In this document: positions 1 to 64,000 of the stretch, in pieces
How positions within the stretch are numbered: position 1 is the stretch's first letter
How the letters are laid out: each line of letters begins with the position of its first letter
Source of the DNA: Armatimonadota bacterium
GTDB lineage: Bacteria; Armatimonadota; Fimbriimonadia; Fimbriimonadales; Fimbriimonadaceae
Assembly: GCA_016223145.1 (NCBI GenBank)
Contig: JACRPN010000008.1
Span: 236,103-300,102, forward strand
Length of the DNA: 64,000 nucleotides
Reading direction: 5' to 3'
Notes under the pieces: generated by a model
Databases searched by the model: none
Seen by the model: the letters and a program-made list of their open reading frames with translations, nothing else
Told to the model about the DNA's origin: nothing
Translations under genes and position numbers: made by a program

Positions 1-45
1 GCCGAGGACGAGCTGTTTGAGGTTGCTCGTGCACTGCCCTCTTGA
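1..45 (+). CDS. C-terminal tail of an upstream gene (partial)
   Basis: The first 45 bases form an uninterrupted run of 14 codons followed by TGA and would encode AEDELFEVARALPS. The composition is acidic and helix-like, as at the end of a normal protein, and the rest of the gene would lie before the window. The fragment is too short to name, and the call rests only on codon content and the clean stop. Confidence 0.3.
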   Translation, partial: AEDELFEVARALPS

Positions 46-350
46 GAAGTAGGGGCTTGGGAACCACCAAGGCACCCATAGCGACAGGACAAACACAGCG
101 CAGAACGCCAATGCGATCCAGGCGAGCCACGGATTTTTGGTCACTGCTGCCCCCCAGGCAAGGTGTCGTCTTCGCCTGCTCGATGCCACCACCCCTTCTG
201 GGATGGAGGCTTTGTTGCGGGACCTGCTCTATTGGGAGCCTCCATCCCGATCGTCGGGGCGGAGGCATCCATGCCGGTCTCTATCTGAAACAGAGAGGCA
301 AATCTGGATTTGCCGAAGGTCGGCAGGCCCATAGCTGTATCATACGGCAA

Positions 351-1784
351 ATGGAGGCTCCTCCGGTCATAGCACCCCCCGGTCCGGCTGCACGCCGCAA
401 GCGACGGCGCAGGCTCCTCTTCTGGATCCTCGGCTGTACGCTCGGCGCGATCGTCTTCGCTATTCTCGTCCTCTATTTCACGGTGAAGGGTGCGCTTGAC
501 CGGGGCATTGATCTTGCTGCCGGGGACGCCGCCCGGTCGCTTCCCGCCGAACGTGCCGCCGCGAAGGCCGAAGGGTTGCCGCTGACTCCGGCTGAGCTCT
601 TCGCCGACCGTGAGAAGGTCCGAGACGAGGACAACGCCGCGCCGATCTATCTGAAGGCCATCGCCGAGATGAAGGCGGTGAGGACGAAGAACCGTTCGGC
701 CGTCTATGACAAGATGACGGCTGCCAGAGCTCTGCTCAAGGGCGACCAGACGGGGATTGCTCCCGCCAAGGACCTCTTGTCGGGTTACGCTGAGCCGCTC
801 ACTCTTGCGGAAGGGGCGGTCCTCAAGCCCAGGTGTGACTTCCACCGGAACTGGAACGACGGCCTGGTGATGCTCTTGCCCGAACTGGCAGACCTCAAGA
901 CGATGTCCAGGCTGTTCGCCTTGCGGGCCATCTTGAGGGCCCAGGCCAAGGATTTCTCTGGGGCAGAAGACGACCTGAGAACGGCGCTCAAGGTCGCTGC
1001 CCATACCGCCGACGAGCCCGGACTCATTCAGATGCTGGTCGGAATGGCCTGCGCGACCGATGCTCACGCCGCTATCCGCCAGATCGCCGTCCTCTGCCGC
1101 AAGACTCCGCAAGAACTTGCGCAGCTTGCTCTCGTTGAGGGTCTCACCCCACCCCTCGACCCCGTTTCCGCCATAAAGGCCGATTGCGTGGCGGACGTGA
1201 CCTCGATTCGCGACATCCCAAAGATCGTGAACGACCCGATCATGGAGGTGAGCCCCATGGAGAAGGCGTTCGCGACCAATCCCAAGCTGATCCAAGCGGG
1301 CGAGGCACGAACGATCCGGTACTGGCGAGAAGTGCTGAGGGTGGTTCGGTCCGGAAAGAGCGGCCCCGAGATCCTGAAAGGTCTGGACAAGCTGGACGAG
1401 CAGGAGATAAGCCCGGACCTGGTGCTCAGTGCTCTTGGTGCCCTCGATTCGGCCGCCCCAGCCTCCGCGAGGAGCGGGCAGGAGAGCATCCTCCGCTATC
1501 GGACCATGCGAGCGCAAACGAGAGCGTTTCTGGCTGTACTCGCCTATCACGCCGAGCACCACCGCTGGCCGAAAGCGCTTTCCGAGATTGCCTTAGTGGG
1601 TGACGATGAGATCGCCGCCAAGCCGCTGCAGTACAAGGCGCTGAGGAACGGCTTCAAGATTTGGGGCGTCGGCAAGAACCGCAAGGACGACCGCGGAGTG
1701 TTCGGCAAGACTCAGGACGAAGGGGATCAGCTGATCTGGTATGAGGAAGGGAAGGGCCTGATCCAGCCTCTGAAGAAGAAGTAG
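351..1784 (+). CDS. membrane-anchored hypothetical protein
   Basis: I do not recognise this 477-residue protein. I chose the ATG at 351 because the sequence before it reads like non-coding DNA, while MEAPPVIAPPGPAARRKRRR begins a sensible cytoplasmic tail. A basic cluster precedes one strong membrane segment (about residues 23-47), and the remaining 430 residues should lie outside the membrane. They are mostly alpha-helical, with Ala/Leu-rich stretches resembling the helical repeats of other secreted Armatimonadota/Planctomycetes proteins, and end in a basic KKK tail. No catalytic motif is evident. A longer reading from 42 is possible but unlikely. Confidence 0.75.
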   Translation: MEAPPVIAPPGPAARRKRRRRLLFWILGCTLGAIVFAILVLYFTVKGALDRGIDLAAGDAARSLPAERAAAKAEGLPLTPAELFADREKVRDEDNAAPIYLKAIAEMKAVRTKNRSAVYDKMTAARALLKGDQTGIAPAKDLLSGYAEPLTLAEGAVLKPRCDFHRNWNDGLVMLLPELADLKTMSRLFALRAILRAQAKDFSGAEDDLRTALKVAAHTADEPGLIQMLVGMACATDAHAAIRQIAVLCRKTPQELAQLALVEGLTPPLDPVSAIKADCVADVTSIRDIPKIVNDPIMEVSPMEKAFATNPKLIQAGEARTIRYWREVLRVVRSGKSGPEILKGLDKLDEQEISPDLVLSALGALDSAAPASARSGQESILRYRTMRAQTRAFLAVLAYHAEHHRWPKALSEIALVGDDEIAAKPLQYKALRNGFKIWGVGKNRKDDRGVFGKTQDEGDQLIWYEEGKGLIQPLKKK

Positions 1785-1822
1785 GTTGGCTTTGGTTGTG
1801 CGCCTTTGGGAGAGACGCTTTT

Positions 1823-1849
1823 GGGAGTGCGCGGGCTTGCCCGCGCTTT
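1823..1849 (+). repeat. REP-like palindrome, copy 1
   Basis: A perfect 8-bp hairpin, GCGCGGGC-TT-GCCCGCGC, preceded by the head GGGAGT and followed by CTTT. It lies 89 bp beyond the stop of the broken RAYT transposase gene. The copies on the other side of that gene are in inverted orientation, as in BIME/REP systems. Confidence 0.7.
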
Positions 1850-1906
1850 GACTCGCACTCGAGACAACAAGCAGTTTGGAAGATAGCCCCGCGCGAAGCT
1901 AGCTTG

Positions 1907-1935
1907 TGGGATTGCGCGGGCTTGCCTGCGCTTTT
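1907..1935 (+). repeat. REP-like palindrome, copy 2 (degenerate)
   Basis: The same pattern as copy 1 (TGGGATTGCGCGGGCTTGCC followed by TGCGCTTTT), with A for G in the head and one stem mismatch. It touches the 3' end of the transposase pseudogene (stop at 1938-1940), as expected for the REP partner of a RAYT. Confidence 0.6.
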
Positions 1936-1937
1936 CC

Positions 1938-2480
1938 CTAGAACTCGTCAAACACCTTGACTCGCGACGTGTCCATACCCATCACCGATTCATAGAGGGG
2001 GCGGTCCGCCTTGAGAAAGAACCATGAGGCAGAACACCAACGGTACTCGCTGGCAATACGGACGAGGCCGTGCTTGACTGGATTGTTGTGGACGTAGGCC
2101 AGACGCGCAAAGTACGACTTCTCGTAAGTGAGCCGGGTGTCTCAGCTTCTATACCAGACCTGCCTTCCAGTTGCGCTTTGGCGCTTGTTGAGCTCGATCG
2201 CTGTGAGCCCATGCACCTTGCTGGTTAGTGTCCTTACAGCGTTCGGACGATCTGGGGAAAAGCCAACCAAGTGATAGTGATTGGAGAATACCGCCCATGC
2301 CTGGAGCTGCCAGCCCTGTTCTTCGGCGACCGAGAGGAGCGTGTCGTGAAGCAGCCTCAGGCTTTCTGAATCTTTGAAAAGGTGCTCTTTATGATAAGTG
2401 CCGGCCGTAATGATGTAGGTGCCAGGATGATCGACGATCTTTGAAGGCGCATGCGGCCAGCTCATCGGTGGCGACGACAT
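1938..2480 (-). pseudogene. REP-associated tyrosine transposase (Y1_Tnp/RAYT) interrupted by TGA
   Basis: One frame from ATG at 2480 to TAG at 1938-1940 gives a complete 180-residue Y1-transposase-like protein, except for a single in-frame TGA at 2142-2144. The first half carries the HUH-type motif (FSNHYHLVGF). The stop falls in WYRS*DTRLTYEKSYFARL, where RAYT relatives, from memory of the family, usually have Trp (YWD). The second half continues with YVHNNPVKHGLV, which contains the expected catalytic Tyr. The truncated product would therefore lack the nucleophile. One TGG-to-TGA change explains it, and there is no frameshift. REP-like palindromes flank it on both sides. Recent inactivation is most likely; readthrough is unproven. 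Confidence 0.8.
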
Positions 2481-2520
2481 TTCTGATTATGATCTGGAGT
2501 TGTGGGATCTCCTGTAACCT

Positions 2521-2547
2521 AAAGCGCGAGAAAGCTCGCGCACTCCC
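2521..2547 (-). repeat. REP-like palindrome, copy 3
   Basis: AAAGCGCGAGAAAGCTCGCG followed by CACTCCC, the reverse orientation of copy 1. The stem is GCGCGAG/CTCGCGC with the GGGAGTG head on the minus strand. It lies 40 bp upstream of the transposase start codon. Confidence 0.65.
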
Positions 2548-2567
2548 AAAATGCTCAACGTAAGGTC

Positions 2568-2594
2568 AAAGCGCGAGCAAGCTCGCGCACTCCC
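2568..2594 (-). repeat. REP-like palindrome, copy 4
   Basis: A perfect stem GCGCGAGC-AA-GCTCGCGC with the same head, 20 bp from copy 3 in direct orientation. The two make a tandem pair upstream of the transposase. The unit also sits only 17 bp from the stop codon of the DUF6941-like gene. Confidence 0.65.
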
Positions 2595-2610
2595 AAACAC
2601 CACCATAACC

Positions 2611-2997
2611 TCACTCAAACACCACTCTCTCCGAACCCAGCACTTCGCCTTCGAACAGCACGTCAAAGCGGTACGTACCCTTTGCCGGGATGACGGGATA
2701 GCCCTCGAAATCAAATGCAAGAAGGGGCCTGAAGCCATCCACACCCATCGGCGCCGCTTTGAACAACCCATCCTGCTTCCAGAGCACACGGCCGTCCTCG
2801 TCGATGAGTTGGGCGGTGAGGGTCCCTTCGCGGCCGGCGTCGTCAATGTCCGTCTCCACTTCGATGGCGAGCTTGGTGCGGGGAAAGGGCGAAGGGTATT
2901 CGGCGCGGCCCATGCGGTTGACCAGCCCCCAAATCACCGGCAGTCCATCGCCGTTGGTGCCGAGGTCGAGGACGAGCTTGCAGAGGGAAAGGCGCAT
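2611..2997 (-). CDS. DUF6941-like protein
   Basis: A 128-residue protein that I match to the DUF6941 family (small beta-sandwich proteins of unknown function) from the pattern of its parts: an N-terminal strand with LCKLVLDLGTNGDGLPVIWG, a middle EVETDIDDAGREGTLTAQLI reading as 'attribute of a compared value', and a C-terminal RFDVLFEGEVLGSERVVF strand. I start at ATG 2997 (MRLSLCK) rather than 3066, because the longer version would overlap the upstream lipoprotein gene. The spacing to that gene is 4 bp, so the two probably form one transcript. The function is unknown. Confidence 0.7.
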   Translation of the reverse strand: MRLSLCKLVLDLGTNGDGLPVIWGLVNRMGRAEYPSPFPRTKLAIEVETDIDDAGREGTLTAQLIDEDGRVLWKQDGLFKAAPMGVDGFRPLLAFDFEGYPVIPAKGTYRFDVLFEGEVLGSERVVFE

Positions 2998-3001
2998 GGC
3001 C

Positions 3002-3190
3002 TTAGTGTAGCGCCGGGTCGTCTTCGCGGGAGCTTTGATCGTTTGCCACGGCATGGGTCTTGTCAATGTCGCGGGTGTATTCGTTCGACTGCCGTGCCTG
3101 TGCGACCTCGGCTTCGCTGGGTTTGGCGGGAGCGGCGCAGCCCACCATTAGCACCACCGCGGCGCACGAAAGCAGGCAAAGGCACTTCAT
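3002..3190 (-). CDS. small lipoprotein
   Basis: A 62-residue protein with a clear lipoprotein signal. MKC and a hydrophobic stretch lead to the lipobox LMVGC (Cys at about residue 18), followed by a short hydrophilic, charged tail of about 44 residues. It lies 4 bp upstream of the DUF6941-like gene and probably shares its transcript. ATG 3190 is chosen because it directly starts the signal sequence. No family was recognised. Confidence 0.65.
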   Translation of the reverse strand: MKCLCLLSCAAVVLMVGCAAPAKPSEAEVAQARQSNEYTRDIDKTHAVANDQSSREDDPALH

Positions 3191-3231
3191 AACCCTGATC
3201 CTTGGCGTTTGACGGGTTTCCTGAACTCGCA

Positions 3232-3936
3232 TCAATGCTGGAGCTGCTTGATGGACTGCTTGCGCGGAATCACGTCGGCTGTGCACCAGAACCAGAAGCC
3301 CGTGGGCGTCATGTTTTCACTGAGGATTGAACGGTCGAAGTTGCCGATGCCTCGTTTCTGCAGTTCTGCCGAGCTTGGCTCGTGGCTGAACTCGAAGTTC
3401 GCCCAGGTGTCCGAGTCTCCAGCCATGGACTCGCCGGCCCTGAATCTGCTCACAACGGCCTTCATTTGCCCGGCTCGACGAAACTCGAAGAACGCCGTGA
3501 TCGTTCCGTCGTGGTTGATCCTCATCCGAATCTTTGCCTCGAAATCTGCGGACGGCTCTGAGAACTTGGTCTCCGCGTTGTTTGTCAGGGTGAGTGTTGA
3601 GTCGGCCTTCACCCCAAAGAGCGGTATGTCGTACATCACCCGCAGCTTGATCCTCATGGGATCCTCATCGAAAAGGGCGATGACCCGCTGCAATTCATCC
3701 ACTTTCTCCTTTGGACCCTTGGCAACGACCTCGTTTCGGCGAGCATCAGCCCTAAGCTCAAAGTCTGGAACCAGGCCGCACTTGACTGTTTCGTTTGGCA
3801 ATACGGGCGGTCCCTCGGGCCGAGACATCCTGCTGAGCAAGTAGGTTGAGGCGACTTTGGTCACCGGAATCGCAACCTCTTCGACGCTGATGGGCCCGAT
3901 GAGCCACGCCGAGGCCATCAGATTGACGATGAGCAT
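3232..3936 (-). CDS. secreted protein with a secretin-N-like fold
   Basis: This 234-residue protein starts at MLIVNLMASAWLIG, a short weak signal or anchor. Residues about 60-100 (ADARRNEVVAKGPKEKVDEL, then QRVIALFDEDP, then KLRVMYD) follow the pattern of the short secretin N-domains: a strand with 'N-x-V-x-x-x-G', a helix, 'LFDxDP', and a return strand. The C-terminal half has beta-strands and a Trp/Phe-rich end. There is no secretin pore domain, so it is an orphan domain, and the function is not known. The ATG at 3969 is also possible, but the alternative at 3936 begins directly at the hydrophobic segment. Confidence 0.6.
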   Translation of the reverse strand: MLIVNLMASAWLIGPISVEEVAIPVTKVASTYLLSRMSRPEGPPVLPNETVKCGLVPDFELRADARRNEVVAKGPKEKVDELQRVIALFDEDPMRIKLRVMYDIPLFGVKADSTLTLTNNAETKFSEPSADFEAKIRMRINHDGTITAFFEFRRAGQMKAVVSRFRAGESMAGDSDTWANFEFSHEPSSAELQKRGIGNFDRSILSENMTPTGFWFWCTADVIPRKQSIKQLQH

Positions 3937-4092
3937 CTCTATCCCCTCCCGCCGCGCTTGCGGCATCAAAGATTGAGACGGGATTCCTGACGAAATCGTT
4001 TACGGATGAGGCCCGTAGGTTCCAAGGCTCTGGTGAAAGGGATGAAGGCGCTCCAGCAGGACCACCGCCTTCCTTGATAGAATCCAGATGGT

Positions 4093-5076
4093 ATGAAGAT
4101 CGGCATTTTCACGGCACTTTTCGGCGACAAGTCGCGCACCGAGACCCTGGACATCGTCAAGGCGGAAGGGATCCAGGCAGTGGAGTTCGGCGCGGGCGCC
4201 TATCCGGGCAGCGCCCACCTTGAAGTACAGAAGCTGCTCGAATCCAAGGCTGAGCGCGACAAGCTGATGAAGGACGTCGAGAGCCGCGGGCTCATGATCT
4301 CCGCGATCAGCGTTCACGGCAACCCGATCCATCCGGTCAAGGCGATCGCCGACGATCATCACAACGTCTTTGTGAACGCCGTCAAGCTGGCCTCGATGCT
4401 CGGCATCGAGTGTGTGAATGGCTTCTCAGGCTGCCCCGGCGACGGTCCCCGAGCCAAGAACCCCAACTGGGTCACCTGCGCCTGGCCGGACGAGTTCCGC
4501 GACATCCTCGAGTGGCAATGGAAGCGCCGCGTGATCCCCTATTGGCGCGAGCAGGCCGCCTTTCTGAAGGCGCACAACGTCAAGTTCTGCATCGAGATGC
4601 ACCCCGGGTTCGTGTGCTACAGCAACGACACGCTGCTCAAGCTGCGCAACGGCGTCGGCAAGAACGGCGACGCCATCGGCGCGAACTTCGACCCCTCGCA
4701 CCTCTGGTGGCAGGGCATCGATCCCATCGCAGCGATCCGCGAGCTGGGCGCCGAGGGCGCCCTTTACCACGTCCACGCCAAGGACACGCGCATCGACCCG
4801 TACAACTCCGGCCGCAACGGCAACCTGGACACCAAGAGCTACGGCGACATTATCAAGCGCTCATGGGTGTTCCGCTCAGTCGGGTACGGGCACGGTATCG
4901 AGTGGTGGAAGGACTTTTGCTCGAACCTGCGGATGGTGGGCTACGACCACGTGCTCTCGATCGAGCATGAGGACGGCCTGATGACGAGCATGGAGGGCCT
5001 GCGCAAAGCGCTCGACGTGCTGAAGCAGGCGGTCATCCAGGAGCAAGCGGGCAAGATGTTCTGGGCGAAGGATTGA
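4093..5076 (+). CDS. sugar phosphate isomerase/epimerase-like TIM-barrel protein
   Basis: A 327-residue protein of the AP-endonuclease-2/xylose-isomerase-like TIM-barrel superfamily. MKIGIFTALFGDKSRTETLD is strand one. Later barrel-end metal-ligand candidates appear in order: a Glu in VKFCIEMHPGF, a Asp/His pair in GANFDPSHLWW, a His in LYHVHAKDTR, and a Glu in VLSIEHEDG. Together they make the usual divalent-metal site of this fold. The protein is cytoplasmic, with no signal peptide. The substrate is unknown; in this fold it is typically a keto-sugar, hydroxypyruvate or inosose. It stands alone, convergent with the next PEP-CTERM gene. Confidence 0.85.
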   Translation: MKIGIFTALFGDKSRTETLDIVKAEGIQAVEFGAGAYPGSAHLEVQKLLESKAERDKLMKDVESRGLMISAISVHGNPIHPVKAIADDHHNVFVNAVKLASMLGIECVNGFSGCPGDGPRAKNPNWVTCAWPDEFRDILEWQWKRRVIPYWREQAAFLKAHNVKFCIEMHPGFVCYSNDTLLKLRNGVGKNGDAIGANFDPSHLWWQGIDPIAAIRELGAEGALYHVHAKDTRIDPYNSGRNGNLDTKSYGDIIKRSWVFRSVGYGHGIEWWKDFCSNLRMVGYDHVLSIEHEDGLMTSMEGLRKALDVLKQAVIQEQAGKMFWAKD

Positions 5077-5303
5077 TTTAGAAGGCACCCGGGCCCACTC
5101 CCGCAAGCCCGTTGGAACCCTCGATCCGCCCAGTGGGCCGAGGAATTCCTTATCAGCCTCGTGGAATCGCCGTATCGTGCCGTGCCACTCGGGTCCGCAG
5201 CCAGACTATTGTCATTGTGACGGTTTGGCGAAAGGACCAACCTCGCCCATTGGGGCGTTACGAAGCAAGGTATCCGGCTACCGAGTGGCTTGGCGGGGCG
5301 CAA

Positions 5304-5332
5304 CAGCATGGCACGCGGCGCGTGCCATGCTG
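5304..5332. terminator. strong hairpin between convergent genes
   Basis: A perfect 13-bp inverted repeat (CAGCATGGCACGC, loop GGC, GCGTGCCATGCTG) lies between the stop of the isomerase-like gene (5076) and the stop of the PEP-CTERM gene (5353). It can serve as a bidirectional terminator, although no T-run follows. Its perfect symmetry also fits a dispersed palindromic repeat. Confidence 0.5.
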
Positions 5333-5352
5333 CTTCTTTGGCGATAGTCTGC

Positions 5353-5916
5353 CTACTTCTTGGCGCGTCGGCGCATAACCGCCACGAGGCCAAGTCCGAG
5401 AGCGGCGATCGATGCCGGCTCGGGTACGACATCGAAGGTGGCTTTGAACTGGGTGCTTAGGCCGTCGAAGATCGACAGGCCGCCGATGCCGTAGCCCCAA
5501 TAGCCGTCGCCGGTTGGGTTCCCCAGAGTGTTGCCCATCCAGTGAACGCTCGACGGACCCACGCCATCCACAACCACCCCGTAGTGGCCACCCATAGTCA
5601 TGGCAACGTTGATACCGCTCAGCACCACGTCTCCCGTAGTCGTTGGCCACGCCACGACAGTGCTATACAACGCAGCTCCGGTCGGGCCCAAGCCTGCAGT
5701 CCAGTTGTACACTTCGACGGTGAGGGAACCGCTGCCGCCTTCGATGGCAAACTGGTAGTCGGTCATCACCGAACCAGCCGCGTCAAAAGACTGGCCAACG
5801 GTCGTCCAACCAGATGTAATGCCTCCGTCCCAATACGGGTAGGTGTCGATTACAGTTGCTAGTGCTGAGGTGACGGCAAACACAAGGCTTACCAATACTA
5901 ATGAGACTCTTTTCAT
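5353..5916 (-). CDS. PEP-CTERM sorting-domain protein
   Basis: A 187-residue exported protein. MKRVSLVLVSLVFAVTSALA is a signal peptide, and the start at 5916 has GGAGAAAAGGG as the ribosome site. The C-terminus reads VVPEPASIAALGLGLVAVMR then RRAKK, which is the VPEP motif, a membrane helix and a basic cluster expected for exosortase-dependent sorting. The body (VIDTYPYWDGG...GQSFDA...DYQFAIEGGSGSLTVEVYNW) is a beta-rich extracellular domain of unknown function. No exosortase gene is in this window. The sorting role is known for the family; the ligand is unknown. Confidence 0.85.
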   Translation of the reverse strand: MKRVSLVLVSLVFAVTSALATVIDTYPYWDGGITSGWTTVGQSFDAAGSVMTDYQFAIEGGSGSLTVEVYNWTAGLGPTGAALYSTVVAWPTTTGDVVLSGINVAMTMGGHYGVVVDGVGPSSVHWMGNTLGNPTGDGYWGYGIGGLSIFDGLSTQFKATFDVVPEPASIAALGLGLVAVMRRRAKK

Positions 5917-6312
5917 CCCTTTTCTCCATTTCAAGCAGGCTAAAAAGCCCTGTGTCAGAGAACTCTCCGACTTTGTAGAGTGTAAGCCACGATTTGACAC
6001 AGCATGTACGTCACACGATAATTCTGGCAAAAGTACCGGCGACTCTGGTCTGGTTTCCTCGTCCGATGCGACTCGCGGGCCGGGCGGCAGCGCATTCCGG
6101 TCTACTCGTCGCTAAGAGGCGTGAATAGCCCATAGGCACTCATCGCGCTTTGTCGGCGGATCGAAGATTGCAGTCGCAAACGGTGCCGTTTCGAAGTCCT
6201 TGCGCCAGTCCCACTACTGAATACGCGATGGCTCTCGATAGGCTCCGCAATCCACAGGTGGGAGCACCTACGTTCGTAACTCTGTCTTGCTTCCGCCGGG
6301 GGAAGCGTCGTA
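5917..6312. other. gene-free stretch
   Basis: These 396 bp between the start of the PEP-CTERM gene and the stop of the M28 peptidase gene hold no open frame with family support and no obvious hairpin. The part next to 5916 should carry the PEP-CTERM gene promoter, but I see no convincing -35/-10 pair. Confidence 0.4.
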
Positions 6313-8739
6313 CTAGGAAGCCGCGATCTGTTTAGCGGGGGCCATCTGAAGCCGGGCATCGGCAGGTTGCCTTGCGCTGTTCGCTACAGAAAGGGCGGGC
6401 GTTTCGTCGAGACCTAGGGTTGCGTCGTCGAGCCAGGCTTTGCCGTCACCGAACGCAAGCATCCCCACTTGGAGGACCTCCGCGTCTTCAGCCACCGCCA
6501 CGGAGATTTCGTAGTAAGCCCAGTCCTTTGAAGTGATGGGCGTGGCCGCCATGTTCTCGTAGACTCGGATCTGGCGGTCCGTGCCCTCCACGCGAATCCA
6601 GAGCTGGGCTCGGCTTGGCGTTTGCCCGGGCTCCACGCGAACGGCGGCCCGGAACCTCACGGTCTTGCCCCGGAACGGTTTTGCGTCAACGGCTTGTCGG
6701 ACGTTTGCAAAGAGCTTTCCCGGTCCGCCCTTCAGGTACACGGCGAGGCATTGCGCGCCCTGCTTCGGGCCGTCTGACGAGACCTCGGCAACGAACCCAT
6801 CGTCCTTGGAGGCCGGCACCAGATGCCAGTCTTGAGGGGCGGCTCCCAATGCGCCAAGCTCAAGGTCGCCGTTCATCAGGCGAGGGTTGAGCGGAATCGT
6901 CAGCGGTGGCGCGGTTGCCTTCACGGGTTCAGGAGCGATTTGCACGGTCGCGCAACCGTAGATGCGGGGGTTGCTCGCGCTTTCGGCTCGAACCATATAC
7001 CGGCCGACCTTTGCGGAAGCCACAAAGACGCCGTCAGGCGAAATCGTCCCGGCGGTCGGGTCTTTCAGCTTCCAAACGACGGTGTGCCCCTCCGATGGCT
7101 CAAACCTCGCGGAAAAGGTCTGCTTGGCCCCGGCAGACAGCTTGATTAAGTTCGGGGTAATGATCAGCTTTGTCTGCGGCCGGTCAATCGTCGGCCGTGA
7201 AGCGAGGTTGGCGATCGCGAAGCTCGAAGCATAGGCCGTCTTCGCGATCTTGCACATCTTTTCGAAGTCGATGGCGCCGACCTCATCATCCACCTGGTGG
7301 TACTGAACGTGGTGCCCGGTGTGAAAGTCGAAAGTGAGGATTCCTTTCTTGAAGTAGCTCTGGTGGTCGCTTCCCCCTGCGACCCTGCCCGAGCCAATCC
7401 ACTCTTCCTCGTCGTAGTTGAGCCGGAGCTTCAGGAAGCGCTTGTTCACGTCCTCCACCGTTTGCTGGAGCTTTGAGCTCATCTTTGTGAGGCCCCGGGC
7501 GTAAACTTCGTCCGGCTCGGTCAGGTTCATGTGGACGGGATCCTTCGAGCCGAACGGCTTGCTCCGCCCGATCATGTCCATGTTGATGTAAGTGATCAGT
7601 TTCTTGAGGTCGATCGCCGGGTGGTCCACAAAGTGCTGCGAACCCCAGAGGCCTGGCTCCTCGGCGGTGTGCCAGATGAAGAGCATGGACCGTTTGGGCC
7701 GGGCTCCCGTCAGATAGGCATGGGCGATCTCGAGCAGCGCGGCCGACCCGGAGCCGTCGTCGTCCGCGCCATTATAGATTTGGTCTCCGATTCGGGCCGG
7801 ATTGGTCCCTTCATGATCGATGTGCGCCCCCAGACCGACGAACTCCGCCTTCAGCTTCGCGTCCTTGCCTGGACAGATGGCGACGACGTTGTTGATGGTG
7901 GCGAACTCCTCCTTCTCCACGACGTTGAAGGAGAGCCGCTTCTCCGGCGAAAGTTCGAAGCTCGACACGTTTGCAGTGAGCGCCTTGGTAACTTGTTCGG
8001 CGCTGACGCGTTCGCCTGCGAAGAGCTCCTCGATCAACCTCGGCCCGGCGACCATGAGCGGAACTCCGATCTTGGGCGCCGGCTTGGCGGATTCGGGAGA
8101 GTAGAAGTGGGTCGGGAGGTTCTGGCTCCGGGCTGTAGCCCAAAAATCGGTCCTGCGGATCATCAGGATTCCGGCCGCCCCAAAGCGCTCGGCTGCCTGC
8201 TTCGGCGTCAGGTCGCTTGAACCGGGATCGGAGTTCAAGTCGCCCGAATTCATGCCCAATGGATAGCCGTCGGTGACGACCATGATTTTGCCCTTGACAG
8301 TGACGTTCGCATAGGGATCGATGCCCTTTCGGCCCAGGCGGTACCCGTGCCCGACGAACACGGCATTCCCATATGCTGAGCCATTGTTGGCGCCATCGGT
8401 AAAGCCCTCTCCGGCTTGCAAACGTTTGGTTCCAAGGTAAAGCGAGCTGGCACCCGAGTCCAGCACGGTTCGAACCAGCCTGAACTTCTGGAAGAACGTC
8501 CCGTTGTCTCCTGCAGGTTTGGCGCCCCAGAGCTTGAGCTGGGTGGCCACGTAAAGGCACGCCGTTTCGAGCCCGCGTGAAGGCGTGCCTCTTCCTTCCA
8601 TTTCGTCGCTGGCAATGAACTCCAAGTGCGCCTTGAGGCGTTCAGGCGTGATGGCGTTTGAGTTCTCGAATCTGGCCTGCCCAAAGGTCAAGGTGACGCC
8701 AACGGCCAATACGAAGATCGCCCAAGTGCAACGCTGCAT
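6313..8739 (-). CDS. secreted M28-family zinc peptidase
   Basis: An 808-residue exported protein starting with MQRCTWAIFVLAVGVTLTFG (signal peptide, ATG at 8739). The peptidase domain has the full set of dizinc ligands of family M28 in order: His in GLGAHIDHEG, Asp in YNGADDDGSGSAAL, Glu-Glu in IWHTAEEPGLWG, Asp in INMDMIGR, and His in FHTGHHVQYHQVDD. A PA-like insert (about residues 130-240) precedes the second half of the catalytic domain. After about residue 530 there is an Ig-like segment (ITPNLIKLSAGAKQTFSARF) and a C-terminal jelly-roll-like domain ending in LDDATLGLDE. It likely hydrolyses peptides or amino-terminal residues outside the cytoplasm. An earlier ATG at 8796 would add 19 residues without a signal-like start. 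Confidence 0.9.
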   Translation of the reverse strand: MQRCTWAIFVLAVGVTLTFGQARFENSNAITPERLKAHLEFIASDEMEGRGTPSRGLETACLYVATQLKLWGAKPAGDNGTFFQKFRLVRTVLDSGASSLYLGTKRLQAGEGFTDGANNGSAYGNAVFVGHGYRLGRKGIDPYANVTVKGKIMVVTDGYPLGMNSGDLNSDPGSSDLTPKQAAERFGAAGILMIRRTDFWATARSQNLPTHFYSPESAKPAPKIGVPLMVAGPRLIEELFAGERVSAEQVTKALTANVSSFELSPEKRLSFNVVEKEEFATINNVVAICPGKDAKLKAEFVGLGAHIDHEGTNPARIGDQIYNGADDDGSGSAALLEIAHAYLTGARPKRSMLFIWHTAEEPGLWGSQHFVDHPAIDLKKLITYINMDMIGRSKPFGSKDPVHMNLTEPDEVYARGLTKMSSKLQQTVEDVNKRFLKLRLNYDEEEWIGSGRVAGGSDHQSYFKKGILTFDFHTGHHVQYHQVDDEVGAIDFEKMCKIAKTAYASSFAIANLASRPTIDRPQTKLIITPNLIKLSAGAKQTFSARFEPSEGHTVVWKLKDPTAGTISPDGVFVASAKVGRYMVRAESASNPRIYGCATVQIAPEPVKATAPPLTIPLNPRLMNGDLELGALGAAPQDWHLVPASKDDGFVAEVSSDGPKQGAQCLAVYLKGGPGKLFANVRQAVDAKPFRGKTVRFRAAVRVEPGQTPSRAQLWIRVEGTDRQIRVYENMAATPITSKDWAYYEISVAVAEDAEVLQVGMLAFGDGKAWLDDATLGLDETPALSVANSARQPADARLQMAPAKQIAAS

Positions 8740-8857
8740 GGCGGTGGAGCCTACCCTCTGTTGGTTTGCGTACAAGGCTGCAATCAACGGAAACAAGCTC
8801 GCTTTGCTGGTTGCCTACCCGGGCCTTCTGGACTGCGTTGACAAGTCACCGCACTCC

Positions 8858-8883
8858 AAAGCGCTCAAGCCCGCGCACTCCCA
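8858..8883 (-). repeat. REP-like palindrome, degenerate distant copy
   Basis: AAAGCGCTCAAGCCCGCGCA then CTCCCA matches the RAYT-flanking copies in length and in the CGCGCACTCCC head. The stem is damaged. It lies 6 kb from the transposase, showing that the element has spread. Confidence 0.5.
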
Positions 8884-9010
8884 CACCAAGACCTCAAACC
8901 TCGCTTTCCAAACCCTCTTCCGAATTTGGGCTTGTCCCAAGTTCCCAATTTGGGGTGATCGCGGCGACAGGTCGCCTGCTCGACAGCGGCAAAAAGTCAC
9001 CGCCGTCCAG

Positions 9011-9044
9011 ATCATCCGCTTTCAGCAACCTGGAAGCGGATGAT
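9011..9044 (-). terminator. hairpin downstream of the DUF4114-like PEP-CTERM gene
   Basis: Stem ATCATCCGCTT/AAGCGGATGAT (11 bp) with an inner CAG/CTG pair over loop CAAC. It begins 26 bp after the minus-strand stop at 9071, so it most likely ends that transcript. No T-run follows. Confidence 0.5.
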
Positions 9045-9070
9045 CGCTTTCACTATTGGCAGGCTTCTGC

Positions 9071-9598
9071 CTATCGCTTTCGGCGAATGAGCGCCAGACC
9101 GCCAAGGCCAAGAACCATCAGGCTCGCAGGCTCGGGCACGGCCGTATTCGAGAACGAGAAGGTGTGGTCGTCATAGTCCTGGTCGCCACCACCATAGAGG
9201 TCTTCGAAGCCAACCCACGTTTCGCCGGTGTTATTCCAGTTCATGACGATGTTGGCATGCGCCAAGCCGTCCGCGTTTCGGTAGCCACCACCGGTCTTCC
9301 AGTCATCTCCAGTATTCACCACGCGCAGTCGGAAGATCAACTCATCGCCAGCATTGAAGATGCCAAGATCGAAGGTCGTTCCGACCGAGGTCGAGTGGTT
9401 CGGGAAGATCGGCCCCACACCGGCCTGATCGAGATATAGCTCGCTGTCATATCCAGCAGAGCTTCCTTGAAACGTCGCGATGACGTGTCCGGTATTGACA
9501 ACATAGACGCCCTGGCCGATCTGGCCGTAGGCAGCTCCCACTACTCCGAGCGCCAGCGAAAGCGCTAAGGCCCTATTGGCCCTCAATCCAATCTTCAT
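9071..9598 (-). CDS. PEP-CTERM protein with a DUF4114-like domain
   Basis: A 175-residue exported protein with signal MKIGLRANRALALSLALGVV. The ATG at 9598 follows a GGAGCTAAGA ribosome site. The C-terminus VPEPASLMVLGLGGLALI then RRKR is a full PEP-CTERM. The segment WVGFEDLYGGGDQDYDDHTF, ending in SF, matches the DUF4114 pattern (FEDxxxGGDxDYxD), a beta-sandwich domain of secreted proteins with probable calcium ligands in the Asp-rich stretch. The function is unknown. It has its own hairpin terminator and a cluster of GTAT/ATAC half-sites upstream. Confidence 0.85.
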   Translation of the reverse strand: MKIGLRANRALALSLALGVVGAAYGQIGQGVYVVNTGHVIATFQGSSAGYDSELYLDQAGVGPIFPNHSTSVGTTFDLGIFNAGDELIFRLRVVNTGDDWKTGGGYRNADGLAHANIVMNWNNTGETWVGFEDLYGGGDQDYDDHTFSFSNTAVPEPASLMVLGLGGLALIRRKR

Positions 9599-9644
9599 TC
9601 TTAGCTCCTTTGCCCTATATGGCAATCATCGCGCGCATTGCGCG

Positions 9645-9673
9645 AATACGAGTGTATTGTCGCGAGCAATACA
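9645..9673 (-). promoter_or_regulatory. candidate operator, three ATAC/GTAT half-sites
   Basis: AATAC-GAGT-GTATT is followed by GTATTG-TCGCGAG-CAATAC, so the half-site GTAT occurs in alternating orientation three times within 29 bp. It lies about 50 bp upstream of the PEP-CTERM start at 9598. The arrangement suggests a dimeric regulator, but none can be named and chance symmetry is possible. Confidence 0.3.
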
Positions 9674-9795
9674 TTTGTGACAGTCCAGGGCTGTGTGACG
9701 GATAGGCCTAGTACGATCACCAGGTCGGTTCTTTCGACAATGCCCAACGAAAACGGGCCTATCGACCGGAGTCCGGCTGTACCCGGGGGGTATGG

Positions 9796-10341
9796 CTAGC
9801 CGTCGGCCGCCCCCGCTCTCTTCGCCTGCTGCCTTCTGAACCGAGCTCGCCGCACCAGCGGGACCGAGAACATATACATGCCGGAAGAGCCCAAGGTGAA
9901 AAGGCCTAGCGCAACAAGCGGCAGGCCCCAGTCGTGAGTCGGGTCTCCAAAGAGGCTCAGGTCGTGGATGCTCTCGATCAGGTTGTCGTTGCGCCTGCCC
10001 ACCGAGAGCACCTTGCCGGTTCGGGCGTCCACCTGGACCTCGTGGTATCCCTCCTTGCTCATAACCTTGAACAGGTTCTTGGACACGTGCAGCTCAAACC
10101 TGTAGAAGTCCTCGTGGGTCTGGAGCTCCGGGATTCCCACGGCAAAGACCGCCTCGGCCACCTGGCCGATCGGGATCACCTCGTACATATTCGCCAGACT
10201 CTGGCCCTCCTGTGCGGTGGGCTGAATCCAATCAAACCGCTTCTTCAGTGCCAGCAGGAATCCGGTGCAGGCGAGCACGATCAGAAACAGCGAGCAGACG
10301 ATCCCGATCCATCGATGGGTGGCTCGAAGGAAGTGGAACAT
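9796..10341 (-). CDS. PepSY-domain membrane protein
   Basis: A 181-residue inner-membrane protein. ATG 10341 gives MFHFLRATHRWIGIVCSLFL, the typical start of PepSY-associated membrane proteins (short cytoplasmic 'HxxxG' segment then a helix, residues about 11-32). The central region HEDFYRFELHVSKNLFKVMS...VQVDARTGKVLSV is a PepSY-like periplasmic domain ending with the VDxxTGxV strand. A second helix follows at about residues 140-160, and a basic C-terminus finishes it. Relatives include iron-uptake-linked PepSY_TM proteins, though only one PepSY unit is present here. No siderophore genes are nearby, so the role is open. Confidence 0.75.
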   Translation of the reverse strand: MFHFLRATHRWIGIVCSLFLIVLACTGFLLALKKRFDWIQPTAQEGQSLANMYEVIPIGQVAEAVFAVGIPELQTHEDFYRFELHVSKNLFKVMSKEGYHEVQVDARTGKVLSVGRRNDNLIESIHDLSLFGDPTHDWGLPLVALGLFTLGSSGMYMFSVPLVRRARFRRQQAKRAGAADG

Positions 10342-10450
10342 GCTCGATTTTAGCCGACAGGCCATCTGGAAGAGGTCAAAGCGAGGCACTGCGACCCTCC
10401 AGCCTCATGGTTGAAGGGAACGGAGTGCAGAGATAGGGCTCGTTTGAGAC

Positions 10451-10797
10451 TATCGCTTGCGGCGATTCAGCGCCAGACAGTCCATCAACGAATTCCGGTT
10501 CTGCCCCGGAGCCGGAGATCGCGTGGTTCTGAAGCGCCATTTTCGTGGACCGGACCCGTCAAGTGGGTCGCTAGGAACGACAGCCACAAGCATCGGCACC
10601 GGCCGATCTTCATCCAGCGCCCGATCATCCGGGCTTCGAATATGAGGGCGGCGGTACGTAAGCGAACCAGTATTCGAGGTCTCACATCTTCAGCCCAAGA
10701 CTCATGGCTGCGTTGGCGTGGCCAAGGGTGGGCAGAAGCAAGAACGGCAAGACGCAACAAAATGCGCCGCATGGCCGAAGCATGGCATCACTTTCCC
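10451..10797 (-). pseudogene. eroded PEP-CTERM gene remnant
   Basis: Reading the minus strand from 10797 gives a signal-like MLRPCGAFCCVLPFLLLPTL and then a stop after GLKM. Further down, after more stops and a shift, the frame ends LALNRRKR at 10451-10453, as in a PEP-CTERM tail. One frame over just before it lies AEPEFVDGL, which resembles a decayed xPEP motif. The pieces are in the right order and spacing for a small PEP-CTERM protein, but none is decisive. The gene-free region 10342-10911 contains nothing else that I recognise. Confidence 0.3.
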
Positions 10798-10911
10798 CCA
10801 ATTCGTAGCGTGCGAGATAGATTGAGGGCTGAGAACCTCGAGTCGGGAATTCGAGGCACCCCCGACCCGAACTTGCCGATCGGGCCATTGGGTGTGTTCT
10901 CGTATTCAGAC

Positions 10912-11598
10912 CTACATCTTCCCGCTGCTTTCGATCGTGATGAAGAACCCGTTCTTGTTCTTGTGTGAGTAATCGTAGCCGTTGCCCTTGTAGTGGTGGG
11001 TGCTATACGCCAACTCGAAGCCGTCGTTCTTATGGGCGCCCCAATAGACCAGGTTCTTGATAACGCTCGGCTTGCCGTTGGAGCCTTTGTTGCCCACCAG
11101 CTTCACCTCACCCTTGTCGCCCAGCTTGGCGTAGCCGTTGTTGCCGGTTCGCTTCCAGGTGATCGGGGCCTCGTCCATCTTGATGCTCTCCCACTTGACG
11201 GGATAGACCTTTTGGATGAGGAACACGATGGCGTCCTTCTGCTTCTTTGTCGTTCCTTTGTTGAATGTGATGACCGCGCCCTTCATCTGGCCCTTGCTGA
11301 AGTCCCCGCCAAGGTCGCCTGAGAGCCAAACGTACGTGTTGTCCAGGTTCACGTCTCCGACGTTGCCCTTGACGATATGGACGGCATTGTTGAACTCGCA
11401 GAAGGCCTCTCCCTCCGGGCGAGTCGCGAAATAGCACTGGCAGAAGAGGTTACAGGAACAGGCCTCGATGTAATCGGCCTTGATGTGCCACGTGCCCTTC
11501 TTGGCGGGAGCGGCATGCTTGGCGGGTCCCGCCAAAGCGATCAGTGAAATAGCGAAGGTGGCCATGATGAGGCCGGCCCGCGTCGAAACTTGTTTCAT
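10912..11598 (-). CDS. secreted DUF1326 protein
   Basis: A 228-residue exported protein beginning MKQVSTRAGLIMATFAISLI (signal). The ATG at 11598 follows an excellent GGAGG site. After the signal, WHIKADYIEACSCNLFCQCY shows the DUF1326 signature, with Cys residues at CSC...CQC that may bind metal. Further conserved blocks are FNNAVHIVKGNVGDVNLDNT and the C-terminal YSTHHYKGNGYDYSHKNKNG. The molecular function is unknown for the family, and the Cys cluster at the start is the only obvious reactive feature. It sits in tandem upstream of the PEP-CTERM remnant. Confidence 0.85.
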   Translation of the reverse strand: MKQVSTRAGLIMATFAISLIALAGPAKHAAPAKKGTWHIKADYIEACSCNLFCQCYFATRPEGEAFCEFNNAVHIVKGNVGDVNLDNTYVWLSGDLGGDFSKGQMKGAVITFNKGTTKKQKDAIVFLIQKVYPVKWESIKMDEAPITWKRTGNNGYAKLGDKGEVKLVGNKGSNGKPSVIKNLVYWGAHKNDGFELAYSTHHYKGNGYDYSHKNKNGFFITIESSGKM

Positions 11599-11733
11599 CT
11601 TGTGTCCTCCTTGGAATGCCTTTTGGCCGATGGACCACCAGGCATCTTTACAAGAAAGTATATAACGACATTCACTGGAAAGCAAGGAAACTTACCGGGT
11701 TCCCAACAGAACCGGGTTTTGTGGAGCAGGAGG

Positions 11734-12237
11734 CTAGTTGGCAGTCGCAGATTCCGGGTCCCTGAGCGTCCCGCCGGATTCCTCGGCTGCCTTGAGAATG
11801 GCTGGAAGATAAGCGGGCGGCTGATCTCGGAAAGTGAGCAGAATGATCCGATCTTTATCCGGCATGCTCGCGGCGCGCACCCCGGGGACCTTTGTGAGCG
11901 CTGCACGGGTCTTCTCAGCTTGGGCCGCAGACAACTTGTCGTCGACATACTGAAGAGCGAGTCGCGCCTCATAATGGCCGTCTTTGCCCGCAATCACCTT
12001 CAAAATCTGCTGCAAGGAGACCTTATCAGGCGCGAACTTCAGTTCGACGCGTTTCTTGCCTGCGTCTGCCAGCACGACCTCTACCGGTTTGAACTTCGCG
12101 AGGTTGGAGCGGATCGCCTTTTCACACGAAGTGCAACTCATTGCCCCGACGTGAAACGACGCCGACGAGTTTTCGGACCCAACCCAGACTGGAAGGCTCG
12201 AAAGGAGCACGCCAAAGATGACAGCTTTGTGCAGCAT
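11734..12237 (-). CDS. secreted HMA-like (heavy-metal-associated) protein
   Basis: A 167-residue protein with a signal-like start (MLHKAVIFGVLLSSLPVWVG). Residues about 26-95 form an HMA-like ferredoxin fold: FHVGAMSCTSCEKAIRSNLA contains the metal-binding CxxC, followed by VEVVLADAGKKRVELKF and a helix-strand-helix. A second, similar beta-alpha-beta unit without the CxxC follows (RAALTKVPGVRAASMPDKDR). It could act as a periplasmic metal-binding or sensing protein; no transporter is adjacent. It lies 135 bp beyond the DUF1326 start. The HMA call rests on the MxCxxC pattern. Confidence 0.75.
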   Translation of the reverse strand: MLHKAVIFGVLLSSLPVWVGSENSSASFHVGAMSCTSCEKAIRSNLAKFKPVEVVLADAGKKRVELKFAPDKVSLQQILKVIAGKDGHYEARLALQYVDDKLSAAQAEKTRAALTKVPGVRAASMPDKDRIILLTFRDQPPAYLPAILKAAEESGGTLRDPESATAN

Positions 12238-12387
12238 GGCAATAGGTTACACCACAAAGGGCAAGACACATCCATCCATGAGCGCGCATCGGAACACACA
12301 AACGTCCACCGATTGCTCCCTGGTTCGTGCAGGAGCGGAGCCGTCCACCGCAGCAAGGGTCGATGGGCTCTCTGCGAGACGAGCTAT

Positions 12388-13197
12388 TTATCGAAACCGC
12401 CAGATCACGGCTCCAAACTTGTTCAGTCCGTCGGCGGTGAACACCTTCACATGCCCATCGGCGAACACGATCGGCGAGGTTCCGTGGCCCTGCTTGTCGG
12501 CGCCATAGCGGCAGAAGATGGGCTTCAGTTCACGAACCGGCAGGTTTGGCGAGTTCGGATAGTTCTTGTCGTTGGGATCGACGACCAGGTCGCGGTCGCT
12601 GATCAAGGGCAGCCCCTTCAGGTAGTCGCCGTCGGGCGAATTCATGCCGTTGTAGGGATTGAAGACGTAGCCTCGATGCTTACTCGTGGTGTCTCCCTCG
12701 GGGCCGTTCGCGGTTACTGCGAAGAGCCCGGTCCTGGCTGCCTCTTCGGCTTGGGAGAAGTTCACGGCGCTCCGAAATCCCTCCGTGCCTGGGCCCGCAC
12801 TGCCTGGAGTCGCGGTGCTATAAGGGTCCACTCCCGTGGCGTCGCTGTAGCCGATTCCCTGGTGCCTGCGCGAGAACCAGTCCGTGGCAAAACCGGCGTC
12901 TGTGCCTGCCGGGATGAAGATCTCTTTGTTCTTGACGTAAGGATCGAGGATCTGCGTCCAGATCGTGGGCGTCTCGCTCACGACGAACGACCTCATCGTG
13001 GCTGGAGGGAAGTAGTCGTCGTAATCCCCTGCGTACATCATCACCGAGGCTGAGAGTTGGCGCATCTGGGCCAGGGAGCGGGTCTTTTTCGCGGCTTCCT
13101 TGGCGCGTGAGAACACGGGGAACAGGATCGCGGCGAGGATCGCGATGATGGCGATCACGACCAGAAGCTCAATCAGCGTAAAGGCACCTTTCTTCAC
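12388..13197 (-). CDS. type II secretion/type IV-like pseudopilin (DUF1559-type)
   Basis: A 269-residue protein with the type-IV prepilin signature: [20 protein letters not shown] then [12 protein letters not shown]. The G-A|F cleavage site is near residue 5. I chose GTG 13197, which has GGGAG 9 bp upstream and gives a short basic leader; the ATG at 13236 would give an over-long leader. The C-terminal half has the DUF1559 motif with PIVFADGHVKVF near the end, where that family carries an 'xGDGHV' block. These proteins are plentiful in Armatimonadota and Planctomycetes, often with no neighbouring secretion genes, as here. The job of individual copies is unknown. Confidence 0.85.
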   Translation of the reverse strand: MKKGAFTLIELLVVIAIIAILAAILFPVFSRAKEAAKKTRSLAQMRQLSASVMMYAGDYDDYFPPATMRSFVVSETPTIWTQILDPYVKNKEIFIPAGTDAGFATDWFSRRHQGIGYSDATGVDPYSTATPGSAGPGTEGFRSAVNFSQAEEAARTGLFAVTANGPEGDTTSKHRGYVFNPYNGMNSPDGDYLKGLPLISDRDLVVDPNDKNYPNSPNLPVRELKPIFCRYGADKQGHGTSPIVFADGHVKVFTADGLNKFGAVIWRFR

Positions 13198-13396
13198 TGG
13201 GCAACTCCCTATCAATGGCCGAACGGCGATATTCATGATACGTCACACGGTCCGGCAGGGATACCCATAGGGTTTCAGATAGCCCTGAAAGTGGTGATTT
13301 GCAGTCCGGCGGCCCCCTCCTTTGTACTTGTGGGGACCGGACGGGACCCTCCCCGGTATACTACGGCGCACTATTCCTAACCTGGAGAACCCGACT

Positions 13397-15907
13397 TTGC
13401 GCTCACGCAGCTATCTATTTCTTTTCATCGTGCTCGGCCTTGCGGGGCTGTCTGGCTGGCTCTACACCACCCAAAAGGCCCGAATGGGCCTGGACGTCAC
13501 CGGTGGTGTCCAGCTCACCTACCGCATGAAGCTCGAGGAGCTCACCGACGAACAGCGCAAGACCCTGAACATGGATCTGATGGAGAGGATCCTGGCCCAA
13601 CGCATCCAGGGCGCGCTCGGCGTGGTGGACGGCACCGTTCAGCGGAAGGGTACCGACCAGTGGGTCATCGAACTCCCCGGCTTCACCGACATCAAAGAGG
13701 CTGAAAGTCTGCTCGGCAGCACGGCGAAGTTGCAGTATTTTCATGCTAAGACCGTCAGCACGGTTCACGCCCAGCGGCGCTACGAGTCCGACCGCGAGAA
13801 GTTCACCTACAACGGCGGCCCAGCGGAACGCTTCGTCATTCGGGCAACGGGGAAAACGATCGAGCCCAGCATGCCCGAGTACAAGGAGATGATCAAGAGC
13901 TGGGGCACGCCGATCCTTCAGGGTGCGGAACTGGCCTCAGCGAAAGCTCAGCAGAACGGCATCGGCAAGTACATCCCGCAGCTCAACTTCACCAAGGAAG
14001 GCGGCGAGAAGATGCAGCGCTGGTGCTACATCCACCAGAACAAGGGTGAGAACCTCGCGGCGGTGCTCGATGGCGTCGTCCTGAACATCGCCCCCCTCAA
14101 GGACGGCGCGGTCATCAAGGAATCCGGCGTCATTGAGGGCGAATTCGACGCGACCTATGTCACGAAGCTGGTTTCGCTCCTAAACGCGGGCGCTCTTCCC
14201 GTTTCGCTCGAAAAGCTCCACAGCGCGACCGTGGACCCCACCATCGGCAAGCACGCGCTTGAGAAGATCATCACTGCGGGCCAGGTGGCGTTCGGTGTTA
14301 TCGGCGCGTTCTTGGTGGTCTATTACGTGTTCCCGGGCCTGGTGGCGCTCACGGCCCTCCTGCTTTACATCTTGTTCACGCTGACGGCGCTCAAGCTGAT
14401 CGGCGCAACCTTCTCGCTGGCGGCGATTGCGGGATTCATCCTCTCCGTGGGCATGGCTGTCGACGCCAACATCCTGGTGTTTGAACGTCTGAAAGAAGAG
14501 CTTCGCGCAGGCAAGACCCTTCAGGCTTCGATTGACCTCGGGTTCCGGCGCGCCCTGCCGGCGATTTTCGACTCGAACGCTTGTACCATCCTCACGTCCC
14601 TGGTCCTCCTGGCGTTGGGTACCGGCCCAGTCAAGGGGTTCGCGACGACCCTGATCATCGGTGTGGCGATCTCATTGTTCACGGCGGTTACGGTCACCCG
14701 GCTGCTGCTGAACTTCCTCGTGGGATCCGGCCTCGGGGCCAATCCCAAGTGGTACGGCTTGAGCCGGCAGTGGTTCGGTGAGCACCTGGAAGCGGGCGCC
14801 ATGCACAAGCCCCTGGCGATCGTCGAAAAGCGCAACTGGTTCTTTGCCATTTCGATCTTGACGATCATCCCCGGCGCGATCGCGCTGGCGATGGGCGGCA
14901 TCAAGCCGAACGTCGAATTCAGCGGCGGCTACACGGCCAAGTTCAACAACGCTTCGAAGCACTTGACGATGAACCAGGTTCAATCAAGCCTCGAAGCGGG
15001 GGGCATTAAGGGCACCAACATCCGGATCGGCAACGACGGGATCGTGGACTTCCTTGAGGTGACGGCCCCCGGGCAGGCCATTGGAGACAAAACCGACGAG
15101 GCCAAGGCGAAGGTCGCTTCCGCGTCAGGCTACGAGCCAAGCGAGATCATCGAGTTCACCGAGGTCGGCCCGATGGTGCAGGCTGAAACGGTGCGAAACG
15201 CCATTCTTGGCGTGATCTATAGTGCCGCGCTGATCGTGCTCTACTTGGGCATCCGGTTTGGCTTCGCCCTGGGCGGCTTTGCCATTGGCCTTCGATTCAG
15301 TGTCGCCGCGATTGGCGCCATGCTGCACGACGTCCTCGTGGTGCTTGGCCTTGCGGCGATCTTCGGCATGGCGATGGGCTGGGAGATCAGTTCGCTATTC
15401 ATCACGGCGATGCTGACGATGATCGGCTTCTCCACCCACGACACCATCGTCATCTTTGACCGAATTCGCGAGAACCTCCGCCGGCACCTGCCCGGTGAGG
15501 ACATCGGCAACCTGATCAACAAGTCCATCACCCAGTCCATCGCGCGATCGATCAACACGTCCTCGACGGTCATCATGACCCTCATCTGGCTGATCGCCAT
15601 CGGTTCGGCGACAACAGACCTGAAGTTCTTCAACTACGTCATGCTCTTCGGCATCATCTCGGGAACGTACTCCTCGATCTGGAACGCAAGCCCGATCCTC
15701 TATGTGATCGACCGCTGGCTGGCCAAGACGCGCGGCGAGCAGAGCACGCTGCTCGGCATCGCGGCGCACGAACTGGCACGGGCCAAGGTCATGGCGCAGG
15801 ACCAAGACCGGCGTACGAGGGCGCAGTCCGCAGAGGAGCAGTACGGCACGATCAAACGCCGCAGCGGGACCCAGCAGCGCAAGGGCGAACAGCACCTGGA
15901 CGACTAG
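13397..15907 (+). CDS. secDF: protein translocase subunits SecD and SecF, fused
   Basis: An 836-residue fusion of SecD and SecF that drives the proton-dependent late stage of Sec export in the inner membrane. I start at TTG 13397, 9 bp after GGAG, giving MRSRSYLFLFIVLGLAGLSG. The ATG-less extension upstream is not credible. SecD spans residues about 1-470: MGLDVTGGVQLTYRMKLEEL is the P1 start, and FILSVGMAVDANILVFERLK carries the conserved Asp of the channel. SecF follows, with VEFSGGYTAKF and IGFSTHDTIVIFDRIREN (usually Y-S-I/L-N-D in this position, so H for N is a variation). The fusion is known in Bacillus and others. Essential housekeeping; no neighbours are related. Confidence 0.95.
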   Translation: MRSRSYLFLFIVLGLAGLSGWLYTTQKARMGLDVTGGVQLTYRMKLEELTDEQRKTLNMDLMERILAQRIQGALGVVDGTVQRKGTDQWVIELPGFTDIKEAESLLGSTAKLQYFHAKTVSTVHAQRRYESDREKFTYNGGPAERFVIRATGKTIEPSMPEYKEMIKSWGTPILQGAELASAKAQQNGIGKYIPQLNFTKEGGEKMQRWCYIHQNKGENLAAVLDGVVLNIAPLKDGAVIKESGVIEGEFDATYVTKLVSLLNAGALPVSLEKLHSATVDPTIGKHALEKIITAGQVAFGVIGAFLVVYYVFPGLVALTALLLYILFTLTALKLIGATFSLAAIAGFILSVGMAVDANILVFERLKEELRAGKTLQASIDLGFRRALPAIFDSNACTILTSLVLLALGTGPVKGFATTLIIGVAISLFTAVTVTRLLLNFLVGSGLGANPKWYGLSRQWFGEHLEAGAMHKPLAIVEKRNWFFAISILTIIPGAIALAMGGIKPNVEFSGGYTAKFNNASKHLTMNQVQSSLEAGGIKGTNIRIGNDGIVDFLEVTAPGQAIGDKTDEAKAKVASASGYEPSEIIEFTEVGPMVQAETVRNAILGVIYSAALIVLYLGIRFGFALGGFAIGLRFSVAAIGAMLHDVLVVLGLAAIFGMAMGWEISSLFITAMLTMIGFSTHDTIVIFDRIRENLRRHLPGEDIGNLINKSITQSIARSINTSSTVIMTLIWLIAIGSATTDLKFFNYVMLFGIISGTYSSIWNASPILYVIDRWLAKTRGEQSTLLGIAAHELARAKVMAQDQDRRTRAQSAEEQYGTIKRRSGTQQRKGEQHLDD

Positions 15908-15915
15908 CCTCTTAG

Positions 15916-15951
15916 CCCCTCCCTCGTTTTGGTTCGTAAATGAGGGAGGGG
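15916..15951 (+). terminator. hairpin downstream of secDF
   Basis: CCCCTCCCTC and GAGGGAGGGG form a 10-bp stem around a 16-nt loop, 8 bp beyond the secDF stop. It is a good transcript end for secDF, although the trailing sequence (TTGGGGAGG) lacks a T-run. It could also be a dispersed palindromic unit. Confidence 0.4.
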
Positions 15952-16022
15952 TTGGGGAGGGAGACCGTTGCGCCAATGCCGCACAATTCTTGCCTCCCGC
16001 AGCGGGGTAGCCTCTTCTCCCA

Positions 16023-17219
16023 ATGAGCCTCCTTACAGGACTTGACCGCCTGGTGGTTTGCGACTTCCAGAAGCTTACTGGCAAGACGATCGGCGTCGTC
16101 TGCAACCAGGCCACCGTCAATTCCGGGCTCACCCACTTCCTCGACCTCTTGCTCCCTTTGCACCGCCAGGGCAAGCTCAAGGTCGCCGCCGTCTTTGGCC
16201 CCCAGCACGGCCCTTGGGGCGTGCAGCAAGACAACATGATCGAGTGGGAGGGCGGCGTCGATGCTCGGACCGGCCTTCCTTTCTATTCCCTCTATGGTGA
16301 GCGCCGGGAACCGAAGCCGGAATGGTTGGCCGGGCTTGATCTGCTGGCCTTGGACCTTCCCGACATCGGCAGCCGGTACTACACGTTCATCTGGACCCTC
16401 GCGCTGTGCATGAAAGCTTGTGAGTCTCTGGGACTGCCGATCTTGGTGCTTGATCGGCCGAACCCTCTGGGAGGCATCGAGGTGGAGGGGACCGTGGGGC
16501 GGCAGGAGTTCGCCAGCTTCGTGGGGCTGCACCCGCTGCCCATGCGCCACGGGATGACTTTGGGCGAGATCGCCCGGTACCTGCAATCAGAGTTCTATCC
16601 GAGGTCGGTGGTCGAAGTTCTGTCGTTGGAGGGCTGGGACCGTGCGATGCAGTTTGAGGACTTTGGGTCGAACTGGGTCATGCCGTCGCCGAACATGCCA
16701 TCCATCGAAACCGCCCGCGTGTATCCCGGCATGTGCCTGCTGGAGGGCACGAAACTGAGCGAGGGAAGGGGAACGACGCGCCCATTCGAGATCTTCGGCG
16801 CACCGGGTTTCGATGGATGGAAGCTGGCCGAAGAGCTCGACGGCCTAGGCCTGTTGGGGTGTCTGTTCAGGCCGATGTCATTCCAACCGACGTTCCAAAA
16901 GTTCGCTGGCCAGGCGTGTCAGGGGGCCTTTTTGCACGTGACAGATCGCATGGCCTTCAGGCCGGTACTGACGGCGGTGGCCGCGTTGCAGGCTTGCCTG
17001 CGGCAGTGGCCCAAGGGGTCCAGCTTCTGGCGCAAGCCGCCCTACGAGTATGAGTTCGAGAAGCTGCCGTTCGACATCCTGGCGGGGAACGCGTGGCTGA
17101 GGGAGGCAATCGAGGCTCAGACGCCGCTTATCGAGATTACTGAACGGATGAGGGCGGAGTGTGCTGCCTTCGAGCCGCAGCGCCAACGTGCACTTGCCAT
17201 TGGGGAGAGCAGAAGTTAG
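16023..17219 (+). CDS. namZ: exo-beta-N-acetylmuramidase NamZ-like (DUF1343)
   Basis: A 398-residue protein of the DUF1343 family, whose characterised members (NamZ) remove MurNAc from the non-reducing end of peptidoglycan fragments. Conserved blocks seen here are IGVVCNQATV near the start, the AAVFGPQHGPWGV block, DLPDIGSRYYTFIWTL (catalytic-side D and R), LVLDRPNPLGG, then LPMRHGMTLGEIA, and the late VYPGMCLLEGTKLSEGRGTT. No signal peptide is evident, so it would act inside the cell on imported fragments unless exported another way. The PhyH gene follows after 19 bp. Confidence 0.85.
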   Translation: MSLLTGLDRLVVCDFQKLTGKTIGVVCNQATVNSGLTHFLDLLLPLHRQGKLKVAAVFGPQHGPWGVQQDNMIEWEGGVDARTGLPFYSLYGERREPKPEWLAGLDLLALDLPDIGSRYYTFIWTLALCMKACESLGLPILVLDRPNPLGGIEVEGTVGRQEFASFVGLHPLPMRHGMTLGEIARYLQSEFYPRSVVEVLSLEGWDRAMQFEDFGSNWVMPSPNMPSIETARVYPGMCLLEGTKLSEGRGTTRPFEIFGAPGFDGWKLAEELDGLGLLGCLFRPMSFQPTFQKFAGQACQGAFLHVTDRMAFRPVLTAVAALQACLRQWPKGSSFWRKPPYEYEFEKLPFDILAGNAWLREAIEAQTPLIEITERMRAECAAFEPQRQRALAIGESRS

Positions 17220-17238
17220 TCGGTAGACTCTGCCCACC

Positions 17239-18003
17239 ATGTCGCCATCCGTTGAGCTCTCCGATGAGCATGTCGCCCAGTTCCACGACGAGGGCTACCT
17301 CAAGCTCCCAAACCTGAGCACACCAGAGGAACTTGCGCAAATGAGGGCCGTCTACGACGACCTCTTCGCCGGGCAGGAGGGCGCCGACACGGGCATGCGG
17401 TTTGACCTTGCGGCGCGCGAGAGCGCCAAGCCAAAGCTTCCCCAAGTGCTCGATCCGGGCAAGTTTCGCCCCGAGCTCCGCCAGACCCTGGCTTGGGCCA
17501 ACGCGGGAAGGGTGCTGGAACAGCTTCTGGGCCGAGAGCCCGACTGGAGGGGAGACCACGCGATCCTCAAGCCGGCCGGCTATGGGGTGGCCACGCCATG
17601 GCACCAAGATGAGGCTTACTGGGAGCCCGAGCTCGAACACTCGTCCCTGAGCATCTGGCTGCCACTGCAGGACGTCGACGAGCGGTCGGGGTGCATGTGC
17701 TTCGTGCCCGGATCGCATCGGCTCGACATCCTCCCGCACCAGCCGATCGGCAACGACCCCAAGGTCCATGGCCTGGAGCTCGCTGGTCCAGACCCGAAAG
17801 GCGTGGTGGCTGTGCCGCTCAGGGCCGGGGAGGCCACCGTTCACGGGGGCCGGACCCTCCATTTCGCGCCGCCCAACACTTCTGATGTCCCCCGCCGCGC
17901 TTACATCATGATGGGTGGGCTGGCGGGTAGGCCGTTAGCGGTTCCGAGAAGGTTTCCTTGGCAAGAGCTTCAGAAAGCTGCCGGCGCGCCTGCGAGCGAG
18001 TAG
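17239..18003 (+). CDS. phytanoyl-CoA dioxygenase (PhyH) family protein
   Basis: A 254-residue non-haem iron(II)/2-oxoglutarate dioxygenase-like protein. The metal pair HxD is seen in ATPWHQDEAYW, the distal His in HGGRTLHFAPPNTS, and an Arg for 2-oxoglutarate shortly after (PRRAYIMMG). The conserved middle reads WLPLQDVDERSGCMCFVPGS. The substrate cannot be read from the sequence, because PhyH proteins act on many small molecules. It lies in a plus-strand run 19 bp after namZ. A second PhyH gene lies at 21161-21940. Confidence 0.85.
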   Translation: MSPSVELSDEHVAQFHDEGYLKLPNLSTPEELAQMRAVYDDLFAGQEGADTGMRFDLAARESAKPKLPQVLDPGKFRPELRQTLAWANAGRVLEQLLGREPDWRGDHAILKPAGYGVATPWHQDEAYWEPELEHSSLSIWLPLQDVDERSGCMCFVPGSHRLDILPHQPIGNDPKVHGLELAGPDPKGVVAVPLRAGEATVHGGRTLHFAPPNTSDVPRRAYIMMGGLAGRPLAVPRRFPWQELQKAAGAPASE

Positions 18004-18042
18004 CCGCTTCGAACCGGGTCTGTGCTTCGTCTTTAACCAGAA

Positions 18043-18498
18043 ATGGGTTCTGACCTCATTGTTGCGTTCAAGGTCGGGCTGGCGCTGATGGGCGTGCAGC
18101 CTGGCGTTGCGGCGTCCAAGCCGGTTGACCCCAGGGCGGCCTCGATTCAGGAAGGGGGAAGCCCCGTCGGGCTCCCCGCCAAGCCTGGCGACCGGGTGAC
18201 CGTCGAGTTCGTTGTGTCCACGATGGAGGGCAAGGAGATCGCCAATTCGGCGAAGCGGGGATTGCCCTACACGGTCGCCATCGGCGACCCGGCTTCGAAC
18301 CCGTTTTGGCAGACCGCGCTCGGCTCATGCCGGGTGGGGATGGAGCGAAAGATCATGTTTAGCGCGGAGAACTTCTTCGGAACGGAAGGGGCGCCTCCCG
18401 TGGTGCCGGCGGACACGCCCCTGTTGGGGATCATCCGGATCGTTCGCATCGTGCGTTCCGCGGCCGCCGCGCCGCCTCCCAGCACCGCCCAAAGGTAG
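18043..18498 (+). CDS. FKBP-type peptidyl-prolyl isomerase-like protein
   Basis: A 151-residue protein with an FKBP fold. GDRVTVEFVVSTMEGKEIAN is the first strand pair, SAKRGLPYTVAIGDPASNPFW the flap region, LGSCRVGMERKIMFSAENFF the typical xGMRxGxxRxIxI segment, and the final strand is PLLGIIRIVRI. An N-terminal hydrophobic stretch, VGLALMGVQPGVAA, may be a signal. The family catalyses cis/trans prolyl isomerisation; here the active-site aromatic residues are only partly visible. Ten bp of spacing leads to the ABC exporter permease. Confidence 0.75.
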   Translation: MGSDLIVAFKVGLALMGVQPGVAASKPVDPRAASIQEGGSPVGLPAKPGDRVTVEFVVSTMEGKEIANSAKRGLPYTVAIGDPASNPFWQTALGSCRVGMERKIMFSAENFFGTEGAPPVVPADTPLLGIIRIVRIVRSAAAAPPPSTAQR

Positions 18499-18507
18499 AC
18501 TCGTTCG

Positions 18508-19380
18508 ATGCTTGCGGAACTCAAGGAGCTATGGCGCTTTCGCGAGCTGCTGTACAGCATGGTCGAGCGCGAGCTCAAAATCCGCTATAAGAACAGCTTT
18601 CTCGGCTTCTTTTGGTCACTGCTAAATCCATTAATGACGGTCGCGGTCCTCACGTTCGTTTTTCGTAACTATGTGGGCTATGAGACCAAGAACCTTAGCG
18701 CGTATATCCTCGCCGCCTATCTGCCTTTCGTGTTCTTCCAGATGTCCGTTTTGGATTCGGCACAGTCTGTGCTTTCAAACGTGCAGTTAATCAAGAAAAT
18801 ATACTTTCCGCGCGAAATCCTGCCTTTGGCGCAGATCATTTCGAATTTCATCCACTTGACCTTGGCGTTATTGGTTTTCTTTGGGTACCTGCTCTTCGTC
18901 TACTGGCGCGATCCGACGATTTCTCCGTTCCAGGCCACTTCGTTCTATTTGCCCTTGGTGCTCCTCGTGAACCTTGCCCTTGCAGCGGGGGTAGGGCTTC
19001 TTGTCAGCGCGCTCAACACGTTCTATGAAGATGTCAAGTACATCGTTACCGTCATGCTCTGGATGCTGCTGTTCCTTTGCCCTGTGATGTACTTTAGTGA
19101 GACTGTCTATGCCAAATCGCTGGAGAACGGCCAAGTCGGCATAGGCTACTACCTCTATCACCTGAACCCCGTTGCGATGCTGTGCACCGCGTACCGCAAG
19201 ATCCTGGTCGCGCCGCAGCCGGTGGAGATGAAGGACGCAAGCGGCCATGTGGCCACGCTGCCGGCCCTGCCGATGGACTGGGCGCTCTTTGGAATGACCG
19301 CGCTCACCTCCGTGGTGCTCCTCGTCGTGGGTTACGCCGTTTTCAACCGTCTGAAGTGGCGGTTTGTGGAGAGGCCCTAA
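18508..19380 (+). CDS. ABC-2 type polysaccharide export permease (Wzm/TagG-like)
   Basis: A 290-residue inner-membrane permease with six predicted helices. The opening KIRYKNSFLGFFWSLLNPLM is the diagnostic 'xxRYKxSxLGxxWxxxxP' motif of the TagG/KpsM/Wzm family. It should form a homodimer and move a lipid-linked polysaccharide or teichoic-acid-like polymer across the inner membrane. Its partner ATPase begins 1 bp downstream (stop 19380, GTG 19382). With the glycosyltransferase at 20082 it makes a small export locus. Confidence 0.9.
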   Translation: MLAELKELWRFRELLYSMVERELKIRYKNSFLGFFWSLLNPLMTVAVLTFVFRNYVGYETKNLSAYILAAYLPFVFFQMSVLDSAQSVLSNVQLIKKIYFPREILPLAQIISNFIHLTLALLVFFGYLLFVYWRDPTISPFQATSFYLPLVLLVNLALAAGVGLLVSALNTFYEDVKYIVTVMLWMLLFLCPVMYFSETVYAKSLENGQVGIGYYLYHLNPVAMLCTAYRKILVAPQPVEMKDASGHVATLPALPMDWALFGMTALTSVVLLVVGYAVFNRLKWRFVERP

Positions 19381-19381
19381 G

Positions 19382-20131
19382 GTGGGACCTGCGGCCATCG
19401 AGATCCGGGACCTCCGCAAGGAGTTCTTACTGAGCCATTCGGGGGTGGGCTCGATCAAGACGATGCTCCTTTGGTGGCGTCGGAAGGAAATTGAGCATCT
19501 GGAAGTCCTGAAGGGCCTTTCGCTCGATGTCGCCAAAGGGGAGTCCGTGGCCATCATCGGCAGGAACGGCGCGGGCAAGAGCACCCTGCTTTCGCTCATC
19601 GCCAGGGTGTACAGGCCGACGTCGGGAACGGTCGCCGTCAACGGCAGGATTGCACCGCTTCTCGAGCTCGGCGCGGGGTTTCACCCCGACCTGACCGGCC
19701 TTGAAAACATCTTCTTCAACGGCGTCATTCTTGGCGTTTCACGGGCCGAAATGCGAAAGCGAGTGGAGCCGATCGTGGAGTTTTCGGAGCTTCGAAGGCA
19801 CATTGATGCCCCCGTTCGGACCTATTCCAGCGGGATGCTCGCCAGGCTGGGGTTTGCGGTGGCGGTTCATGTGAGCGCCGACGTCCTGCTCGTGGATGAG
19901 GTGCTCGCCGTCGGTGACGTGGAATTCGAGCAGAAGTGCTACCGCAAGATTGACGAATTTCGCGCCTCGGGCGGGAGCATTTTGTTCGTTTCGCATCAGA
20001 TGGATTCAGTGCGCCGGGTGGCCGATCGGTGCATCTGGCTCAAGTCCGGATTGATCCACGAACAGGGCGCTCCCGCTGAGATCACGGCCCGCTACGAGCG
20101 GGAGGCATCGGCCCCATCCGAGGGGCTTTGA
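19382..20131 (+). CDS. polysaccharide ABC exporter ATPase (Wzt/TagH-like)
   Basis: A 249-residue ATP-binding protein with Walker A GRNGAGKST, signature YSSGM, Walker B VLLVDEVLAVGD and H-loop SILFVSHQMDS. The GAGFHPDLTGLENIFFNG block is typical of the Wzt/TagH/KpsT subfamily. The start is GTG 19382, which has GGAGAGG 7 bp upstream (the upstream TTG at 19364 would overlap the permease gene). It has no C-terminal carbohydrate-binding extension of the Wzt type, so it resembles TagH/KpsT more. Its last 50 bp overlap the opposing glycosyltransferase gene. Confidence 0.9.
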   Translation: MGPAAIEIRDLRKEFLLSHSGVGSIKTMLLWWRRKEIEHLEVLKGLSLDVAKGESVAIIGRNGAGKSTLLSLIARVYRPTSGTVAVNGRIAPLLELGAGFHPDLTGLENIFFNGVILGVSRAEMRKRVEPIVEFSELRRHIDAPVRTYSSGMLARLGFAVAVHVSADVLLVDEVLAVGDVEFEQKCYRKIDEFRASGGSILFVSHQMDSVRRVADRCIWLKSGLIHEQGAPAEITARYEREASAPSEGL

Positions 20132-21002
20132 GCACACGCCAGAAGAGCTTGGCTTGACGCCGGTACCGGGGAACCAGAAACATCGTAAGCAGCGCCGGCA
20201 CCCCCCAAACCAGCATTCTCAGGAGCGCTCCCAGACGGTTCAGCAGCCAGCACACGGCAGACTGTAACGAGCCGCGATGGATGGCAAAATACAGCTCCTT
20301 TCCCCGGTTGTAGAGGGCGACGGAGCGCCACCTTCCGGTGGCGCCGCTCGACCCAAGCTCGTGGACGAAGGTGGCTTCAGGCACGTACAGGATCTTGCCG
20401 TGCCCCCGCAAGCGGCAGCAAAGCTCCGTGTCCTCGCAGTAAAGGAAGAAGCGCTCGTCAAACCGCTCCAAATCACGACGCATCATCAGACAAGCACCCA
20501 TCACCTGCTCGACTTCTGCCGTGGCATCGTGCCGACGGCTGTTCCAATAGGGTGAGAAGAGGGAACTGTTTTGAAAGAGCTTCTCAAGAAGCGACTGCTC
20601 GCAGAAGACCGCCCACAAGGTGAGCCTGTTTGCCGACGAATGCTGGAGCGAGCCGTCCAGGTTCAGAAGCTTGCCTCCGGCCGCAACGACGCTTGGGTCG
20701 GAGAACGCTTCCGCGAGCCGCGCGATGGCCCCGGGGGAGGCGTAACAGTCGCTGTTCAACAGCAGGACCAGCTCTCCCGAAGCAAGCTCGATTCCTTGGT
20801 TGTTTGCCGCGCCAAAGCCTCGGTTGTCGGCGTTGCGAATCAGCTTCGCGCCTGGAAACTCAGATGCCACCATGTCGGCGGAACCATCTCGCGAGGCGTT
20901 GTCCACGACGATCGCGTCATGCTCGACCTCGATGGCGGAAAGGCATTGCCGCAGCTTGTCGCGCGTGTTGTAGCTGACCACCACGACGCTGACCTTAGGC
21001 AT
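20082..21002 (-). CDS. family-2 glycosyltransferase (rhamnosyltransferase-like)
   Basis: A 306-residue GT-A-fold enzyme. VVVVSYNTRDKLRQCL opens the nucleotide-binding region, then DAIVVDNASRDGSADMV, NRGFGAANNQGI, LLLNSDCYA (metal-binding DxD-type position), and a central EVEQVMGACLMMRRDLE with FLYCEDTELCCRLR, which resemble WbbL/RfbF-type rhamnosyltransferases. The C-terminus has hydrophobic stretches and a basic end, and probably sits on the inner membrane. The donor sugar is unknown. It is convergent with the ABC ATPase and overlaps it by 50 bp (20082-20131), and probably builds or decorates the exported polymer. Confidence 0.85.
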   Translation of the reverse strand: MPKVSVVVVSYNTRDKLRQCLSAIEVEHDAIVVDNASRDGSADMVASEFPGAKLIRNADNRGFGAANNQGIELASGELVLLLNSDCYASPGAIARLAEAFSDPSVVAAGGKLLNLDGSLQHSSANRLTLWAVFCEQSLLEKLFQNSSLFSPYWNSRRHDATAEVEQVMGACLMMRRDLERFDERFFLYCEDTELCCRLRGHGKILYVPEATFVHELGSSGATGRWRSVALYNRGKELYFAIHRGSLQSAVCWLLNRLGALLRMLVWGVPALLTMFLVPRYRRQAKLFWRVLKAPRMGPMPPARSGP

Positions 21003-21078
21003 GCCGGACGCTCCTGTTCACTGCAGCCTGAGGCAATATGAACGGGACAATCGGGAACGAGACTCGGCGACACGGAGC

Positions 21079-21126
21079 GCAGACTTCCAGTCTGCACCCC
21101 GGATCGCGAGCATCCTTGCTCGCGAT
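21079..21126. repeat. dispersed palindromic unit with two hairpins
   Basis: A first stem GCAGACT/AGTCTGC with a 3-nt loop (21079-21095) is followed by a second stem ATCGCGAGCA/TGCTCGCGAT with a 4-nt loop (21103-21126). One frame would read SADFQSAPR, a peptide signature of a widespread palindromic repeat. The same core GCAGACT...AGTCTGC recurs inside the SRAP gene at 60186-60303. It lies between the glycosyltransferase and the second PhyH gene. Confidence 0.65.
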
Positions 21127-21160
21127 TCCCGGCGATCTGGAGGGCGAATTCAGAGCCAAA

Positions 21161-21940
21161 CTAGTCTTTCCAGCCTGCCCGAACGCGCGTGGAGAGGTGG
21201 TTCCAGCCGCATAAGGGGAGGCGCTCGTCGCAGTGGTGGTTGCCGTCCTCGACCCGGTCGTCGCCGGCATGGACTTGGACGAGCACCGTCTTGCGAGCCT
21301 TTTGCGAGGTGTTCGGCATGGAGCCGTGGATGAGGAAGTAATGGAACCAGACCACGTCGCCAGGTTCTGCCTCCAGCGCGAGCGCCTCTTCGACCGTGTA
21401 CTTCGAGATCACCTCATGCTGGTGCTGGCCGTGAGAGTCGGCGACTCTGCCCAACTTGTGAGTCCCAGGAACCACGCGAAAACACCCCATTTCGTCGGTG
21501 GCCTCGCTGACGTGGATGATGCCGGCCATCATCGTGTCTTTGAGGGTGGGGAAATAGGTCCAGTCCTGGTGCATGGGGAACGGCGCGCCCCTTTCCGGCG
21601 GCTTTTGAAAGAGCTTGGTGTGGTGGAGGACCACGTCCTCGCCCAGGATCGCCTTGGGGACTTCCAGGAATCTGGGGTCGAGGATGGCACGGAGCCACGC
21701 CGAGGAGAACTGCTGGACGTTGTGGGTGTGGTGGACGATCGTGTCCTTGCCCAGCCGCTCCATTTCGGGCCCGCTCCACCGGGCGTTGATGTCCTCGTTC
21801 GAGCAAAGGAGCTGGTCGACGATCCGGTCGAAGTCCCGTTCGAGCTCGGCAACGCGGGCAGGGTCGAAAACGGCCTTCGCAACATAATAGCCGTCGCGCT
21901 CGAATGCGGTCCTGACTTCCTGCGGGTTCACGGCGTGCAT
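21161..21940 (-). CDS. phytanoyl-CoA dioxygenase (PhyH) family protein
   Basis: A 259-residue non-haem iron dioxygenase-like protein, a different subfamily from the copy at 17239. Metal ligands HxD are in PFPMHQDWTYFPT and the distal His is in VWFHYFLIHGSMPNTS, followed by Arg in KARKTVLVQVH. The N-terminal half includes FERDGYYVAKAVFDPARVAE, typical of the family. Start 21940 is used, because further upstream the frame continues through what looks like non-coding sequence. The gene is transcribed away from the PEP-CTERM protease gene. Confidence 0.85.
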   Translation of the reverse strand: MHAVNPQEVRTAFERDGYYVAKAVFDPARVAELERDFDRIVDQLLCSNEDINARWSGPEMERLGKDTIVHHTHNVQQFSSAWLRAILDPRFLEVPKAILGEDVVLHHTKLFQKPPERGAPFPMHQDWTYFPTLKDTMMAGIIHVSEATDEMGCFRVVPGTHKLGRVADSHGQHQHEVISKYTVEEALALEAEPGDVVWFHYFLIHGSMPNTSQKARKTVLVQVHAGDDRVEDGNHHCDERLPLCGWNHLSTRVRAGWKD

Positions 21941-22060
21941 GGGGGAGAAGATACCTGTCCCTCGAAGCTCCGGCAACGCCTTTCCTGCCGGGCTACCCAG
22001 GAGCCGAGGTTTGTCTGGGCCATTGTTCGTGGAGCACCAGCGTCTCGTTGCAAGAAGTGC

Positions 22061-22089
22061 TTGGAATTCTTTACGATTCTGTGTACTAT
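22061..22089 (+). promoter_or_regulatory. candidate housekeeping promoter for the PEP-CTERM protease
   Basis: TTGGAA and TACTAT separated by 17 bp resemble -35 and -10 elements, and lie 59 bp upstream of the ATG at 22148. The region is AT-richer than its surroundings. This is a pattern match only. Confidence 0.35.
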
Positions 22090-22147
22090 GGATATGGGCG
22101 TGCTCGTTTGATCGCGCCATTGATTTCCCAAAAAGGAGTGTGTAGTG

Positions 22148-23389
22148 ATGCGGAAGCAATTGGGCCGATTGGCCTGGCTGACAGCCTGTGGGGCTGTCCT
22201 CTGTGGGCAAGCACTGGGTTTCGGTGTCTTCACTTTGACAGCGGGACGTAAGGACTATGCCAACCGATATGACGTTGCGGGGCAGCTCATGTATGCGGGC
22301 CAGAGCAACGCGAATACCTACGCCTTTGGCAAGTGGGCTGCGTTCAACGCCTTGCCGCCAAACGTGACGAATGCGATGGTCACGTCCGCCTTGAGCACGG
22401 CAACGAACACCTGGTCCCAATGGGCCAATGTGAGCTATGACAACTCGGGCCTCAATGCGGCCGGAACGGGCCTCCTCAGGTTGCGATACGACTCGACCAA
22501 AGCAACCGGGGCGCACGCTTACGCCTTCGTTGGCGGGACTGCGGGCGAAGTGGGCTATGCCGAGATCGTCTACGGCGTCCGGCCCCAGGCCGGTGTCAAC
22601 TGGAATGCCACGAACTTCGCATGGACGATGATGCATGAGATGGGCCACACCCTGGGCCTCGTCGACCTCTATGAGAACCAGACGGAGGACTTTGCGGACC
22701 ACCCGATCAACGAGAACGCAAACCCGAATCTCACTGCGTCCTCGACGCAAGACAACGTGATGCATCGGTACAACAACGGCAATAACTACGGGAACGACCC
22801 GACAACAGGGATCGACAACGACGAGATCTTCGGTGTTTCCTACTTGTGGGGCTCCAACACGAGCCAGATTTTCACGGGCGAATTGGCGGCGGCCTTCAAC
22901 GGCAATGGAAGGCGAGGATCGGCGAACCACCATGGCCAACAGACGGCGGGATGGTGGACCTACCGAGGCACCTTCGGGAGCTACCTTCTCACCGAGAAGC
23001 CTTACGTCGACATCGACTTTCTGGGCTACACGGGAGACTTCACCGGGTCCATCTTGAGCGATGAGGCCGCAGCATGGGAGTATGTGGGGAATCAGGGCGG
23101 AGGCGTCGAGCGCTTTCGCGTGAACAAGGCCGGAATCAAGGGGAACTTCATCCTTAAGCTCAAGAGCCGCTATCTACAGGAGCGTCGTGTCGACGCCAAG
23201 GTGGTTACCGGTGGAAACGGAGTGAGCTTCACCCTTGCCCCGAATCTGAATGGCCTCACCTACGAACAGAACATCCTTGGCGGAAGGTCGTTTGCGAAGG
23301 TCTACGGGCCGGTTCCCGAGCCTTCAGCGATCGCAGTTCTTGGAATCGGCTGCTTGGCTTTCTTGCGGCGAAGGCGAAGGCTCGGCTAG
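22148..23389 (+). CDS. PEP-CTERM secreted zinc metalloprotease (matrixin-like)
   Basis: A 413-residue exported protein. MRKQLGRLAWLTACGAVLCG is the signal; the start is ATG 22148, with GGAG 9 bp before (GTG 22145 is an alternative). The extended zinc site is WTMMHEMGHTLGLVDLY, i.e. HExxHxxGxxD, followed by an apparent Met-turn region DNVMHRYNN. This places it near the matrixin/metzincin group. A C-terminal beta-rich domain follows, then PVPEPSAIAVLGIGCLAFLR and a basic end, a PEP-CTERM sorting signal. It would be displayed on or released from the surface and may process other exported proteins. No propeptide Cys switch was recognised. Confidence 0.85.
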   Translation: MRKQLGRLAWLTACGAVLCGQALGFGVFTLTAGRKDYANRYDVAGQLMYAGQSNANTYAFGKWAAFNALPPNVTNAMVTSALSTATNTWSQWANVSYDNSGLNAAGTGLLRLRYDSTKATGAHAYAFVGGTAGEVGYAEIVYGVRPQAGVNWNATNFAWTMMHEMGHTLGLVDLYENQTEDFADHPINENANPNLTASSTQDNVMHRYNNGNNYGNDPTTGIDNDEIFGVSYLWGSNTSQIFTGELAAAFNGNGRRGSANHHGQQTAGWWTYRGTFGSYLLTEKPYVDIDFLGYTGDFTGSILSDEAAAWEYVGNQGGGVERFRVNKAGIKGNFILKLKSRYLQERRVDAKVVTGGNGVSFTLAPNLNGLTYEQNILGGRSFAKVYGPVPEPSAIAVLGIGCLAFLRRRRRLG

Positions 23390-24324
23390 GCCGTAGGGAA
23401 CAGCTTGATAGCTTCCGGAGATCCGGGCTCCAGGCCCGCGCGGCGGAAGGCTTCCAGAGCCTGGGCCATGGCGTTTTCCGTTTCGGCTCGCATTGCTCTT
23501 GTGTAGGGGCGGCCTTCATCGTCGGTGGCCAGCGCGCCCAGCGCCGTTGCCAACGCTTCGGCTACTTGAAAACAGGCGTTCAGCGACGTTACCGGGTCTG
23601 GATTGGTGGGCACGTTGAAGCCGACGCCGATAGCCTCGTGCTGACGATCCGCCCGCGCACCGTCGAGGCCAAACGAAACGCCATCGTCCCAGGAGGCTAC
23701 GGAAAGCAGAGGCAGGCTCCACCCGGGCGCGCGCCAAACGAACGCGCCGTTGGCGGCAAGGTCAAGGCCAAGCGCGGCGCAGGTGCGCCAGATCTGGCGC
23801 TCGGAGAGAGTGCTTGTGCCCGAGATCACACCCACCTCAAAGCCAATATCCAGAGCTTCCTGCCTTTGCTTCAGGTCGGCGACCTTGCGATCGACGTCCT
23901 GGGGCAAGGGCATCGGCATCGCTCTTCGATCGAGACTCTTGGCAAAGGGCTCGGCGGCATGGACGAGCCGCGCGCAAGCATTGGCGCTCAGGGTTCCCTT
24001 TGCGCTCAGGTAATCCCAGCAGAGCACCAGAGAGTCGAGCGTTGCCGCCTTCTCGGGCCTTGTCGGGGAGCGCCAACCAGAGTCGGAAGCGTCCATGACG
24101 AAGACTTCAGGGTAGCCGAGGCCCGAGCGCCAGGGCTCGTCGAGCACCGCCAGGGCAGGAGCCGCCTTCATGGACCGTGGACCGACGATTTCGATCTGGA
24201 ACTGGACCATCGGCAGGGGGCCGGTCTTGGGGATCGGCAACCGGAGGGCGTCTGAGTTCAATGCGATGGCTGGGTCGCATTCGAGCGGGGCTCCGAAGAG
24301 GTCAACAAGTTCTGAAGAGTCCAT
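23386..24324 (-). CDS. ZipA C-terminal-like protein
   Basis: A 312-residue soluble protein, not a familiar one for this phylum. The C-terminal half follows the pattern of ZipA-C/FtsZ-binding domains as I recall it from beta-proteobacteria: FEVGVIS near the domain start, WRTCAALGLDLAANGAFVWR, then GFNVPTNPDPVTSLNACFQV, and LATDDEGRPYTRAMRAETE, closing with AGLEPGSPEAIKLF. The match covers the order and most key positions of the family. No N-terminal membrane anchor is present, unlike true ZipA. The function may be different from FtsZ tethering. It overlaps the upstream convergent gene by 4 bp. An alternative is that this is a general ferredoxin-like domain shared with ZipA. Confidence 0.55.
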   Translation of the reverse strand: MDSSELVDLFGAPLECDPAIALNSDALRLPIPKTGPLPMVQFQIEIVGPRSMKAAPALAVLDEPWRSGLGYPEVFVMDASDSGWRSPTRPEKAATLDSLVLCWDYLSAKGTLSANACARLVHAAEPFAKSLDRRAMPMPLPQDVDRKVADLKQRQEALDIGFEVGVISGTSTLSERQIWRTCAALGLDLAANGAFVWRAPGWSLPLLSVASWDDGVSFGLDGARADRQHEAIGVGFNVPTNPDPVTSLNACFQVAEALATALGALATDDEGRPYTRAMRAETENAMAQALEAFRRAGLEPGSPEAIKLFPTA

Positions 24325-24630
24325 GAAGCGGTCTTGAGGTCGATTCTATCCGGGATGGAGGGCAGAGGGAAAGGTCCGAGGTCCGAGGTGCAAGGTCCGG
24401 AATATGGGGTCCGGGGTCTGGTGTTTTGGTGAGAACCACCTCCCCCTTCGAGGGGGAAGCCGGTGCCTGCCCCGGTTCCATCGGGAAGCTTAGCGAGCCG
24501 GGAGAGGGGCCGGTGCGGCGGTTCAGAGTGAAGGAATGAAGAGATGAGGGGATGAGCAGCGGGAAACTACCTCGCTCTTCGCTCTTCGCGCTTGGCGATT
24601 CGCGAAGAGCGAAGTGCGAAAAGCGGCTAT
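24325..24630. other. low-complexity, repeat-rich intergenic stretch
   Basis: 306 bp of short word repeats: GGTCCGAGGT duplicated and varied (24375-24420), CTCCCCCTTCGAGGGGGAAG (an inverted repeat near 24450), GAAGAGATGAGGGGATGAG, and a 14-bp-arm hairpin (24577-24614). The unit resembles the segment that has entered era at 24850-24987. No gene is present. Confidence 0.55.
24577..24614 (-). terminator. hairpin downstream of era
   Basis: CTTCGCTCTTCGCG and CGCGAAGAGCGAAG form a perfect 14-bp stem around a 10-nt loop, starting 16 bp after the era stop codon at 24631 on the minus strand. It fits the 3' end of the GH42-like/era transcript. Confidence 0.5.
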
Positions 24631-25653
24631 TCAGTCCACGTACTCGAGCTCTCGGAGCATCGAGAAGCTGCTGCGCCAGTCCTCTTTGACCGAGACGTGA
24701 AGCGCCAAAAAGACGTGTCGTCCTAGTAGCTCCTCGATTTCTTTCCGCGCTTCGGTGCCCAGCTTCTTGATCATCGAGCCCTGCTTTCCGAGCAGGATCG
24801 CGCGTTGGCCGGGACGCTCAACGAGGATGGTGGCGGCGATGTGCAGCGTGGTCCCCTCGCCCGGTTCACTGCGTTCACCGGTATCTCCCCAAGGGGGCGA
24901 GGTGGCTTTGCCAGCTTCTTGTCCCTCAGTCCCCTCGTCCCTTCGTCCCTTCTCTCCCCGATGGGGCGAGGCGGCAGGCGCGCTTCCGGGCTCTTCCCAA
25001 CTGTCAATCCGTACCGCCGTCGCGTGGGGCACCTCTTGGCGCGTCGCGGCGAGAACCTTCTCCCGAATAATCTCCGAGACCAGGAACCGCGCGCTTTGAT
25101 CGGTGAACTCGTCTTCTGGAAAGAGCGGCTCAGCTTCGGGAAGGTGCGTGAGGACCATCTCGACCAGCTTGTCGAGGTTCCTAAGGCGCACCGCGTCGGT
25201 GAACATGTACTCCTCTGTCCCGAACAGCTTGCAGTAGCCTTCCACTCGCTCCACCACCAGCTCGGCAGGGAGGAGGTCCATCTTGTTCAGGCACATCAGC
25301 CGTGCGGGACCTTTGTCTGGCGCGCCCAACAGCTTCGCCAACGCGATCTCTATGTCGTCGGGCTTCTTGGAGACGTCCACCACCACAACCACGAGATCGA
25401 CGTCCGCCAGAGACCCCCTGGATTGCTCAACCATGGCCCGCTGAAGGCGGTTGTGGGGTTCGTGGAGCCCGGGGGTGTCGATAAAGCCAATCTGGTAACC
25501 CTCGCCCTGCGCGATGCCGATCACCCGGCGGCGCGTGGTCTGGGGTCTGGAACTTACGATGGACACCTTGTGGCCCACGAGCGCGTTGAGAAGCGTGCTC
25601 TTGCCCACGTTAGGCTTTCCCACCAAGGTCACAAGGCCAGATTTGAATGCCAT
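24631..25653 (-). CDS. era: GTPase Era with an inserted segment in the KH domain
   Basis: A 340-residue ribosome-assembly GTPase that binds 16S rRNA; most Era proteins are near 300 residues. G1 is GKPNVGKST, G2 Thr in QTTRRR, G3 DTPG, G4 NKMD. The KH domain ends with ILLGKQGSMIKKLGTEARKE and FLALHVSVKEDWR, all normal. Between RIDSWEE (about residue 221) and LHIAATILVER (about 270) sit about 45 extra residues, rich in Gly, Ser, Pro and charges (SPHRGEKGRRDEGTEGQEAG). The DNA there is repetitive (see the entry at 24850-24987). The insertion is in a KH loop, so the protein may still work. The gene lies 15 bp after the GH42-like gene. Confidence 0.95.
   Translation of the reverse strand: MAFKSGLVTLVGKPNVGKSTLLNALVGHKVSIVSSRPQTTRRRVIGIAQGEGYQIGFIDTPGLHEPHNRLQRAMVEQSRGSLADVDLVVVVVDVSKKPDDIEIALAKLLGAPDKGPARLMCLNKMDLLPAELVVERVEGYCKLFGTEEYMFTDAVRLRNLDKLVEMVLTHLPEAEPLFPEDEFTDQSARFLVSEIIREKVLAATRQEVPHATAVRIDSWEEPGSAPAASPHRGEKGRRDEGTEGQEAGKATSPPWGDTGERSEPGEGTTLHIAATILVERPGQRAILLGKQGSMIKKLGTEARKEIEELLGRHVFLALHVSVKEDWRSSFSMLRELEYVD
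24850..24987. repeat. repeat-derived insertion inside era
   Basis: A stretch encoding about 45 residues in the era KH domain contains two copies of the unit TCTCCCCRAKGGGGCGAGG then YGGC (24884-24906 and 24953-24975), each a CCCC/GGGG short palindrome. Between them is a run of GTCCCT/CGTCCC words (24921-24952). The same word types occur in neighbouring non-coding DNA at 24325-24630 and near 44398 and 46440. Length is a multiple of three, so the frame survives. Confidence 0.6.
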
Positions 25654-25668
25654 GCTGCTCCCGATCGG

Positions 25669-28600
25669 CTACTCCCGCTTGCGGAACAGGACGTGCATGC
25701 CAAGGTCGCCGAACGCCTCGCTCTTTTCCGGTCCAGGCTCTTGGCCACCCTTTCCACGCCGAGTCCGGCGCCTGCGCCGGCTGACCCGGGCTTCGGCTTC
25801 TGGCTCGTCCTCTGCGCCGTCGTCGCCGTCCGAGTCCACGAATTTGGGCCTCAGCAGCCACTCATCGCTCGCGTCTTCCGGAACGCCACCCTCGATGAAC
25901 TCATCGAGCTGGACGATCGGCACGTCGAGCGCCGAAAGGTCTTGTCGGACGGTGTTGTCCGTACGCGGGGGCAACTCGGAGATGGTCTCCAGACTGCTTA
26001 CGTCGCAGTTGAGCAGCGCCTCGATTTCGTGCCGCGCCCCAACGAAGAACTGGTGTGTCGCGCCGTCAAGCGCGGTGAATCGAAGGCTGGAGGAATCAAC
26101 CGCCGACCAAGAGTCTGCGAGAACGTCGTAGGCCGACCAGTTGTTGGGCAGCATGATCGTCCGCGAGCCCGCGTTTGCGGTGTGGACCGAGAGGAAAGGG
26201 GGCCTGGCGTGAACCACGTCGTCCTGATAGTTCCAGACGTGGGCCCCTGCCAGTTGGCCCAGGGCGCGGATGAGCGCGGGGGTCACCACCGGCTCGCCAA
26301 GAAAGACCGACTTCCAGTCCAGATAGGGGTCGGTCTCATCCCGGACCTCTTTGTAGACGAAGCTGGGAAGACCGGTGTGGGTGTATTCGCCGAGAACCGT
26401 TGAGCCTTCAGGAATTGCGAAGTAGCTGGGTTCCAGCTTGCCGCCACCGATGGACCCGACCCCGGCGAACGCCTCGCAGAGCGGGTGCTTTCGGTTCAGG
26501 ATGGTGGTGCCCGTGCGGCTGTGGAAAGGCTGGGGCTTGATGGCGATGCCCATGACTTCGCGAGCGCGCTCAAGAGCCTCTCGGCCGGCATCGAACAGCC
26601 CGCCGCAATAGAGCCAGAAGAGCACCTTGCCGTCCCTTTGGAGGCGTGAGCGGATCGCTGACCGATGTTCGGGGCGCATGTCCCAGGCGTTGATGAAGAT
26701 GTTGAGGCGAGTCTCCGGGAACGACTCGCGGTGGGCCAGATCGCTGAGCAGATAGAACCCCGCGCTGAGGCCGGAGCGAAGCACGGATTCGCGGACGTTC
26801 TGCACCAGCAACGCGAACGAGTTCTCATCCACGAGATAGGCAAGGGCGCGCTCGTCGATAAAGACGGCGACGTCCGGGTCTTTCAGGTTCGTGGACATGC
26901 GCCGAAGCAGCAGGTCCCGCGCTTTGGCGCCGCGCTGCCAGATTCCGGGCGTCTTCAGCCAGCCGTTGCCCCAAAGGTCCATCCAGGAGACGCCGCTGGC
27001 GTGCGCCAAAGCCGCGCCGATGCCGCGCCAGTGGACGCTCTCCAGGGCCTGGGGAGTCTTGATCTTGGGGTTGAAATCGTCGGGCTCAAAGGTCTCGGCG
27101 ATCGAGGTCTTGTAGTCCTCTTCGGAGAGGTAGAGTTTGCCGTTGAGCGGGAAGCTGTCGATCGGGGAAGGAAACGGCGCGGTGCCCTTGGGCTCGCGGT
27201 TTCGGTAGCTAGGGGGGCCCGCGATGAAGTCGATTTCGGGGGTACGGAGCAGCTTGCCGAGCGAGAGATGCCCGCTGAACGGGTGCGACCATTCGAAGGT
27301 GTAGCCGTAGTTGGTGCCGACCACCAAGTACCCTTCGCTGGCTTCCTTGACGGTGTAGGCGAGGTCGCTGATGAGGTGCGCGGTGGCGTCGCTAAGGAAG
27401 AGGTGGTAGTCCACCCACCTGCGTTCCTTGCGGCTGACGCGCATGAACTTGCCGCCCTCTTCGCCGCTGCGTTTGAATTCGGGGATCGTCAAGTTGTCGA
27501 AGGTGACATTGCCGTCAAACCACGCTGCCCGCAGCGCGACAACGTCGTTCAGGTAGCGCATTCGAGCCCAGGATCGGAACGCCTGTACGGCGGCTCGGGA
27601 GTTGTCGTATCCGACGTCGCTGGGAAGGAACCACTCGCCTCGCTCGATTTGAACGCCGAACACGTGGTTTCTGCTTTCCAGCATTCTCAGCCGGGCGACG
27701 AAGTCCGCAAGGCAAGTCTTGGCTTCGCCCCAGTACGGCTCCGAGCACACGCTTGGGTCCATGATTCGGCCCGCGCCGTCGTGGAAGACCGCGTCCGGGT
27801 ACTTCTTGTCCCAACCCCGCGGCGCGAGGAGCACCAGCCCCAGCAGAACTTGAGCTTCAGGATCCACTTCGACGGCCTTTGCCACCATATAGGCCGCGAA
27901 GCCAAGGCTCGAAGAGACGGATTGCTGGTCGATCTCGAATTCCAGCAAGATCGCATGAAGATGAATGCCCGCATCCGACGCAAGGCGAATCTCCTGGAGC
28001 ACCGTTTCGGCGCGGCGCTCGTCCGGCGCGCTCCCAAAGAAGCTGATCGGCGGATACACGCGCCCTGCTCGAACGAACGCAGGCGTTCCGTTGAGCATCG
28101 CTACCTGCGGCGCATCTTCGGGTGTTGGGATGATCGGCTTGTGAACGACCGGGGGAAGCGGCGGGATGAGCTCGACGGCCGGCTCGGGTTCGGGTTCCCT
28201 GGCGGGCCTGGCGCGTCTGGACTTCCTTGAGGACTCCGTCTCGAGGGCGTCCGCTGCGGTGATGGGAGCTTCCTCTTCGTCTCGGCCGCGGCCACGGCGT
28301 CTCGATCGGCGGGGCGCCAGGTCGGGCTCGTCCGCGGAAGCCGCATCCTCAAGTTGGCTGGGCTTTGCAGGCTTCAGGGGCTTCGAGGGGGACCGGAATT
28401 CGGCGACCGGCATGTCAGACTCTTTCACCGAAGTCACAAACGGCTCCCAGGACTTGGCCGGGGCATCTTCGGTCGAATCCGCGTACTGCCGCGAGCCTCT
28501 GCCCCTATCTGGGCCTCGGCGCTTGCCTCGGTTTCCTTCCTCGGGGGCTGTTGCGGGTGCAGGGGCCACTTCCGTTCGCGCGTCGCCTCGGCTCCGGAAG

Positions 28601-28815
28601 GTGGCTTTCGGGCGATCCTCGGCCTCTGCCGGCGTTAGGACGTTGGCAGGCTTCGACTCCTTGGGGATGCGGCCGCGCCTGGGGGGCTTTTCGGCTTGGG
28701 GCGGCTCTGCTGCCGGGGAATCCTGCTTCTTTCGGAACCGGGCTTTGGGGGCTGTGGCTACGGTGGGTTCGACGATGGGTTCAACTTCTGCGGGTGGGCT
28801 TTTTCTTCTTGCCAT
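25669..28815 (-). CDS. GH42-like protein with Arg-rich disordered tails
   Basis: A 1048-residue protein, start ATG 28815 (MARRKSPPAEVEP). The first ~240 residues are disordered and strongly basic, with RGR-type stretches (GKRRGPDRGRGSR, RRSRRRGRGRDEEE). Residues ~250-620 look like a GH42-type (beta-alpha)8 barrel (AYMVAKAVEVDPEAQVLLGL, HVFGVQIERGEWF, then RAAVQAFRSWARMRYLNDVV). The usual GH42 acid/base motif NE after GxQI is IERGEW here, so it is degenerate. A glutamine-amidotransferase-like fold follows (MRPEHRSAIRSRLQRDGKV, WLYCGGLFD), as in beta-galactosidases. The C-terminus is again basic (SRRRRRTRRGKGG). There is no signal peptide; it is likely cytoplasmic. It is in one operon with era. 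Function unknown, possibly nucleic-acid linked. Confidence 0.7.
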   Translation of the reverse strand: MARRKSPPAEVEPIVEPTVATAPKARFRKKQDSPAAEPPQAEKPPRRGRIPKESKPANVLTPAEAEDRPKATFRSRGDARTEVAPAPATAPEEGNRGKRRGPDRGRGSRQYADSTEDAPAKSWEPFVTSVKESDMPVAEFRSPSKPLKPAKPSQLEDAASADEPDLAPRRSRRRGRGRDEEEAPITAADALETESSRKSRRARPAREPEPEPAVELIPPLPPVVHKPIIPTPEDAPQVAMLNGTPAFVRAGRVYPPISFFGSAPDERRAETVLQEIRLASDAGIHLHAILLEFEIDQQSVSSSLGFAAYMVAKAVEVDPEAQVLLGLVLLAPRGWDKKYPDAVFHDGAGRIMDPSVCSEPYWGEAKTCLADFVARLRMLESRNHVFGVQIERGEWFLPSDVGYDNSRAAVQAFRSWARMRYLNDVVALRAAWFDGNVTFDNLTIPEFKRSGEEGGKFMRVSRKERRWVDYHLFLSDATAHLISDLAYTVKEASEGYLVVGTNYGYTFEWSHPFSGHLSLGKLLRTPEIDFIAGPPSYRNREPKGTAPFPSPIDSFPLNGKLYLSEEDYKTSIAETFEPDDFNPKIKTPQALESVHWRGIGAALAHASGVSWMDLWGNGWLKTPGIWQRGAKARDLLLRRMSTNLKDPDVAVFIDERALAYLVDENSFALLVQNVRESVLRSGLSAGFYLLSDLAHRESFPETRLNIFINAWDMRPEHRSAIRSRLQRDGKVLFWLYCGGLFDAGREALERAREVMGIAIKPQPFHSRTGTTILNRKHPLCEAFAGVGSIGGGKLEPSYFAIPEGSTVLGEYTHTGLPSFVYKEVRDETDPYLDWKSVFLGEPVVTPALIRALGQLAGAHVWNYQDDVVHARPPFLSVHTANAGSRTIMLPNNWSAYDVLADSWSAVDSSSLRFTALDGATHQFFVGARHEIEALLNCDVSSLETISELPPRTDNTVRQDLSALDVPIVQLDEFIEGGVPEDASDEWLLRPKFVDSDGDDGAEDEPEAEARVSRRRRRTRRGKGGQEPGPEKSEAFGDLGMHVLFRKRE

Positions 28816-29155
28816 TTTTTGCCGTTCTCGACTCGCCTCAGCGCTAGCTTTCGGGGCAGACGGCCGTCTCGGACACACTCGGCCTGGCCCACCGTCTCAG
28901 ATAGCGCGGTGCGGGCGCGATAGATTATTAATTCGTGGGTCCTCGGCGCAGCGAACCTGGAGGCTTGCTCTCCTCAGGATCGCCTCGCGCGAAGAAACTT
29001 GGGTCAGAGTATGGCAGATTTGCCGTCACCCAAGAGCTTTTTGACTTGGGAACGCGATCTGGCGCGTCGCCCAGATGGGTTCAAAACCCCGCTAAAGGAC
29101 CAGGCCCCCTCTGCCGACGATAGGAATAGCCCACCTAATTGGAGGCCAAACACCT
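28816..29155. other. divergent intergenic region of the GH42-like/era and hook operons
   Basis: 340 bp between two divergent transcripts. It holds the sigma-28-like element described at 29093-29120 on the plus side. An AT-rich patch (GATTATTAATTCG at about 28922-28935) may be the promoter for the minus-strand operon. I see no further gene; a short plus-strand frame from 28999 reads through the FliK start and is not supported. Confidence 0.45.
29093..29120 (+). promoter_or_regulatory. sigma-28-like (FliA) promoter of the hook operon
   Basis: TAAAGGAC ... GCCGACGA, with 16 bp between TAAA and GCCG, matches the flagellar sigma-28 consensus TAAA-N15-GCCGATAA except for one extra base of spacing and two mismatches. 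It lies 36 bp upstream of the fliK start and in the correct orientation. Confidence 0.45.
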
Positions 29156-30694
29156 ATGAGCATGCTTGCAATCATCCAGCCTGCAAGCGCGCCGAACCCA
29201 GGTTCGGTGTGGCCAGGCATCATGGGGCAAGCGGACAAATCGGAGTTCCAGGTTAAGGACCACGCGCCACCTGGCCCCGAGCCGCCCCCGCCGAACCACT
29301 TGGCGAAGGGGGAAGAGGCATCGAGCGACAAGCTGAACGCAAGCTCGAAAAAGCCGGACTCTCTCCCTGAAGCCGAAACCGCTGCGAGACGAGTGGAGGG
29401 TCATACCGACCCCAACGGTCTCGTGGCGCCGCCCACACATGGGGAAGGCGAGAGCCAGGCGCAGGAGCCCGGTTCGGTTGCCTCCTCGCAAGCTGCGGCA
29501 TTTGCCGCGGCACTCCTCCTTCCCAATCCCGCGGGTCTGTTCAGCGTCGAGCCGCAGATGGCCGTGCCGAGCAGTTCGGCGTCAGAAACGATTGCGGTTG
29601 CTGCAGATCCCCTCATCGGGGTCGCCTTGGCAGGTGCTGCACCGGCCGAAGCGCCAACAGAATTGTCCGCCACGCAATCTCAGGTGGAATTCGCGCCAGA
29701 CCTCTCGGATCTTGGGCCCTCGGCCGAGGAGCACAACTCAACGCCTGAAGGTGTTGCGGTGCGGACTCCCGAGAACGCGCTCGGCCCTTCTCAAACCGCT
29801 GGACTTGATTCCGCTCCGTTGGATAAGGCCTCTGCTGAAGCCGGAGAAGGGAAGGCCAGCCTTGCCGACGACGCAGTGCTTCAAAAGCTGAGGCCCGTTC
29901 ACGTTAGCTCTGATTCCCTTGGCCCGAGCCAGAGTCGCGCAAACGCCGCCGAGAACACCGCCGAGTCTGGGGAGTCCCTGGCGGCTTCCCCCGCAGTGGA
30001 CCCCTCGGCGAGCGCGGAATCGGCCGGCCAAGGGCTCGGAGAAGAAAGCTCGAACGGCGCTGGCTCCGAAGGCTCATCGGCTGGTTGGGCCGACGCAAGC
30101 CCCTCGGAAGCCAAGCCTGAGGACCTGGCCCAAGCCAAGCTCGGCGCTCCCGACAAGGGCGCCGCGCTAGCCCCTGAAGCTGCAGTCATCGCGCCGGCAG
30201 GCCCCCAGGCCACCGATGCGACGCCGCGGACCGATGAGGCCGCGCTAAGGCCTGCCGAGGCCAGCCGGGCCCTGCACCAAGTCGCGGATCGCATCGAGAT
30301 GCTCGCGGCGATCAGGCCGAAAGACGGCGTCACGGTGCGTCTCGACCCGGAACACCTTGGGACCATCACGATCAAGGTGCTTGGTTCGGCCAAGGAAGTG
30401 ACGGCGGAGCTGACTGCGTCGAACGACTCCGTTCGGGCTGCTCTGCGTGAGCATTCCGGCGAACTCACCCAAGCCTTGAGCGCGCGAGGCGTACAGCTTC
30501 AGAGCGTTCAAGTTGGTTCCGAAACCGCAGCAGCGCTCGGCGGACGCCATCAGGGGGCGTCACAGGGCTTCGATCAAGCGCAGACCGCGCGATTCCACCA
30601 CGGCTTTCGAAGGGAAGCCACGGCCGACGGGTTCACCCTGGAGCAGGCGCGCGGGTATGCGCGGCGGGCGACGGGTGTGGACGTGTGGGTGTGA
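29156..30694 (+). CDS. fliK: flagellar hook-length control protein FliK-like
   Basis: A 512-residue protein. The first ~390 residues are Ala/Ser/Glu-rich, low-complexity and disordered, as is usual for FliK, and act as a ruler during hook growth. The C-terminal ~100 residues are the conserved domain: DGVTVRLDPEHLGTITIKV, ELTASNDSVRAALREHSGEL, then LSARGVQLQSVQV, matching Flg_hook domain strands and helix. ATG 29156 follows GGAGG by 10 bp; ATG 29162 is also possible. It is first in an operon with flgD, the TIGR02530-type gene and flgE. Confidence 0.9.
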   Translation: MSMLAIIQPASAPNPGSVWPGIMGQADKSEFQVKDHAPPGPEPPPPNHLAKGEEASSDKLNASSKKPDSLPEAETAARRVEGHTDPNGLVAPPTHGEGESQAQEPGSVASSQAAAFAAALLLPNPAGLFSVEPQMAVPSSSASETIAVAADPLIGVALAGAAPAEAPTELSATQSQVEFAPDLSDLGPSAEEHNSTPEGVAVRTPENALGPSQTAGLDSAPLDKASAEAGEGKASLADDAVLQKLRPVHVSSDSLGPSQSRANAAENTAESGESLAASPAVDPSASAESAGQGLGEESSNGAGSEGSSAGWADASPSEAKPEDLAQAKLGAPDKGAALAPEAAVIAPAGPQATDATPRTDEAALRPAEASRALHQVADRIEMLAAIRPKDGVTVRLDPEHLGTITIKVLGSAKEVTAELTASNDSVRAALREHSGELTQALSARGVQLQSVQVGSETAAALGGRHQGASQGFDQAQTARFHHGFRREATADGFTLEQARGYARRATGVDVWV

Positions 30695-30706
30695 GGGGAA
30701 AAACAC

Positions 30707-31132
30707 ATGAACCCAATTACCAGCATCAACAACAAGGCGCTCTCGGCCTCGTCGGGCAAAGGGAGCGCAGAGATGGACATGCAGACGTTTATTCAGCTGC
30801 TGACAGTCCAGCTCGCGAACCAGAACCCGATGGAGCCGATGAACGACCGCGACTTCTTCGCACAAATGGCCCAGCTTGGAACGGTTCAAGGCATGGGCAA
30901 GCTTCAGAGCGCCATGCAGGTCCAGCAGGCCTCCAGCCTCTTGGGCAAGACGGTCACCGCCGTCAGGCCCATGACTGAGGGCACGACGGGCACCAATGAC
31001 CTGGTGACCGGTTTGGCTGTCGGTCTCAACGTGAAGAGCGGCGAGAACTGGCTGGTCCTCCAGGAAGCCAATGGCGGCCAAGTCGAGGTTCGCCTCGATG
31101 CCATCCAGCAGGTGGCGCTGAACCAGGGATAA
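30707..31132 (+). CDS. flgD: flagellar hook capping protein FlgD, short
   Basis: A 141-residue protein with the FlgD N-terminal block: MDMQTFIQLLTVQLANQNPM then EPMNDRDFFAQMAQLGTVQG, i.e. FLxLLxxQLxxQxPxxPxD. FlgD caps the growing hook and lets FlgE polymerise. Most FlgD proteins are over 200 residues, with a Tudor/Ig-like C-terminus; here only a shortened middle region (VGLNVKSGENWLVLQEANGG) is left. It is 12 bp from fliK and followed 3 bp later by the next gene. No frameshift is visible, so the short form may be genuine. Confidence 0.9.
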   Translation: MNPITSINNKALSASSGKGSAEMDMQTFIQLLTVQLANQNPMEPMNDRDFFAQMAQLGTVQGMGKLQSAMQVQQASSLLGKTVTAVRPMTEGTTGTNDLVTGLAVGLNVKSGENWLVLQEANGGQVEVRLDAIQQVALNQG

Positions 31133-31135
31133 GCC

Positions 31136-31501
31136 ATGGAAAACCGTATCCAAAACTCACGCATCGCCGAGCTGATCCAGAACCGGCCCGTCGGGCTGCC
31201 CGGACAGGCGGCGATCCAGCCGAACGAGTTCCAGTCGGTCCTTCAGGACCGCCTGAAGATCAGCGGCCATGCCCAGACGCGGCTGCAAAGCCGGAACATC
31301 GAGCTCGACAAGGCTCAATGGGACCGCGTGATGCAGGGCGTCGAAAAGGCGGCCACCAAGGGGGCGAAGGAGTCGCTTGTCATGGTGGACGACGTGGCGC
31401 TCATCGTGAGCGTGAAGAACCGAACGCTGATCACGGCGGTCGAGCAAGGCGCGCTCAAGGAGAACGTGTTCACCAACATCGACAGCGCGGTGATTGTCTA
31501 A
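31136..31501 (+). CDS. flagellar operon protein, TIGR02530 type
   Basis: A 121-residue protein of the small family found next to flgD/flgE in Firmicutes and relatives (TIGR02530). The fingerprint ISGHAQTRLQSRNIELDKAQ, then VEKAATKGAKESLVMVDDVA, is visible, with a C-terminal IVSVKNRTLITAVEQG strand pair. It has not been assigned a biochemical role; its position suggests hook assembly. It starts 3 bp after flgD and is followed by the 42-bp minisatellite. Confidence 0.85.
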   Translation: MENRIQNSRIAELIQNRPVGLPGQAAIQPNEFQSVLQDRLKISGHAQTRLQSRNIELDKAQWDRVMQGVEKAATKGAKESLVMVDDVALIVSVKNRTLITAVEQGALKENVFTNIDSAVIV

Positions 31502-31556
31502 GATGAGCGCTTTCACGTGGTCGGGAAACGGTGTGCGGTGCACGCTGGGTGTCTCG

Positions 31557-31750
31557 CGGTGTTCCGCGAGTGACTCAGCGCCCACGCTGAACGACTCACG
31601 GTGTTCCGCGAACGACTCAGCGCCCCCGCTGAACGACTCACGGTGTTCCGCGAACGACTCAGCGCCCACGCTGAACGACTCACGGTGTTCCGCGAGTGAC
31701 TCAGCGCCCACGCTGAATGACCCAGCGCCCCCGCTGACTGACTCAGCCCT
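31557..31750. repeat. 42-bp minisatellite in the hook operon
   Basis: Four copies of a 42-bp unit begin at 31557, 31599, 31641 and 31683, and a shortened fifth follows. Each begins CGGTGTTCCGCGARTGACTC and contains the palindrome TCAGCG-CCCM-CGCTGA. Differences between copies are few (AGTGA/AACGA and CCCAC/CCCCC). Because 42 is a multiple of three, the region is open in several frames on both strands, so openness is not evidence of coding. The array separates the TIGR02530-type gene from flgE. Confidence 0.8.
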
Positions 31751-31951
31751 CGGGCAGGATGACTTGGCGCTCGGGCGGAAGGAGTCCCAACAACTTGTCG
31801 GCCGAGTCGGATCGGCCCAGACCCGCTTGCCTCAGCAAGCGAGCATCCCAAGCGGACGGACGGGATCGGGGTTCCTCCTCGAGCGTCCAGCCCAGAGCCA
31901 GAAGGCGCTCTGAGCACCGCTGCAATAAGACAAACGGAGGAATCTCAACTC

Positions 31952-33232
31952 ATGCTACAAGCACTATTGGCCGGCGTGGCCAGCATCAAAGCGCAGCAGA
32001 CGCGCATGAACGTCATCGGCGACAACCTCGCCAACGTCAACACGACCGCCCACAAGCGGTCCAGGGTCTCCTTCCAGAACATGCTCGCGCAGACGGTGCG
32101 TGGCGCTTCTCGCCCGAGCGCGTCGCAAGGCGGCCTGAACCCCATTCAGTACGGTCTTGGCGTCCTGGTGTCGGGAACAGATATCAACAACGAGCAGGGG
32201 TCGCTCAGCGCAACGAACCGCCCCACCGACATGGCGATCCAGGGAAACGGGTTCTTTGCGCTTAGCAGCGGAACAGGCACCTCCTATACGCGTGATGGGA
32301 CTTTTGACCTGGACTCCCAGGGCGACCTGGTCCATCGGCCGACGGGCCAGCGGCTTCTTGGCTGGACGGCTAATAGCCTGGGCCAAGTGGACACGTCGGT
32401 CGCGATCTCCGGCTCCAACAGCCTCAGGATCCCGATTGGGCAACTCAGTGCGGTGCAGGTGACGTCGGATATGGAATTCGCCGGCAACCTCAATGCTGAT
32501 GCCACTGCATCCGAGGAGTGGACGACGGTCACGCGCGTCTATGATGCCTTGGGTGGCCAGCACGACCTGCAATATCGCTTCTACAACCACACCCTTAACC
32601 CTGCGACCCCACCCGCTCCTCCGGGCGCGGTTTCAAGCTGGGATTGGGACGCCACAGTCGTGGGGGACACGACGGTTATCGGCTCCTCTTCCACGAGTGG
32701 TGAGCCGCTCTACTTCGATACGAATGGAATCCTGATCAACAGCACGGCGACCCACTCGGTCACGGTGCCTGCTGGGGCAGCCCCGGCGTTTAGTATCGAG
32801 ATGGACTTCGCTGGGCTCTCCCAGCTCAGCACCGAAACGCAGGTTCAGATGAGCCGCCAGAACGGTTTCCCGCCGGGTTCGTTGCAGGGCTTCAGCATCG
32901 GCGCCGATGGCGTGGTGACAGGGCTCTTTACGAACGGTCTGACGCGAACTCTCGGCCAACTGGCCCTTGCCGTTTTCTCAAATCCGAGCGGTCTGGAACG
33001 AATCGGCTCGAACGCCTGGCGAGCGACAGACAACTCTGGCCTGCCGATCGTTGGCGCCCCGAGCTCGGGTGGCCGAGGCTCGATCAGTTCGGGATTCCTC
33101 GAGCAGTCGAATGTGGACATCGGAACGGAGTTCACGGATCTGATCGTGACCCAGCGTGGCTTTCAGGCCAACACAAAGGTCGTCACGACGGTCGATGAGA
33201 TGCTTCAAGACCTACTGAACATGAAGCGGTAG
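31952..33232 (+). CDS. flgE: flagellar hook protein FlgE
   Basis: A 426-residue hook-basal-body protein. The N-terminal rod-like segment MLQALLAGVASIKAQQTRMN then VIGDNLANVNTTAHKRSRVS is the FlgE/FlgG family motif. It is followed by GSLSATNRPTDMAIQGNGFF and the domain YTRDGTFDLDSQGDLVHRPT. The end, FTDLIVTQRGFQANTKVVTT then VDEMLQDLLNMKR, is the D0 C-terminal helix. ATG 31952 has GGAGG 11 bp upstream. It is last in the operon and is followed by a strong hairpin. Confidence 0.95.
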   Translation: MLQALLAGVASIKAQQTRMNVIGDNLANVNTTAHKRSRVSFQNMLAQTVRGASRPSASQGGLNPIQYGLGVLVSGTDINNEQGSLSATNRPTDMAIQGNGFFALSSGTGTSYTRDGTFDLDSQGDLVHRPTGQRLLGWTANSLGQVDTSVAISGSNSLRIPIGQLSAVQVTSDMEFAGNLNADATASEEWTTVTRVYDALGGQHDLQYRFYNHTLNPATPPAPPGAVSSWDWDATVVGDTTVIGSSSTSGEPLYFDTNGILINSTATHSVTVPAGAAPAFSIEMDFAGLSQLSTETQVQMSRQNGFPPGSLQGFSIGADGVVTGLFTNGLTRTLGQLALAVFSNPSGLERIGSNAWRATDNSGLPIVGAPSSGGRGSISSGFLEQSNVDIGTEFTDLIVTQRGFQANTKVVTTVDEMLQDLLNMKR

Positions 33233-33240
33233 GCTTGATC

Positions 33241-33279
33241 AAGGCCCTCCTTGCTCCGAAGCGGAGCAAGGAGGGCCTT
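33241..33279 (+). terminator. strong terminator of the hook operon
   Basis: AAGGCCCTCCTTGCTCCG and CGGAGCAAGGAGGGCCTT form a perfect 18-bp stem with loop AAG, 9 bp after the flgE stop, followed by TTGTG. The stem is unusually strong, and only a short T-stretch follows. Confidence 0.8.
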
Positions 33280-33384
33280 TGTGCACGTCGTGGATCTGTC
33301 CCTCATCCCATCATCCCTTCAACCCATCATCTCAGCCACGGCCACCGCGGCGAATCGCACGAACGCCACGGGTAACCTCCTTGC

Positions 33385-33765
33385 ATGACCCGAATCGTCG
33401 TATCCACCCCCAACGCGCCCGCCGCCATCGGTCCCTATTCGCAGGCGATCAAGGCCTCCGGCAGCTTCCTCTTTTGCAGCGGGCAGATCGCGCTCACCCC
33501 TGGGGGCGAACTCATCGAAACGAGCGTGGATGACCAGGCCGAGCAAGCCCTCAAGAACCTTGGAGCCGTGCTCGCTGAAGCCGGTCTCGACTACGAGAAC
33601 GTGGTCAAGACCACCATCTTCCTCTCTTCGATGGAGCACTTCGCGACGGTGAATGAGATTTATCGCAAGTTCTTCAAAAACGACCCTCCTGCGCGATCGA
33701 CCGTCGCGGTCGCGGGCCTGCCCCGAGGGGTGGATGTGGAGATTGAGGCGATTGCCGTGTTTTGA
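33385..33765 (+). CDS. ridA: RidA family reactive-intermediate deaminase
   Basis: A 126-residue RidA/YjgF-type protein, normally trimeric and cytosolic, that removes 2-aminoacrylate and related enamine/imine intermediates. Expected features: IGPYSQAIKASGSFLFCSGQ, then NLGAVLAEAGLDYENVVKTT, and ARSTVAVAGLPRGVDVEIEA, with the catalytic Arg in ARSTV. The end GVDVEIEAIAVF is the normal C-terminus. Its stop codon (33763-33765) overlaps the first two bases of the left inverted repeat of the IVP element. Confidence 0.95.
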   Translation: MTRIVVSTPNAPAAIGPYSQAIKASGSFLFCSGQIALTPGGELIETSVDDQAEQALKNLGAVLAEAGLDYENVVKTTIFLSSMEHFATVNEIYRKFFKNDPPARSTVAVAGLPRGVDVEIEAIAVF

Positions 33766-33795
33766 TTGCGGATTGGGGATTTCGGATTTCGGATT
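33764..33795. repeat. left inverted repeat of the IVP element
   Basis: 32 bp that match the reverse complement of 34257-34288 at 30 positions. It consists of the words GATTGCGGATTGGGGATTTC and GGATTTCGGATT. It begins inside the ridA stop codon, so the element is placed directly against that gene. Confidence 0.75.
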
Positions 33796-33901
33796 GAGGG
33801 AGCCGAGTCCGATGGCCCGTGATGCCGTTGGGGGGACTGTAACCGAAGGTGCGATTCGCGTGCACAATCCGAGTAGGTTCTGGCGGAGCAGGTGAAAGAG
33901 C

Positions 33902-34294
33902 TTGACTAAAGAGCAGTTGAAGGATAGAACCAAGGCATTTGCCATCGAGGTGGTCGCGCTCGTTCGGGACTTGCCACCCGAGGTGGTCAACGACGTCATT
34001 GGGAAGCAGCTCCTGCGCTCCGGGACGTCGGTTGCCGCGAACTACCGAGCGGTTTGTCGCGCCAAGAGCAGAGCCGACGCGATCCCGAAGTTCGGTACTG
34101 TGGAGGAAGAGGCAGGCGAATCGATGTTTTGGCTTGAATTGCTCATGGACACGGGTTGTGATGACCCGCGCGTCGAGCAGCTTTGGAAGGAAGGCAACGA
34201 ACTCCTTTCTATCTCGGTGGCCAGTATCAAGACGATGAAAGCTCGGTCTTCTGGCCAATCCGAAATCCGCAATCCCCAATCCGAAATCGTATGA
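33902..34294 (+). CDS. four-helix-bundle protein (23S rRNA IVP type)
   Basis: A 130-residue protein of the four-helix bundle family first seen in intervening sequences of 23S rRNA. Fingerprint: FAIEVVALVRDLPPEV, then GKQLLRSGTSVAANYRAVCR, and KFGTVEEEAGESMFWLELLM. I start it at TTG 33902 (MTKEQLKDRTKAF). The last 12 residues (QSEIRNPQSEIV) are encoded by the right inverted repeat and are not part of the family fold. The stop overlaps the next gene's ATG by 4 bp. No 23S rRNA is near. The molecular function is unknown. Confidence 0.85.
   Translation: MTKEQLKDRTKAFAIEVVALVRDLPPEVVNDVIGKQLLRSGTSVAANYRAVCRAKSRADAIPKFGTVEEEAGESMFWLELLMDTGCDDPRVEQLWKEGNELLSISVASIKTMKARSSGQSEIRNPQSEIV
34257..34288. 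repeat. right inverted repeat of the IVP element
   Basis: AATCCGAAATCCGCAATCCC then CAATCCGAAATC, near-perfect reverse complement of 33764-33795 (two mismatches, at the mirrored T/G positions). It ends 2 bp before the ATG of the quinate-dehydrogenase-like gene and encodes the last residues of the IVP protein. Confidence 0.75.
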
Positions 34295-35196
34295 AGCACG
34301 TCGTATCCATCTCGTTGGGGTCGAGTAAGGGCAACAAGTCCCACGTCGCCGAGATTTTCGGTGAAGAGTTCAAGATTGAGCGCATCGGTACGGACGGCGA
34401 CCTGAAGAAGTTCGCCCAGATGTTCAAGGACTTGGACGGCAAGGTGGACGCTATCGGCGTCGGCGGGGCGGACATTTACGTCGTCGTCGACAAGAAGCGC
34501 TACGCTTTCCGCCAGATTCAGAGCATTGTGTCCGCGTGTAAGACGACCCCCGTCGTAGACGGCTCGGGACTCAAACACACCCTTGAACGAGAAACGGTCT
34601 ATCGCCTGCAGCGGGAAGGGACGGTGGACTTCAAGAAGGAGCGCGTGCTGCTGGTGTCGGCCGTGGACCGCTTCGGAATGGCGCAGGCCCTCGCCGAACT
34701 TTGTCCCAACGTCGTGTATGGTGACCTCATGTTCGCCATCGGCCTGCCTATTCGCATCCGCAGCTACCGAGCAGTCCGGATTATCGGGGCGCTGTCTCTG
34801 CCCATCATCACCAAGCTGCCCTTCAAGTGGTTCTATCCGACGGGCGAGAAGCAGGACGTGCGAAAGCCCAAGTTCGGGTGGGCGTTCGACGAAGCGACCT
34901 TCATCTGCGGCGACACGCACTTCATCAAGCGCAGCGCGCCGGACAAGCTCCCCGGGAAGACCATCCTGACCCAAACCCTGAGGAAGGCCACTATAGACTG
35001 GTTCCGCTCCACGGGGCTGAAACGCATTATCACCACTACACCGGTCATGGGCGGCGAGACGTTTGCCACCAACGTGATGGAGGCGGTGCTGGTAGCCGCA
35101 CTTGGCAAAAGGCCCGAGGAGATGACCGAAGCCGACTATTTGGGCGCTCTTGAGCGACTCGAATGGAAACCTGGCGTATTAGAACTGGAGGCTTGA
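34291..35196 (+). CDS. quinate 5-dehydrogenase-like protein
   Basis: A 301-residue protein that I match from memory to proteins named quinate 5-dehydrogenase: the start MKHVVSISLGSSKGNKSHVA, then FGEEFKIERIGTDGDLKKFA and VDGSGLKHTLERETV, VYGDLMFAIGLPIRIRS, and TTTPVMGGETFATNVMEAVL. The database name implies NAD(P)-dependent oxidation of quinate, but I know of no biochemical proof and see no standard Rossmann GxGxxG. It is cytoplasmic. The gene begins inside the right inverted repeat region and precedes the AAR-like gene by 104 bp. The pair looks like a metabolic unit. Confidence 0.65.
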   Translation: MKHVVSISLGSSKGNKSHVAEIFGEEFKIERIGTDGDLKKFAQMFKDLDGKVDAIGVGGADIYVVVDKKRYAFRQIQSIVSACKTTPVVDGSGLKHTLERETVYRLQREGTVDFKKERVLLVSAVDRFGMAQALAELCPNVVYGDLMFAIGLPIRIRSYRAVRIIGALSLPIITKLPFKWFYPTGEKQDVRKPKFGWAFDEATFICGDTHFIKRSAPDKLPGKTILTQTLRKATIDWFRSTGLKRIITTTPVMGGETFATNVMEAVLVAALGKRPEEMTEADYLGALERLEWKPGVLELEA

Positions 35197-35300
35197 GCAT
35201 TGGGTATCGTCTCGGAGGCATCAAACGCTCCCGGAAGGGCCCAGCGCCATGCCTTCAATCTTCAGGCTCCGCCACCCAACCTGACAGGAACACAACGACC

Positions 35301-36371
35301 TTGACGCAATTTGCGTTTATCCTCCACCCCCTAAGGGCGCGCGACGCTGCCCGCAAGTATCCCATCGCCAAGTACTTGCCCGAATCCTGGGTCGAAGCCA
35401 TCATCGCCAAGAAGCGGCCCATGGTGCTCAGCGAGATCAAGGGCATCCGTTCGGTTCATGGAGAAGAGACCTCCGGGTGGTTCATCGGGTTGCCGCTCAC
35501 GCCCCGTCAGCTGACGCAGACGCTTCCGGTGGAGTTCGTCTATTCGCGGCTGCTCGAGTGTTGCCAGTTGGCCGGTGCCGAGGGCGCCAAAGTGATCGGC
35601 CTGGGCGCGTTTACGGCCGTGGCGGGCGATGCCGGGGTGACCCTGGCCCAACGGTCTCCAATCGCAGTGACCACCGGCAACAGCTACACGGTCGCTACGG
35701 CCATCGAGGGCGCGCTGAAGGCGTGCACTTTGCTTGAGATCGTGCCGGAGCGGTCATCGCTGGCGGTGGTGGGCGCGACGGGTTCCATCGGCAAGACTTG
35801 CGCCCACGTGCTCGGGCGAAGCTTCGGGCGCACGATCTTGATCGGCAGGGACCTCGACCGCACCAAAGCCGTCGCGGAGACGCTTAGAGGCGCCGAGGCC
35901 ACGACCGACCTCAACCGTCTGCGGGAAGCCGATTGTGTGGTGACGGTGACTTCCAGCGACGCGGCGATCATTCTGCCCCAGCACCTGAGGCCCGGCAGTG
36001 TGATTTGCGACGTGGCGCGGCCCCGGGACGTTTCCTGCCGGGTGGCGAACGAAAGGCCGGACGTGCTGGTGATCGAGGGCGGGCTGGTCGAGGTGCCCGG
36101 CGACGTGAACTTCGGGATGAACTTCGGTCTCGAACCCAAGACAGCCTATGCCTGCATGGCGGAGACCATCATGCTGGCGCTGGAAAACCGCGCCGAGAGT
36201 TACAGCCTTGGAAAGGATGTCACGGTAGAACAGGTGGACGAGACCCAGCGCTGGGCACAGAAACACGGCTTTCGGCTGGCCGGCTTTCGGTCGTTCGAGA
36301 CTGCCGTGAGCACGGAGTCGATCGAGCGTGCGCGCAAGGCGCGCCTCGCCCTGCAAGCACAAGGCGCATAG
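35301..36371 (+). CDS. acyl-ACP reductase (AAR)-like / shikimate-dehydrogenase-fold protein
   Basis: A 356-residue Rossmann-fold protein. The dinucleotide site is VVGATGSIGKTCAH (about residues 157-170). The order of conserved parts, GAKVIGLGAFTAVAGDA, TTGNSYTVATAIEGALKA, SVICDVARPRDV and EGGLVEVPGDVNFG, follows cyanobacterial long-chain acyl-ACP reductase. The residues TAYACMAETIMLALE carry a Cys at position 285, aligned with the AAR catalytic Cys. I start at TTG 35301 with AGGA 10 bp upstream; a longer start at 35163 overlaps the previous gene and adds unlikely sequence. It may make fatty aldehydes, but no aldehyde deformylating oxygenase is nearby. Confidence 0.7.
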   Translation: MTQFAFILHPLRARDAARKYPIAKYLPESWVEAIIAKKRPMVLSEIKGIRSVHGEETSGWFIGLPLTPRQLTQTLPVEFVYSRLLECCQLAGAEGAKVIGLGAFTAVAGDAGVTLAQRSPIAVTTGNSYTVATAIEGALKACTLLEIVPERSSLAVVGATGSIGKTCAHVLGRSFGRTILIGRDLDRTKAVAETLRGAEATTDLNRLREADCVVTVTSSDAAIILPQHLRPGSVICDVARPRDVSCRVANERPDVLVIEGGLVEVPGDVNFGMNFGLEPKTAYACMAETIMLALENRAESYSLGKDVTVEQVDETQRWAQKHGFRLAGFRSFETAVSTESIERARKARLALQAQGA

Positions 36372-36387
36372 CGCGGGCGGAAGTCTG

Positions 36388-37623
36388 CTAGGGATCGGGG
36401 AGCGCCTTCTGGCGCGCGATGAAGCCATCGAGGCCGCGATCCTGCTTCAGTGAGAACACTTGCTTTCGGCCTATGGGCGTGGACCAGAGTGCCGCTACAG
36501 CCGCCTCCACCAGGTCTCCATCAAAAGCAGGGTCCAAGGACCGGACAATCGCCGCAACATCAGGCGCCAAACCGACTCGCCCCCTCGAAGCACGAAGCGC
36601 GGCAAGGCGGTCCTCCCGGTAGGACGACCGATACCCCTGCCAAAGGACCCGCTCCGCCAAGGGCGTTTTTGACGCCGCCGCCAGACGGATCCGCTCCCGA
36701 AGGTGCATGCCCTGTAGTCGAAGCGCCACATCCCCCGCCTCCTTAAGGGCATCCCAGACGCTGGCGGCCAGTTCCTCGTCCTCGACCAACCTCCATTTGG
36801 CGAGTTCCTCGACGGCGCTCACGGTCCCGATGCGCCCGAGCCCGGTTGCAGCTTGCTGGCGCAGGGGTCTTGGCGCGGTGGGATCCATGAGGATTCCTCG
36901 AGCCATCGATTCGGTCTTCGGGTCGCCGACGACCAGAAGCGCGCCGATGTATGGATCGCGCTTCTCCACTTCGGTTCGCTCGATCAAGCCGTTGAGCGCC
37001 ACCACCGCCTCTCGCGCCCGCAGCTTCCCGAGTACCTCGGCAGCGGCCACTTTTGCGGTCTCGCTGGTGGACCCGAGCGCCTCGATCAGCACCGGAACAG
37101 CCGGGCTTCCGATCTCCTGCAGGAGCCTGGAGGCGTTCGCTCGGTGCGCGTCCGATTCCAGAAGCTTCGCCACGACCGGAACCACCGCCTGGTTCGACTT
37201 GAGCGCAGCAAAGACCCCGGCCGTCTGGTACGAAGAGGTCTTGTCGAGCTGCTGTGCAACGAAATCGGGGCGCGATTGGGCGATCCTGGATAGGCTTTCG
37301 GCGAGCGCCTTCCTGGCTCCGGGATCAAAGCTGTCGAGCAGGATCGCGCCGAGTTTGGCGACCTCCGGCTTTTGGTACTGACCTAAGTTTCGCGCGGCGC
37401 GCAGGCGCTGGCTTGGGCTCAGCTTCTCAAAGACCGGCAGGGCGTCGGGCCTCTCGGAGACGGCCACAAAGAAACGCTCCTGCTCGGGGCCCGGTGCGCG
37501 GGTGAACAGGTCGGCATCTTGGCCGGACTGGTAGCGAGAGAACGCCACCAACCCGGCTGAAAACAGGACGAGCGCCGCGAGGATCCGGGCTGAGCGAACG
37601 TGAGGCTGAGCCTCCTTCCGCAT
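36388..37623 (-). CDS. membrane-anchored HEAT-repeat protein
   Basis: A 411-residue protein. An N-terminal helix (ILAALVLFSAGLVAF) anchors or exports it. After residue ~70 there are repeated helix pairs with HEAT/PBS-lyase features, e.g. ALPVFEKLSPSQRLRAARNL, then RLLQEIGSPAVPVLIEALGS, EVLGKLRAREAVVALNGLIE, and LRQQAATGLGRIGTVSAVEE. These form an extended protein-binding scaffold. No catalytic residues are evident. It overlaps the LemA gene by 1 bp (TGATG), so it is translationally coupled to it. Confidence 0.8.
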   Translation of the reverse strand: MRKEAQPHVRSARILAALVLFSAGLVAFSRYQSGQDADLFTRAPGPEQERFFVAVSERPDALPVFEKLSPSQRLRAARNLGQYQKPEVAKLGAILLDSFDPGARKALAESLSRIAQSRPDFVAQQLDKTSSYQTAGVFAALKSNQAVVPVVAKLLESDAHRANASRLLQEIGSPAVPVLIEALGSTSETAKVAAAEVLGKLRAREAVVALNGLIERTEVEKRDPYIGALLVVGDPKTESMARGILMDPTAPRPLRQQAATGLGRIGTVSAVEELAKWRLVEDEELAASVWDALKEAGDVALRLQGMHLRERIRLAAASKTPLAERVLWQGYRSSYREDRLAALRASRGRVGLAPDVAAIVRSLDPAFDGDLVEAAVAALWSTPIGRKQVFSLKQDRGLDGFIARQKALPDP

Positions 37624-38177
37624 CAGAACTGGACCTTGACGGGTTCGCGCTCGACGGGGTTGTCAAGCTCGAACAGCTCTTTCGACTGGAAGCTGCCCAT
37701 GGAGGCGATGATGTTCGTCGGAAACGCTTGCAGCTTGGTGTTGTAGCTGGTGACCACGTCGTTGTAGTACTGCCGCGCAAAGCTGATCTTGTTTTCCGTG
37801 GACTTCAGCTCTTCCTGAAGCGACAGCATGTTCTGGTTCGCTTTGAGGTCGGGGTAGGCCTCAGCGAGTCCAAAGATGCCGGTCAGGGCCGCTCCAACGG
37901 CCTTCTCGGCGGTGGCCTTCTCTCCCACGGTCTTCGCAGAGAGTGCCATGTTGCGTGCCTCTATGACCGCGGTGAGCGTGTCCTGCTCGAACTTCATGTA
38001 CCCCTTCACAGTTTCGACCAGGTTCGGGATCAGGTCGTACCGCCGCTTGAGCTGAACGTCGATCTGTGCCCACGCGTTGGAGGTCTCTTGGCGCAAGCCG
38101 ACCAGACTGTTGTAGGCCGCGATCCAGACTCCGAAGAAGATCACGACCAGAACGATGAAGACGATCAGAAATCCCAT
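37623..38177 (-). CDS. lemA: LemA family protein
   Basis: A 184-residue protein with one N-terminal membrane helix (MGFLIVFIVLVVIFFGVWIA) and the LemA core: YNSLVGLRQETSNAWAQIDV, then LKRRYDLIPNLVETVKGYMK and the end FARQYYNDVVTSYNTKLQAF, FPTNIIASMG. LemA proteins are small helical proteins of the envelope with unknown role. Start 38177 is the only one that begins directly with the helix. The gene is co-transcribed with the HEAT-repeat protein. Confidence 0.9.
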   Translation of the reverse strand: MGFLIVFIVLVVIFFGVWIAAYNSLVGLRQETSNAWAQIDVQLKRRYDLIPNLVETVKGYMKFEQDTLTAVIEARNMALSAKTVGEKATAEKAVGAALTGIFGLAEAYPDLKANQNMLSLQEELKSTENKISFARQYYNDVVTSYNTKLQAFPTNIIASMGSFQSKELFELDNPVEREPVKVQF

Positions 38178-38226
38178 AGTTGTGCCTTTCTTGAATTCGT
38201 TGTACCTGGATACGTTGCCGCACAGA

Positions 38227-38700
38227 TCAAGGTTTCGGCTTTCGTATGAGCTCGATGGGCCGCGGGTCAAAATCGCCCGGGTCGAGGAACTCAAGGGACC
38301 CGTTCTCAAGCGGTTTTATCATGAGGGACTGGTTTCGTTTGGCCGTCTCGGGGTCCATCGTCGAGAGGCTGCGCTGGGCGATGAAGCGCACGTCGAGCCT
38401 TGCGCCGCCGTCGCCATACGCGACGTTGCCTGATTTGGGGATGCCGGTCTGGAAGAGCTCAAAGGTGCCGTCGGGTTTCAGGGTGAGTTCGACCTTGCTG
38501 ATGGACCGGATCGCGGAGGGGTCCTCGTTGGCGCCCGGTTTCAGTTCGCGATAGCCGATCCAGGTGCCGTTGTAGTCGAAGCGGGGGCCGCAGGAAACGG
38601 CCGACATCAGCGTGAAAAGAAATGGCAGTCCTACATAGACGAAGCGACGAATGTAGGGTGGCGCCAGCACAAAGGAGGCGGCTCTATCCTGAACGCCCAT
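38227..38700 (-). CDS. putative lipoprotein of unknown function
   Basis: A 157-residue protein from ATG 38700. A hydrophobic segment ([16 protein letters not shown]) ends in a lipobox-like AVSC, suggesting lipid attachment. The mature part starts [20 protein letters not shown] and contains a lipocalin-like 'GTWxG...[10 protein letters not shown]' pair with [15 protein letters not shown], typical of small secreted beta-barrel domains. I do not recognise a family. It lies 65 bp from the divergent purL start; its stop is 49 bp upstream of the lemA start on the same strand. Confidence 0.6.
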
Positions 38701-38764
38701 TCGACCCCAAAACGGGCCCCTCGCCACGCGAGGGAATAGCCCCCAAAACGCTATAATCCTCCCG

Positions 38765-41044
38765 ATGGCGACGATCACGAAAGAAGTGTACTCCTCGATG
38801 GGTTTGACCGAATCGGAGTACGGCTTGATCGTCCAACTCATCGGCAGGACTCCCAGCTTGACTGAGCTTGGCATGTTCGCCGTCATGTGGAGCGAGCACT
38901 GCGGCTACAAGTACTCGCGGCCAGTTCTGAAGTTGTTCAAGAAGTACAAGGCTGCCATGGAGGGCTCGGGCCTCGAAAACGCCGGCATCGTGGACATCGG
39001 CGACGGCCTAGGGGTGACTTTCAAGGTCGAATCGCACAACCACCCAAGCGCCGTGGAACCCTATGAGGGCGCGGCCACCGGCGTCGGCGGCATCATCCGC
39101 GACATTCTGACCATGGGCGCGCGGCCGATCGCCTCGCTGAACTCGCTTCGCTTCGGGCCGATCCGAAACGGGGAGGCTGAAGAGCCGGTGGTCATGCGCA
39201 ACCGCTACCTCTTCGAGCGCGTGGTGGCGGGCATTGGCGGCTACGGCAACTGTGTAGGCGTTCCAACGGTCGCGGGCGAAGTGGCCTTTCACCCGCGCTA
39301 TTCGGGCAATCCGCTGGTCAACGCGATGTGCGTCGGGATCCTGAAGCTGGATGAGATCACCACGGCGGCGGCGAGCGGCGCGGGCAATCCGGTGATCTAC
39401 CTCGGCTCCTCGACCGGGAAAGACGGGATTCACGGCGCGACCTTTGCCAGCGAGGCGCTTGGCGAGGACAATGAGGAAAAACGCCCCAACGTGCAGATCG
39501 GCGACCCCTTCGCGGAAAAGTCGCTCATCGAGGCCACCTTAGAAGCGCTGCAGACCGGCGCCGTCGTGGCGATTCAGGATATGGGCGCCGCGGGCCTTAC
39601 CTGCAGCACTGTCGAAATGGCTGCAAAAGGCGCCGTAGGAATGGATGTCAGCCTCGACCTGGTGCCGGTGCGCGAGGCGGGCATGACCTCGAGCGAACTG
39701 ATGCTCAGCGAGAGCCAGGAGCGGATGCTCGCAGTTGCGAAGAAGGGAAGGGAGCAAGAGGTTCTGGATGCCTTTCACAAATGGGGCCTTAACGCCGTCG
39801 TCATCGGCCATGTGACCGAAGAGCCGATTCTGAGGGTGCGCTATCAAGGCGAAACGGTGGCAGAGCTCGATCCTAGGCTCCTCGCCGACACCTGCCCGAC
39901 TTACAGCACCGGGCCCGAAGAGCCTGCCTATTATCGGCGGGCCTTGCTGTTCGATCCGAAATCGCTCGCCGCCGCCGAACCCAACGCGGCATTGCTCAAG
40001 CTCTTGGCATCTCCCAACCTCAGCTCCAAGAGATGGGTGTTTCGGCAGTACGACCAGTCGGTCCAGACACAGACGTCGCTGCTTCCGGGCCAGGGCGATG
40101 CCGCGGTCCTGGCGCCGCGCGGAACCCACAAGGGCATCTCGGTCAAGATCGACGGCAACGGGCGGCAGGTGTATCTCGACCCCTATGTGGGTGGCATGCT
40201 GGCGGTGTGCGAGGCGGCTCGAAACGTGGCGTGTACGGGCGCGATCCCCGTCGCGGCCACCGATGGCCTCAACTTCGGAAACCCGCAGCGGCCCCACGTG
40301 TTCTGGCAGTTCAAACGCGCGGTCGAGGGTCTGGCCGAGGCGTGCGATGCGCTGGACACGCCGGTGGTCAGCGGGAACGTGAGCTTCTACAATGAGAGCG
40401 ACCTGGGAGAAGTGCCTCCGACGCCGCTCGTGGGGATGCTTGGCGTGATGCCGGATGTCGAGAAGCGAATCGGGATGGCGCCGAAGTCGGGCGGGGGCCA
40501 TTTGTATCTGCTGGCCACCAGCCGGAACCCGGTTCGCCAGGGCGGGCTCGGAGCCTCGGAATACGCGGCCGAAGTTTGCGGTGTGGAGGACGGCGTGCCG
40601 TGTGCTCCCGATCTGGCGGCGGAGAAGGCGCTGTGCCGAGTGCTGAGTCGGTGGGCGATGGAGGGGCGGATCGAGTGTGCCCACGACCTGAGCGAGGGAG
40701 GTCTGGCGGTGGCTGCGGCTGAGATCGCCCTTGCGGGTTCGACCGGCTTGGAGATTTCAATAGCGACGGGCGGGTCAGGGCACTTCGCCGGCCAACCCGG
40801 CGTGGCTTCGGCGCTCTTCGGCGAGGTGCCCGGCAGGGTGTTGGTGGGAGTGGCGGCGGGATCCCCGTCTCCGTTGGATGGGCTGTCGCCGGATGAGCGG
40901 GAGTTGCTCACGGTTGTGGCGGTTGGCGAGTTCGGTGGAGTGGGCCTCAAGATTTCGGTTGATGGGGGCGGCTGTGTCGATCTCTCGTTGGAGGATATGA
41001 AGGAGGCGTTTGAAGGAACCCTTCCCGCGTTGATGGCGCATTAG
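38765..41044 (+). CDS. purL: phosphoribosylformylglycinamidine synthase subunit PurL
   Basis: A 759-residue small-type PurL (about 740-760 residues in most bacteria with separate PurS and PurQ). It turns FGAR, ATP and glutamine-derived ammonia into FGAM in purine synthesis. Motifs: [16 protein letters not shown], the ATP-site [20 protein letters not shown] then [14 protein letters not shown], and later [13 protein letters not shown], and the mirror half [20 protein letters not shown]. The N-terminus [19 protein letters not shown] is typical. PurQ and PurS are not in the window. No operon partner was seen. Confidence 0.95.
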
Positions 41045-41136
41045 GAGGTCGTCCGGGCCCGCCGGATTTGTTACAATGGTTCAGCGCGTATCCCGTGCGG
41101 CGGCGAGCCGTCATGAACAGGAGTGAGGCGTTTGGC

Positions 41137-42594
41137 ATGAAGGCACAGTTGAGGCTTCTATGGATCGTTCTGGCCCTGATGGGGGCTGGGCTCGCCGCCG
41201 CGCAGTCGGCCGAGGACCGCAAGTTCCTCGAGGACATTCGGGTGGCCTCGGAGAAGGTCCGGAACAACGACATTAAAGGTGCGATCAAGCTCTTCGAGGC
41301 GTTGGTTGCCCAAAGGCCCGACGACCCCGACGCGCTTCAGTGGCTTGGCTTCGTCTATCTGCGTGATGGCCGGCCCAAGGATGCCGTGCCGCCGCTGGAG
41401 AAAGCCGACGCCAAGCGCCCCGGCGACCAGCGCATCCTCAACAACCTGGGGAGCGCCTACCTTGATTCCGGGGAGTCGGCAAAGGCCCTTGGCAAGTTCA
41501 GCCAACTCGTGCAGCTCGACCCCAAGAACGGCATCGCTTGGTACAACATCGGCACGATTCGGCTGGAGAACAAGGAGTTCACCAAGTCGGTGGAGGCGCT
41601 CAACCGTTCGCTCGAAACCAGACCCACCGACGCCTTTGTGTTCAACAACCTTGGGTCCGCCCAGGAGGGGCTCGGAAGGCTGGAAGCCGCGGCGCAGAGT
41701 TTCTCCAAGGCCAGCAACCTCAGGCCCGACGTAAAGGCCTTTGCCGCCAACGCGGCCCTCACCTACCTCAAGCTGAACAAGCCGGCATCCGCTTTTTCGT
41801 TCCTCGAGCGCGCCTATTCGCTTGACCGAGGCGACCTGGACGTCACGCTCGCGCTGGCGACCGCCTATGTCCGCAACAACCGTCAAGCCGACGCGCTTCG
41901 AATCCTCGAGCAGGCCCTTAAGGACGGCCTCGAAAGCGCGGAGCTTTGGCATAACCTTGGCGTGTTGCGCGAGCGGGTGGGCAACAAGGCCGAGGCCGAA
42001 GCCGCCTACCGGAAGGCCATTGCGCAGAGCCCGAACGACTTCGACGCGATGACGAACTTGGGCCTGTTGCTCTATGAGCGGGGCGAATACGGCGAGGCCA
42101 AGGACCTTTTCGAGCGCATCACCAACCTGAACCCCACCAGCGTGAACGCTTTTGTGAACCTGGGCGCCGCTTGCGCGAAGCTTGGCAACATGGACGGCGC
42201 CATCGCAGCGTGGAAGGAGGTGCTGCACCGGGACGGTTCGCGAAACCAGGTTCGCCTCAGCCTGGCAAACGCGCTTTGGCAGGCGGGCGACTTCGACGGC
42301 GCGAAGTTTCAGTACCAGCAGGTGCTCAAGGCCAATCCGAAGTCGGCGGAATCGCTTTCCGGCATCGGGCTTTGGCATCTGAACGCCAACAAGAGCGCCG
42401 AGGCCATCGCCTCGTTCAAAGAGGCGATACGTGTGAGCCCGAGGTACGTGCCGGCCTACAACAACCTCGCCATCGCCTATGAGAGGCTGAACGACCGCGC
42501 CAACGCCATCAAGTTTCTGGAGCAGGCGCTCAAAATCGACCCCAACTTCGATGAAGCGAAGAAGAACCTGGAGCGGATCAAGGCGGGCGGATAG
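41137..42594 (+). CDS. exported TPR-repeat protein
   Basis: A 485-residue protein with signal MKAQLRLLWIVLALMGAGLA. The rest is a string of about 12 tetratricopeptide repeats with typical residues (W/L-G-Y-A-F-P), for example ALQWLGFVYLRDGRPKDAVP, then LNNLGSAYLDSGESAKALGK, ILEQALKDGLESAELWHNLG, and YNNLAIAYERLNDRANAIKF. It forms a superhelix that binds other proteins in the periplasm. It is the first gene of a tight operon with nadK (5 bp) and an ABC ATPase (4-bp overlap). ATG 41137 is chosen; an in-frame ATG at 41113 is possible. Confidence 0.85.
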   Translation: MKAQLRLLWIVLALMGAGLAAAQSAEDRKFLEDIRVASEKVRNNDIKGAIKLFEALVAQRPDDPDALQWLGFVYLRDGRPKDAVPPLEKADAKRPGDQRILNNLGSAYLDSGESAKALGKFSQLVQLDPKNGIAWYNIGTIRLENKEFTKSVEALNRSLETRPTDAFVFNNLGSAQEGLGRLEAAAQSFSKASNLRPDVKAFAANAALTYLKLNKPASAFSFLERAYSLDRGDLDVTLALATAYVRNNRQADALRILEQALKDGLESAELWHNLGVLRERVGNKAEAEAAYRKAIAQSPNDFDAMTNLGLLLYERGEYGEAKDLFERITNLNPTSVNAFVNLGAACAKLGNMDGAIAAWKEVLHRDGSRNQVRLSLANALWQAGDFDGAKFQYQQVLKANPKSAESLSGIGLWHLNANKSAEAIASFKEAIRVSPRYVPAYNNLAIAYERLNDRANAIKFLEQALKIDPNFDEAKKNLERIKAGG

Positions 42595-42599
42595 CGGCT

Positions 42600-43460
42600 G
42601 TGCGGATCCATCTCCTTCTTAACAAGCACCGACGCGATGCCGTTGATGCTGCCCGGTCAACCATCGAGATGCTAATGGCTCGCGGGGTGGAGGTGTCGGT
42701 CGAATGCGACGCAAAAAGCCTCTTTGGCACCTCCAGTTTTGAGCCGGAGGATACGGGTCTGGCAGACATCGTCATCTGCTTCGGGGGCGATGGCACGGTG
42801 ATGCGCGCAGCCCACTTGTGCTCCGAAACCCGCACTCCGATCCTCGGCGTGTATTTCGGGCGCTTTGGGTTTGTCACCCAGTGCAAGGGCGAAGAGCTTG
42901 GGGCCTGCCTCAGCCAGATTCTCGATGGCAACCTGCGAACGGAGGAGCGGATGATGCTCAGGGCGAGCCTCGTGCGCGAGGGGGTCACCATGGCGGAGAT
43001 CCATGCGCTGAACGACGTCGTTCTGCAGCGCGCAGCGCCGGCACGCATGATGACGTTTCGCGTGACCATCGACGGCGAGCGCGTCACCAGCTATCCGGCA
43101 GACGGCGTTTTGGTCGCGACCGCCACAGGCTCGACCGCCTACAATCTCTCTGCCGGGGGACCGATCATGGACCCCAAGGTAAGGGCGATGATCCTCACAG
43201 CGATCAGCCCCCACACCCTGAGCGCGAGGCCCCTCGTGCTAAAGTACGACTCTGTGATTCGCCTCGAACTCCAGACTGAAGGTGACGCCGTGCTGAACGT
43301 GGACGGCCAAACGAGGCTGCACCTGCTCTCAGACGACGTGGTGACGGTGCAGATGTCCGAGCGTGTGACCCAACTCGTCACCGTCGACCCTGCAGATTTC
43401 TTGGCGAAGCTCCGCGAGCGGCTGCTCTGGGCGCGCGTCGCCGAGCGGGGCCTCGAATGA
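42600..43460 (+). CDS. nadK: NAD kinase
   Basis: A 286-residue NAD kinase that phosphorylates NAD to NADP. The key GGDGT is at about residues 62-66 (VICFGGDGTVMRAA), the GFLxE-like stretch is GVYFGRFGFVTQCKGEEL, and the donor-binding block is LNDVVLQRAAPARMMTFRVT, then SYPADGVLVATATGSTAYNL and SAGGPIMDP. The GTG start at 42600 follows the TPR stop by 5 bp. The C-terminus extends to a coupling ATGA overlap with the next gene. Metabolic housekeeping; the operon partners give no extra hint. Confidence 0.95.
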   Translation: MRIHLLLNKHRRDAVDAARSTIEMLMARGVEVSVECDAKSLFGTSSFEPEDTGLADIVICFGGDGTVMRAAHLCSETRTPILGVYFGRFGFVTQCKGEELGACLSQILDGNLRTEERMMLRASLVREGVTMAEIHALNDVVLQRAAPARMMTFRVTIDGERVTSYPADGVLVATATGSTAYNLSAGGPIMDPKVRAMILTAISPHTLSARPLVLKYDSVIRLELQTEGDAVLNVDGQTRLHLLSDDVVTVQMSERVTQLVTVDPADFLAKLRERLLWARVAERGLE

Positions 43461-44395
43461 GCGAGGTCATCCTGCGTGTCGAGGAGGCTGCGGTCCATTT
43501 TCCAACCCAGGGCGGCGTCGTGCGGGCACTCGACGGGGTTAGTCTGGAAGTGCGCAAGGGCGAGACGTTCGCGCTTGTGGGCGAATCCGGATGCGGCAAG
43601 ACCACATTGGCACGGGCAGTGATCGGGCTGCAGCCCCTTCAGGGGGGCCGGATCGACCTCTTGGGAAGGGAGGTCAAGGGCGCCTCACGCGATTTGCCCA
43701 ATCGAGTCGGGATGGTGTGGCAAGACCCATTCGCGAGTTTGGACCCTCGGTGGCCGGTGGAGCGCTCGGTTCTGGAGCCGGGACACTTGTGCGGGAAGGA
43801 GGTGGACCTCGATCCGCTCTTTACGGAAGTCGGCCTCGACCCGACGTTCAGGCCTCGCTTTCCGCATCAGTTGAGCGGCGGCCAGCGTCAGCGGGTTGCG
43901 ATCGCCCGTGCGCTTGCGCTCAAGCCTCCGCTCGTGATCTGCGATGAGCCCACAGCGGCGCTCGACCTAAGCCTGCGGGCGCAGATATTGAACCTCCTGC
44001 GCGACGTTCAGGCCGACATGGGCTGTGCGTTTCTGTACATCTCCCACGATCTGACGACGGTGCGGTTCCTGGCCGATCGGATCGCGGTGATGTACCTTGG
44101 GCGGATTGTTGAATCCGGTCCGACAGAGCAGGTCTTTAGGGATCCCAGGCACCCCTATACCCGGGCGCTGCTCGATTCGGCGCCGACGCTTGAGACCCTC
44201 GGCCGACTGCCTGTAGGAGTGGTCGGCGAGCTGCCAGACCCGAGAACCAAGTTCCTGGGATGTAGGTTCGCGCCCCGCTGCCCAAACGCCGGAGAGGACT
44301 GCAAGCAGGCTGATCCGGGCCCGACCCAAGTTGGCGAACGGCTCTTCCACTGCTTCCATCCGGTCGGGGTGGAAGCGGCGTCTGGGGCGAGATAG
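43457..44395 (+). CDS. peptide ABC transporter ATPase (OppF/DppF-like)
   Basis: A 312-residue ATP-binding protein: Walker A GESGCGKTTL, signature LSGGQRQRVAIARAL, Walker B LVICDEPTAALDLS and H-loop LYISHDLTTVR. The C-terminal oligopeptide-transport domain is present (CRFAPRCPNAGEDC, with the Cys cluster). It should power import of di- or oligopeptides or nickel. The ATPase partner, permeases and binding protein are not adjacent, so it may act with a system elsewhere. Start ATG overlaps nadK's stop by 4 bp. Confidence 0.85.
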   Translation: MSEVILRVEEAAVHFPTQGGVVRALDGVSLEVRKGETFALVGESGCGKTTLARAVIGLQPLQGGRIDLLGREVKGASRDLPNRVGMVWQDPFASLDPRWPVERSVLEPGHLCGKEVDLDPLFTEVGLDPTFRPRFPHQLSGGQRQRVAIARALALKPPLVICDEPTAALDLSLRAQILNLLRDVQADMGCAFLYISHDLTTVRFLADRIAVMYLGRIVESGPTEQVFRDPRHPYTRALLDSAPTLETLGRLPVGVVGELPDPRTKFLGCRFAPRCPNAGEDCKQADPGPTQVGERLFHCFHPVGVEAASGAR

Positions 44396-44579
44396 GAACA
44401 CAGGGATAAAGGGACAAAGGGACAGAGGAGCGCTGCGCCCTTCTCCTGGTCCCGACTTCATCGGAGTCTCCGATTCGTTATCGTTCACCGACGCCTTCGG
44501 CAAGCTCGCGGCAGGCCTCGCCCCAGCGCGAGGGGCGGATCGAACCCCATCCGTTCGTCTTCGGATAGAATCTCGGCCT

Positions 44580-45059
44580 ATGATCCCCGCCGACCTGATG
44601 CCCACCTTTGCCAAGAACTACCTCCTCTGCGGCCTTCCTGATCGGGTCATCCCCGAGCTTGCTGAAATGGCAGAGCTTGGGGCCTGCGAATCCGGTGCCA
44701 GTTTGGTTGAGAAGGGCCAAAAGGGAAGCGACCTCTACGTCATCCTATCCGGGCGGCTTCAGGTTCTCTCGCCGCAGGGCGACAAGCTGGCCGACGTGGA
44801 GCCAGGGAGCATGGTGGGCGAAGTGGCCCTGGTGGACGATCAGCCCAGGTCCGCGGACGTAGTCGCGATCGGGCTAACGAAGTTCGCGCGTCTGCCTGCC
44901 GCAGAGCTGAGGCGCTACATGGCGCAGAACCGCGAGGTGGGCTTTGTGATGCTCGCCAATCTGGCGCGGGTGCTCAGCATGCGGCTGCGCAACGCCTCGA
45001 TCGTCCTGGAAGACCTTAAGGAAAAGGCCTCGCAGGACCCCTGGCGCTACGCTCTCTGA
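44580..45059 (+). CDS. cyclic-nucleotide-binding domain protein (single domain)
   Basis: A 159-residue soluble protein that contains only a cNMP-binding fold. Expected pieces: LLCGLPDRVIPELAEMAELG, then LVEKGQKGSDLYVILSGRLQ, the phosphate-binding cassette at EPGSMVGEVALVDDQPRSAD (G-E...R-x-A), and the C-helix. There is no HTH after it, so it is not a transcription factor by itself. It could regulate a partner or bind a lipid or cNMP. I chose ATG 44580; the region before (44396-44579) is gene-free and holds AGGGACAAAGGGACA repeats. Confidence 0.8.
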   Translation: MIPADLMPTFAKNYLLCGLPDRVIPELAEMAELGACESGASLVEKGQKGSDLYVILSGRLQVLSPQGDKLADVEPGSMVGEVALVDDQPRSADVVAIGLTKFARLPAAELRRYMAQNREVGFVMLANLARVLSMRLRNASIVLEDLKEKASQDPWRYAL

Positions 45060-45063
45060 GGCT

Positions 45064-45429
45064 CTATATGGCGACGGCTTGCCCGGCAGTAGCGACAGCT
45101 GCGGTGGCGGCGCTGGGGGTGGGCAGGAGCATTCGCAGCAACCTCTCGACCTCTGCGTCTGGGCAGGTTGCCATCGGCGAACCGTCCAGGAGCGCGTAGA
45201 AAGCGAGGGTCGCGCGTCTGCGGCCTGAGATCGCCGCAGCCGCCGGAGAGGTCTTGATCAAGTCCTCTTCGATGCCGTGAAGCAGCTCGAAAAACGCGCG
45301 CCGCCTCAGCTCGACGGGGGTCGCCTGCGCAAAGAGCGCCTTGTGTGCCTTGGGGAGCCTTCTCTTTGCCTCCGAGGCGAATGGTTCCAAGTTTAAGAAC
45401 ACCAAGCTAGATGCTGTCGTTACCGACAT
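45064..45429 (-). CDS. small hypothetical protein
   Basis: 121 residues, not recognised. The N-terminal half is basic-hydrophobic and helical (LNLEPFASEAKRRLPKAHKA), with ALFAQATPVELRRRAFFELL, and the C-terminus is Ala-rich (SAATAAVATAGQAVAI) and may be disordered. No signal peptide or motif was seen. It converges with the cNMP-binding gene (4 bp apart). Codon use looks like its neighbours; an RBS is not obvious, so confidence is moderate. Confidence 0.45.
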   Translation of the reverse strand: MSVTTASSLVFLNLEPFASEAKRRLPKAHKALFAQATPVELRRRAFFELLHGIEEDLIKTSPAAAAISGRRRATLAFYALLDGSPMATCPDAEVERLLRMLLPTPSAATAAVATAGQAVAI

Positions 45430-45472
45430 GGGGCTATCTTACGGCTTTGGCGGAGAACAGGCGAACAGAATA

Positions 45473-45492
45473 TCTTGGGGTTTTCCCCAAGA
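45473..45492. repeat. short perfect hairpin
   Basis: TCTTGGGG-TTTT-CCCCAAGA, an 8-bp perfect stem with a TTTT loop, in the 262-bp gap between the two small hypothetical genes. No gene ends directly at it; it could be a terminator for a short upstream transcript or a transposed palindrome. Nothing else was recognised in this gap. Confidence 0.4.
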
Positions 45493-45691
45493 AACCCACC
45501 GATTTATCCACGACCTCCTGTCGGGAAGTTGCCAGTGCCGATTTCCTCCTTGAATTCTCCAGACGCATAACACGTTGGGTACGAACCCCATTTTTGCAGA
45601 ATTGCTCCGTGCAATGCCGATATTTCAGGAGTTTCTGGGAACAACCTAGCGTCCAGGGCGTGCTAATGAATAGGGGTCGACAGTCGAAACG

Positions 45692-46078
45692 ATGGAGATC
45701 ATCCTCTGGATTCTGGTGTTTGCGTGGGGCACGGCCTTCGTGATGGGCTACACCTTCGTTCTGTATCGGTTTGGGAGACGCCTCTGCGATAGGACCCCTC
45801 AACGCTGGCCGCAATGGCTGGTGATGGCGGCGATTGGGTTGTTTTCGTTGGCGGTTGGGCTGCTGGGCTGGTTTGCGCCTGGGGGCCCGTTCGCGCAGAT
45901 CGCGACGGGCATTTGCCTTACCGTGTTGCATTGCCAATCGATCTGCGTGGGGTTCTACGCGGGTCGGGAGGTGCGCCACCAGGAAGACTCAAGACGCTGG
46001 TTCAAGAACACCGACGATTGGCTCGCCGAATGGGAGTGCCGGGAGGAGAGGAATCCTGGCGAATCGGGCACGGTGTAG
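45692..46078 (+). CDS. small membrane protein
   Basis: A 128-residue inner-membrane protein. Two helices are clear: ILWILVFAWGTAFVMGYTFV at the start and LVMAAIGLFSLAVGLLGWFA; a third may lie at IATGICLTVLHCQSICV. The hydrophilic end (VRHQEDSRRWFKNTDDWLAE) is probably cytoplasmic. There is no known family. It stands alone between gene-free stretches. Confidence 0.55.
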   Translation: MEIILWILVFAWGTAFVMGYTFVLYRFGRRLCDRTPQRWPQWLVMAAIGLFSLAVGLLGWFAPGGPFAQIATGICLTVLHCQSICVGFYAGREVRHQEDSRRWFKNTDDWLAEWECREERNPGESGTV

Positions 46079-46214
46079 CGGTGCCGAGGGGCCCGTTACG
46101 GCGGCGAATGTCAGCATGATGGGCGCGGTCTGGCCCGTGTTGCCCCCTTGATGTCTTGGCGGATGGCGGCCCCCTGTCGGTACCGAGTGCCCCATCTATG
46201 GAATAGAACCCTGG

Positions 46215-46430
46215 ATGGGCTTCAATTCTGTTGGCTCAAGTGGTCTGGCGCTGATAAACCAGGCACAGGCCCGCATGGCGGAGGCCGCCGAAGCGCTTTC
46301 TTCTGGCGACGGAGACTTCGTGCAGGGAGTGGCCGATCTCTCCCGGGCAAAGCTGGAGATGCAGCTTGGAGTCAAGCTGGCCCGCGCGGCCGACGATGCC
46401 CTCGGGACGCTGCTGGACATCCTGGCGTAG
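46215..46430 (+). CDS. small helical protein resembling a flagellar D0 segment
   Basis: A 71-residue protein, ATG 46215. SSGLALINQAQARMAEAAEA is an N-terminal helix, and the end LARAADDALGTLLDILA resembles the closing D0 helix of hook/rod proteins such as FlgE's VVTTVDEMLQDLLNMKR. It has no globular middle, so it is a minimal version or a small flagellar-associated helical protein. The gene lies 13 kb from the hook operon. The relation is inferred from residue pattern alone. Confidence 0.5.
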   Translation: MGFNSVGSSGLALINQAQARMAEAAEALSSGDGDFVQGVADLSRAKLEMQLGVKLARAADDALGTLLDILA

Positions 46431-46820
46431 GAAACCTGTTAGGGACAAAGGGATAGGGGGACGGCCGGCCCGTATCCGCAGAGCCTGCAACGAATTGGGA
46501 TTCTGGACAGGCGAATTCTTGAACTCCTCGCTCTAGGGATTCCTCTCAAAGACGCAAAAGTGCAAAGGTCCGCAAAATGCCGGCGCTCCCCCAGGGACCG
46601 TAGCCGCCGGTTCCGTGCCGGCGCTCTGACGTTATCTTGGCCTACCGGCCTTCTCGCTCCCCCAGGAATCGTAGCCGCCGGTTCCGCGCCGGCGCTCTGA
46701 CGTTATCTTGGCCTACCGGCCTTCTCGCAAAGGCGCGGAGGCTGGACCAGACGCCCTCACCCGGTTCGCTTCGCCCACCGACTTCTCCCCGTCGGGATCG
46801 GTGATTCCAATCGCCAGGCC
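46431..46820. other. gene-free stretch with direct repeats
   Basis: 390 bp between the D0-like gene and the S9 peptidase stop. It begins with AGGGACAAAGGGATAGGG words, contains the 71-bp direct repeat pair described next, and has no credible gene. Confidence 0.6.
46585..46726. repeat. two direct 71-bp repeats
   Basis: Copy one (46585-46655) and copy two (46656-46726) both start GCTCCCCCAGG and contain CGTAGCCGCCGGTTCC, GACGTTATCTTGGCC and TACCGGCC. They differ at only a few positions, mostly in the first 20 bp. The internal GGCC-rich segments make weak palindromes (CCGG, GGCCTACCGGCC). No gene is associated. Confidence 0.75.
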
Positions 46821-49763
46821 CTATCCCCCGGCTTTCTTTTCCCCAGCCGGAGGCATCTCCAGGCCGAAGGTCTTGCCTTTCTTGACCGCCGGAACACCCT
46901 CCGCCATCCAGACTGGCGCGGGGGCGCCCTTCAGGTAGTGGTCGAAGAACTGCTGCAGCCGCACGGAAAGGTCCTTCTGGTTCTTGCGCATCGTCAGGTT
47001 GTGGTCCTCGTTGTTGTAGACCAGCATCCAGACCGGTTTACTGAGCCTTCGCAAAGCCGTGAAGAACTCGATGCCCTGGTACCACGGTACGGCGCCGTCC
47101 TTGTCGTTGTTCATGAGCAGGAGCGGCGTCGTGACCTTGTCGACCCAGAAGATGGGCGAATTTTCCATGTAGCGTAGAGGCTTCTCCCAGGGCGTGCCGC
47201 CGATGCGGCTTTGGCCGTGCTCATATTGCATCTGCCTTACCAGACCTGATCCCCACCGAATGCCGCCGTAGGCGCTGAACATGTTGCTCACCGCCGCGCC
47301 GGCGCCGGCTGCCGCAAACAGGTTGGTGCGGGTCACCAGATACGCGATTTGATAGCCACCCCAGCTCTGCCCCTGCACGCCGATGCGTTTGGGGTCCACG
47401 TAGGTTCGGTCGAGCAAGTTGGTCACTCCCGGAAGCACGGCGTTCACGCAGCTCTCGCCGGGATAGCCGATCTTGTAGGGAATGTCGGGGATAAACACGA
47501 GGTAGCCGTTGCTGGCGAACATCGTTGGGTTGATCGTGCTCGCGCTCGGCGAGGGCGAGCGATACCGGAACAGGTTCTGCGAGTCGCGCTCATAGAAGTA
47601 CACGATCATCGGGTACTTCTTGGTGGGATCGAAGTCCTCGGGCTTGATCAAGAGGCCTTGTAGCGGAATGCCGTCGAGCGAGGTCCAGCTCACAAGCTCC
47701 GAGGTCGCCCAGTTGTATTCCTTCTGCTGGGGGTTCGCGTCGCTCATCCTCTTGCCGTTGGCGAAGGTGAGGTCGGAGGTCCAGATGTCGGGGTATTCGC
47801 TGAACGTCTGGCGGCTATAGACCACGTTGTTGGCGTTCTTGGCCTTTCCGCTGAACGTGAACGCGTACTTGCCCCAGAGGAGCTTGACCGGGCGCTCCTC
47901 GACGCCCAGGGAGTCCTTGAGGAACCCGCTGGCCTTGGTGCGCTGGTCGAAGCCATTGAGTAGGAGCTGGGCGTTCGGCGCGAGGAAGTCCTCGTCGGGG
48001 TTGGTGTCGATCACGCGGAGCGTGATCTCCCAGTTGCGGCCGTAGCCGTCGGTGACGCACACCGGCTTTCGCGAACCCGAGGGGTCGCAGAGCCAGATGT
48101 CGTACTGATCGTAGACCAGCACGCCCTCGTCGCCCTTCAGCCAGCCACCCAGACCCTGGGGCCCTGGCAGGTCGGGGTGGTCGTCGTCCACGTCGTGGAC
48201 GGGCTGGGGTACGTCCTTGGTGACGTTCACAACGCGCCCGGAACGCACGTCGCGCGCGAACCAAGCCTTGGCCTCGCCATCGAACCAGACCGCATAGCGC
48301 GAATCGGGTGAGAGCGAGATGCCATTCTTGGCTCCCTTCCGGACTTGGGTCTTCGTGCCGGTGCGGACGTTGACCAAGTACGAGTCCACGACGCCGGGGT
48401 CCCACGAGGCCGACACGCCATACGGGTCGTCGCTGTTCGTGACACCAAGGTCGGAGTCACCCTTCGAGCCGACGGTGACCGAGTCCGACTTTTCGTCTTC
48501 GATCTGTCGGATGGAGCCGTTGTCCAGGAAGATCAGGGCGTCGTACGTCTTGTTTCGATCGGCTGCCATGCGAAGAAGCTGCACGGGCATGAGCGGGGCG
48601 TCGCGCCAGCTCCAGATGTCGAGTTCGGCTTTCTCCTCGTCGGTGGCCGCGGGCTTGTCCTTGGGTTCAGGCTCGGGTTTTGGCGCAACGGGGAAGAACA
48701 GGCGGTTGCCCGATTCGGAGAAGCGCAGAGAACCTCGATTGGGGATCCAAAAGCCCTTCTGGATGGCGGGGTTGCCCTCCTTGACTTTCTGCTCGGCGTC
48801 CTTCATGTGGGGCGCCCAGAGGTACACGGAGTAGGAGGGCTGGTCGGCGGCGTAGTCGTCTCGATCCGAGAGGAATGCCACCTTGCCACCCTTCTTCGAG
48901 AGCGTGACGAGCGTGTAGTGGCCCATGCCCTTCATCGCCGTGACGGAGTCCTTCTTCTGGAGGTTGTGGACCACGACGCCGTCGGTCTCGCCTGTCTTGG
49001 AGGAGATAGTCGTGACCAGGGTGCTGCCGTCTTCGGAGAACTGGTAGTCCACGACGTCGGCGATCTTGGTTTCTTCACCGGTGGCGAGGTTGCGCACGAT
49101 GAGCTCTGAGCCTGCGGGGTGGTCCTTCTTCTTCTCAGGCTTCTTGGGCTTGGCGGGTTCACCCTGCTTGATGGGCTCCGCGGGCTTTGCCGCCTCGGTC
49201 TGCTTTGCAGGTGGAGTTTGGGTTGGTGGCTTGGCTTCGCCGCCGGCTTCGGGTTTCTTTTCGTCCGGCTTGGCGGGAGGGGTGGGGGGCTCTTCGAGCT
49301 GATAGGCGATGAAACCGGCGTCGTCCGTGGCCATCTTCCAGGCCTTCACGCGCTCGAGGGTGGTCTGCTTGCCGGTGGAGAGCTCCAGGATGCCGAGAGC
49401 GTTCTTGGGCTGGTCCTTGGGGGCCTTCTTGTCCTTCTTGGCCTGGTCCACGTCGGCCTTGGCGGGCAGGATCGTGAAGAGCAGGAATCGGCCGTCCTTG
49501 GTGAAGCGTTGGCCGCTGCCTCGGGCGATCTGCTTCTCCGATTCGCCGCCGGTGCTCTTCACATAGAGGACGCCGTCGCCGACCTGCGGGAAAACGCCGA
49601 ACGCCAGCCATTGGCCGTCGCGCGAGAGCGCGGGCAGGCGGACCGACTTCCAGCCGTCATAGACCGAATGGTCGAGGGGCTTTTTGGCCTGCTGCCACCC
49701 CACACTTTGGCCCAGGGCCAACACAAAGACAAACCCGGCGAGAAGCCATCGACTGCGACGCAT
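46821..49763 (-). CDS. secreted S9-family prolyl oligopeptidase-like peptidase
   Basis: A 980-residue exported serine peptidase. I chose ATG 49763 because AGGAGG lies 8 bp upstream; ATG 49769 would sit only 2 bp from it. The signal is MRRSRWLLAGFVFVLALGQS. The N-terminal region is a long beta-propeller-like domain, interrupted by a Pro/Lys-rich linker at about 175-235 (KPDEKKPEAGGEAKPPTQ). The hydrolase domain closes the protein: Ser800 in VQGQSWGGYQ, Asp889 in NNDKDGAVPW, His921 in NNEDHNLTM. It likely cleaves peptides in the periplasm. It is transcribed away from the sigma-factor cluster. Confidence 0.9.
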   Translation of the reverse strand: MRRSRWLLAGFVFVLALGQSVGWQQAKKPLDHSVYDGWKSVRLPALSRDGQWLAFGVFPQVGDGVLYVKSTGGESEKQIARGSGQRFTKDGRFLLFTILPAKADVDQAKKDKKAPKDQPKNALGILELSTGKQTTLERVKAWKMATDDAGFIAYQLEEPPTPPAKPDEKKPEAGGEAKPPTQTPPAKQTEAAKPAEPIKQGEPAKPKKPEKKKDHPAGSELIVRNLATGEETKIADVVDYQFSEDGSTLVTTISSKTGETDGVVVHNLQKKDSVTAMKGMGHYTLVTLSKKGGKVAFLSDRDDYAADQPSYSVYLWAPHMKDAEQKVKEGNPAIQKGFWIPNRGSLRFSESGNRLFFPVAPKPEPEPKDKPAATDEEKAELDIWSWRDAPLMPVQLLRMAADRNKTYDALIFLDNGSIRQIEDEKSDSVTVGSKGDSDLGVTNSDDPYGVSASWDPGVVDSYLVNVRTGTKTQVRKGAKNGISLSPDSRYAVWFDGEAKAWFARDVRSGRVVNVTKDVPQPVHDVDDDHPDLPGPQGLGGWLKGDEGVLVYDQYDIWLCDPSGSRKPVCVTDGYGRNWEITLRVIDTNPDEDFLAPNAQLLLNGFDQRTKASGFLKDSLGVEERPVKLLWGKYAFTFSGKAKNANNVVYSRQTFSEYPDIWTSDLTFANGKRMSDANPQQKEYNWATSELVSWTSLDGIPLQGLLIKPEDFDPTKKYPMIVYFYERDSQNLFRYRSPSPSASTINPTMFASNGYLVFIPDIPYKIGYPGESCVNAVLPGVTNLLDRTYVDPKRIGVQGQSWGGYQIAYLVTRTNLFAAAGAGAAVSNMFSAYGGIRWGSGLVRQMQYEHGQSRIGGTPWEKPLRYMENSPIFWVDKVTTPLLLMNNDKDGAVPWYQGIEFFTALRRLSKPVWMLVYNNEDHNLTMRKNQKDLSVRLQQFFDHYLKGAPAPVWMAEGVPAVKKGKTFGLEMPPAGEKKAGG

Positions 49764-49827
49764 ACCCATACCCTCCTGAGGTGATGGGAACGCTACCCGA
49801 AACGGAGGGGGCGGTGTGAAGGGTTGG

Positions 49828-50448
49828 CTATCCCAAATCCGTGCAGACCCGCATCCCGCAGCCGCAGGACTTTTCGCGGCACTTGCGTGCAGCTTCGACC
49901 CTAGCGCGGAGCTGCTTATGTGCACGGTGGAGCCGCGAGCGGATGGTGCCCACCGGCTTGCCCATGATCGCGGCGATGTCCTTGTAGGGCATCTGCTCGA
50001 TGTCGGCCAGCGTGATCAGGGTGCGCTGCTCCTCGGAGAGCGCGTCCAAGGCTGCCTGAAGCTCCTCGCTGAAAGAGCCACCCAACAAAATCTGTTCGGC
50101 GCTGGGACTTTGGTCCGCCATGTCGAAGAAAACGGTGTCGTCGCTGCCCTCGCGCTGGAGCGGCGCGTCATAGCTCATGGCCTGCACGCGGCGCTTGCGA
50201 GCGCGCAGAAGGTCGAGGAATAGCCGCGTCACGATACGGAAAATCCAGTTCTCGAACGGCTTGTCGCCCTCATAGTCGGGGAAGCTGCGGTAGGCTCGGT
50301 AAAACGCCTCTTGGGTCAGGTCTTCGGCATCCAGCTTGTTGCCGGCGAGCCGAAACGCCAGGTTATAAACCTTGCGATAGGTCTCCTGCATGAGCGCGTT
50401 GAAGCGGCTCTCTTCCCGATAGTCCAATTCCTTTGCGATAGTGGCCAT
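49828..50448 (-). CDS. ECF-type RNA polymerase sigma factor with Cys-rich tail
   Basis: A 206-residue ECF sigma factor. Region 2 is LMQETYRKVYNLAFRLAGNK, then LDAEDLTQEAFYRAYRSFPD and FENWIFRIVTRLFLDLLRAR. Region 4, at ALDALSEEQRTLITLADIEQ then MPYKDIAAIMGKPVGTIRSR, is a helix-turn-helix for -35 binding. The last residues, CREKSCGCGMRVC, carry four Cys; zinc-binding tails of this sort occur with redox-sensing partners. No anti-sigma gene is next to it; the TlpA-like gene is divergent. I choose ATG 50448; GTG 50481 would add 11 residues. Confidence 0.9.
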   Translation of the reverse strand: MATIAKELDYREESRFNALMQETYRKVYNLAFRLAGNKLDAEDLTQEAFYRAYRSFPDYEGDKPFENWIFRIVTRLFLDLLRARKRRVQAMSYDAPLQREGSDDTVFFDMADQSPSAEQILLGGSFSEELQAALDALSEEQRTLITLADIEQMPYKDIAAIMGKPVGTIRSRLHRAHKQLRARVEAARKCREKSCGCGMRVCTDLG

Positions 50449-50722
50449 TGTTTTTGCGGTGCCCGAATCCGGGTCCCTCACACTGTAAGGAACCTGAAAA
50501 GACCGACGAAAGTTCCCTCGATCTGTTCGGTTTGGGTCCCGAGATTATGACGCACCTTCGCCGAATAAGGTTGCATGTGCAACAAAATGGTGAGAAGAAT
50601 GGCAAACTATTGTCCTTATTTGTTGGCGGTTGGTTGCGCATTTCATCCGGGAAGCCTGTGCTCCTACAGACCTTTGGGCTATGAAACGATGAGGAGTCCG
50701 GTACGTCCAGCCATAATCAGCC
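50449..50722. other. divergent regulatory region of the sigma factor and TlpA-like genes
   Basis: 274 bp between two divergent genes. It is notably AT-richer around 50575-50620 (CAACAAAATGG, CAAACTATTG, CCTTATTTGTTGG), as expected for promoters of both, but I see no repeat or operator with clear symmetry. Confidence 0.4.
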
Positions 50723-51778
50723 ATGATGCGAACAGTCACCCTTATTTTTGCGGGCGCAGCCCTCGCGGCCGCTGCCTTCGGCGACGACGCCGGAATCGGC
50801 CCGGGCTCAGCAGCCCCGGCGATGGACGTCAAGGCCTGGTTCAAAGGCAAACCCGTCACCAAGTTCGACAAGAACAAGACCTATGTCGTCGAGTTTTGGG
50901 CCACGTGGTGCGGCCCCTGCAAGACCAGCATCCCGCACCTCACCGAGCTCGCCAAAAAGAACGCCGATGTGACGTTCGTCGGTGTGAGCATCTGGGAAGA
51001 CAACAAGGATGGCAACATCCAGAAGTTCGTGGACCAGATGGGCGCCAAGATGGATTACAGCGTCGGATGGTCCAGCAATAAAGAAGGCATGGCCAAGACC
51101 TGGATGGAAGCGGCCGGCCAGAACGGCATTCCCAGCGCGTTCATCGTCAAGGGCGGGCAGATCCAGTGGATCGGCCATCCGATGACCATGGGTGAGCCGC
51201 TTGCGCAGATCAAATCGGGCAAGTTTGACCTGGCCAAGTTCAAAGGGGAATTCGACAAGCAGGCCGAGGAGAGCCGTCAGATGATGGCCGCCAGGAAGGA
51301 CCTTCAGGCAATCCAAGAGGCCTACAACTCGGGCAAGAAGCAGGAGGCCAAGGACCAGCTCGACGCGTTGGTGAAGAGGATTCCGAGGTTCGCCGAGCAG
51401 GCTGAGACGATCAAGTTTGGTTGGCTCGCTGTCGAGGACCCCAAAGCTTGGGAGGCCAAAGCCGAAGAACTGAGCAAAGCCGGCAATTGGATGTCGCTGG
51501 TGGACTACGCGCTCACCGTTTCATCGGTGCCCAACGCGGACATGGCGATGCCGTGCAAGGCCATGGATCTAGCCGTGAAGGCAACCAGCGAAAAACACCC
51601 GATCGTGCTCTACTACGCGGCGATCATGTTCGAGCGCGCCAAGGACTATAAGAAGGGCCTGGAATACGCGGGCAAGGCGCTCGCCGCCATTCCCGGCAAT
51701 GAGATCGAGAAGGACGGCAGCTTCAAAGACGCCGTCACGAAACTTCAGCAGAACTTGACGCAGAAGGCCGGCGGCTGA
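50723..51778 (+). CDS. TlpA-like thioredoxin-fold protein, exported
   Basis: A 351-residue protein with signal MMRTVTLIFAGAALAAAAFG. The redox site WATWCGPCKTS is a thioredoxin CxxC, in TlpA/ResA context (VVEFWATWCGPCK, then FVGVSIWEDNKDGN and IPSAFIVKGGQIQW). It should reduce or shuffle disulfides in the periplasm. The C-terminal ~160 residues are helical, with TPR-like segments (DQLDALVKRIPRFAEQAETI, and YYAAIMFERAKDYKKGLEYA), which may bind a partner. It is divergent from the sigma factor gene, so redox control is possible, but that is inference. Confidence 0.85.
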   Translation: MMRTVTLIFAGAALAAAAFGDDAGIGPGSAAPAMDVKAWFKGKPVTKFDKNKTYVVEFWATWCGPCKTSIPHLTELAKKNADVTFVGVSIWEDNKDGNIQKFVDQMGAKMDYSVGWSSNKEGMAKTWMEAAGQNGIPSAFIVKGGQIQWIGHPMTMGEPLAQIKSGKFDLAKFKGEFDKQAEESRQMMAARKDLQAIQEAYNSGKKQEAKDQLDALVKRIPRFAEQAETIKFGWLAVEDPKAWEAKAEELSKAGNWMSLVDYALTVSSVPNADMAMPCKAMDLAVKATSEKHPIVLYYAAIMFERAKDYKKGLEYAGKALAAIPGNEIEKDGSFKDAVTKLQQNLTQKAGG

Positions 51779-51831
51779 GCAACACACGAAGCTTCAAAAC
51801 CTGAAGGTGCTGAGGCATGGCGAAAGGCTGA

Positions 51832-51865
51832 AGAGAAGGGGAGGCGACATCGCCTCCCCTTCTCT
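51832..51865. terminator. bidirectional terminator between convergent genes
   Basis: AGAGAAGGGGAGGCGA and TCGCCTCCCCTTCTCT form a perfect 16-bp stem, 53 bp after the TlpA-like stop and 4 bp before the stop of the opposing gene at 51870. The tight loop (CA) will open to four bases. Confidence 0.75.
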
Positions 51866-51869
51866 GCAT

Positions 51870-52289
51870 TCATGCTGTCGAGGTTTCGAGTTTCTTTAGG
51901 ATCTCGTCCACCTTTGTAGCGATGTGGGTCAAGGCTTCATGGTCCGCGTCGGCCTTGGCCTCGCGCTTGCGGTCGGCTTTCATCTGGGACCGCTGAAGCG
52001 CCGGCAGGGCCCACCACTGAATCCATGAGCCGGAGATCACGCCGAGCGTGACCTTCACGTCGGTGCTCATGGGGATCACGAGGAGCGGCACGATCAGCGC
52101 GATGTCGAACATCACCATGGAAGCCAGCACGTGGTCAGAGAGCCAATCGAGCACTTGGTCGTTCTTGCGGACGATCCAGGGCTGCCCTTCGTGGAACTCC
52201 CGGCGGGTCTGTCGGAGCCTGCGGATAGGGTGGTGGACTTTCGGGTGGCCGGCCGGCTGAAGGTTCGAAGAAATAGAGCCAGATTCCAT
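51870..52289 (-). CDS. small membrane protein with acidic/basic coiled tail
   Basis: A 139-residue protein. Residues about 45-100 have two membrane helices (LASMVMFDIALIVPLLVI and VTLGVISGSWIQWWALPALQ), with QRSQMKADRKREAKADADHE immediately after. This resembles a known bacterial membrane-protein family of unknown function in which the second helix is followed by a charged helix (compare 'GQNVQxxxADARAE' in actinobacterial members). The end is a short coiled coil (THIATKVDEILKKLE). The function is unknown. It is preceded by the 52356-52397 hairpin. Confidence 0.6.
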   Translation of the reverse strand: MESGSISSNLQPAGHPKVHHPIRRLRQTRREFHEGQPWIVRKNDQVLDWLSDHVLASMVMFDIALIVPLLVIPMSTDVKVTLGVISGSWIQWWALPALQRSQMKADRKREAKADADHEALTHIATKVDEILKKLETSTA

Positions 52290-52355
52290 GATCTATGGGA
52301 ACCAACGTCCCAGCAGGGCGGTTCGCACCGGATTTGTCGGGCAACCGGCAAACGG

Positions 52356-52397
52356 CATAGAGCCTGGGGTGGCCAAACGGCCATCCCAGGCTCTATG
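52356..52397 (-). terminator. terminator downstream of the PEP-CTERM gene
   Basis: CATAGAGCCTGGGGTGGCC and GGCCATCCCAGGCTCTATG pair over 19 bp with one mismatch (G-T) around loop AAAC. It lies 54 bp after the minus-strand stop at 52451. Confidence 0.6.
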
Positions 52398-52450
52398 TAG
52401 CATTCTGGCGCCAAGCCCCGGAAGCCGTCCTGCGACCCTTGGCGAGGCGG

Positions 52451-53005
52451 CTAACGGCTCCTGCGCCTTAGCAGCAAGAGCCCCGCTCCCAGCACGGCCA
52501 AACCCGTCGGCTCGGGCACAAACTCATACCTGAGGCGGACGCCGTACCAGTCGGCGCCGCCAGGCGGGTCGTCATTGAAGTCGAGAACGGTGTTGTAGCC
52601 GTTCATCGAGCTCGGCCCGTCATGGAGGGTCAGGCTGTAGCGTGCGGCCAGAACCTCCCAGCTGAAGATCGAGTCCATCAGAGGCGCCGGAGGGACCAGC
52701 CCCGTGAACACGGACGAGTAGGCTCCATAACCGGTGCCGCCGGGCCAATCGGGGTACCAAGGGTAGTTGGTCAGGACGGGGGCGCCGTCGAGGGTCGTGC
52801 TGATGTAGGTAGGGTCGTTGTGCCCGTCCTCACGGCCGGGAATGTTGTAATCCCAGTGTCTCCAGAAGACGTTGGGGCCCTGGACGTACAGAAAGTCGCG
52901 TCCGTCGATCCAAGCCCAGACCTCGACGGTGACGACCGTTGCCGAGGCTTTACCCGGAAGGAACGCCATCGCGGCAAAGGCGACGGCGCCTAGAAGGCGT
53001 TTCAT
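52451..53005 (-). CDS. PEP-CTERM sorting-domain protein
   Basis: A 184-residue exported protein. The signal is MKRLLGAVAFAAMAFLPGKA and ATG 53005 follows AGGAG by 7 bp. The C-terminus is FVPEPTGLAVLGAGLLLLRR then RSR, a PEP-CTERM signal. The body has Trp/Tyr-rich beta structure (GPNVFWRHWDYNIPG, then NYPWYPDWPGGTGYGAYSSV), like the PEP-CTERM proteins at 5353 and 9071, but a distinct sequence. The function is unknown. It has its own hairpin terminator and forms a divergent unit with the DUF1080 gene. Confidence 0.8.
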   Translation of the reverse strand: MKRLLGAVAFAAMAFLPGKASATVVTVEVWAWIDGRDFLYVQGPNVFWRHWDYNIPGREDGHNDPTYISTTLDGAPVLTNYPWYPDWPGGTGYGAYSSVFTGLVPPAPLMDSIFSWEVLAARYSLTLHDGPSSMNGYNTVLDFNDDPPGGADWYGVRLRYEFVPEPTGLAVLGAGLLLLRRRSR

Positions 53006-53316
53006 TTCATTCTCCTTTTGGAGCCCGAAGTCAGGAGACCTCAAGGTCTCGACCGCGCGTCAGACGTCCTGAAAAAGGTTCGGGCATGCGGCGCGCCGAC
53101 GATGGCTCCGCGTGGATCAGGGTACTGCAGCGCGGAGCCCGCGCCCGCTGGTAATTTTGCCTGTCGCTCCATACATCGGAGTCAGGATTTGGGTGGGAGT
53201 TTGGCTGGGCTGCACCCTTAGTGCTGAAGTAGGCAAAGGTGCTGAGGCAGGCAGGGGGATGGCTTGGCGATCTGCCGCTCGCCATCGAATGAGGGGAGTT
53301 ATGTACACTCCCAGGC

Positions 53317-54792
53317 ATGTCTATCGGCGCAAGTTCTGCCAAGCGAGGGAATTCGATCAGGCAAATGAGCCCCCTAACCCTGATCCTTATGGCCTTCGCA
53401 GGAGTATTTGCTGTTCCCGCCTGCGCTCAAGAACGAACGAGCCTGCTCCCAGCCGCCAACCTCACGGGCTGGGTTCAGCGCGGAGGGAAGGCAACCTACG
53501 CCGTCGAAGGCAAAGAGATCGTGGGCTCGGCGGTGCTCAACACTCCCAACTCCTTCCTCTGCACCGAGAAGACCTACGGCGACTTCATCCTGGAGTACGA
53601 CTTCAAGGTGGACCCCAGGCTGAACTCCGGCGTGCAGATCCGCAGCGAGTGCTTCGACCATAGAACGCAGGTCGACTGGCAGGGCAAGACCGTCAACATC
53701 CCCGCCGGACGCGTGCACGGCTACCAGGTCGAGATCGACCCCGACGCCAAGCGCGACCGCTGGTGGAGCGCGGGCCTTTACGACGAAGGCCGCCGCGGGT
53801 GGCTGTATCCCGGACCGCTGGGCGGCGACGAGAAGGCGTTCACCGAGCGCGGGCGCAAGCTGCTCAAGCATGGCCAGTGGAACCGCGTCAAGGTCGAAGC
53901 CATCGGCGACACCATCAAGACCTGGCTGAACGGCAAGCCTTGCGCCGAGATCAAGGACGCCATGACCCTCCGCGGGTTCATCGCCCTGCAAGTTCACAAC
54001 ATCGGAAACGACGCCACCATGGCCGGCGCGCAGGTGCGCTGGCGCAACCTCAGGATCACCGACCTCGATCTCAAACCAAATACGCTTAGCCCGCAAGAGA
54101 AGAGGGACGGCTGGAGGCTGCTCTGGGACGGCAAGACCCCCAAGGGCTGGCGCAGCGCGAAGGGCGAGGACTTCCCCAGCAAGGGTTGGGTGATCGAGGA
54201 CGGCGTGCTGACGGTGCTGGGCAGCGGCGGCGGCGAATCCGTCGCAGGCGGCGACATCGTCACCCGCGAGCGCTACAGCCAGTTCGAGCTGCTCGTGGAC
54301 TTCAAGATCACGCCTGGCGCGAACAGCGGCATCAAGTACTTCTGCCAACCGAACCTGGACCCCATCACCGGAACCGGCGCGAAGGCCGCCACCGGCTCGG
54401 CCATCGGCCTGGAGTTCCAGATCCTCGACGACGAGCGCCACCCGGACGCCAAGCTCGGCCGAGACGGCAATCGCACCGTCGCCTCGCTCTACGACCTCAT
54501 CCCGGCATCCGCCGGAAAGCACGCCTATCCGATCGGCGAGTGGAACACGGCGCGGATCGTCGTGCGCGGGAGCCACGTCGAGCACTGGCTGAACGGCCGC
54601 AAGGTGCTCGAATATGAGCGCGGCTCAACCGCTTTTCGAGAGCTGGTGGCGCAGAGCAAGTACAAGACGATCCCCGGCTTCGGCGAATGGCCGGACGGGC
54701 ACATCCTGCTCCAAGAGCACGGCGACCGGGTGAGCTTTAGGAGCATCAAGATAAGGGTTCTGGGGTCACAGAACCGTGATCCCTTTCACTGA
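53317..54792 (+). CDS. tandem DUF1080 (3-keto-disaccharide hydrolase-like) protein
   Basis: A 491-residue exported protein with a signal (LTLILMAFAGVFAVPACA). Two DUF1080 domains follow. The first spans about residues 45-260 (NLTGWVQRGGKATYAVEGKE, then NSGVQIRSEC, HGYQVEIDPDAKR, and VRWRNLRITDL). The second spans about 270-485 (GWRLLWDGKTPKGWRSAKGE, then NSGIKYFCQPNLD, GLEFQILDDERHPDA, RSIKIRVLG). Each is a concanavalin-like fold; characterised relatives act on 3-keto-glycosides. I use ATG 53317 because it supplies the basic leader; 53365 is an alternative. It may cooperate with oxidoreductases such as the Gfo/Idh protein at 57005, but this is inference. Confidence 0.85.
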   Translation: MSIGASSAKRGNSIRQMSPLTLILMAFAGVFAVPACAQERTSLLPAANLTGWVQRGGKATYAVEGKEIVGSAVLNTPNSFLCTEKTYGDFILEYDFKVDPRLNSGVQIRSECFDHRTQVDWQGKTVNIPAGRVHGYQVEIDPDAKRDRWWSAGLYDEGRRGWLYPGPLGGDEKAFTERGRKLLKHGQWNRVKVEAIGDTIKTWLNGKPCAEIKDAMTLRGFIALQVHNIGNDATMAGAQVRWRNLRITDLDLKPNTLSPQEKRDGWRLLWDGKTPKGWRSAKGEDFPSKGWVIEDGVLTVLGSGGGESVAGGDIVTRERYSQFELLVDFKITPGANSGIKYFCQPNLDPITGTGAKAATGSAIGLEFQILDDERHPDAKLGRDGNRTVASLYDLIPASAGKHAYPIGEWNTARIVVRGSHVEHWLNGRKVLEYERGSTAFRELVAQSKYKTIPGFGEWPDGHILLQEHGDRVSFRSIKIRVLGSQNRDPFH

Positions 54793-54813
54793 GAACTGAT
54801 CCAAGCGACTGTG

Positions 54814-55911
54814 TCAGCCTACCCCTCGCCTATTGCGCCGCAGCGCCAGTGCAGCTCCGCCAGTTCCCAGCATGGTTAACGTCGCCGGCTCGGGAACGGG
54901 CGAGGACCAGAGAACGGCTTCAGGACGGAAGAGGACGTTGTTCCATGCCTGGCCGGCGACGTATATCGTGGCGCCCTCGCTCCAGACACCGTACGCATAG
55001 CTGTCCGTGAAATCGGACGAGAGCGCCAGCGAGAGATCCTCCCATGAAGCGGCGTTGCCGTTCCAGATGCTTGCCCTGTTTCTCCCGGTTTGGAGGATCC
55101 ACCCCACCTGGCGGCTGCCGTCGGTGGCCCAGGCAACCGAAGTGTTGGCAAACACGGGGTGCAGATCCACCCACGAGGCGGCGGTTCCGTTCCATAGGCC
55201 CGCACGGTCGATCCCAGCGAACTGGGCCCTCCCTACCTGTTGCGTGCCTAAGACCCCGAACGCTTCCGAGTATGTCGACCCCGAAGGGTTGAGGTCCACC
55301 CAGGTGGCCGCCGATCCGCTCCAAAGGCTTGCGCGGTTGATCCCGCCAACAAGAGCGGAGCCCACTTGGCGCCCGCCGGAGATCCCGTAACCATACGACC
55401 AAGCCGCTCCTGCGGGATTGAGGTCCACGAACGAAGCAGCTGACCCGCTCCAAAGGCCGGCATGATAGTTGTTGAAGTAGACGTGACCAACTTGCTGCGA
55501 TCCGGAGGCGCCTTGCGCCCACGAGTGGGTCGCACCGGCGGGATTCAGGTCGACCCATGAGGCCGCCGAACCGCTCCAGAGGCTTGCGTGGTCTACGTAG
55601 TTCCAGGTGTCGCCGAACCGCGCGTACCCGACCTGCTGCGCTCCTGAAGTGCCGTAGGCTTCCGAACGGAATGAGCCCGCCGGGTGCAGATCCACCCACG
55701 AGGCAGCGCTTCCGCTCCAATAGCCGGCATGCATTCCGGCTGCGGAGCTTGAGTACCCAGCCTCCTGCCCATTGGATCCGCCTTGAGCAACGGAACCCGT
55801 TGCGTCTGCCGGGTGCAGATAGGTCACGGACCATTGCGCCCTTGCAGACGAGGCCAGGCCGCACGCCAAGGCGAAAGCCGTTGAAAGTGAAGGTGGGATT
55901 CGGTATTTCAT
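54814..55911 (-). CDS. PEP-CTERM protein with six-fold repeats (HAF-type)
   Basis: A 365-residue exported protein with signal MKYRIPPSLSTAFALACGLA (ATG 55911, AGGAAAG ahead). The body is built of about six repeats of ~47 residues, each with a pattern xxHAGLWSGSAASWVDLNPAG followed by an AYGxSGxQQVGYA segment. This is the 'HAF' type repeat found in extracellular bacterial proteins and should fold into a beta-propeller-like ring. The end PVPEPATLTMLGTGGAALAL then RRNRR is a PEP-CTERM. The repeat DNA is diverged. Convergent with the DUF1080 gene (22 bp apart). No function is known. Confidence 0.8.
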   Translation of the reverse strand: MKYRIPPSLSTAFALACGLASSARAQWSVTYLHPADATGSVAQGGSNGQEAGYSSSAAGMHAGYWSGSAASWVDLHPAGSFRSEAYGTSGAQQVGYARFGDTWNYVDHASLWSGSAASWVDLNPAGATHSWAQGASGSQQVGHVYFNNYHAGLWSGSAASFVDLNPAGAAWSYGYGISGGRQVGSALVGGINRASLWSGSAATWVDLNPSGSTYSEAFGVLGTQQVGRAQFAGIDRAGLWNGTAASWVDLHPVFANTSVAWATDGSRQVGWILQTGRNRASIWNGNAASWEDLSLALSSDFTDSYAYGVWSEGATIYVAGQAWNNVLFRPEAVLWSSPVPEPATLTMLGTGGAALALRRNRRGVG

Positions 55912-56263
55912 TCGTCTTTCCTTGGGGCAGGCCAAGCGCCTCCCAGGCGGCTCTGCGGAGCCGCAAGGATCCAGTGCCAAGCCGGTCACAAGTTCGCGTT
56001 GACACCTCTGCGCAAGTCCATCGCCCGTACTGGGAGGACCCCTCGTTGCGCCTCTGTGCCCCGAGCTTTCGTTCATTATCCGACAGCATTCGCCGTCTTT
56101 CTGTGACTCCAGTCACGGAACGGTGACCTCTTGCCGCCTTGCGACGCAAATGGCGAAGCGAGCTTGGGGCGCGAGAACAAGATTGGCGGTACCATGGCGC
56201 GAACCGGATCGCCAGGGCGCGTTTTTCGGCGTGCCTGCCAGCTCCGGTAGGGGGAATCAGCCT
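55912..56263. other. divergent intergenic region of the HAF/PEP-CTERM and Crp genes
   Basis: 352 bp without a gene. The CRP-like box at 56102-56117 is the only clear element. The frames opening upstream of the regulator GTG are not supported. Confidence 0.5.
56102..56117. promoter_or_regulatory. CRP/FNR-like operator
   Basis: TGTGA-CTCCAG-TCACG, with a perfect 14-bp core palindrome GTGACT-CC-AGTCAC, fits the TGTGA-N6-TCACA pattern of CRP-family sites. It lies 147 bp upstream of the Crp/Fnr-type regulator start and 190 bp upstream of the divergent PEP-CTERM start. Autoregulation is likely, but unproven. Confidence 0.5.
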
Positions 56264-56947
56264 GTGGACAAACGGAGCGCTCTTAGCCAGTTCACGTTCT
56301 TTTCAGACGCGCCTCCAGCGCTGCGTGAGCGGATCGAGCAATCGGCCATGCAGGTGGCCTTGGGCGCCGGGGCCGACTTCTACTTTGAGGGCGATACGCT
56401 CGATGTCTTCGCCTTCGTCGGGCGAGGCGACATCCGCGTGTACAAGTTGGCGCCGACCGGGCGAGAGATCGCCCTTTACCACGTCCAGGACGGCGAGTCC
56501 TGTCTCGTGAATATGCTCTGTGTCTATCTCGCGCGGCCCGCAATGGCTTCGGCGCGCGCTGAAGCCGATACTCAGGCGATCGCCATCCCGGCCTCAACAT
56601 TTCGTGAATGGGTCGCTACCGAGGAATCAGTCCGCCGATACGTGTTCTCGACGATGGCGAAGCGAATGGTGGACGTAATGACTCTCGTCGAAGAGGTGGC
56701 CTTTCGAAGGGTGGACCAAAGGCTGGCCCAGCTGCTTTCGCGACGTTTTGGCGCTGAAGGCGAGTCCCCAAAGGCGTTGGCGACCACTCACGAGGAACTG
56801 GCCGCGGAACTGGGAACGGTCCGCGAGGTGGTCAGCCGCCTGCTCAAGGAGTTCGAGCGAGGCGGGATCCTCACGGTCTCGCGCGGGCGCCTGGAGCTAA
56901 AAGACGACCTGCGATTGCGAACCATCGCCGAACCGAATGACCTCTGA
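56264..56947 (+). CDS. Crp/Fnr family transcriptional regulator
   Basis: A 227-residue regulator. GTG 56264 follows GGGGGA by 8 bp and gives VDKRSALSQFTFFSDAPPAL, the normal start of the cNMP-binding fold (GDTLDVFAFVGRGDIRVYKL, then TGREIALYHVQDGESCLVNM). The C-terminal winged HTH is TTHEELAAELGTVREVVSRL then LKEFERGGILTVSRGRLEL, the DNA-reading helix. The N-domain has a Cys in GESCLVNMLCVY, but no FNR-type Fe-S Cys set. It likely senses a cyclic nucleotide or small ligand. A CRP-like operator lies 147 bp upstream. Confidence 0.9.
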   Translation: MDKRSALSQFTFFSDAPPALRERIEQSAMQVALGAGADFYFEGDTLDVFAFVGRGDIRVYKLAPTGREIALYHVQDGESCLVNMLCVYLARPAMASARAEADTQAIAIPASTFREWVATEESVRRYVFSTMAKRMVDVMTLVEEVAFRRVDQRLAQLLSRRFGAEGESPKALATTHEELAAELGTVREVVSRLLKEFERGGILTVSRGRLELKDDLRLRTIAEPNDL

Positions 56948-57004
56948 GCGCCGCACATCTGTGGGAAGTACCGATGCAGTAACCTCTGCCAACGGAGTTG
57001 CCAC

Positions 57005-58471
57005 ATGAAGCCGAACGACCTGAAAGAACCAAAGACGCCCCTGTCCGAACTCGCGAGCCCCTTGTCCGGAAGCATGGACCGCCGCACTTTTCTCAGGGCC
57101 GCGCTGGCGGCGGGGACTTATGCGCTGCTTCCGGCGGGCGTGTTCGGCGCCGTCGGGCAGGGGCGGCGCCGGATCGGGCCGAACGACAAGGTCAACCTTG
57201 CGTGCTGCGGTATCGGCAACCGCGGTGCCGACATCATCCGAGCGCTCAACGCCACCGGCATAGCAAACGTCGTCGCGCTCTGCGACACCGAGATCGGCGC
57301 GCCGCGCACCCAGGCGATCCTCAAGGAGTTTCCGAACCTGCCGCATTTCCGAGACTTCCGGCAGATGTTCGACAGGATGGGCAAGCAGTTCGACGCCGTC
57401 AGCATCGCCACGCCCGACCATTCGCACTTCCCGATCGCCATGCTGGCGATGTCGCAGGGCAAGCACATCTACGTCGAGAAGCCGCTGGCGCACAGCTTTC
57501 GGCAGATCGAGCTGATGATGGCCGCCGAGAAGAAGTACAGGGTCGCCTGCCAGATGGGCAACCAGGGCCACAGCGAGGCGAACTACTTCCAGTTCAAGGC
57601 GTGGACCGAGGCGGGGATCATCAAGAACGTCACCAAAATCACGGCGTTCATGAACAGCCCCAGGCGTTGGCACGGCATGATCGCCACCGGATACCTGCCC
57701 GAGCAGCCGATACCCGAACTGATGGACTGGAACGACTGGATCGCCACGGCGACGGAGCACCCCTATAACGCCGGCTACCTGAACGGCGACTGGCGGTCGT
57801 GGTACGACTTCGGCAACGGCGCGCTGGGAGACTGGGGCGCGCACATCTTCGACACTTGCCATGAGTTTCTGGAGATGGGACTGCCTTCGGAGGTTGAGGT
57901 GAAGCTGGAGGGCCACAGCCCGTTCCTCTTCCCGCAGGCCTCGACGATTGCGTTCCGGTTCCCGAAGCGGGGCTCGATGCCGCCGGTGGAGCTGACCTGG
58001 TACGACGGCGTGAAGAACCTGCCGCCGTTGCCGGACACCTTCGGCGGGGGCGTGGTGGACCCGAACATCCCGCCGCCCACCAAGGGGGCCATCGACACCA
58101 AGGTGAACCCCCCGGGCAAGGTGATCTATGGCGAGGGGCTGACCTTCAAGGGAGGCTCACACGCCTCGACCCTCGAGATCATCCCGACCTCTGCGGCTAA
58201 GGACCTCAAGCTGCCCGAGGTGCCGAAGACGCCGAGCAACCACTTCCTGAACTTCCTGCGCGCCTGTCGCGGAGAAGAGAAGTGCCGCTCGAACTTCGCG
58301 GTTGCGGGTCCTTTGTGTCAGGCAATGGCGCTCGGCGTGCTCGCTCAGCGAGTGAACGCCAAGTTGGAGTTCGATCGGGCCAAGAAGCGCATCACCAACC
58401 ATGCCCTGGCGAACATGATGCTGAGCGGCGCCCCTCCGAGAAGAGAATGGGAAGAGTTCTATAGGATGTAG
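57005..58471 (+). CDS. Gfo/Idh/MocA family oxidoreductase, Tat-exported
   Basis: A 488-residue dinucleotide-dependent oxidoreductase. The Tat signal MDRRTFLRAALAAGTYALLP contains RRTFL. The Rossmann region starts KVNLACCGIGNRGADIIRAL, with VVALCDTEI after; the Gfo/Idh 'EKP' motif is in GKHIYVEKPLAH, and the C-terminal domain follows (NGDWRSWYDFGNGALGDWGA, then HIFDTCHEFLEMG). It probably oxidises or reduces a sugar-like compound in the periplasm; cofactor and substrate are unknown. It stands 58 bp from the regulator and may be under its control. Confidence 0.9.
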   Translation: MKPNDLKEPKTPLSELASPLSGSMDRRTFLRAALAAGTYALLPAGVFGAVGQGRRRIGPNDKVNLACCGIGNRGADIIRALNATGIANVVALCDTEIGAPRTQAILKEFPNLPHFRDFRQMFDRMGKQFDAVSIATPDHSHFPIAMLAMSQGKHIYVEKPLAHSFRQIELMMAAEKKYRVACQMGNQGHSEANYFQFKAWTEAGIIKNVTKITAFMNSPRRWHGMIATGYLPEQPIPELMDWNDWIATATEHPYNAGYLNGDWRSWYDFGNGALGDWGAHIFDTCHEFLEMGLPSEVEVKLEGHSPFLFPQASTIAFRFPKRGSMPPVELTWYDGVKNLPPLPDTFGGGVVDPNIPPPTKGAIDTKVNPPGKVIYGEGLTFKGGSHASTLEIIPTSAAKDLKLPEVPKTPSNHFLNFLRACRGEEKCRSNFAVAGPLCQAMALGVLAQRVNAKLEFDRAKKRITNHALANMMLSGAPPRREWEEFYRM

Positions 58472-58632
58472 GGGAGTCGTGTTTTTTTGGGCTGGGTCGT
58501 AGCGCTGTCGTTCGGACCGCTCCCTGGCCTGGAATTGGCTTGCACGCTTGAGAAGCTCACTTCGCCCAGCGCCTCAACTCCCGCGAACCGGAGGCACTCC
58601 CAATTCGTTCACAATGTTGGAGAGGAACACCG

Positions 58633-59925
58633 ATGAAAGCCCTATTTGGTTTGGCGATGGCGGCGGCCGTGCTCGCAGGCTGCGGAGGCAACGTGGACGG
58701 AACCAACAATCTACCCACCCGGCGCGGGGCCAGCCCGGCTGAAGTCGACAAGGCCAGCAAGACGCTTCAGCAGGGCAAATCCGCCCGGATCGCCGAGGAA
58801 AGCAACGCCTTCGGCTTCAAGCTCCTTGCGGAGCTCGTCGGCCAGAAAAGCAAGACCGAGAAGGGCGCCGAGCCTGCTTACCAGAGCGCGCTGGTCTCCC
58901 CGCTCGGCATCTCGATGTGTCTGGCGATGGCCTACAACGGCGCGGCGAAGGACACCAAGACCGGAATGGACAAAGCCCTCGGCTTCGATGGGCTCCTGCT
59001 TTCGGACGTCAACGAGGCCGAAAAGCAGCTCTTGACCGTCTTCTCTGCTCCCGACCCAAAGGTTCAGACCGAAATCGCCAACTCGCTGTGGGCCAAGAAG
59101 GGCATCGAGTTCAAGAAAGACTATTTCAGCCGCATTCAGGAGAACTTCGGCGCAGCCCCCACAGTGCTGGATTTCTCGGGACCGGACGCGGCGAAGCAGA
59201 TCAACGCGTGGGTGAGCCAGGCCACGCAGGAGAAGATAAGGGAACTGGTCAAAGAAATTCCCGAGGACACGGTGATGTTTCTGATCAACGCCGTGTACTT
59301 CAAGGGCTTCTGGAAGACCCCGTTTGACCCTAAAGTGACCGAGGAACGCGACTTTGCCGGCTTCGATGGCAAGAAGGCCAAGGTCCAGATGATGAGCCGT
59401 AAAGGCGAGTTCGAATACGCGCAGTCGGACAAGGCGCGCGTGGTGCGGATGCCCTATGGTTCGGGACGGCTTGCGATGCTGGCGGTGCTCCCGCCGGAAG
59501 GCGGCAGCTACAAGGCTCTCTCGAAGGAGCTGAACCCCAAGAACTGGGCGGCTTGGACCGCATCGCTCAAGCCCCAACAGGGCACGGTGATGATCCCACG
59601 CTTCAAGATGGACTATCAGGCGGTGCTGAACGACCCGCTGACCACCCTCGGCATGGGCCAGGCGTTCACCGACAAGGCCGACTTCTCGGGCATGCGCGAG
59701 CCGAACGACCTCTACATCAAGCAGGTGCTCCACAAGACGACGATCGAGGTCAACGAGGAGGGAAGCGAGGCGGCTGCCGCGACGAAGGTCGAGGTGGGCA
59801 TCACCAGCGCCCCGGCGCCGACCAAGGAGTTCATGTTCCTGGCGGACCGGCCGTTCTTCTATGCGATCGTGGACAAGACGACCGGCGTGATCCTCTTCAT
59901 GGGAGTCTACGGGGACCCTCGGTAG
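58633..59925 (+). CDS. lipoprotein serpin
   Basis: A 430-residue serpin on a lipoprotein anchor. MKALFGLAMAAAVLAGCGGN shows lipobox LAGC at about residue 17. The serpin fold is complete: EESNAFGFKLLAELV, SALVSPLGISMCLAMAYNGA, ALGFDGLLLSDVNEAE, FLINAVYFKGFWKTPFDP, MMSRKGEFEYAQ. The hinge EEGSEAAAATKVEV has the inhibitory consensus (small residues at P12-P9). The reactive loop before FMFLADRPFFYAI is about five residues longer than in alpha-1-antitrypsin, with T-S at the expected P1-P1'. It likely inhibits a serine (or other) protease at the cell surface. GGAGAGG lies 8 bp upstream. Confidence 0.9.
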   Translation: MKALFGLAMAAAVLAGCGGNVDGTNNLPTRRGASPAEVDKASKTLQQGKSARIAEESNAFGFKLLAELVGQKSKTEKGAEPAYQSALVSPLGISMCLAMAYNGAAKDTKTGMDKALGFDGLLLSDVNEAEKQLLTVFSAPDPKVQTEIANSLWAKKGIEFKKDYFSRIQENFGAAPTVLDFSGPDAAKQINAWVSQATQEKIRELVKEIPEDTVMFLINAVYFKGFWKTPFDPKVTEERDFAGFDGKKAKVQMMSRKGEFEYAQSDKARVVRMPYGSGRLAMLAVLPPEGGSYKALSKELNPKNWAAWTASLKPQQGTVMIPRFKMDYQAVLNDPLTTLGMGQAFTDKADFSGMREPNDLYIKQVLHKTTIEVNEEGSEAAAATKVEVGITSAPAPTKEFMFLADRPFFYAIVDKTTGVILFMGVYGDPR

Positions 59926-60029
59926 GGTGAGGGGTTTGAGCCCGACAAAAAACGTCCCCCCGGAAGGAAAGGCCTTCGTTTGCATGTCCCTGGAGGGAGC
60001 CTTTCCCTCAAGCGGTGGTCCATCCTAAC

Positions 60030-60917
60030 ATGTGTGCCAGGTACTCGCTGAAGTCTTCGGCAAACGTTCTCCAGGAGCTTTTTGACTTGGACGACGTGCC
60101 TGAGATTGTGCCCCGCTACAACATCGCGCCAACCCAGCCGATCTTGGCGGTGATCCGCGAATCCCGTGGGGCACTATCAGATCACCGTGGGGCAGACTCT
60201 CAGTCTGCCTTGGGGCAAGTGCCGCCAACTGGTAGGCCAGCCTCTCAGTCCGCCTTGGGGAAAATCGTTGGGGGAGGAAGGCAGACTGAGAGTCTGCCCC
60301 ACGGGAAGAACGGACTCCGTTGGTTTCATTGGGGCCTGATTCCAAGCTGGGCCAAGGACCCTAGCATCGGCCAGCGCATGATCAACGCCCGGGCCGAGAC
60401 CCTGCTCGAAAAGCCCAGCTACCGCGCTGCCTTTAAGCGCCGACGATGCCTGATTCCGGCAGACGACTTCTTCGAATGGGTCGAGGTCAAGCCCAAACCC
60501 GAGGCGGTCGGAATCCTCGATTTTGGGGAAGACTCCGACTTCGCCCATCGCCCATCGCCCATCGCTCCGGCTCCCAAGCCCTACAAGCAGCCCTACTACA
60601 TCCACTCTACCGATGGCTTGCCGTTGGCCTTCGCCGGGCTCTATGAATACTGGGAGACCCCCGAGGGCGGACCCATAGAAAGCTGCACGATCATCACCAC
60701 CAGCCCGAACGAGCTGATGAAGACGATCCACGACCGGATGCCGGCGATCCTGGAGCCATCCGAGTTTGACGAATGGCTGGGCACAGACGAACTGGAGGCG
60801 AAGTACCTCATCTCCCTTCTCGACCCCTATCCATCCGAGAAGATGGCGCTGCACCCGGTCTCGCGGTCCATGAGCAATCCGCGTTACGCCGGCCCGGACT
60901 GCATCGAGGCGATCTAG
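60030..60917 (+). CDS. SRAP/HMCES-type protein with repeat-derived insertions
   Basis: A 295-residue SRAP protein (YedK/HMCES family), which covalently caps abasic sites in single-stranded DNA. ATG 60030 puts Cys2 first, as needed (MCARYSL). Other key residues: Asn in MINARAET (about 119), Glu in FFEW (149) and His in TIHDRMP. Between residues 45 and 95, where relatives have a short loop, there are about 49 extra residues including ADSQSALGQ and RQTESLPHG; a second low-complexity loop is at 155-184 (AHRPSPIAPAPK). The first insert is a palindromic repeat (60186-60303). The fold could tolerate both loops. Confidence 0.85.
   Translation: MCARYSLKSSANVLQELFDLDDVPEIVPRYNIAPTQPILAVIRESRGALSDHRGADSQSALGQVPPTGRPASQSALGKIVGGGRQTESLPHGKNGLRWFHWGLIPSWAKDPSIGQRMINARAETLLEKPSYRAAFKRRRCLIPADDFFEWVEVKPKPEAVGILDFGEDSDFAHRPSPIAPAPKPYKQPYYIHSTDGLPLAFAGLYEYWETPEGGPIESCTIITTSPNELMKTIHDRMPAILEPSEFDEWLGTDELEAKYLISLLDPYPSEKMALHPVSRSMSNPRYAGPDCIEAI
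60186..60303. repeat. in-frame palindromic insertion in the SRAP gene
   Basis: Left arm 60186-60210 and right arm 60279-60303 are perfect 25-bp inverted repeats with the core GGGGCAGACTCTCAGTCTGC. Between them a third, direct copy of the unit (CTCTCAGTCCGCCTTGGGG at 60242-60260) lies in the loop. The reading frame crosses all of it, giving the peptide GADSQSA. The insertion keeps the frame. Confidence 0.8.
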
Positions 60918-60948
60918 GTGTCCCGCAGACGGTGACCTGCCAAGCGGC

Positions 60949-61521
60949 TCAGGCCACTGCGCTCTGCCGCGCGGCCTCCCAGTCCTTTCTCAGCAAACCA
61001 TAGTAGGCGGTGTCGGAGACCTCCTCGCCAACGATCCACCGCTCGCGAAGTAAGCCCTCCTGTTGGAAGCCGTTGCGTTCGAGTACGCGCGCCGAGGGCC
61101 GGTTGCGCGGGTCGATATCCGCTTCGATTCGGTGCAGGTCCAGGTTCTCAAACCCGTAGCGGATGAGTTCTGCGGTCGCCTCTGCCATGTAGCCGTGGCC
61201 CCAAAAGGGCCTTCCGAGCAGGTAGCCCATTTCCGCCCGGCGGCACTGCTCGAAGAAGGCGAAGAGGCTGCACTTTCCGAGGGTATCGCCGGTTTCTCGG
61301 TGCACGATGGAGAGGTCGAGCCATTGGTTTGCGGCGAGCCCGTCGATGGCGCGCTGAACCTGCCTTTCGATCTCTGAAACGTCCTTGGCCGGTGGCGACC
61401 ACCAATAGCGCACCGTCTCAAGGTCCGAAAGGAACTCGAAGAAAGCGCTCGCATCGTCCAGCCGTGCGGGGCGGAGCGTGAGGCGCTCCGTTTCGAGGGG
61501 CAGGTTGAGAAAAGCAGGCAT
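60949..61521 (-). CDS. GNAT family acetyltransferase (RimJ/RimL-like)
   Basis: A 190-residue N-acetyltransferase. LETERLTLRPARLDDASAFF starts the GNAT fold. The acetyl-CoA site is the LLGRPFWGHGYMAEATAELI block (GxGxxxEA), followed by NLDLHRIEADIDPRNRPSAR then VLERNGFQQEGLLRERWIVG, a RimJ/RimL fingerprint. The target may be a ribosomal protein N-terminus or a small amine. Start 61521 is preferred over 61563. It is a single gene, convergent with the SRAP gene. Confidence 0.9.
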   Translation of the reverse strand: MPAFLNLPLETERLTLRPARLDDASAFFEFLSDLETVRYWWSPPAKDVSEIERQVQRAIDGLAANQWLDLSIVHRETGDTLGKCSLFAFFEQCRRAEMGYLLGRPFWGHGYMAEATAELIRYGFENLDLHRIEADIDPRNRPSARVLERNGFQQEGLLRERWIVGEEVSDTAYYGLLRKDWEAARQSAVA

Positions 61522-61575
61522 AAGGCGTCGAAGGTAAAGCAAGGAACCGAGGCGCCGTGGCACTGGCCCTGAACA

Positions 61576-62223
61576 CTATTTGACCTTGAATTTGGACAAT
61601 GTACCGTCTATGACCATGCCGTTGACGGTCGCCACCTGCCGGACAAGCCCGACGCCTTCTGCGAACCAGTAATCGTTTACGATCGACATCGATTGGCCCT
61701 GTGCAGAAACCGTGAGGTCCACGTGTACCTTCCAAGCCCTAAAGGAGCCCGAGATTCCGGCCACGTTTTCGGGGCCGCTCGCCTTCATCTTGGCGGAGCC
61801 CTGAAGCGTACGGCCCATCACGGAGATTTGCCCCTTCCAGGTCCACGTCTTTCCGTTCTTGAGGGGGAATTGGATCACAGGAAAGGATGGCTTGATGACG
61901 CTGGATGCGTTCGCGCCGGAGGCGACGCGCCAAAGACCCTTGGCGTCCGTTCGGTAGATCTCCTGCTGGGTCGAGCGCCCCGCCATCTGGTAGTCGAGCT
62001 TGGATGTGGTTGCCCCGCCGGAGGATGAACTCTCGATGCACGTCACCACCTGCTCCATCCGTTGCCCTTGGGCCAGGGTGACAAAAGTCCACGAGTTCCC
62101 CTTCTTGAAGGGCCAGTAGTTGGGGCCAACCGGCGAGGCCGTCGCCCCCAAAGAAAGGGCAGCCAAACCAAGGCCAAGCCAATACCGAGTGGGAAGAGAC
62201 GTGAGCCGCGTGCGGAGAACCAT
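61576..62223 (-). CDS. secreted hypothetical protein
   Basis: A 215-residue exported protein. MVLRTRLTSLPTRYWLGLGL then AALSLGATA is a signal. It opens with PVGPNYWPFKKGNSWTFVTL, a 'YWPxxxGNxWxF' phrase often seen in secreted beta-rich domains of this phylum, and continues with IQFPLKNGKTWTWKG and a C-terminal DYWFAEGVGLVRQVATVNGM. The function is unknown; no catalytic motif was seen. An in-frame ATG at 62346 would add sequence without a signal. Confidence 0.75.
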   Translation of the reverse strand: MVLRTRLTSLPTRYWLGLGLAALSLGATASPVGPNYWPFKKGNSWTFVTLAQGQRMEQVVTCIESSSSGGATTSKLDYQMAGRSTQQEIYRTDAKGLWRVASGANASSVIKPSFPVIQFPLKNGKTWTWKGQISVMGRTLQGSAKMKASGPENVAGISGSFRAWKVHVDLTVSAQGQSMSIVNDYWFAEGVGLVRQVATVNGMVIDGTLSKFKVK

Positions 62224-62404
62224 CTGCAAGAAGGACGCTTCAGACGCCGAATGCGTGTCAAATCGGCTCTTGGCAGACTCATGGAGGACCCACGGGAAAG
62301 GGAGCCCGGCAACTGCCAGGCCCCCTTCAGGGGCGGCGTCATCCAAAGCCGCGATCGCCCTACACGATGACGCCGCGTTTCCAGTTGCGAGAAGTCCGAC
62401 AGGC

Positions 62405-62626
62405 TTATTGCTTGCCGGACTTCTTGGGAACCCCCCTGGCCTTCATGTCGGAAGGCTGCTCTTTGAGCATGCTATGGCCCTCAGGTTCAAACCTCGGAGC
62501 GTCTGTTCTTGGAGGCGGGATCTCCTTGGAGAGCGAGGCAGTGTTGCCGTCGGCTTCTGCCGAACCTGCCGTACCGCATCCGCAAAGGAGCAAGGCGAAG
62601 GAGAGCATCAGGAGTAGATGTCTCAT
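62405..62626 (-). CDS. small lipoprotein coupled to the pseudopilin
   Basis: A 73-residue protein, [20 protein letters not shown], with lipobox LLCGC (Cys at about residue 17) and a hydrophilic Pro/Lys-rich tail. Its ATG overlaps the pseudopilin stop by 4 bp (ATGA), implying coupled translation. It may assist the pseudopilin in the envelope. No family was recognised. Confidence 0.7.
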
Positions 62627-63513
62627 CTCAGGTCCCACAGATACTTGTTTCCGTCATAGGCCGCGCCGCCGAAAAAGGGCAGAACGTCGCATCCCGCCAC
62701 GAGCGAACCCAGAGATTGGCTGTGGGCGTGGCCATCCATGAAGGTCATGTTGGTCTGTCTGGCATGTCGGAACCACACGCCCCCAAACTCCAACCAGGAA
62801 TAGGGAGGGGTGCCGGTAGGATTGGGTTGCCAGCCGCCGTAGTACCACATCTCGTCGGGCGAGGTGGTTGGCACGAGGAGCGTCCCGTTCTCATCATAGA
62901 TGCAAGGGGGCTCGATGACCCAGTTGCCTCCTCCCACGGGCTGGCCGGTCTGCCAGTTCCTGTCCCAGATGCTGTCGCCGGCAGCGATGGTGGCCGCAGG
63001 CTGGCTGATCCGGGTCAGGTTGATCGGCTCAGAGCCGACGTAATAGTCGGAGTAGTATCGGTAGATCCAGGGCGAGAGGAACAGGTAGTTCAGGCCAATG
63101 TCTGAACGCTCGGCCCAGTAATAGTACTTGGCCGGGTCGTTTTCGGGCACCGGATTGCCGTACGGGTCAACCGTAAGGCCCGCATCGTTGGCGTTCGGGT
63201 CTGTTGGGCAGCGATGGATGTACCAGTTCTTGACGTACGGGTCGATAAGCTGTCCCCAGATGACGTCGGGGGGCCCAAATCCCCATCCAGGGATGTTGTA
63301 GCCCCCCTGATTTACGTGGCACATACCGTCGTCGTGATCGGCGGCGTACATCATGAGCCCGAGCCCTATCTGTTTGAAGTTGCTCATACACGTCGTCTTC
63401 TTGGCGGCAGCCTTGGCTTGCGCGAAGACGGGGAAGAGAATGGCGGCAAGAATGGCAATGATCGCAATGACGACCAGCAACTCGATCAACGTGAATGCAC
63501 GATGTCGACGCAT
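62623..63513 (-). CDS. type II secretion/type IV-like pseudopilin (DUF1559-type)
   Basis: A 296-residue pseudopilin. [20 protein letters not shown] then [20 protein letters not shown] gives the prepilin cleavage site (R-A|F) and the N-terminal helix. ATG 63513 follows GGAGGAATCC. The C-terminal half includes the DUF1559 pattern ([20 protein letters not shown], near the end). It belongs to the same group as the 12388 gene, but the middle is different (GINWP...Trp/Tyr-rich). No secretion genes are adjacent. The small lipoprotein is co-translated after it. Confidence 0.85.
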
Positions 63514-63858
63514 GGATTCCTCCCTGAAGGCCCGTTCTCGAGCCCTCACAGCTCTCAGCACAAGAGAGGATGCACCCCTTTCGTGCAGAGGCGATACTTC
63601 TATGATTCTACAGATTCTCCGGAACTCCTCCATGATTTTGCGAATCGCAGGATCATGGGCTGGCGCCCGCCCGCGAGTCCCCGAAAGGCCACAGGTTGGA
63701 GCCCTTTGGCTTCCGGGCACAAAATCGCGCCATTCCTTGCAAAAATGCCTGGAAGTGTGATTTACTGTAATTGCCGTCGGGCGTAATTGTCGTTCGCGGT
63801 GTGAGTGTTGAGCCGCTTGCCATTGGGCGAGTTGGAATTTGTGGAGGAATTGGTGTAA
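63514..63858. other. divergent intergenic region at the window's right edge
   Basis: 345 bp between two divergent genes. I see no gene and no clear operator; AT-rich words near 63760-63800 (GTGATTTACTGTAATTGCCG) may belong to the promoter of the gene that starts at 63859. Confidence 0.4.
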
Positions 63859-64000
63859 TGCGTAGGCTTTTTGGTGGAGCCTGCTTGGCTGCGGGGCTCT
63901 TGCTCGCGGGCCAGGCGGCCGCAGATGTTACGATCAACTTCGGCGAAGCAGGGCTGACCCCCGGGTTTGGCCCCGACCCTTGGTTTGCGGGCAACCCCAA
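63859..64000 (+). CDS. secreted protein, partial (5' end only)
   Basis: The ATG at 63859, 10 bp after GGAGG, opens a frame that runs off the window. It starts [20 protein letters not shown], a clean signal peptide (likely cleaved after QAAA), then [20 protein letters not shown]. The mature start resembles that of other PEP-CTERM proteins in the window, but the sorting signal would lie beyond the end, so the type is not proven. Confidence 0.6.

Follow-up and report, generated by a model that had tools for sequence, protein, structure and literature searches.

The locus raises the question of what a protein with the body of a glycosidase and strongly basic ends does beside era, the gene of a ribosome-assembly GTPase. 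The window, which is the whole stretch of 64,000 nucleotides analyzed from a contig of a Fimbriimonadaceae bacterium (Armatimonadota), encodes this protein of 1048 amino acids on the minus strand (25669-28815, with the ATG at 28815), and no report on it was found in the open-access literature. The first-pass annotation, made from the sequence, described a cytoplasmic GH42-like protein with a degenerate acid/base site and basic disordered tails, in one operon with era, and proposed that a carbohydrate fold had been recruited to RNA or ribosome work. Much of the description was borne out. The protein starts with MARRKSPPAEVEP... and lacks a signal peptide, its two ends are disordered and rich in Arg (model pLDDT <50 over the last ~90 residues), and era lies 15 bp downstream on the same strand (24631-25653, minus strand), identified as GTPase Era by NF000908 (315 bits, with a cut-off of 237).

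The relationship to GH42 was also upheld. The window protein itself scored 14.5 bits against Pfam GH42 (PF02449), under the cut-off of 21, and an orthologue from outside the order (L089) passed it with 35.9 bits. The profile of 75 orthologues was aligned with that of 20 genuine GH42s by hhalign with an E-value of 3.8e-19 over 605 columns. Searching the solved structures by sequence returned only GH42 matches, which were weak, and the identity to known GH42 structures was 12-15%. The AlphaFold2 model of residues 215-1048 (pLDDT 80, pTM 0.83) matched whole GH42 chains, with 601 residues aligned to 3tts (Z 22.3, rmsd 3.5). Because the profile comparison and the whole-chain structure match agree, the modeled body is a complete three-domain GH42 fold, in which a TIM barrel with eight strands (about residues 229-640; 26896-28131) is followed by a Rossmann-like domain of the GH42 trimerisation type and C-terminal beta domains (about residues 641-957; 25945-26895), all on the minus strand.

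One copy of the gene was found in 40 of 41 relatives, all but a genome that is 72% complete; in one genome (G028), two partial matches on different contigs showed the pattern expected of a split gene. In several other families of Armatimonadota, strong single matches stood above a weaker tailless background. For the comparisons below, 47 orthologues from within the order, 28 outer orthologues, and 10 tailless relatives were used, mostly from metagenome-assembled genomes, and the tails were counted over the 75 orthologues. The tailed orthologues formed one clade against the ten tailless relatives (SH-aLRT 99) in a tree built without the catalytic columns, using a quick search and no bootstraps. 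The window gene thus belongs to an orthologous group that is specific to the phylum and encodes, in single copy, a cytoplasmic GH42-fold protein.

The tails distinguish this clade. The N-terminal tail of the window protein (residues 1-228; 28132-28815, minus strand) carries spaced Arg clusters with acidic and Pro spacers. The N tails of the orthologues, ~130 to 450 residues long, have such clusters with acidic, Pro, and Ala spacers; at least five K/R in 10 residues were found in 74 of the 75. The disordered C-terminal tail (25672-25944, minus strand) contains the RRRRRTRRGKGG cluster, and at least six K/R in 10 residues were found in the C tails of 72 of the 75 orthologues. No such tails were present in the 10 tailless relatives. 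Among 329 genes in a 464-kb genome sample (about 12% of the genome, with simple gene calling), the window gene alone had at least six Arg in 10 within the last 60 residues.

The tails also share a short motif. In Fimbriimonadales, the sequence [DE]3-4-L-P-[VI]-P-[TS]-[FW]-R-[PS]-R (more loosely, acidic-L-P-[VI]-P-x-[FW]-R-x-R) recurs, and one to five [FW]R copies per protein were found in 45 of 47 proteins. Arg follows Trp at 37 of 46 positions in the N tails (p 7e-28) and Phe at 51 of 133 (p 1e-16), compared with 8.6% and 6.5%, respectively, in the sampled proteome. Motif analysis placed three copies in the window protein, at 28723-28764 (APKARFRKK), 28585-28626 (DRPKATFRSRG), and 28384-28425 (SDMPVAEFRSPS), all on the minus strand. 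A related peptide, FGDLGMHVLFRKRE (25672-25713, minus strand), forms the extreme C-terminus; it typically reads D-L-G-M-N-V-[VM]-F-R-K-R-[ED], and F-R followed by K/R at +3 was found in 47/47 orthologues of the order. No other gene in the genome ends in [VI]-x-F-R-[KR]-[KR]-[DE].

The wide variation in tail sequence and length would fit neutral, low-complexity extensions typical of high-GC genomes. This explanation is scarcely credible given the precise motif and C-terminal peptide, the lack of tails in the tailless relatives, and the uniqueness of the Arg-rich C-terminus in the gene sample; furthermore, RR and RG/GR pairs occur in the tails at about twice or more the frequency in shuffled tails. 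The Arg clusters would be expected to bind a polyanion or RNA, and no RNA-binding domain was recognized in the tailed protein; the clusters could alternatively bind DNA, polyphosphate, membranes, or acidic proteins. An AT-hook reading of the N tail was rejected, as RGRP occurred in just 4 of 75 orthologues.

The state of the active site bears on whether the protein is still an enzyme. In clan GH-A enzymes, the catalytic pair is located at the ends of barrel strands 4 and 7. The supposed degeneracy of the acid/base site (IERGEW) did not hold in the sense meant; the Asn of the NE pair is missing, but Glu394 of ERGEW (27634-27636, minus strand) was kept in 40/47 orthologues of the order, 28/28 outer orthologues, and 10/10 tailless relatives. 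Since this residue is retained across the groups, GEW in place of NE is, on sequence grounds, a signature of an Armatimonadota subgroup, and the window protein is possibly active. The candidate nucleophile, Glu565 of LSEEDYKT (27121-27123, minus strand), was kept in 43/47, 28/28, and 10/10, respectively. In the structural comparison proposed by the first-pass annotation, E394 was placed just after strand 4 and E565/E566 at the end of strand 7; the positions suit a catalytic pair, with the exact register uncertain because the profile alignments were gapped at both sites (exactly at Glu394 for the first). The window protein therefore retains a plausible pair and may have enzyme activity. Most members, including 28/28 outer sequences, have both residues, so most lineages probably still benefit from catalysis.

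One or both glutamates were gone in eight sequences of the order, all from Fimbriimonadaceae, corresponding to at least four changes on the tree. All eight still had the long N tail, the FR motifs, the C-terminal peptide, the Arg cluster, and a full-length core. No other result speaks as strongly as this loss, with the core and tails kept, for a retained role other than catalysis or additional to it.

These data weigh differently on the reading of the protein as an active glycosidase inside the cell that belongs to a divergent GH42 subgroup, with tails that serve solubility or loose localisation and an era linkage that reflects inherited gene order. The Glu pair at strands 4 and 7 and the complete GH42 architecture speak for it, as does the abundance of GH42-like enzymes in the phylum, where a genome can have up to 26 matches. 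A HAD phosphatase gene (HAD_2) directly upstream of the tailed gene in many relatives also fits an enzyme; it was found in outer loci L082-L089, L091, L092, and L095, and in 15 of 23 loci of the order (e.g., L036:4277-5005). The gene was nevertheless retained through the changes between intact and broken Glu sites, and the tails, motif, and C-terminal peptide are conserved far beyond chance, so that we consider a plain glycosidase somewhat unlikely. The phosphatase was rejected as a necessary partner, as no close homologue was found in the genus of the window.

The pairing with era was examined in other genomes, as the first-pass annotation had proposed, and it held across much of the order. 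In 39 of the 40 loci with downstream sequence, era came after the tailed gene in the same orientation; in the remaining one it was on the opposite strand. The gaps measured between the two genes nearly all fell between -8 and +6 bp, and overlaps of -1 and -4 were among them. Such near-zero gaps are typical of translational coupling, and the tailed gene would thus be coupled to era. In the outer families, the tailed gene was present with no era within the flanks examined; the adjacency is limited to part of the order. The era linkage is therefore younger than the tails, and the tails did not arise for Era. The conserved pairing and its near-zero gaps support the proposed link to Era or the ribosome, and the younger age of the adjacency weakens it.

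A direct role as a ribosome-assembly factor working with Era, with the tails binding the 16S rRNA precursor or the 30S subunit, would explain the pairing, its tight spacing, and the Arg/RG-rich tails; moreover, the known neighbours of Era often act on the small subunit (PMC10582724). A tailed protein older than its era linkage argues against this role, which we regard as improbable.

The Era protein of the window has a 44-residue in-frame insertion in the KH region (residues 222-265; 24859-24990) that is absent from relatives. It consists of a dispersed DNA repeat that matches about 50 other places in the genome; a normally essential gene here tolerates a repeat element. Elsewhere in the window (31157-31913), overlapping ORFs with a tandem repeat of ~13 residues (AEHRESFSVGAES and its shadows) lie between flagellar-type genes.

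The tail motif resembles the C-terminal peptide of FtsZ, with which it shares an acidic run, a hydrophobic residue, x, and [IV]-P-x-[F/W] followed by Arg. A profile of 86 N-tail motifs (positions -9 to 0, FtsZ left out) was scored against the 7,064 F/W sites in the genome sample. One host FtsZ has a C-terminal peptide that outscored every site, and the C-terminal peptide of the other was the second-best background site. When the 49 FtsZ peptides of the order were shuffled with their composition preserved, a median of 1% of the shuffles attained the true score. The likeness is partial, as judged from the peptides; FtsZ has F-[LI]-R, whereas the tail motif has [FW]-R with no Leu/Ile between the aromatic residue and Arg, and the tail motif is repeated on an unrelated protein, whereas the FtsZ peptide is a short linear motif on a disordered linker. 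Families f1, f3, and f5 had two FtsZ genes in the genomes searched, and f2 and f4 had one. Both FtsZ types end in a standard FtsZ C-terminal peptide; in genome G000, the genes are located at C13:153124-154068 and C11:55572-56522 (L191 and L219).

The next gene after era (23386-24324, minus strand) encodes a protein like the C-terminal domain of ZipA (PF04354, 23.7 bits). Its model (pLDDT 91) matched the FtsZ-binding domain of ZipA with Z 18.4 and rmsd 1.8 over 134 residues, and the next unrelated entry reached Z 5.6. The protein has an additional N-terminal half; no hydrophobic segment was found when its sequence was searched for an N-terminal transmembrane anchor, and the model starts with a short helix. 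Of the 41 genomes searched, 12 have this gene and 29 do not; it adjoins era in all seven family-f1 genomes having it and lies elsewhere in five genomes of a second family. As the motif occurs order-wide, the ZipA-like protein was rejected as its sole partner.

From these observations, the tailed protein can be conceived as divisome-linked, with tail motifs that mimic the FtsZ peptide, engage proteins of the FtsA, SepF, or ZipA type, and connect Era or growth status to division. The profile and shuffle results and the ZipA-domain gene beside era favor such a link, and Era is tied to cell division in other bacteria (PMC10582724). The missing Leu/Ile, the occurrence of the motif in genomes without the ZipA-like gene, and the ease with which likeness between short acidic-hydrophobic peptides can arise by convergence make it quite improbable. 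The idea matters because the tie of Era to division has long been known and its mechanism was called "elusive" in a 2023 review (PMC10582724). We give a similarly low chance to a broader proposal, in which the GH42-fold scaffold would bind RNA or pre-ribosomes via its tails and the FtsZ-binding hub via its motifs, physically linking Era-dependent ribosome assembly to division, with enzyme activity lost in several lineages.

Our main reading, to which we assign a probability of roughly 0.45, is that the protein is a GH42-fold scaffold in which catalysis is dispensable, held in place by RNA- or polyanion-binding tails and co-made with Era. The ancestor would have been a catalytically competent glycosidase, as the retained Glu pair suggests. 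The long Arg-rich tails would tether the globular part to a polyanionic scaffold, with RNA or ribosomal particles as the likeliest candidates, and the repeated motif, with one copy at the extreme C-terminus, may dock a partner protein, to judge from its conservation. In Fimbriimonadales, the gene order and the gap point to co-translation with Era. As one or both catalytic glutamates disappeared in several lineages that kept the core and tails, the main conserved role there would be to act as a scaffold or regulator without catalysis; most members, the window protein among them, may still be catalytic as well.

The repeated loss of catalytic residues, tails with docking-like motifs, and the era operon together suggest that an old enzyme fold took on scaffold work. 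The proposal that a carbohydrate fold was recruited is thus favored by the conserved era pairing, the tails kept in kind, and the Glu losses, and tempered by the Glu pair in the window protein. Its direction toward the ribosome is less certain, as a hub around the FtsZ C-terminal peptide is equally indicated by the tail motif and by the neighbouring gene with the ZipA domain; RNA binding, FtsZ-hub binding, and the link of the tailed protein to Era are what we infer. If the main reading is true, the protein would clearly exemplify the conversion of an enzyme into a scaffold, made together with a ribosome-assembly GTPase that is usually essential. With FtsZ-peptide-like motifs in the protein encoded on one side of era and a ZipA domain in the one on the other, the operon offers a concrete lead that can be tested in Fimbriimonas, a cultured genus.

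Besides the FtsZ peptide, three known systems can be compared with this protein. The GH42 beta-galactosidases of Thermus (A4, 1kwg) and Bacillus circulans (3tts) share the whole barrel, Rossmann-like, and beta-domain architecture and would correspond to it in the candidate Glu pair at strands 4 and 7. In contrast to them, the window protein has Gly-Glu-Trp for Asn-Glu and scores below the Pfam cut-off, and the tailed protein is cytoplasmic, is encoded in an era operon, has long Arg-rich tails, and in several lineages is without the catalytic residues. The tailless GH42-like proteins of Armatimonadota (L112-L121) have the same core and the same GEW and E[DE]D motifs; unlike the tailed protein, they have no tails and are often multi-copy. 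RNA-decay scaffolds such as RNase E have Arg clusters and short docking motifs in long disordered tails, and the tailed protein resembles them in both. The core of the tailed protein, unlike those of RNase E-type scaffolds, is a glycosidase fold. The host RNase E/G has no such Arg-rich tail, but a role of the tailed protein as a degradosome scaffold was set aside because nothing ties the two together.

Follow-up and report, generated by a model that had tools for sequence, protein, structure and literature searches.

A probable stand-alone thioester reductase and its conserved, uncurated neighbour in the Armatimonadota

Acyl-ACP reductases (AARs) are familiar from alkanes and pigments. A locus in a 64,000-nucleotide stretch of DNA from an Armatimonadota bacterium, here termed the window, raises the question of what such a reductase may do in the core metabolism of a whole phylum that has no alkane enzyme. 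It also raises the question of what is contributed by the adjoining protein, which is conserved and uncurated and probably has the same fold without the catalytic parts. Two genes occupy positions 34291-36371, side by side as the preliminary description had it, and both lie on the + strand. The downstream gene (gene 2) probably reduces fatty-acid thioesters to aldehydes, in nearly every Armatimonadota genome, and the upstream gene (gene 1) may cooperate with it in the synthesis of an unusual membrane lipid. The chemistry of gene 2 is ordinary and its setting is unexpected. Gene 1 is the real novelty of the pair, as its core family has no curated name. The features are as follows.

34291..35196, + strand: gene 1 (ATG at 34291, stop codon ending at 35196; 301 aa)
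34642..34677, + strand: gene 1 residues 118-129, RVLLVSAVDRFG, presumed site of the Rossmann glycine loop, in degenerate form
35065..35082, + strand: gene 1 residues 259-264, ATNVME, candidate match to the helix of the AAR catalytic Cys
35197..35300, + strand: gap between gene 1 and gene 2, 104 nt
35301..36371, + strand: gene 2 (TTG start, 356 aa), predicted stand-alone thioester (acyl-ACP/CoA) reductase of the AAR/PigE-N type
35772..35792, + strand: gene 2 dinucleotide loop, G158-ATGSI-G164 (GATGSIG), from alignments
36153..36155, + strand: codon of gene 2 Cys285, predicted acyl-accepting nucleophile (AAR Cys294), from alignment

The longest open reading frame over gene 2 runs from 35163 (402 aa) and begins within gene 1. 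The start is likely the TTG at 35301, because homologues begin at MTxFAF. A simple scan of the 104-nt gap between the two genes revealed no terminator-like or promoter-like site.

At the level of curated families, Pfam sees mainly the Rossmann part of gene 2 (PF01488, E 6e-9). The best NCBIfam match is the PigE model NF053554 (E 9e-57), which covers the reductase part only and scores 193 bits against a cut-off of 850. The AAR model TIGR04058 follows with E 1.8e-24 and 86.7 bits, below its curated cut-off of 449.7. Sequence comparison with the PDB gives the same order, with PigE (4ppm) at 1.6e-36 and AAR (6jzq) at 2.9e-17. Gene 2 had been described as acyl-ACP-reductase-like; an acyl-thioester reductase is well supported, but the nearest curated family is PigE and not AAR, and gene 2 is not an orthologue of the cyanobacterial enzyme.

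Both catalytic signatures that were read from the sequence at the outset hold up. The NADP Rossmann site is kept, in that GATGSIG matches the dinucleotide loop given for AAR, 162-GATGDIG-168 (PMC7089970). Deep alignments of genes 1 and 2 were restricted to matches with at least 200 aligned residues and at least 250 aa, and for gene 2 the 90 rows fell to 85 when exact duplicates were removed (80 from Armatimonadota and five reductase domains from Proteobacteria plasmids). G158 and G161 are present in 85/85 rows, and G164 in 83/85 (80/80 in Armatimonadota). The Cys is residue 285 when counted from the TTG at 35301. In phmmer alignments it falls opposite the Cys residues of AAR (6jzq) and PigE (4ppm), and it is invariant in 31/31 and in 85/85 aligned sequences.

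The likely cofactor of gene 2 is NADPH, because the arginines of AAR that hold the phosphate have basic counterparts. In AAR, R189, R193 and R314 are described as surrounding the extra phosphate of NADPH (PMC7089970). Their counterparts, as read off the phmmer alignment, are R183 (78 of the 80 Armatimonadota rows), R187 (60, with 13 more having K) and K305 (all 80). R187 is not fully conserved, and therefore use of NADH is possible, as in TamH.

The AlphaFold2 model of gene 2 (pLDDT 88) matches AAR over nearly its whole length (6jzq_B, Z 32.4 over 326 aa, rmsd 3.1, 24% identity), and the next unrelated fold is AroE at Z 13.7. Judged by sequence and model, gene 2 is thus a predicted stand-alone thioester reductase of the AAR/PigE/TamH kind.

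Both genes belong to the core of the phylum. Gene 1 is found in 273 of 291 Armatimonadota genomes (192 of the 194 good ones). Gene 2 is found in 274 (190 of the good ones), a count that includes a few weak matches near E 1e-4. Only gene 2 is present in one genome (G085), and only gene 1 in three others (G100, G125 and G271). Thus neither gene strictly needs the other, unless these cases reflect assembly gaps.

Gene order was assessed in the best 80 gene 1 loci. In 43, gene 2 comes directly downstream on the same strand; the two genes are separated by 13-137 nt in 41 of these and by 553 and 1215 nt in the other two. Gene 2 is located elsewhere in 31, and six loci at contig ends cannot be judged. 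The adjacency counts use these 80 loci only, two further sets of 20 regions having been picked with contig positions known. Across 120 loci in all, some of which duplicate one contig, the order dusB-gene 1-gene 2 occurs 12 times (six with coaX), coaX-dusB-gene 1 three times and dusB-gene 2 three times. The full coaX-dusB-gene 1-gene 2 order is present in deep lineages. The simplest history is an ancestral coaX-dusB-gene 1-gene 2 block that was broken up later. According to the preliminary description, a link between the two genes would fail if they were always apart; the pairing is instead conserved and apparently ancestral, yet not universal.

The wider neighbourhood points to no obvious pathway. 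The window has flagellar, ridA, 23S_rRNA_IVP, HEAT, LemA and purL-type genes around the pair. The gene for the four-helix 23S_rRNA_IVP protein (PF05635; 33902-34294) separates ridA from gene 1, whose start it overlaps by 4 nt. In 43 of the 120 loci ridA is the nearest searched gene upstream of gene 1. In 20 loci the only consistent partner of gene 2 is dusB/coaX, and when the N-termini of its neighbours there were inspected by eye, neither an aminotransferase nor an acyl carrier protein was seen to recur. In locus L176 (3312-4193), a divergent version of gene 1 with 39% identity precedes gene 2 by a few genes, and a protein encoded between the two looks like a transporter. In another genome (G028), a 1027-aa open reading frame lies beside gene 2 (L169, 2614-5694), and its first residues resemble what we take to be the start of a Cas9 RuvC domain.

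Two other features of the window were observed. A tandem array at 31553-31747, with a 42-base unit in 4.0 copies and a 93% match (also readable as units of 21 and 84 bases), follows flgD-type flagellar genes and is open in more than one frame. A 1069-aa open reading frame on the - strand (25669-28878) has no Pfam matches. In relatives, an upstream open reading frame on the opposite strand recurs that is likened to it by size alone.

Outside the phylum, Proteobacteria plasmids (H1-H16) carry reductase domains related to gene 2, mostly in annotated class III aminotransferases. In two of six plasmid records examined (L179-L184), methyltransferase and acyl carrier protein genes adjoin the reductase-domain gene, and one of these two also has a PigD-annotated gene. 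Gene 1 has no match in the plasmids.

The absence of a deformylating oxygenase (ADO), first noted for this locus, holds phylum-wide: PF11266 is found in none of the 291 genomes, with Synechococcus elongatus positive as a control. Alkanes formed by the ADO route are therefore unlikely and were rejected as the product, and the suggestion that the aldehyde serves a purpose other than alkanes is well supported.

Gene 1 is a different matter. It has no Pfam or NCBIfam match at E values up to 1, PF01488 included, and its best sequence match to solved structures (E 0.026) is chance-like. Its family, as seen in alignments, is uncurated and highly conserved. In the deep alignment, reduced from 124 to 111 rows (query included) by removal of exact duplicates, conservation reaches 97% or more in 55 columns, among them D90, K95, E99, D126, R127, D145, D208, T260, N261 and E264. 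The family has no conserved Cys, the most frequent occurrence in any column being 38 of 111. A GxxGxxG loop is absent, and SAVDRFG stands at that place with the first two Gly missing. D126, R127 and G129 in this degenerate loop region are each present in 111/111 rows, as are T260, N261 and E264 of the ATNVME segment. Conservation of this kind points to a functional site, for binding or for catalysis, and not to a copy in decay.

The model of gene 1 (pLDDT 93.4, pTM 0.90) probably has a two-domain fold like that of AAR and of the carmabin TAD reductase domain. In VIA-align, AAR and TAD entries fill ranks 1-9 with Z 12.9-14.6, over about 250 residues and with rmsd 4.3-4.8. The best is AAR (Z 14.6), and the first unrelated fold is malic enzyme (Z 10.0). 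In Foldseek, TAD is at the top and AAR chains are mixed with numerous folds of sugar-binding proteins and dehydrogenases. The 50 VIA-align matches listed do not include AroE, which by itself excludes nothing, and a viral structure library gave no useful match. The predicted fold says 'acyl reductase', whereas the residues argue against that mechanism.

The order of secondary structure elements in the two models suggests a parallel layout, in which VDAIGVGGADIY of gene 1 would correspond to AKVIGLGAFTAV of gene 2, PVVDGSG to AVTTGNS and RVLLVSAVDRFG to LAVVGATGSIG and to the AAR loop. The ATNVME helix would fall near the ACMAE helix of gene 2; its register against the AAR Cys helix may be off by a few residues. 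Gene 1 has no counterpart of the helices at the N terminus of gene 2. Profile-profile comparison by hhalign did not detect kinship between the two with either the first or the deeper alignments, which are shallow profiles (Neff about 2-4). With secondary structure included, hhalign follows nearly the same collinear path, with a total score that is not above reversed controls; the secondary-structure score in one setting is 18.6, against 10.4 and 13.0 for reversed controls.

The activity, substrate, physical partnership and pathway proposed for the pair are extrapolated from these observations. The favoured reading, held with moderate confidence, is that gene 2 is a thioester reductase that forms a fatty aldehyde and gene 1 its Cys-less partner or next-step enzyme, both in core metabolism and not in alkane formation. 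By analogy with the known chemistry of AAR, acyl-ACP or acyl-CoA would hand its acyl group to Cys285 of gene 2, hydride would come from a dinucleotide bound at GATGSIG, probably NADPH, and the fatty aldehyde would leave through a tunnel. Gene 1 would be barred from this chemistry because it has neither the Cys nor a canonical NAD(P) loop. It keeps many invariant polar residues, and its most likely role is alongside gene 2, perhaps as a partner subunit, as a protein that handles ACP or the aldehyde, or as the enzyme of the next step. A publication on the pair was not found in the literature searched.

A second explanation, possible if rather unlikely, accepts gene 2 as a thioester reductase and treats gene 1 as an unrelated housekeeping enzyme that acts on a substrate of its own and belongs to the wider amino-acid-dehydrogenase-like superfamily; their proximity would merely reflect survival of the coaX-dusB-gene 1-gene 2 block. 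Consistent with this are the 31 loci where the genes are apart, with gene 1 partly by ridA or dusB, the lack of detectable profile kinship, and the stronger conservation of gene 1 (55 columns at 97% or more, versus 40 in gene 2). However, order, strand and a mostly short gap are kept in 43 of the 80 loci, in distant families as well, and the gene 1 model is nearer to AAR and TAD than to the other solved folds listed.

The substrate of gene 2 may also be questioned. On a further reading, which appears doubtful, it would be a small or specialised thioester, as for the N-terminal domain of PigE, instead of a long-chain acyl-ACP, and the aldehyde would go to a dedicated metabolite. The nearest curated family is indeed PigE, and the plasmid relatives are fused to class III aminotransferases, with an annotated acyl carrier protein gene adjoining in two of six. 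A single core gene throughout a phylum, however, is more in keeping with the metabolism of membrane lipids or cofactors than with a secondary metabolite, and the gene 2 model also matches an AAR chain with bound stearoyl, 6jzy (Z 30.9 over 322 aa). That gene 1 is a quinate/shikimate 5-dehydrogenase, as its database label and the first description of the locus had it, is highly improbable and has no functional support: its model has the two-domain layout of the superfamily, and a Deinococcus/Thermus core family linked to gene 1 by label alone bears the name in one published account (PMC9425974), but gene 1 matches neither PF01488 nor any other model, its glycine loop is degenerate, and its nearest solved folds are AAR and TAD.

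If the pair makes a fatty aldehyde for core metabolism, as favoured here, a membrane lipid is one conceivable destination. Tentatively, genes 1 and 2 might be the missing first step in synthesis of N-glyceroyl-alkylamine phosphoglycolipids common to Armatimonadota and Deinococcota, although this is unlikely on present indications. Gene 2, together with gene 1 as an obligate Cys-less partner of AAR fold or as an aldehyde-handling enzyme, would form a long-chain aldehyde. A class III aminotransferase of the PatA/PigE type would convert it to a fatty amine, to be amide-linked to glyceric acid. The chemistry of PigE and TamH would thus be split over separate core genes and would build a membrane lipid. 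The proposal is attractive, and draws on a shared name, a weak control match and a second-hand lipid assignment.

The genome of the window has a class III aminotransferase (G000:C13:175576-176826), which among named families scores highest with putrescine aminotransferase (460.6 bits) and PigE (428.3 bits), both under the cut-off. Relatives at E 1e-120 or better occur in 136 of 151 genomes and in 113 of the 116 good ones. Its neighbours are mraW/mraZ, homocysteine methyltransferase, DUF1800, gidB and leuS, which is not a lipid cluster. This argument is weakened by the ubiquity of class III aminotransferases and by the PigE model matching in 14 of 14 control genomes. The AAR model matches weakly in Thermus composti and Deinobacterium among 14 controls, but also in Methanocaldococcus.

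The lipid diacylglycerophospho-(N-acetylglucosaminyl)-N-glyceroyl alkylamine is reported from Thermus and Meiothermus, and a related lipid from Deinococcus (PMC3035268; PMC3398001). A hot-spring study assigns a phospho(N-acetyl)glycosaminyl lipid class to Thermus/Meiothermus and Chthonomonadales (PMC4318418), an assignment that the study rests on Yang 2006 and Lee 2011. The structure of the alkylamine lipid dates from 1985 (work of Anderson and Hansen that PMC3398001 cites). If the proposal is true, a lipid known since then gains candidate genes, which are open to knock-out and lipid analysis in Deinococcus or Thermus.

Four known systems may be compared. The family deino9.00587 of Deinococcus and Thermus is likened to the gene 1 family by description alone, through the label 'quinate 5-dehydrogenase'. 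A variability survey describes it as core in 33 genomes, slowly evolving and in no CDD family, and notes its occurrence outside Deinococcus, in Thermus and further bacteria (PMC9425974). The carmabin TAD reductase domain (PDB 9e4u), part of an assembly-line protein going by the title and numbering of the entry, is the second-best fold for gene 2 (Z 31.4) and for gene 1 (Z 12.9-13.2). Cyanobacterial AAR (6JZQ/6JZU/6JZY; TIGR04058), in which the acyl group is described as transferred to Cys294 and then reduced (PMC9743570), resembles gene 2 in its whole-length fold, in the equivalence of Cys294 and Cys285 and in the dinucleotide loop. Unlike AAR, gene 2 is far under the TIGR04058 cut-off and has no ADO partner in the 291 genomes. 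In PigE and TamH, the aldehyde is converted to an amine by a class III aminotransferase. Reduction of a thioester to the aldehyde is supported for PigE (PMC8341465) and shown for TamH, reported as NADH-specific and accepting acyl-ACP (PMC9594044). This PigE-N/TamH thioester reductase domain is the best curated match of gene 2, with the catalytic Cys and GxxGxxG in common. Unlike PigE, gene 2 is unfused to an aminotransferase, lies outside any pigment cluster and belongs to the core of a phylum.
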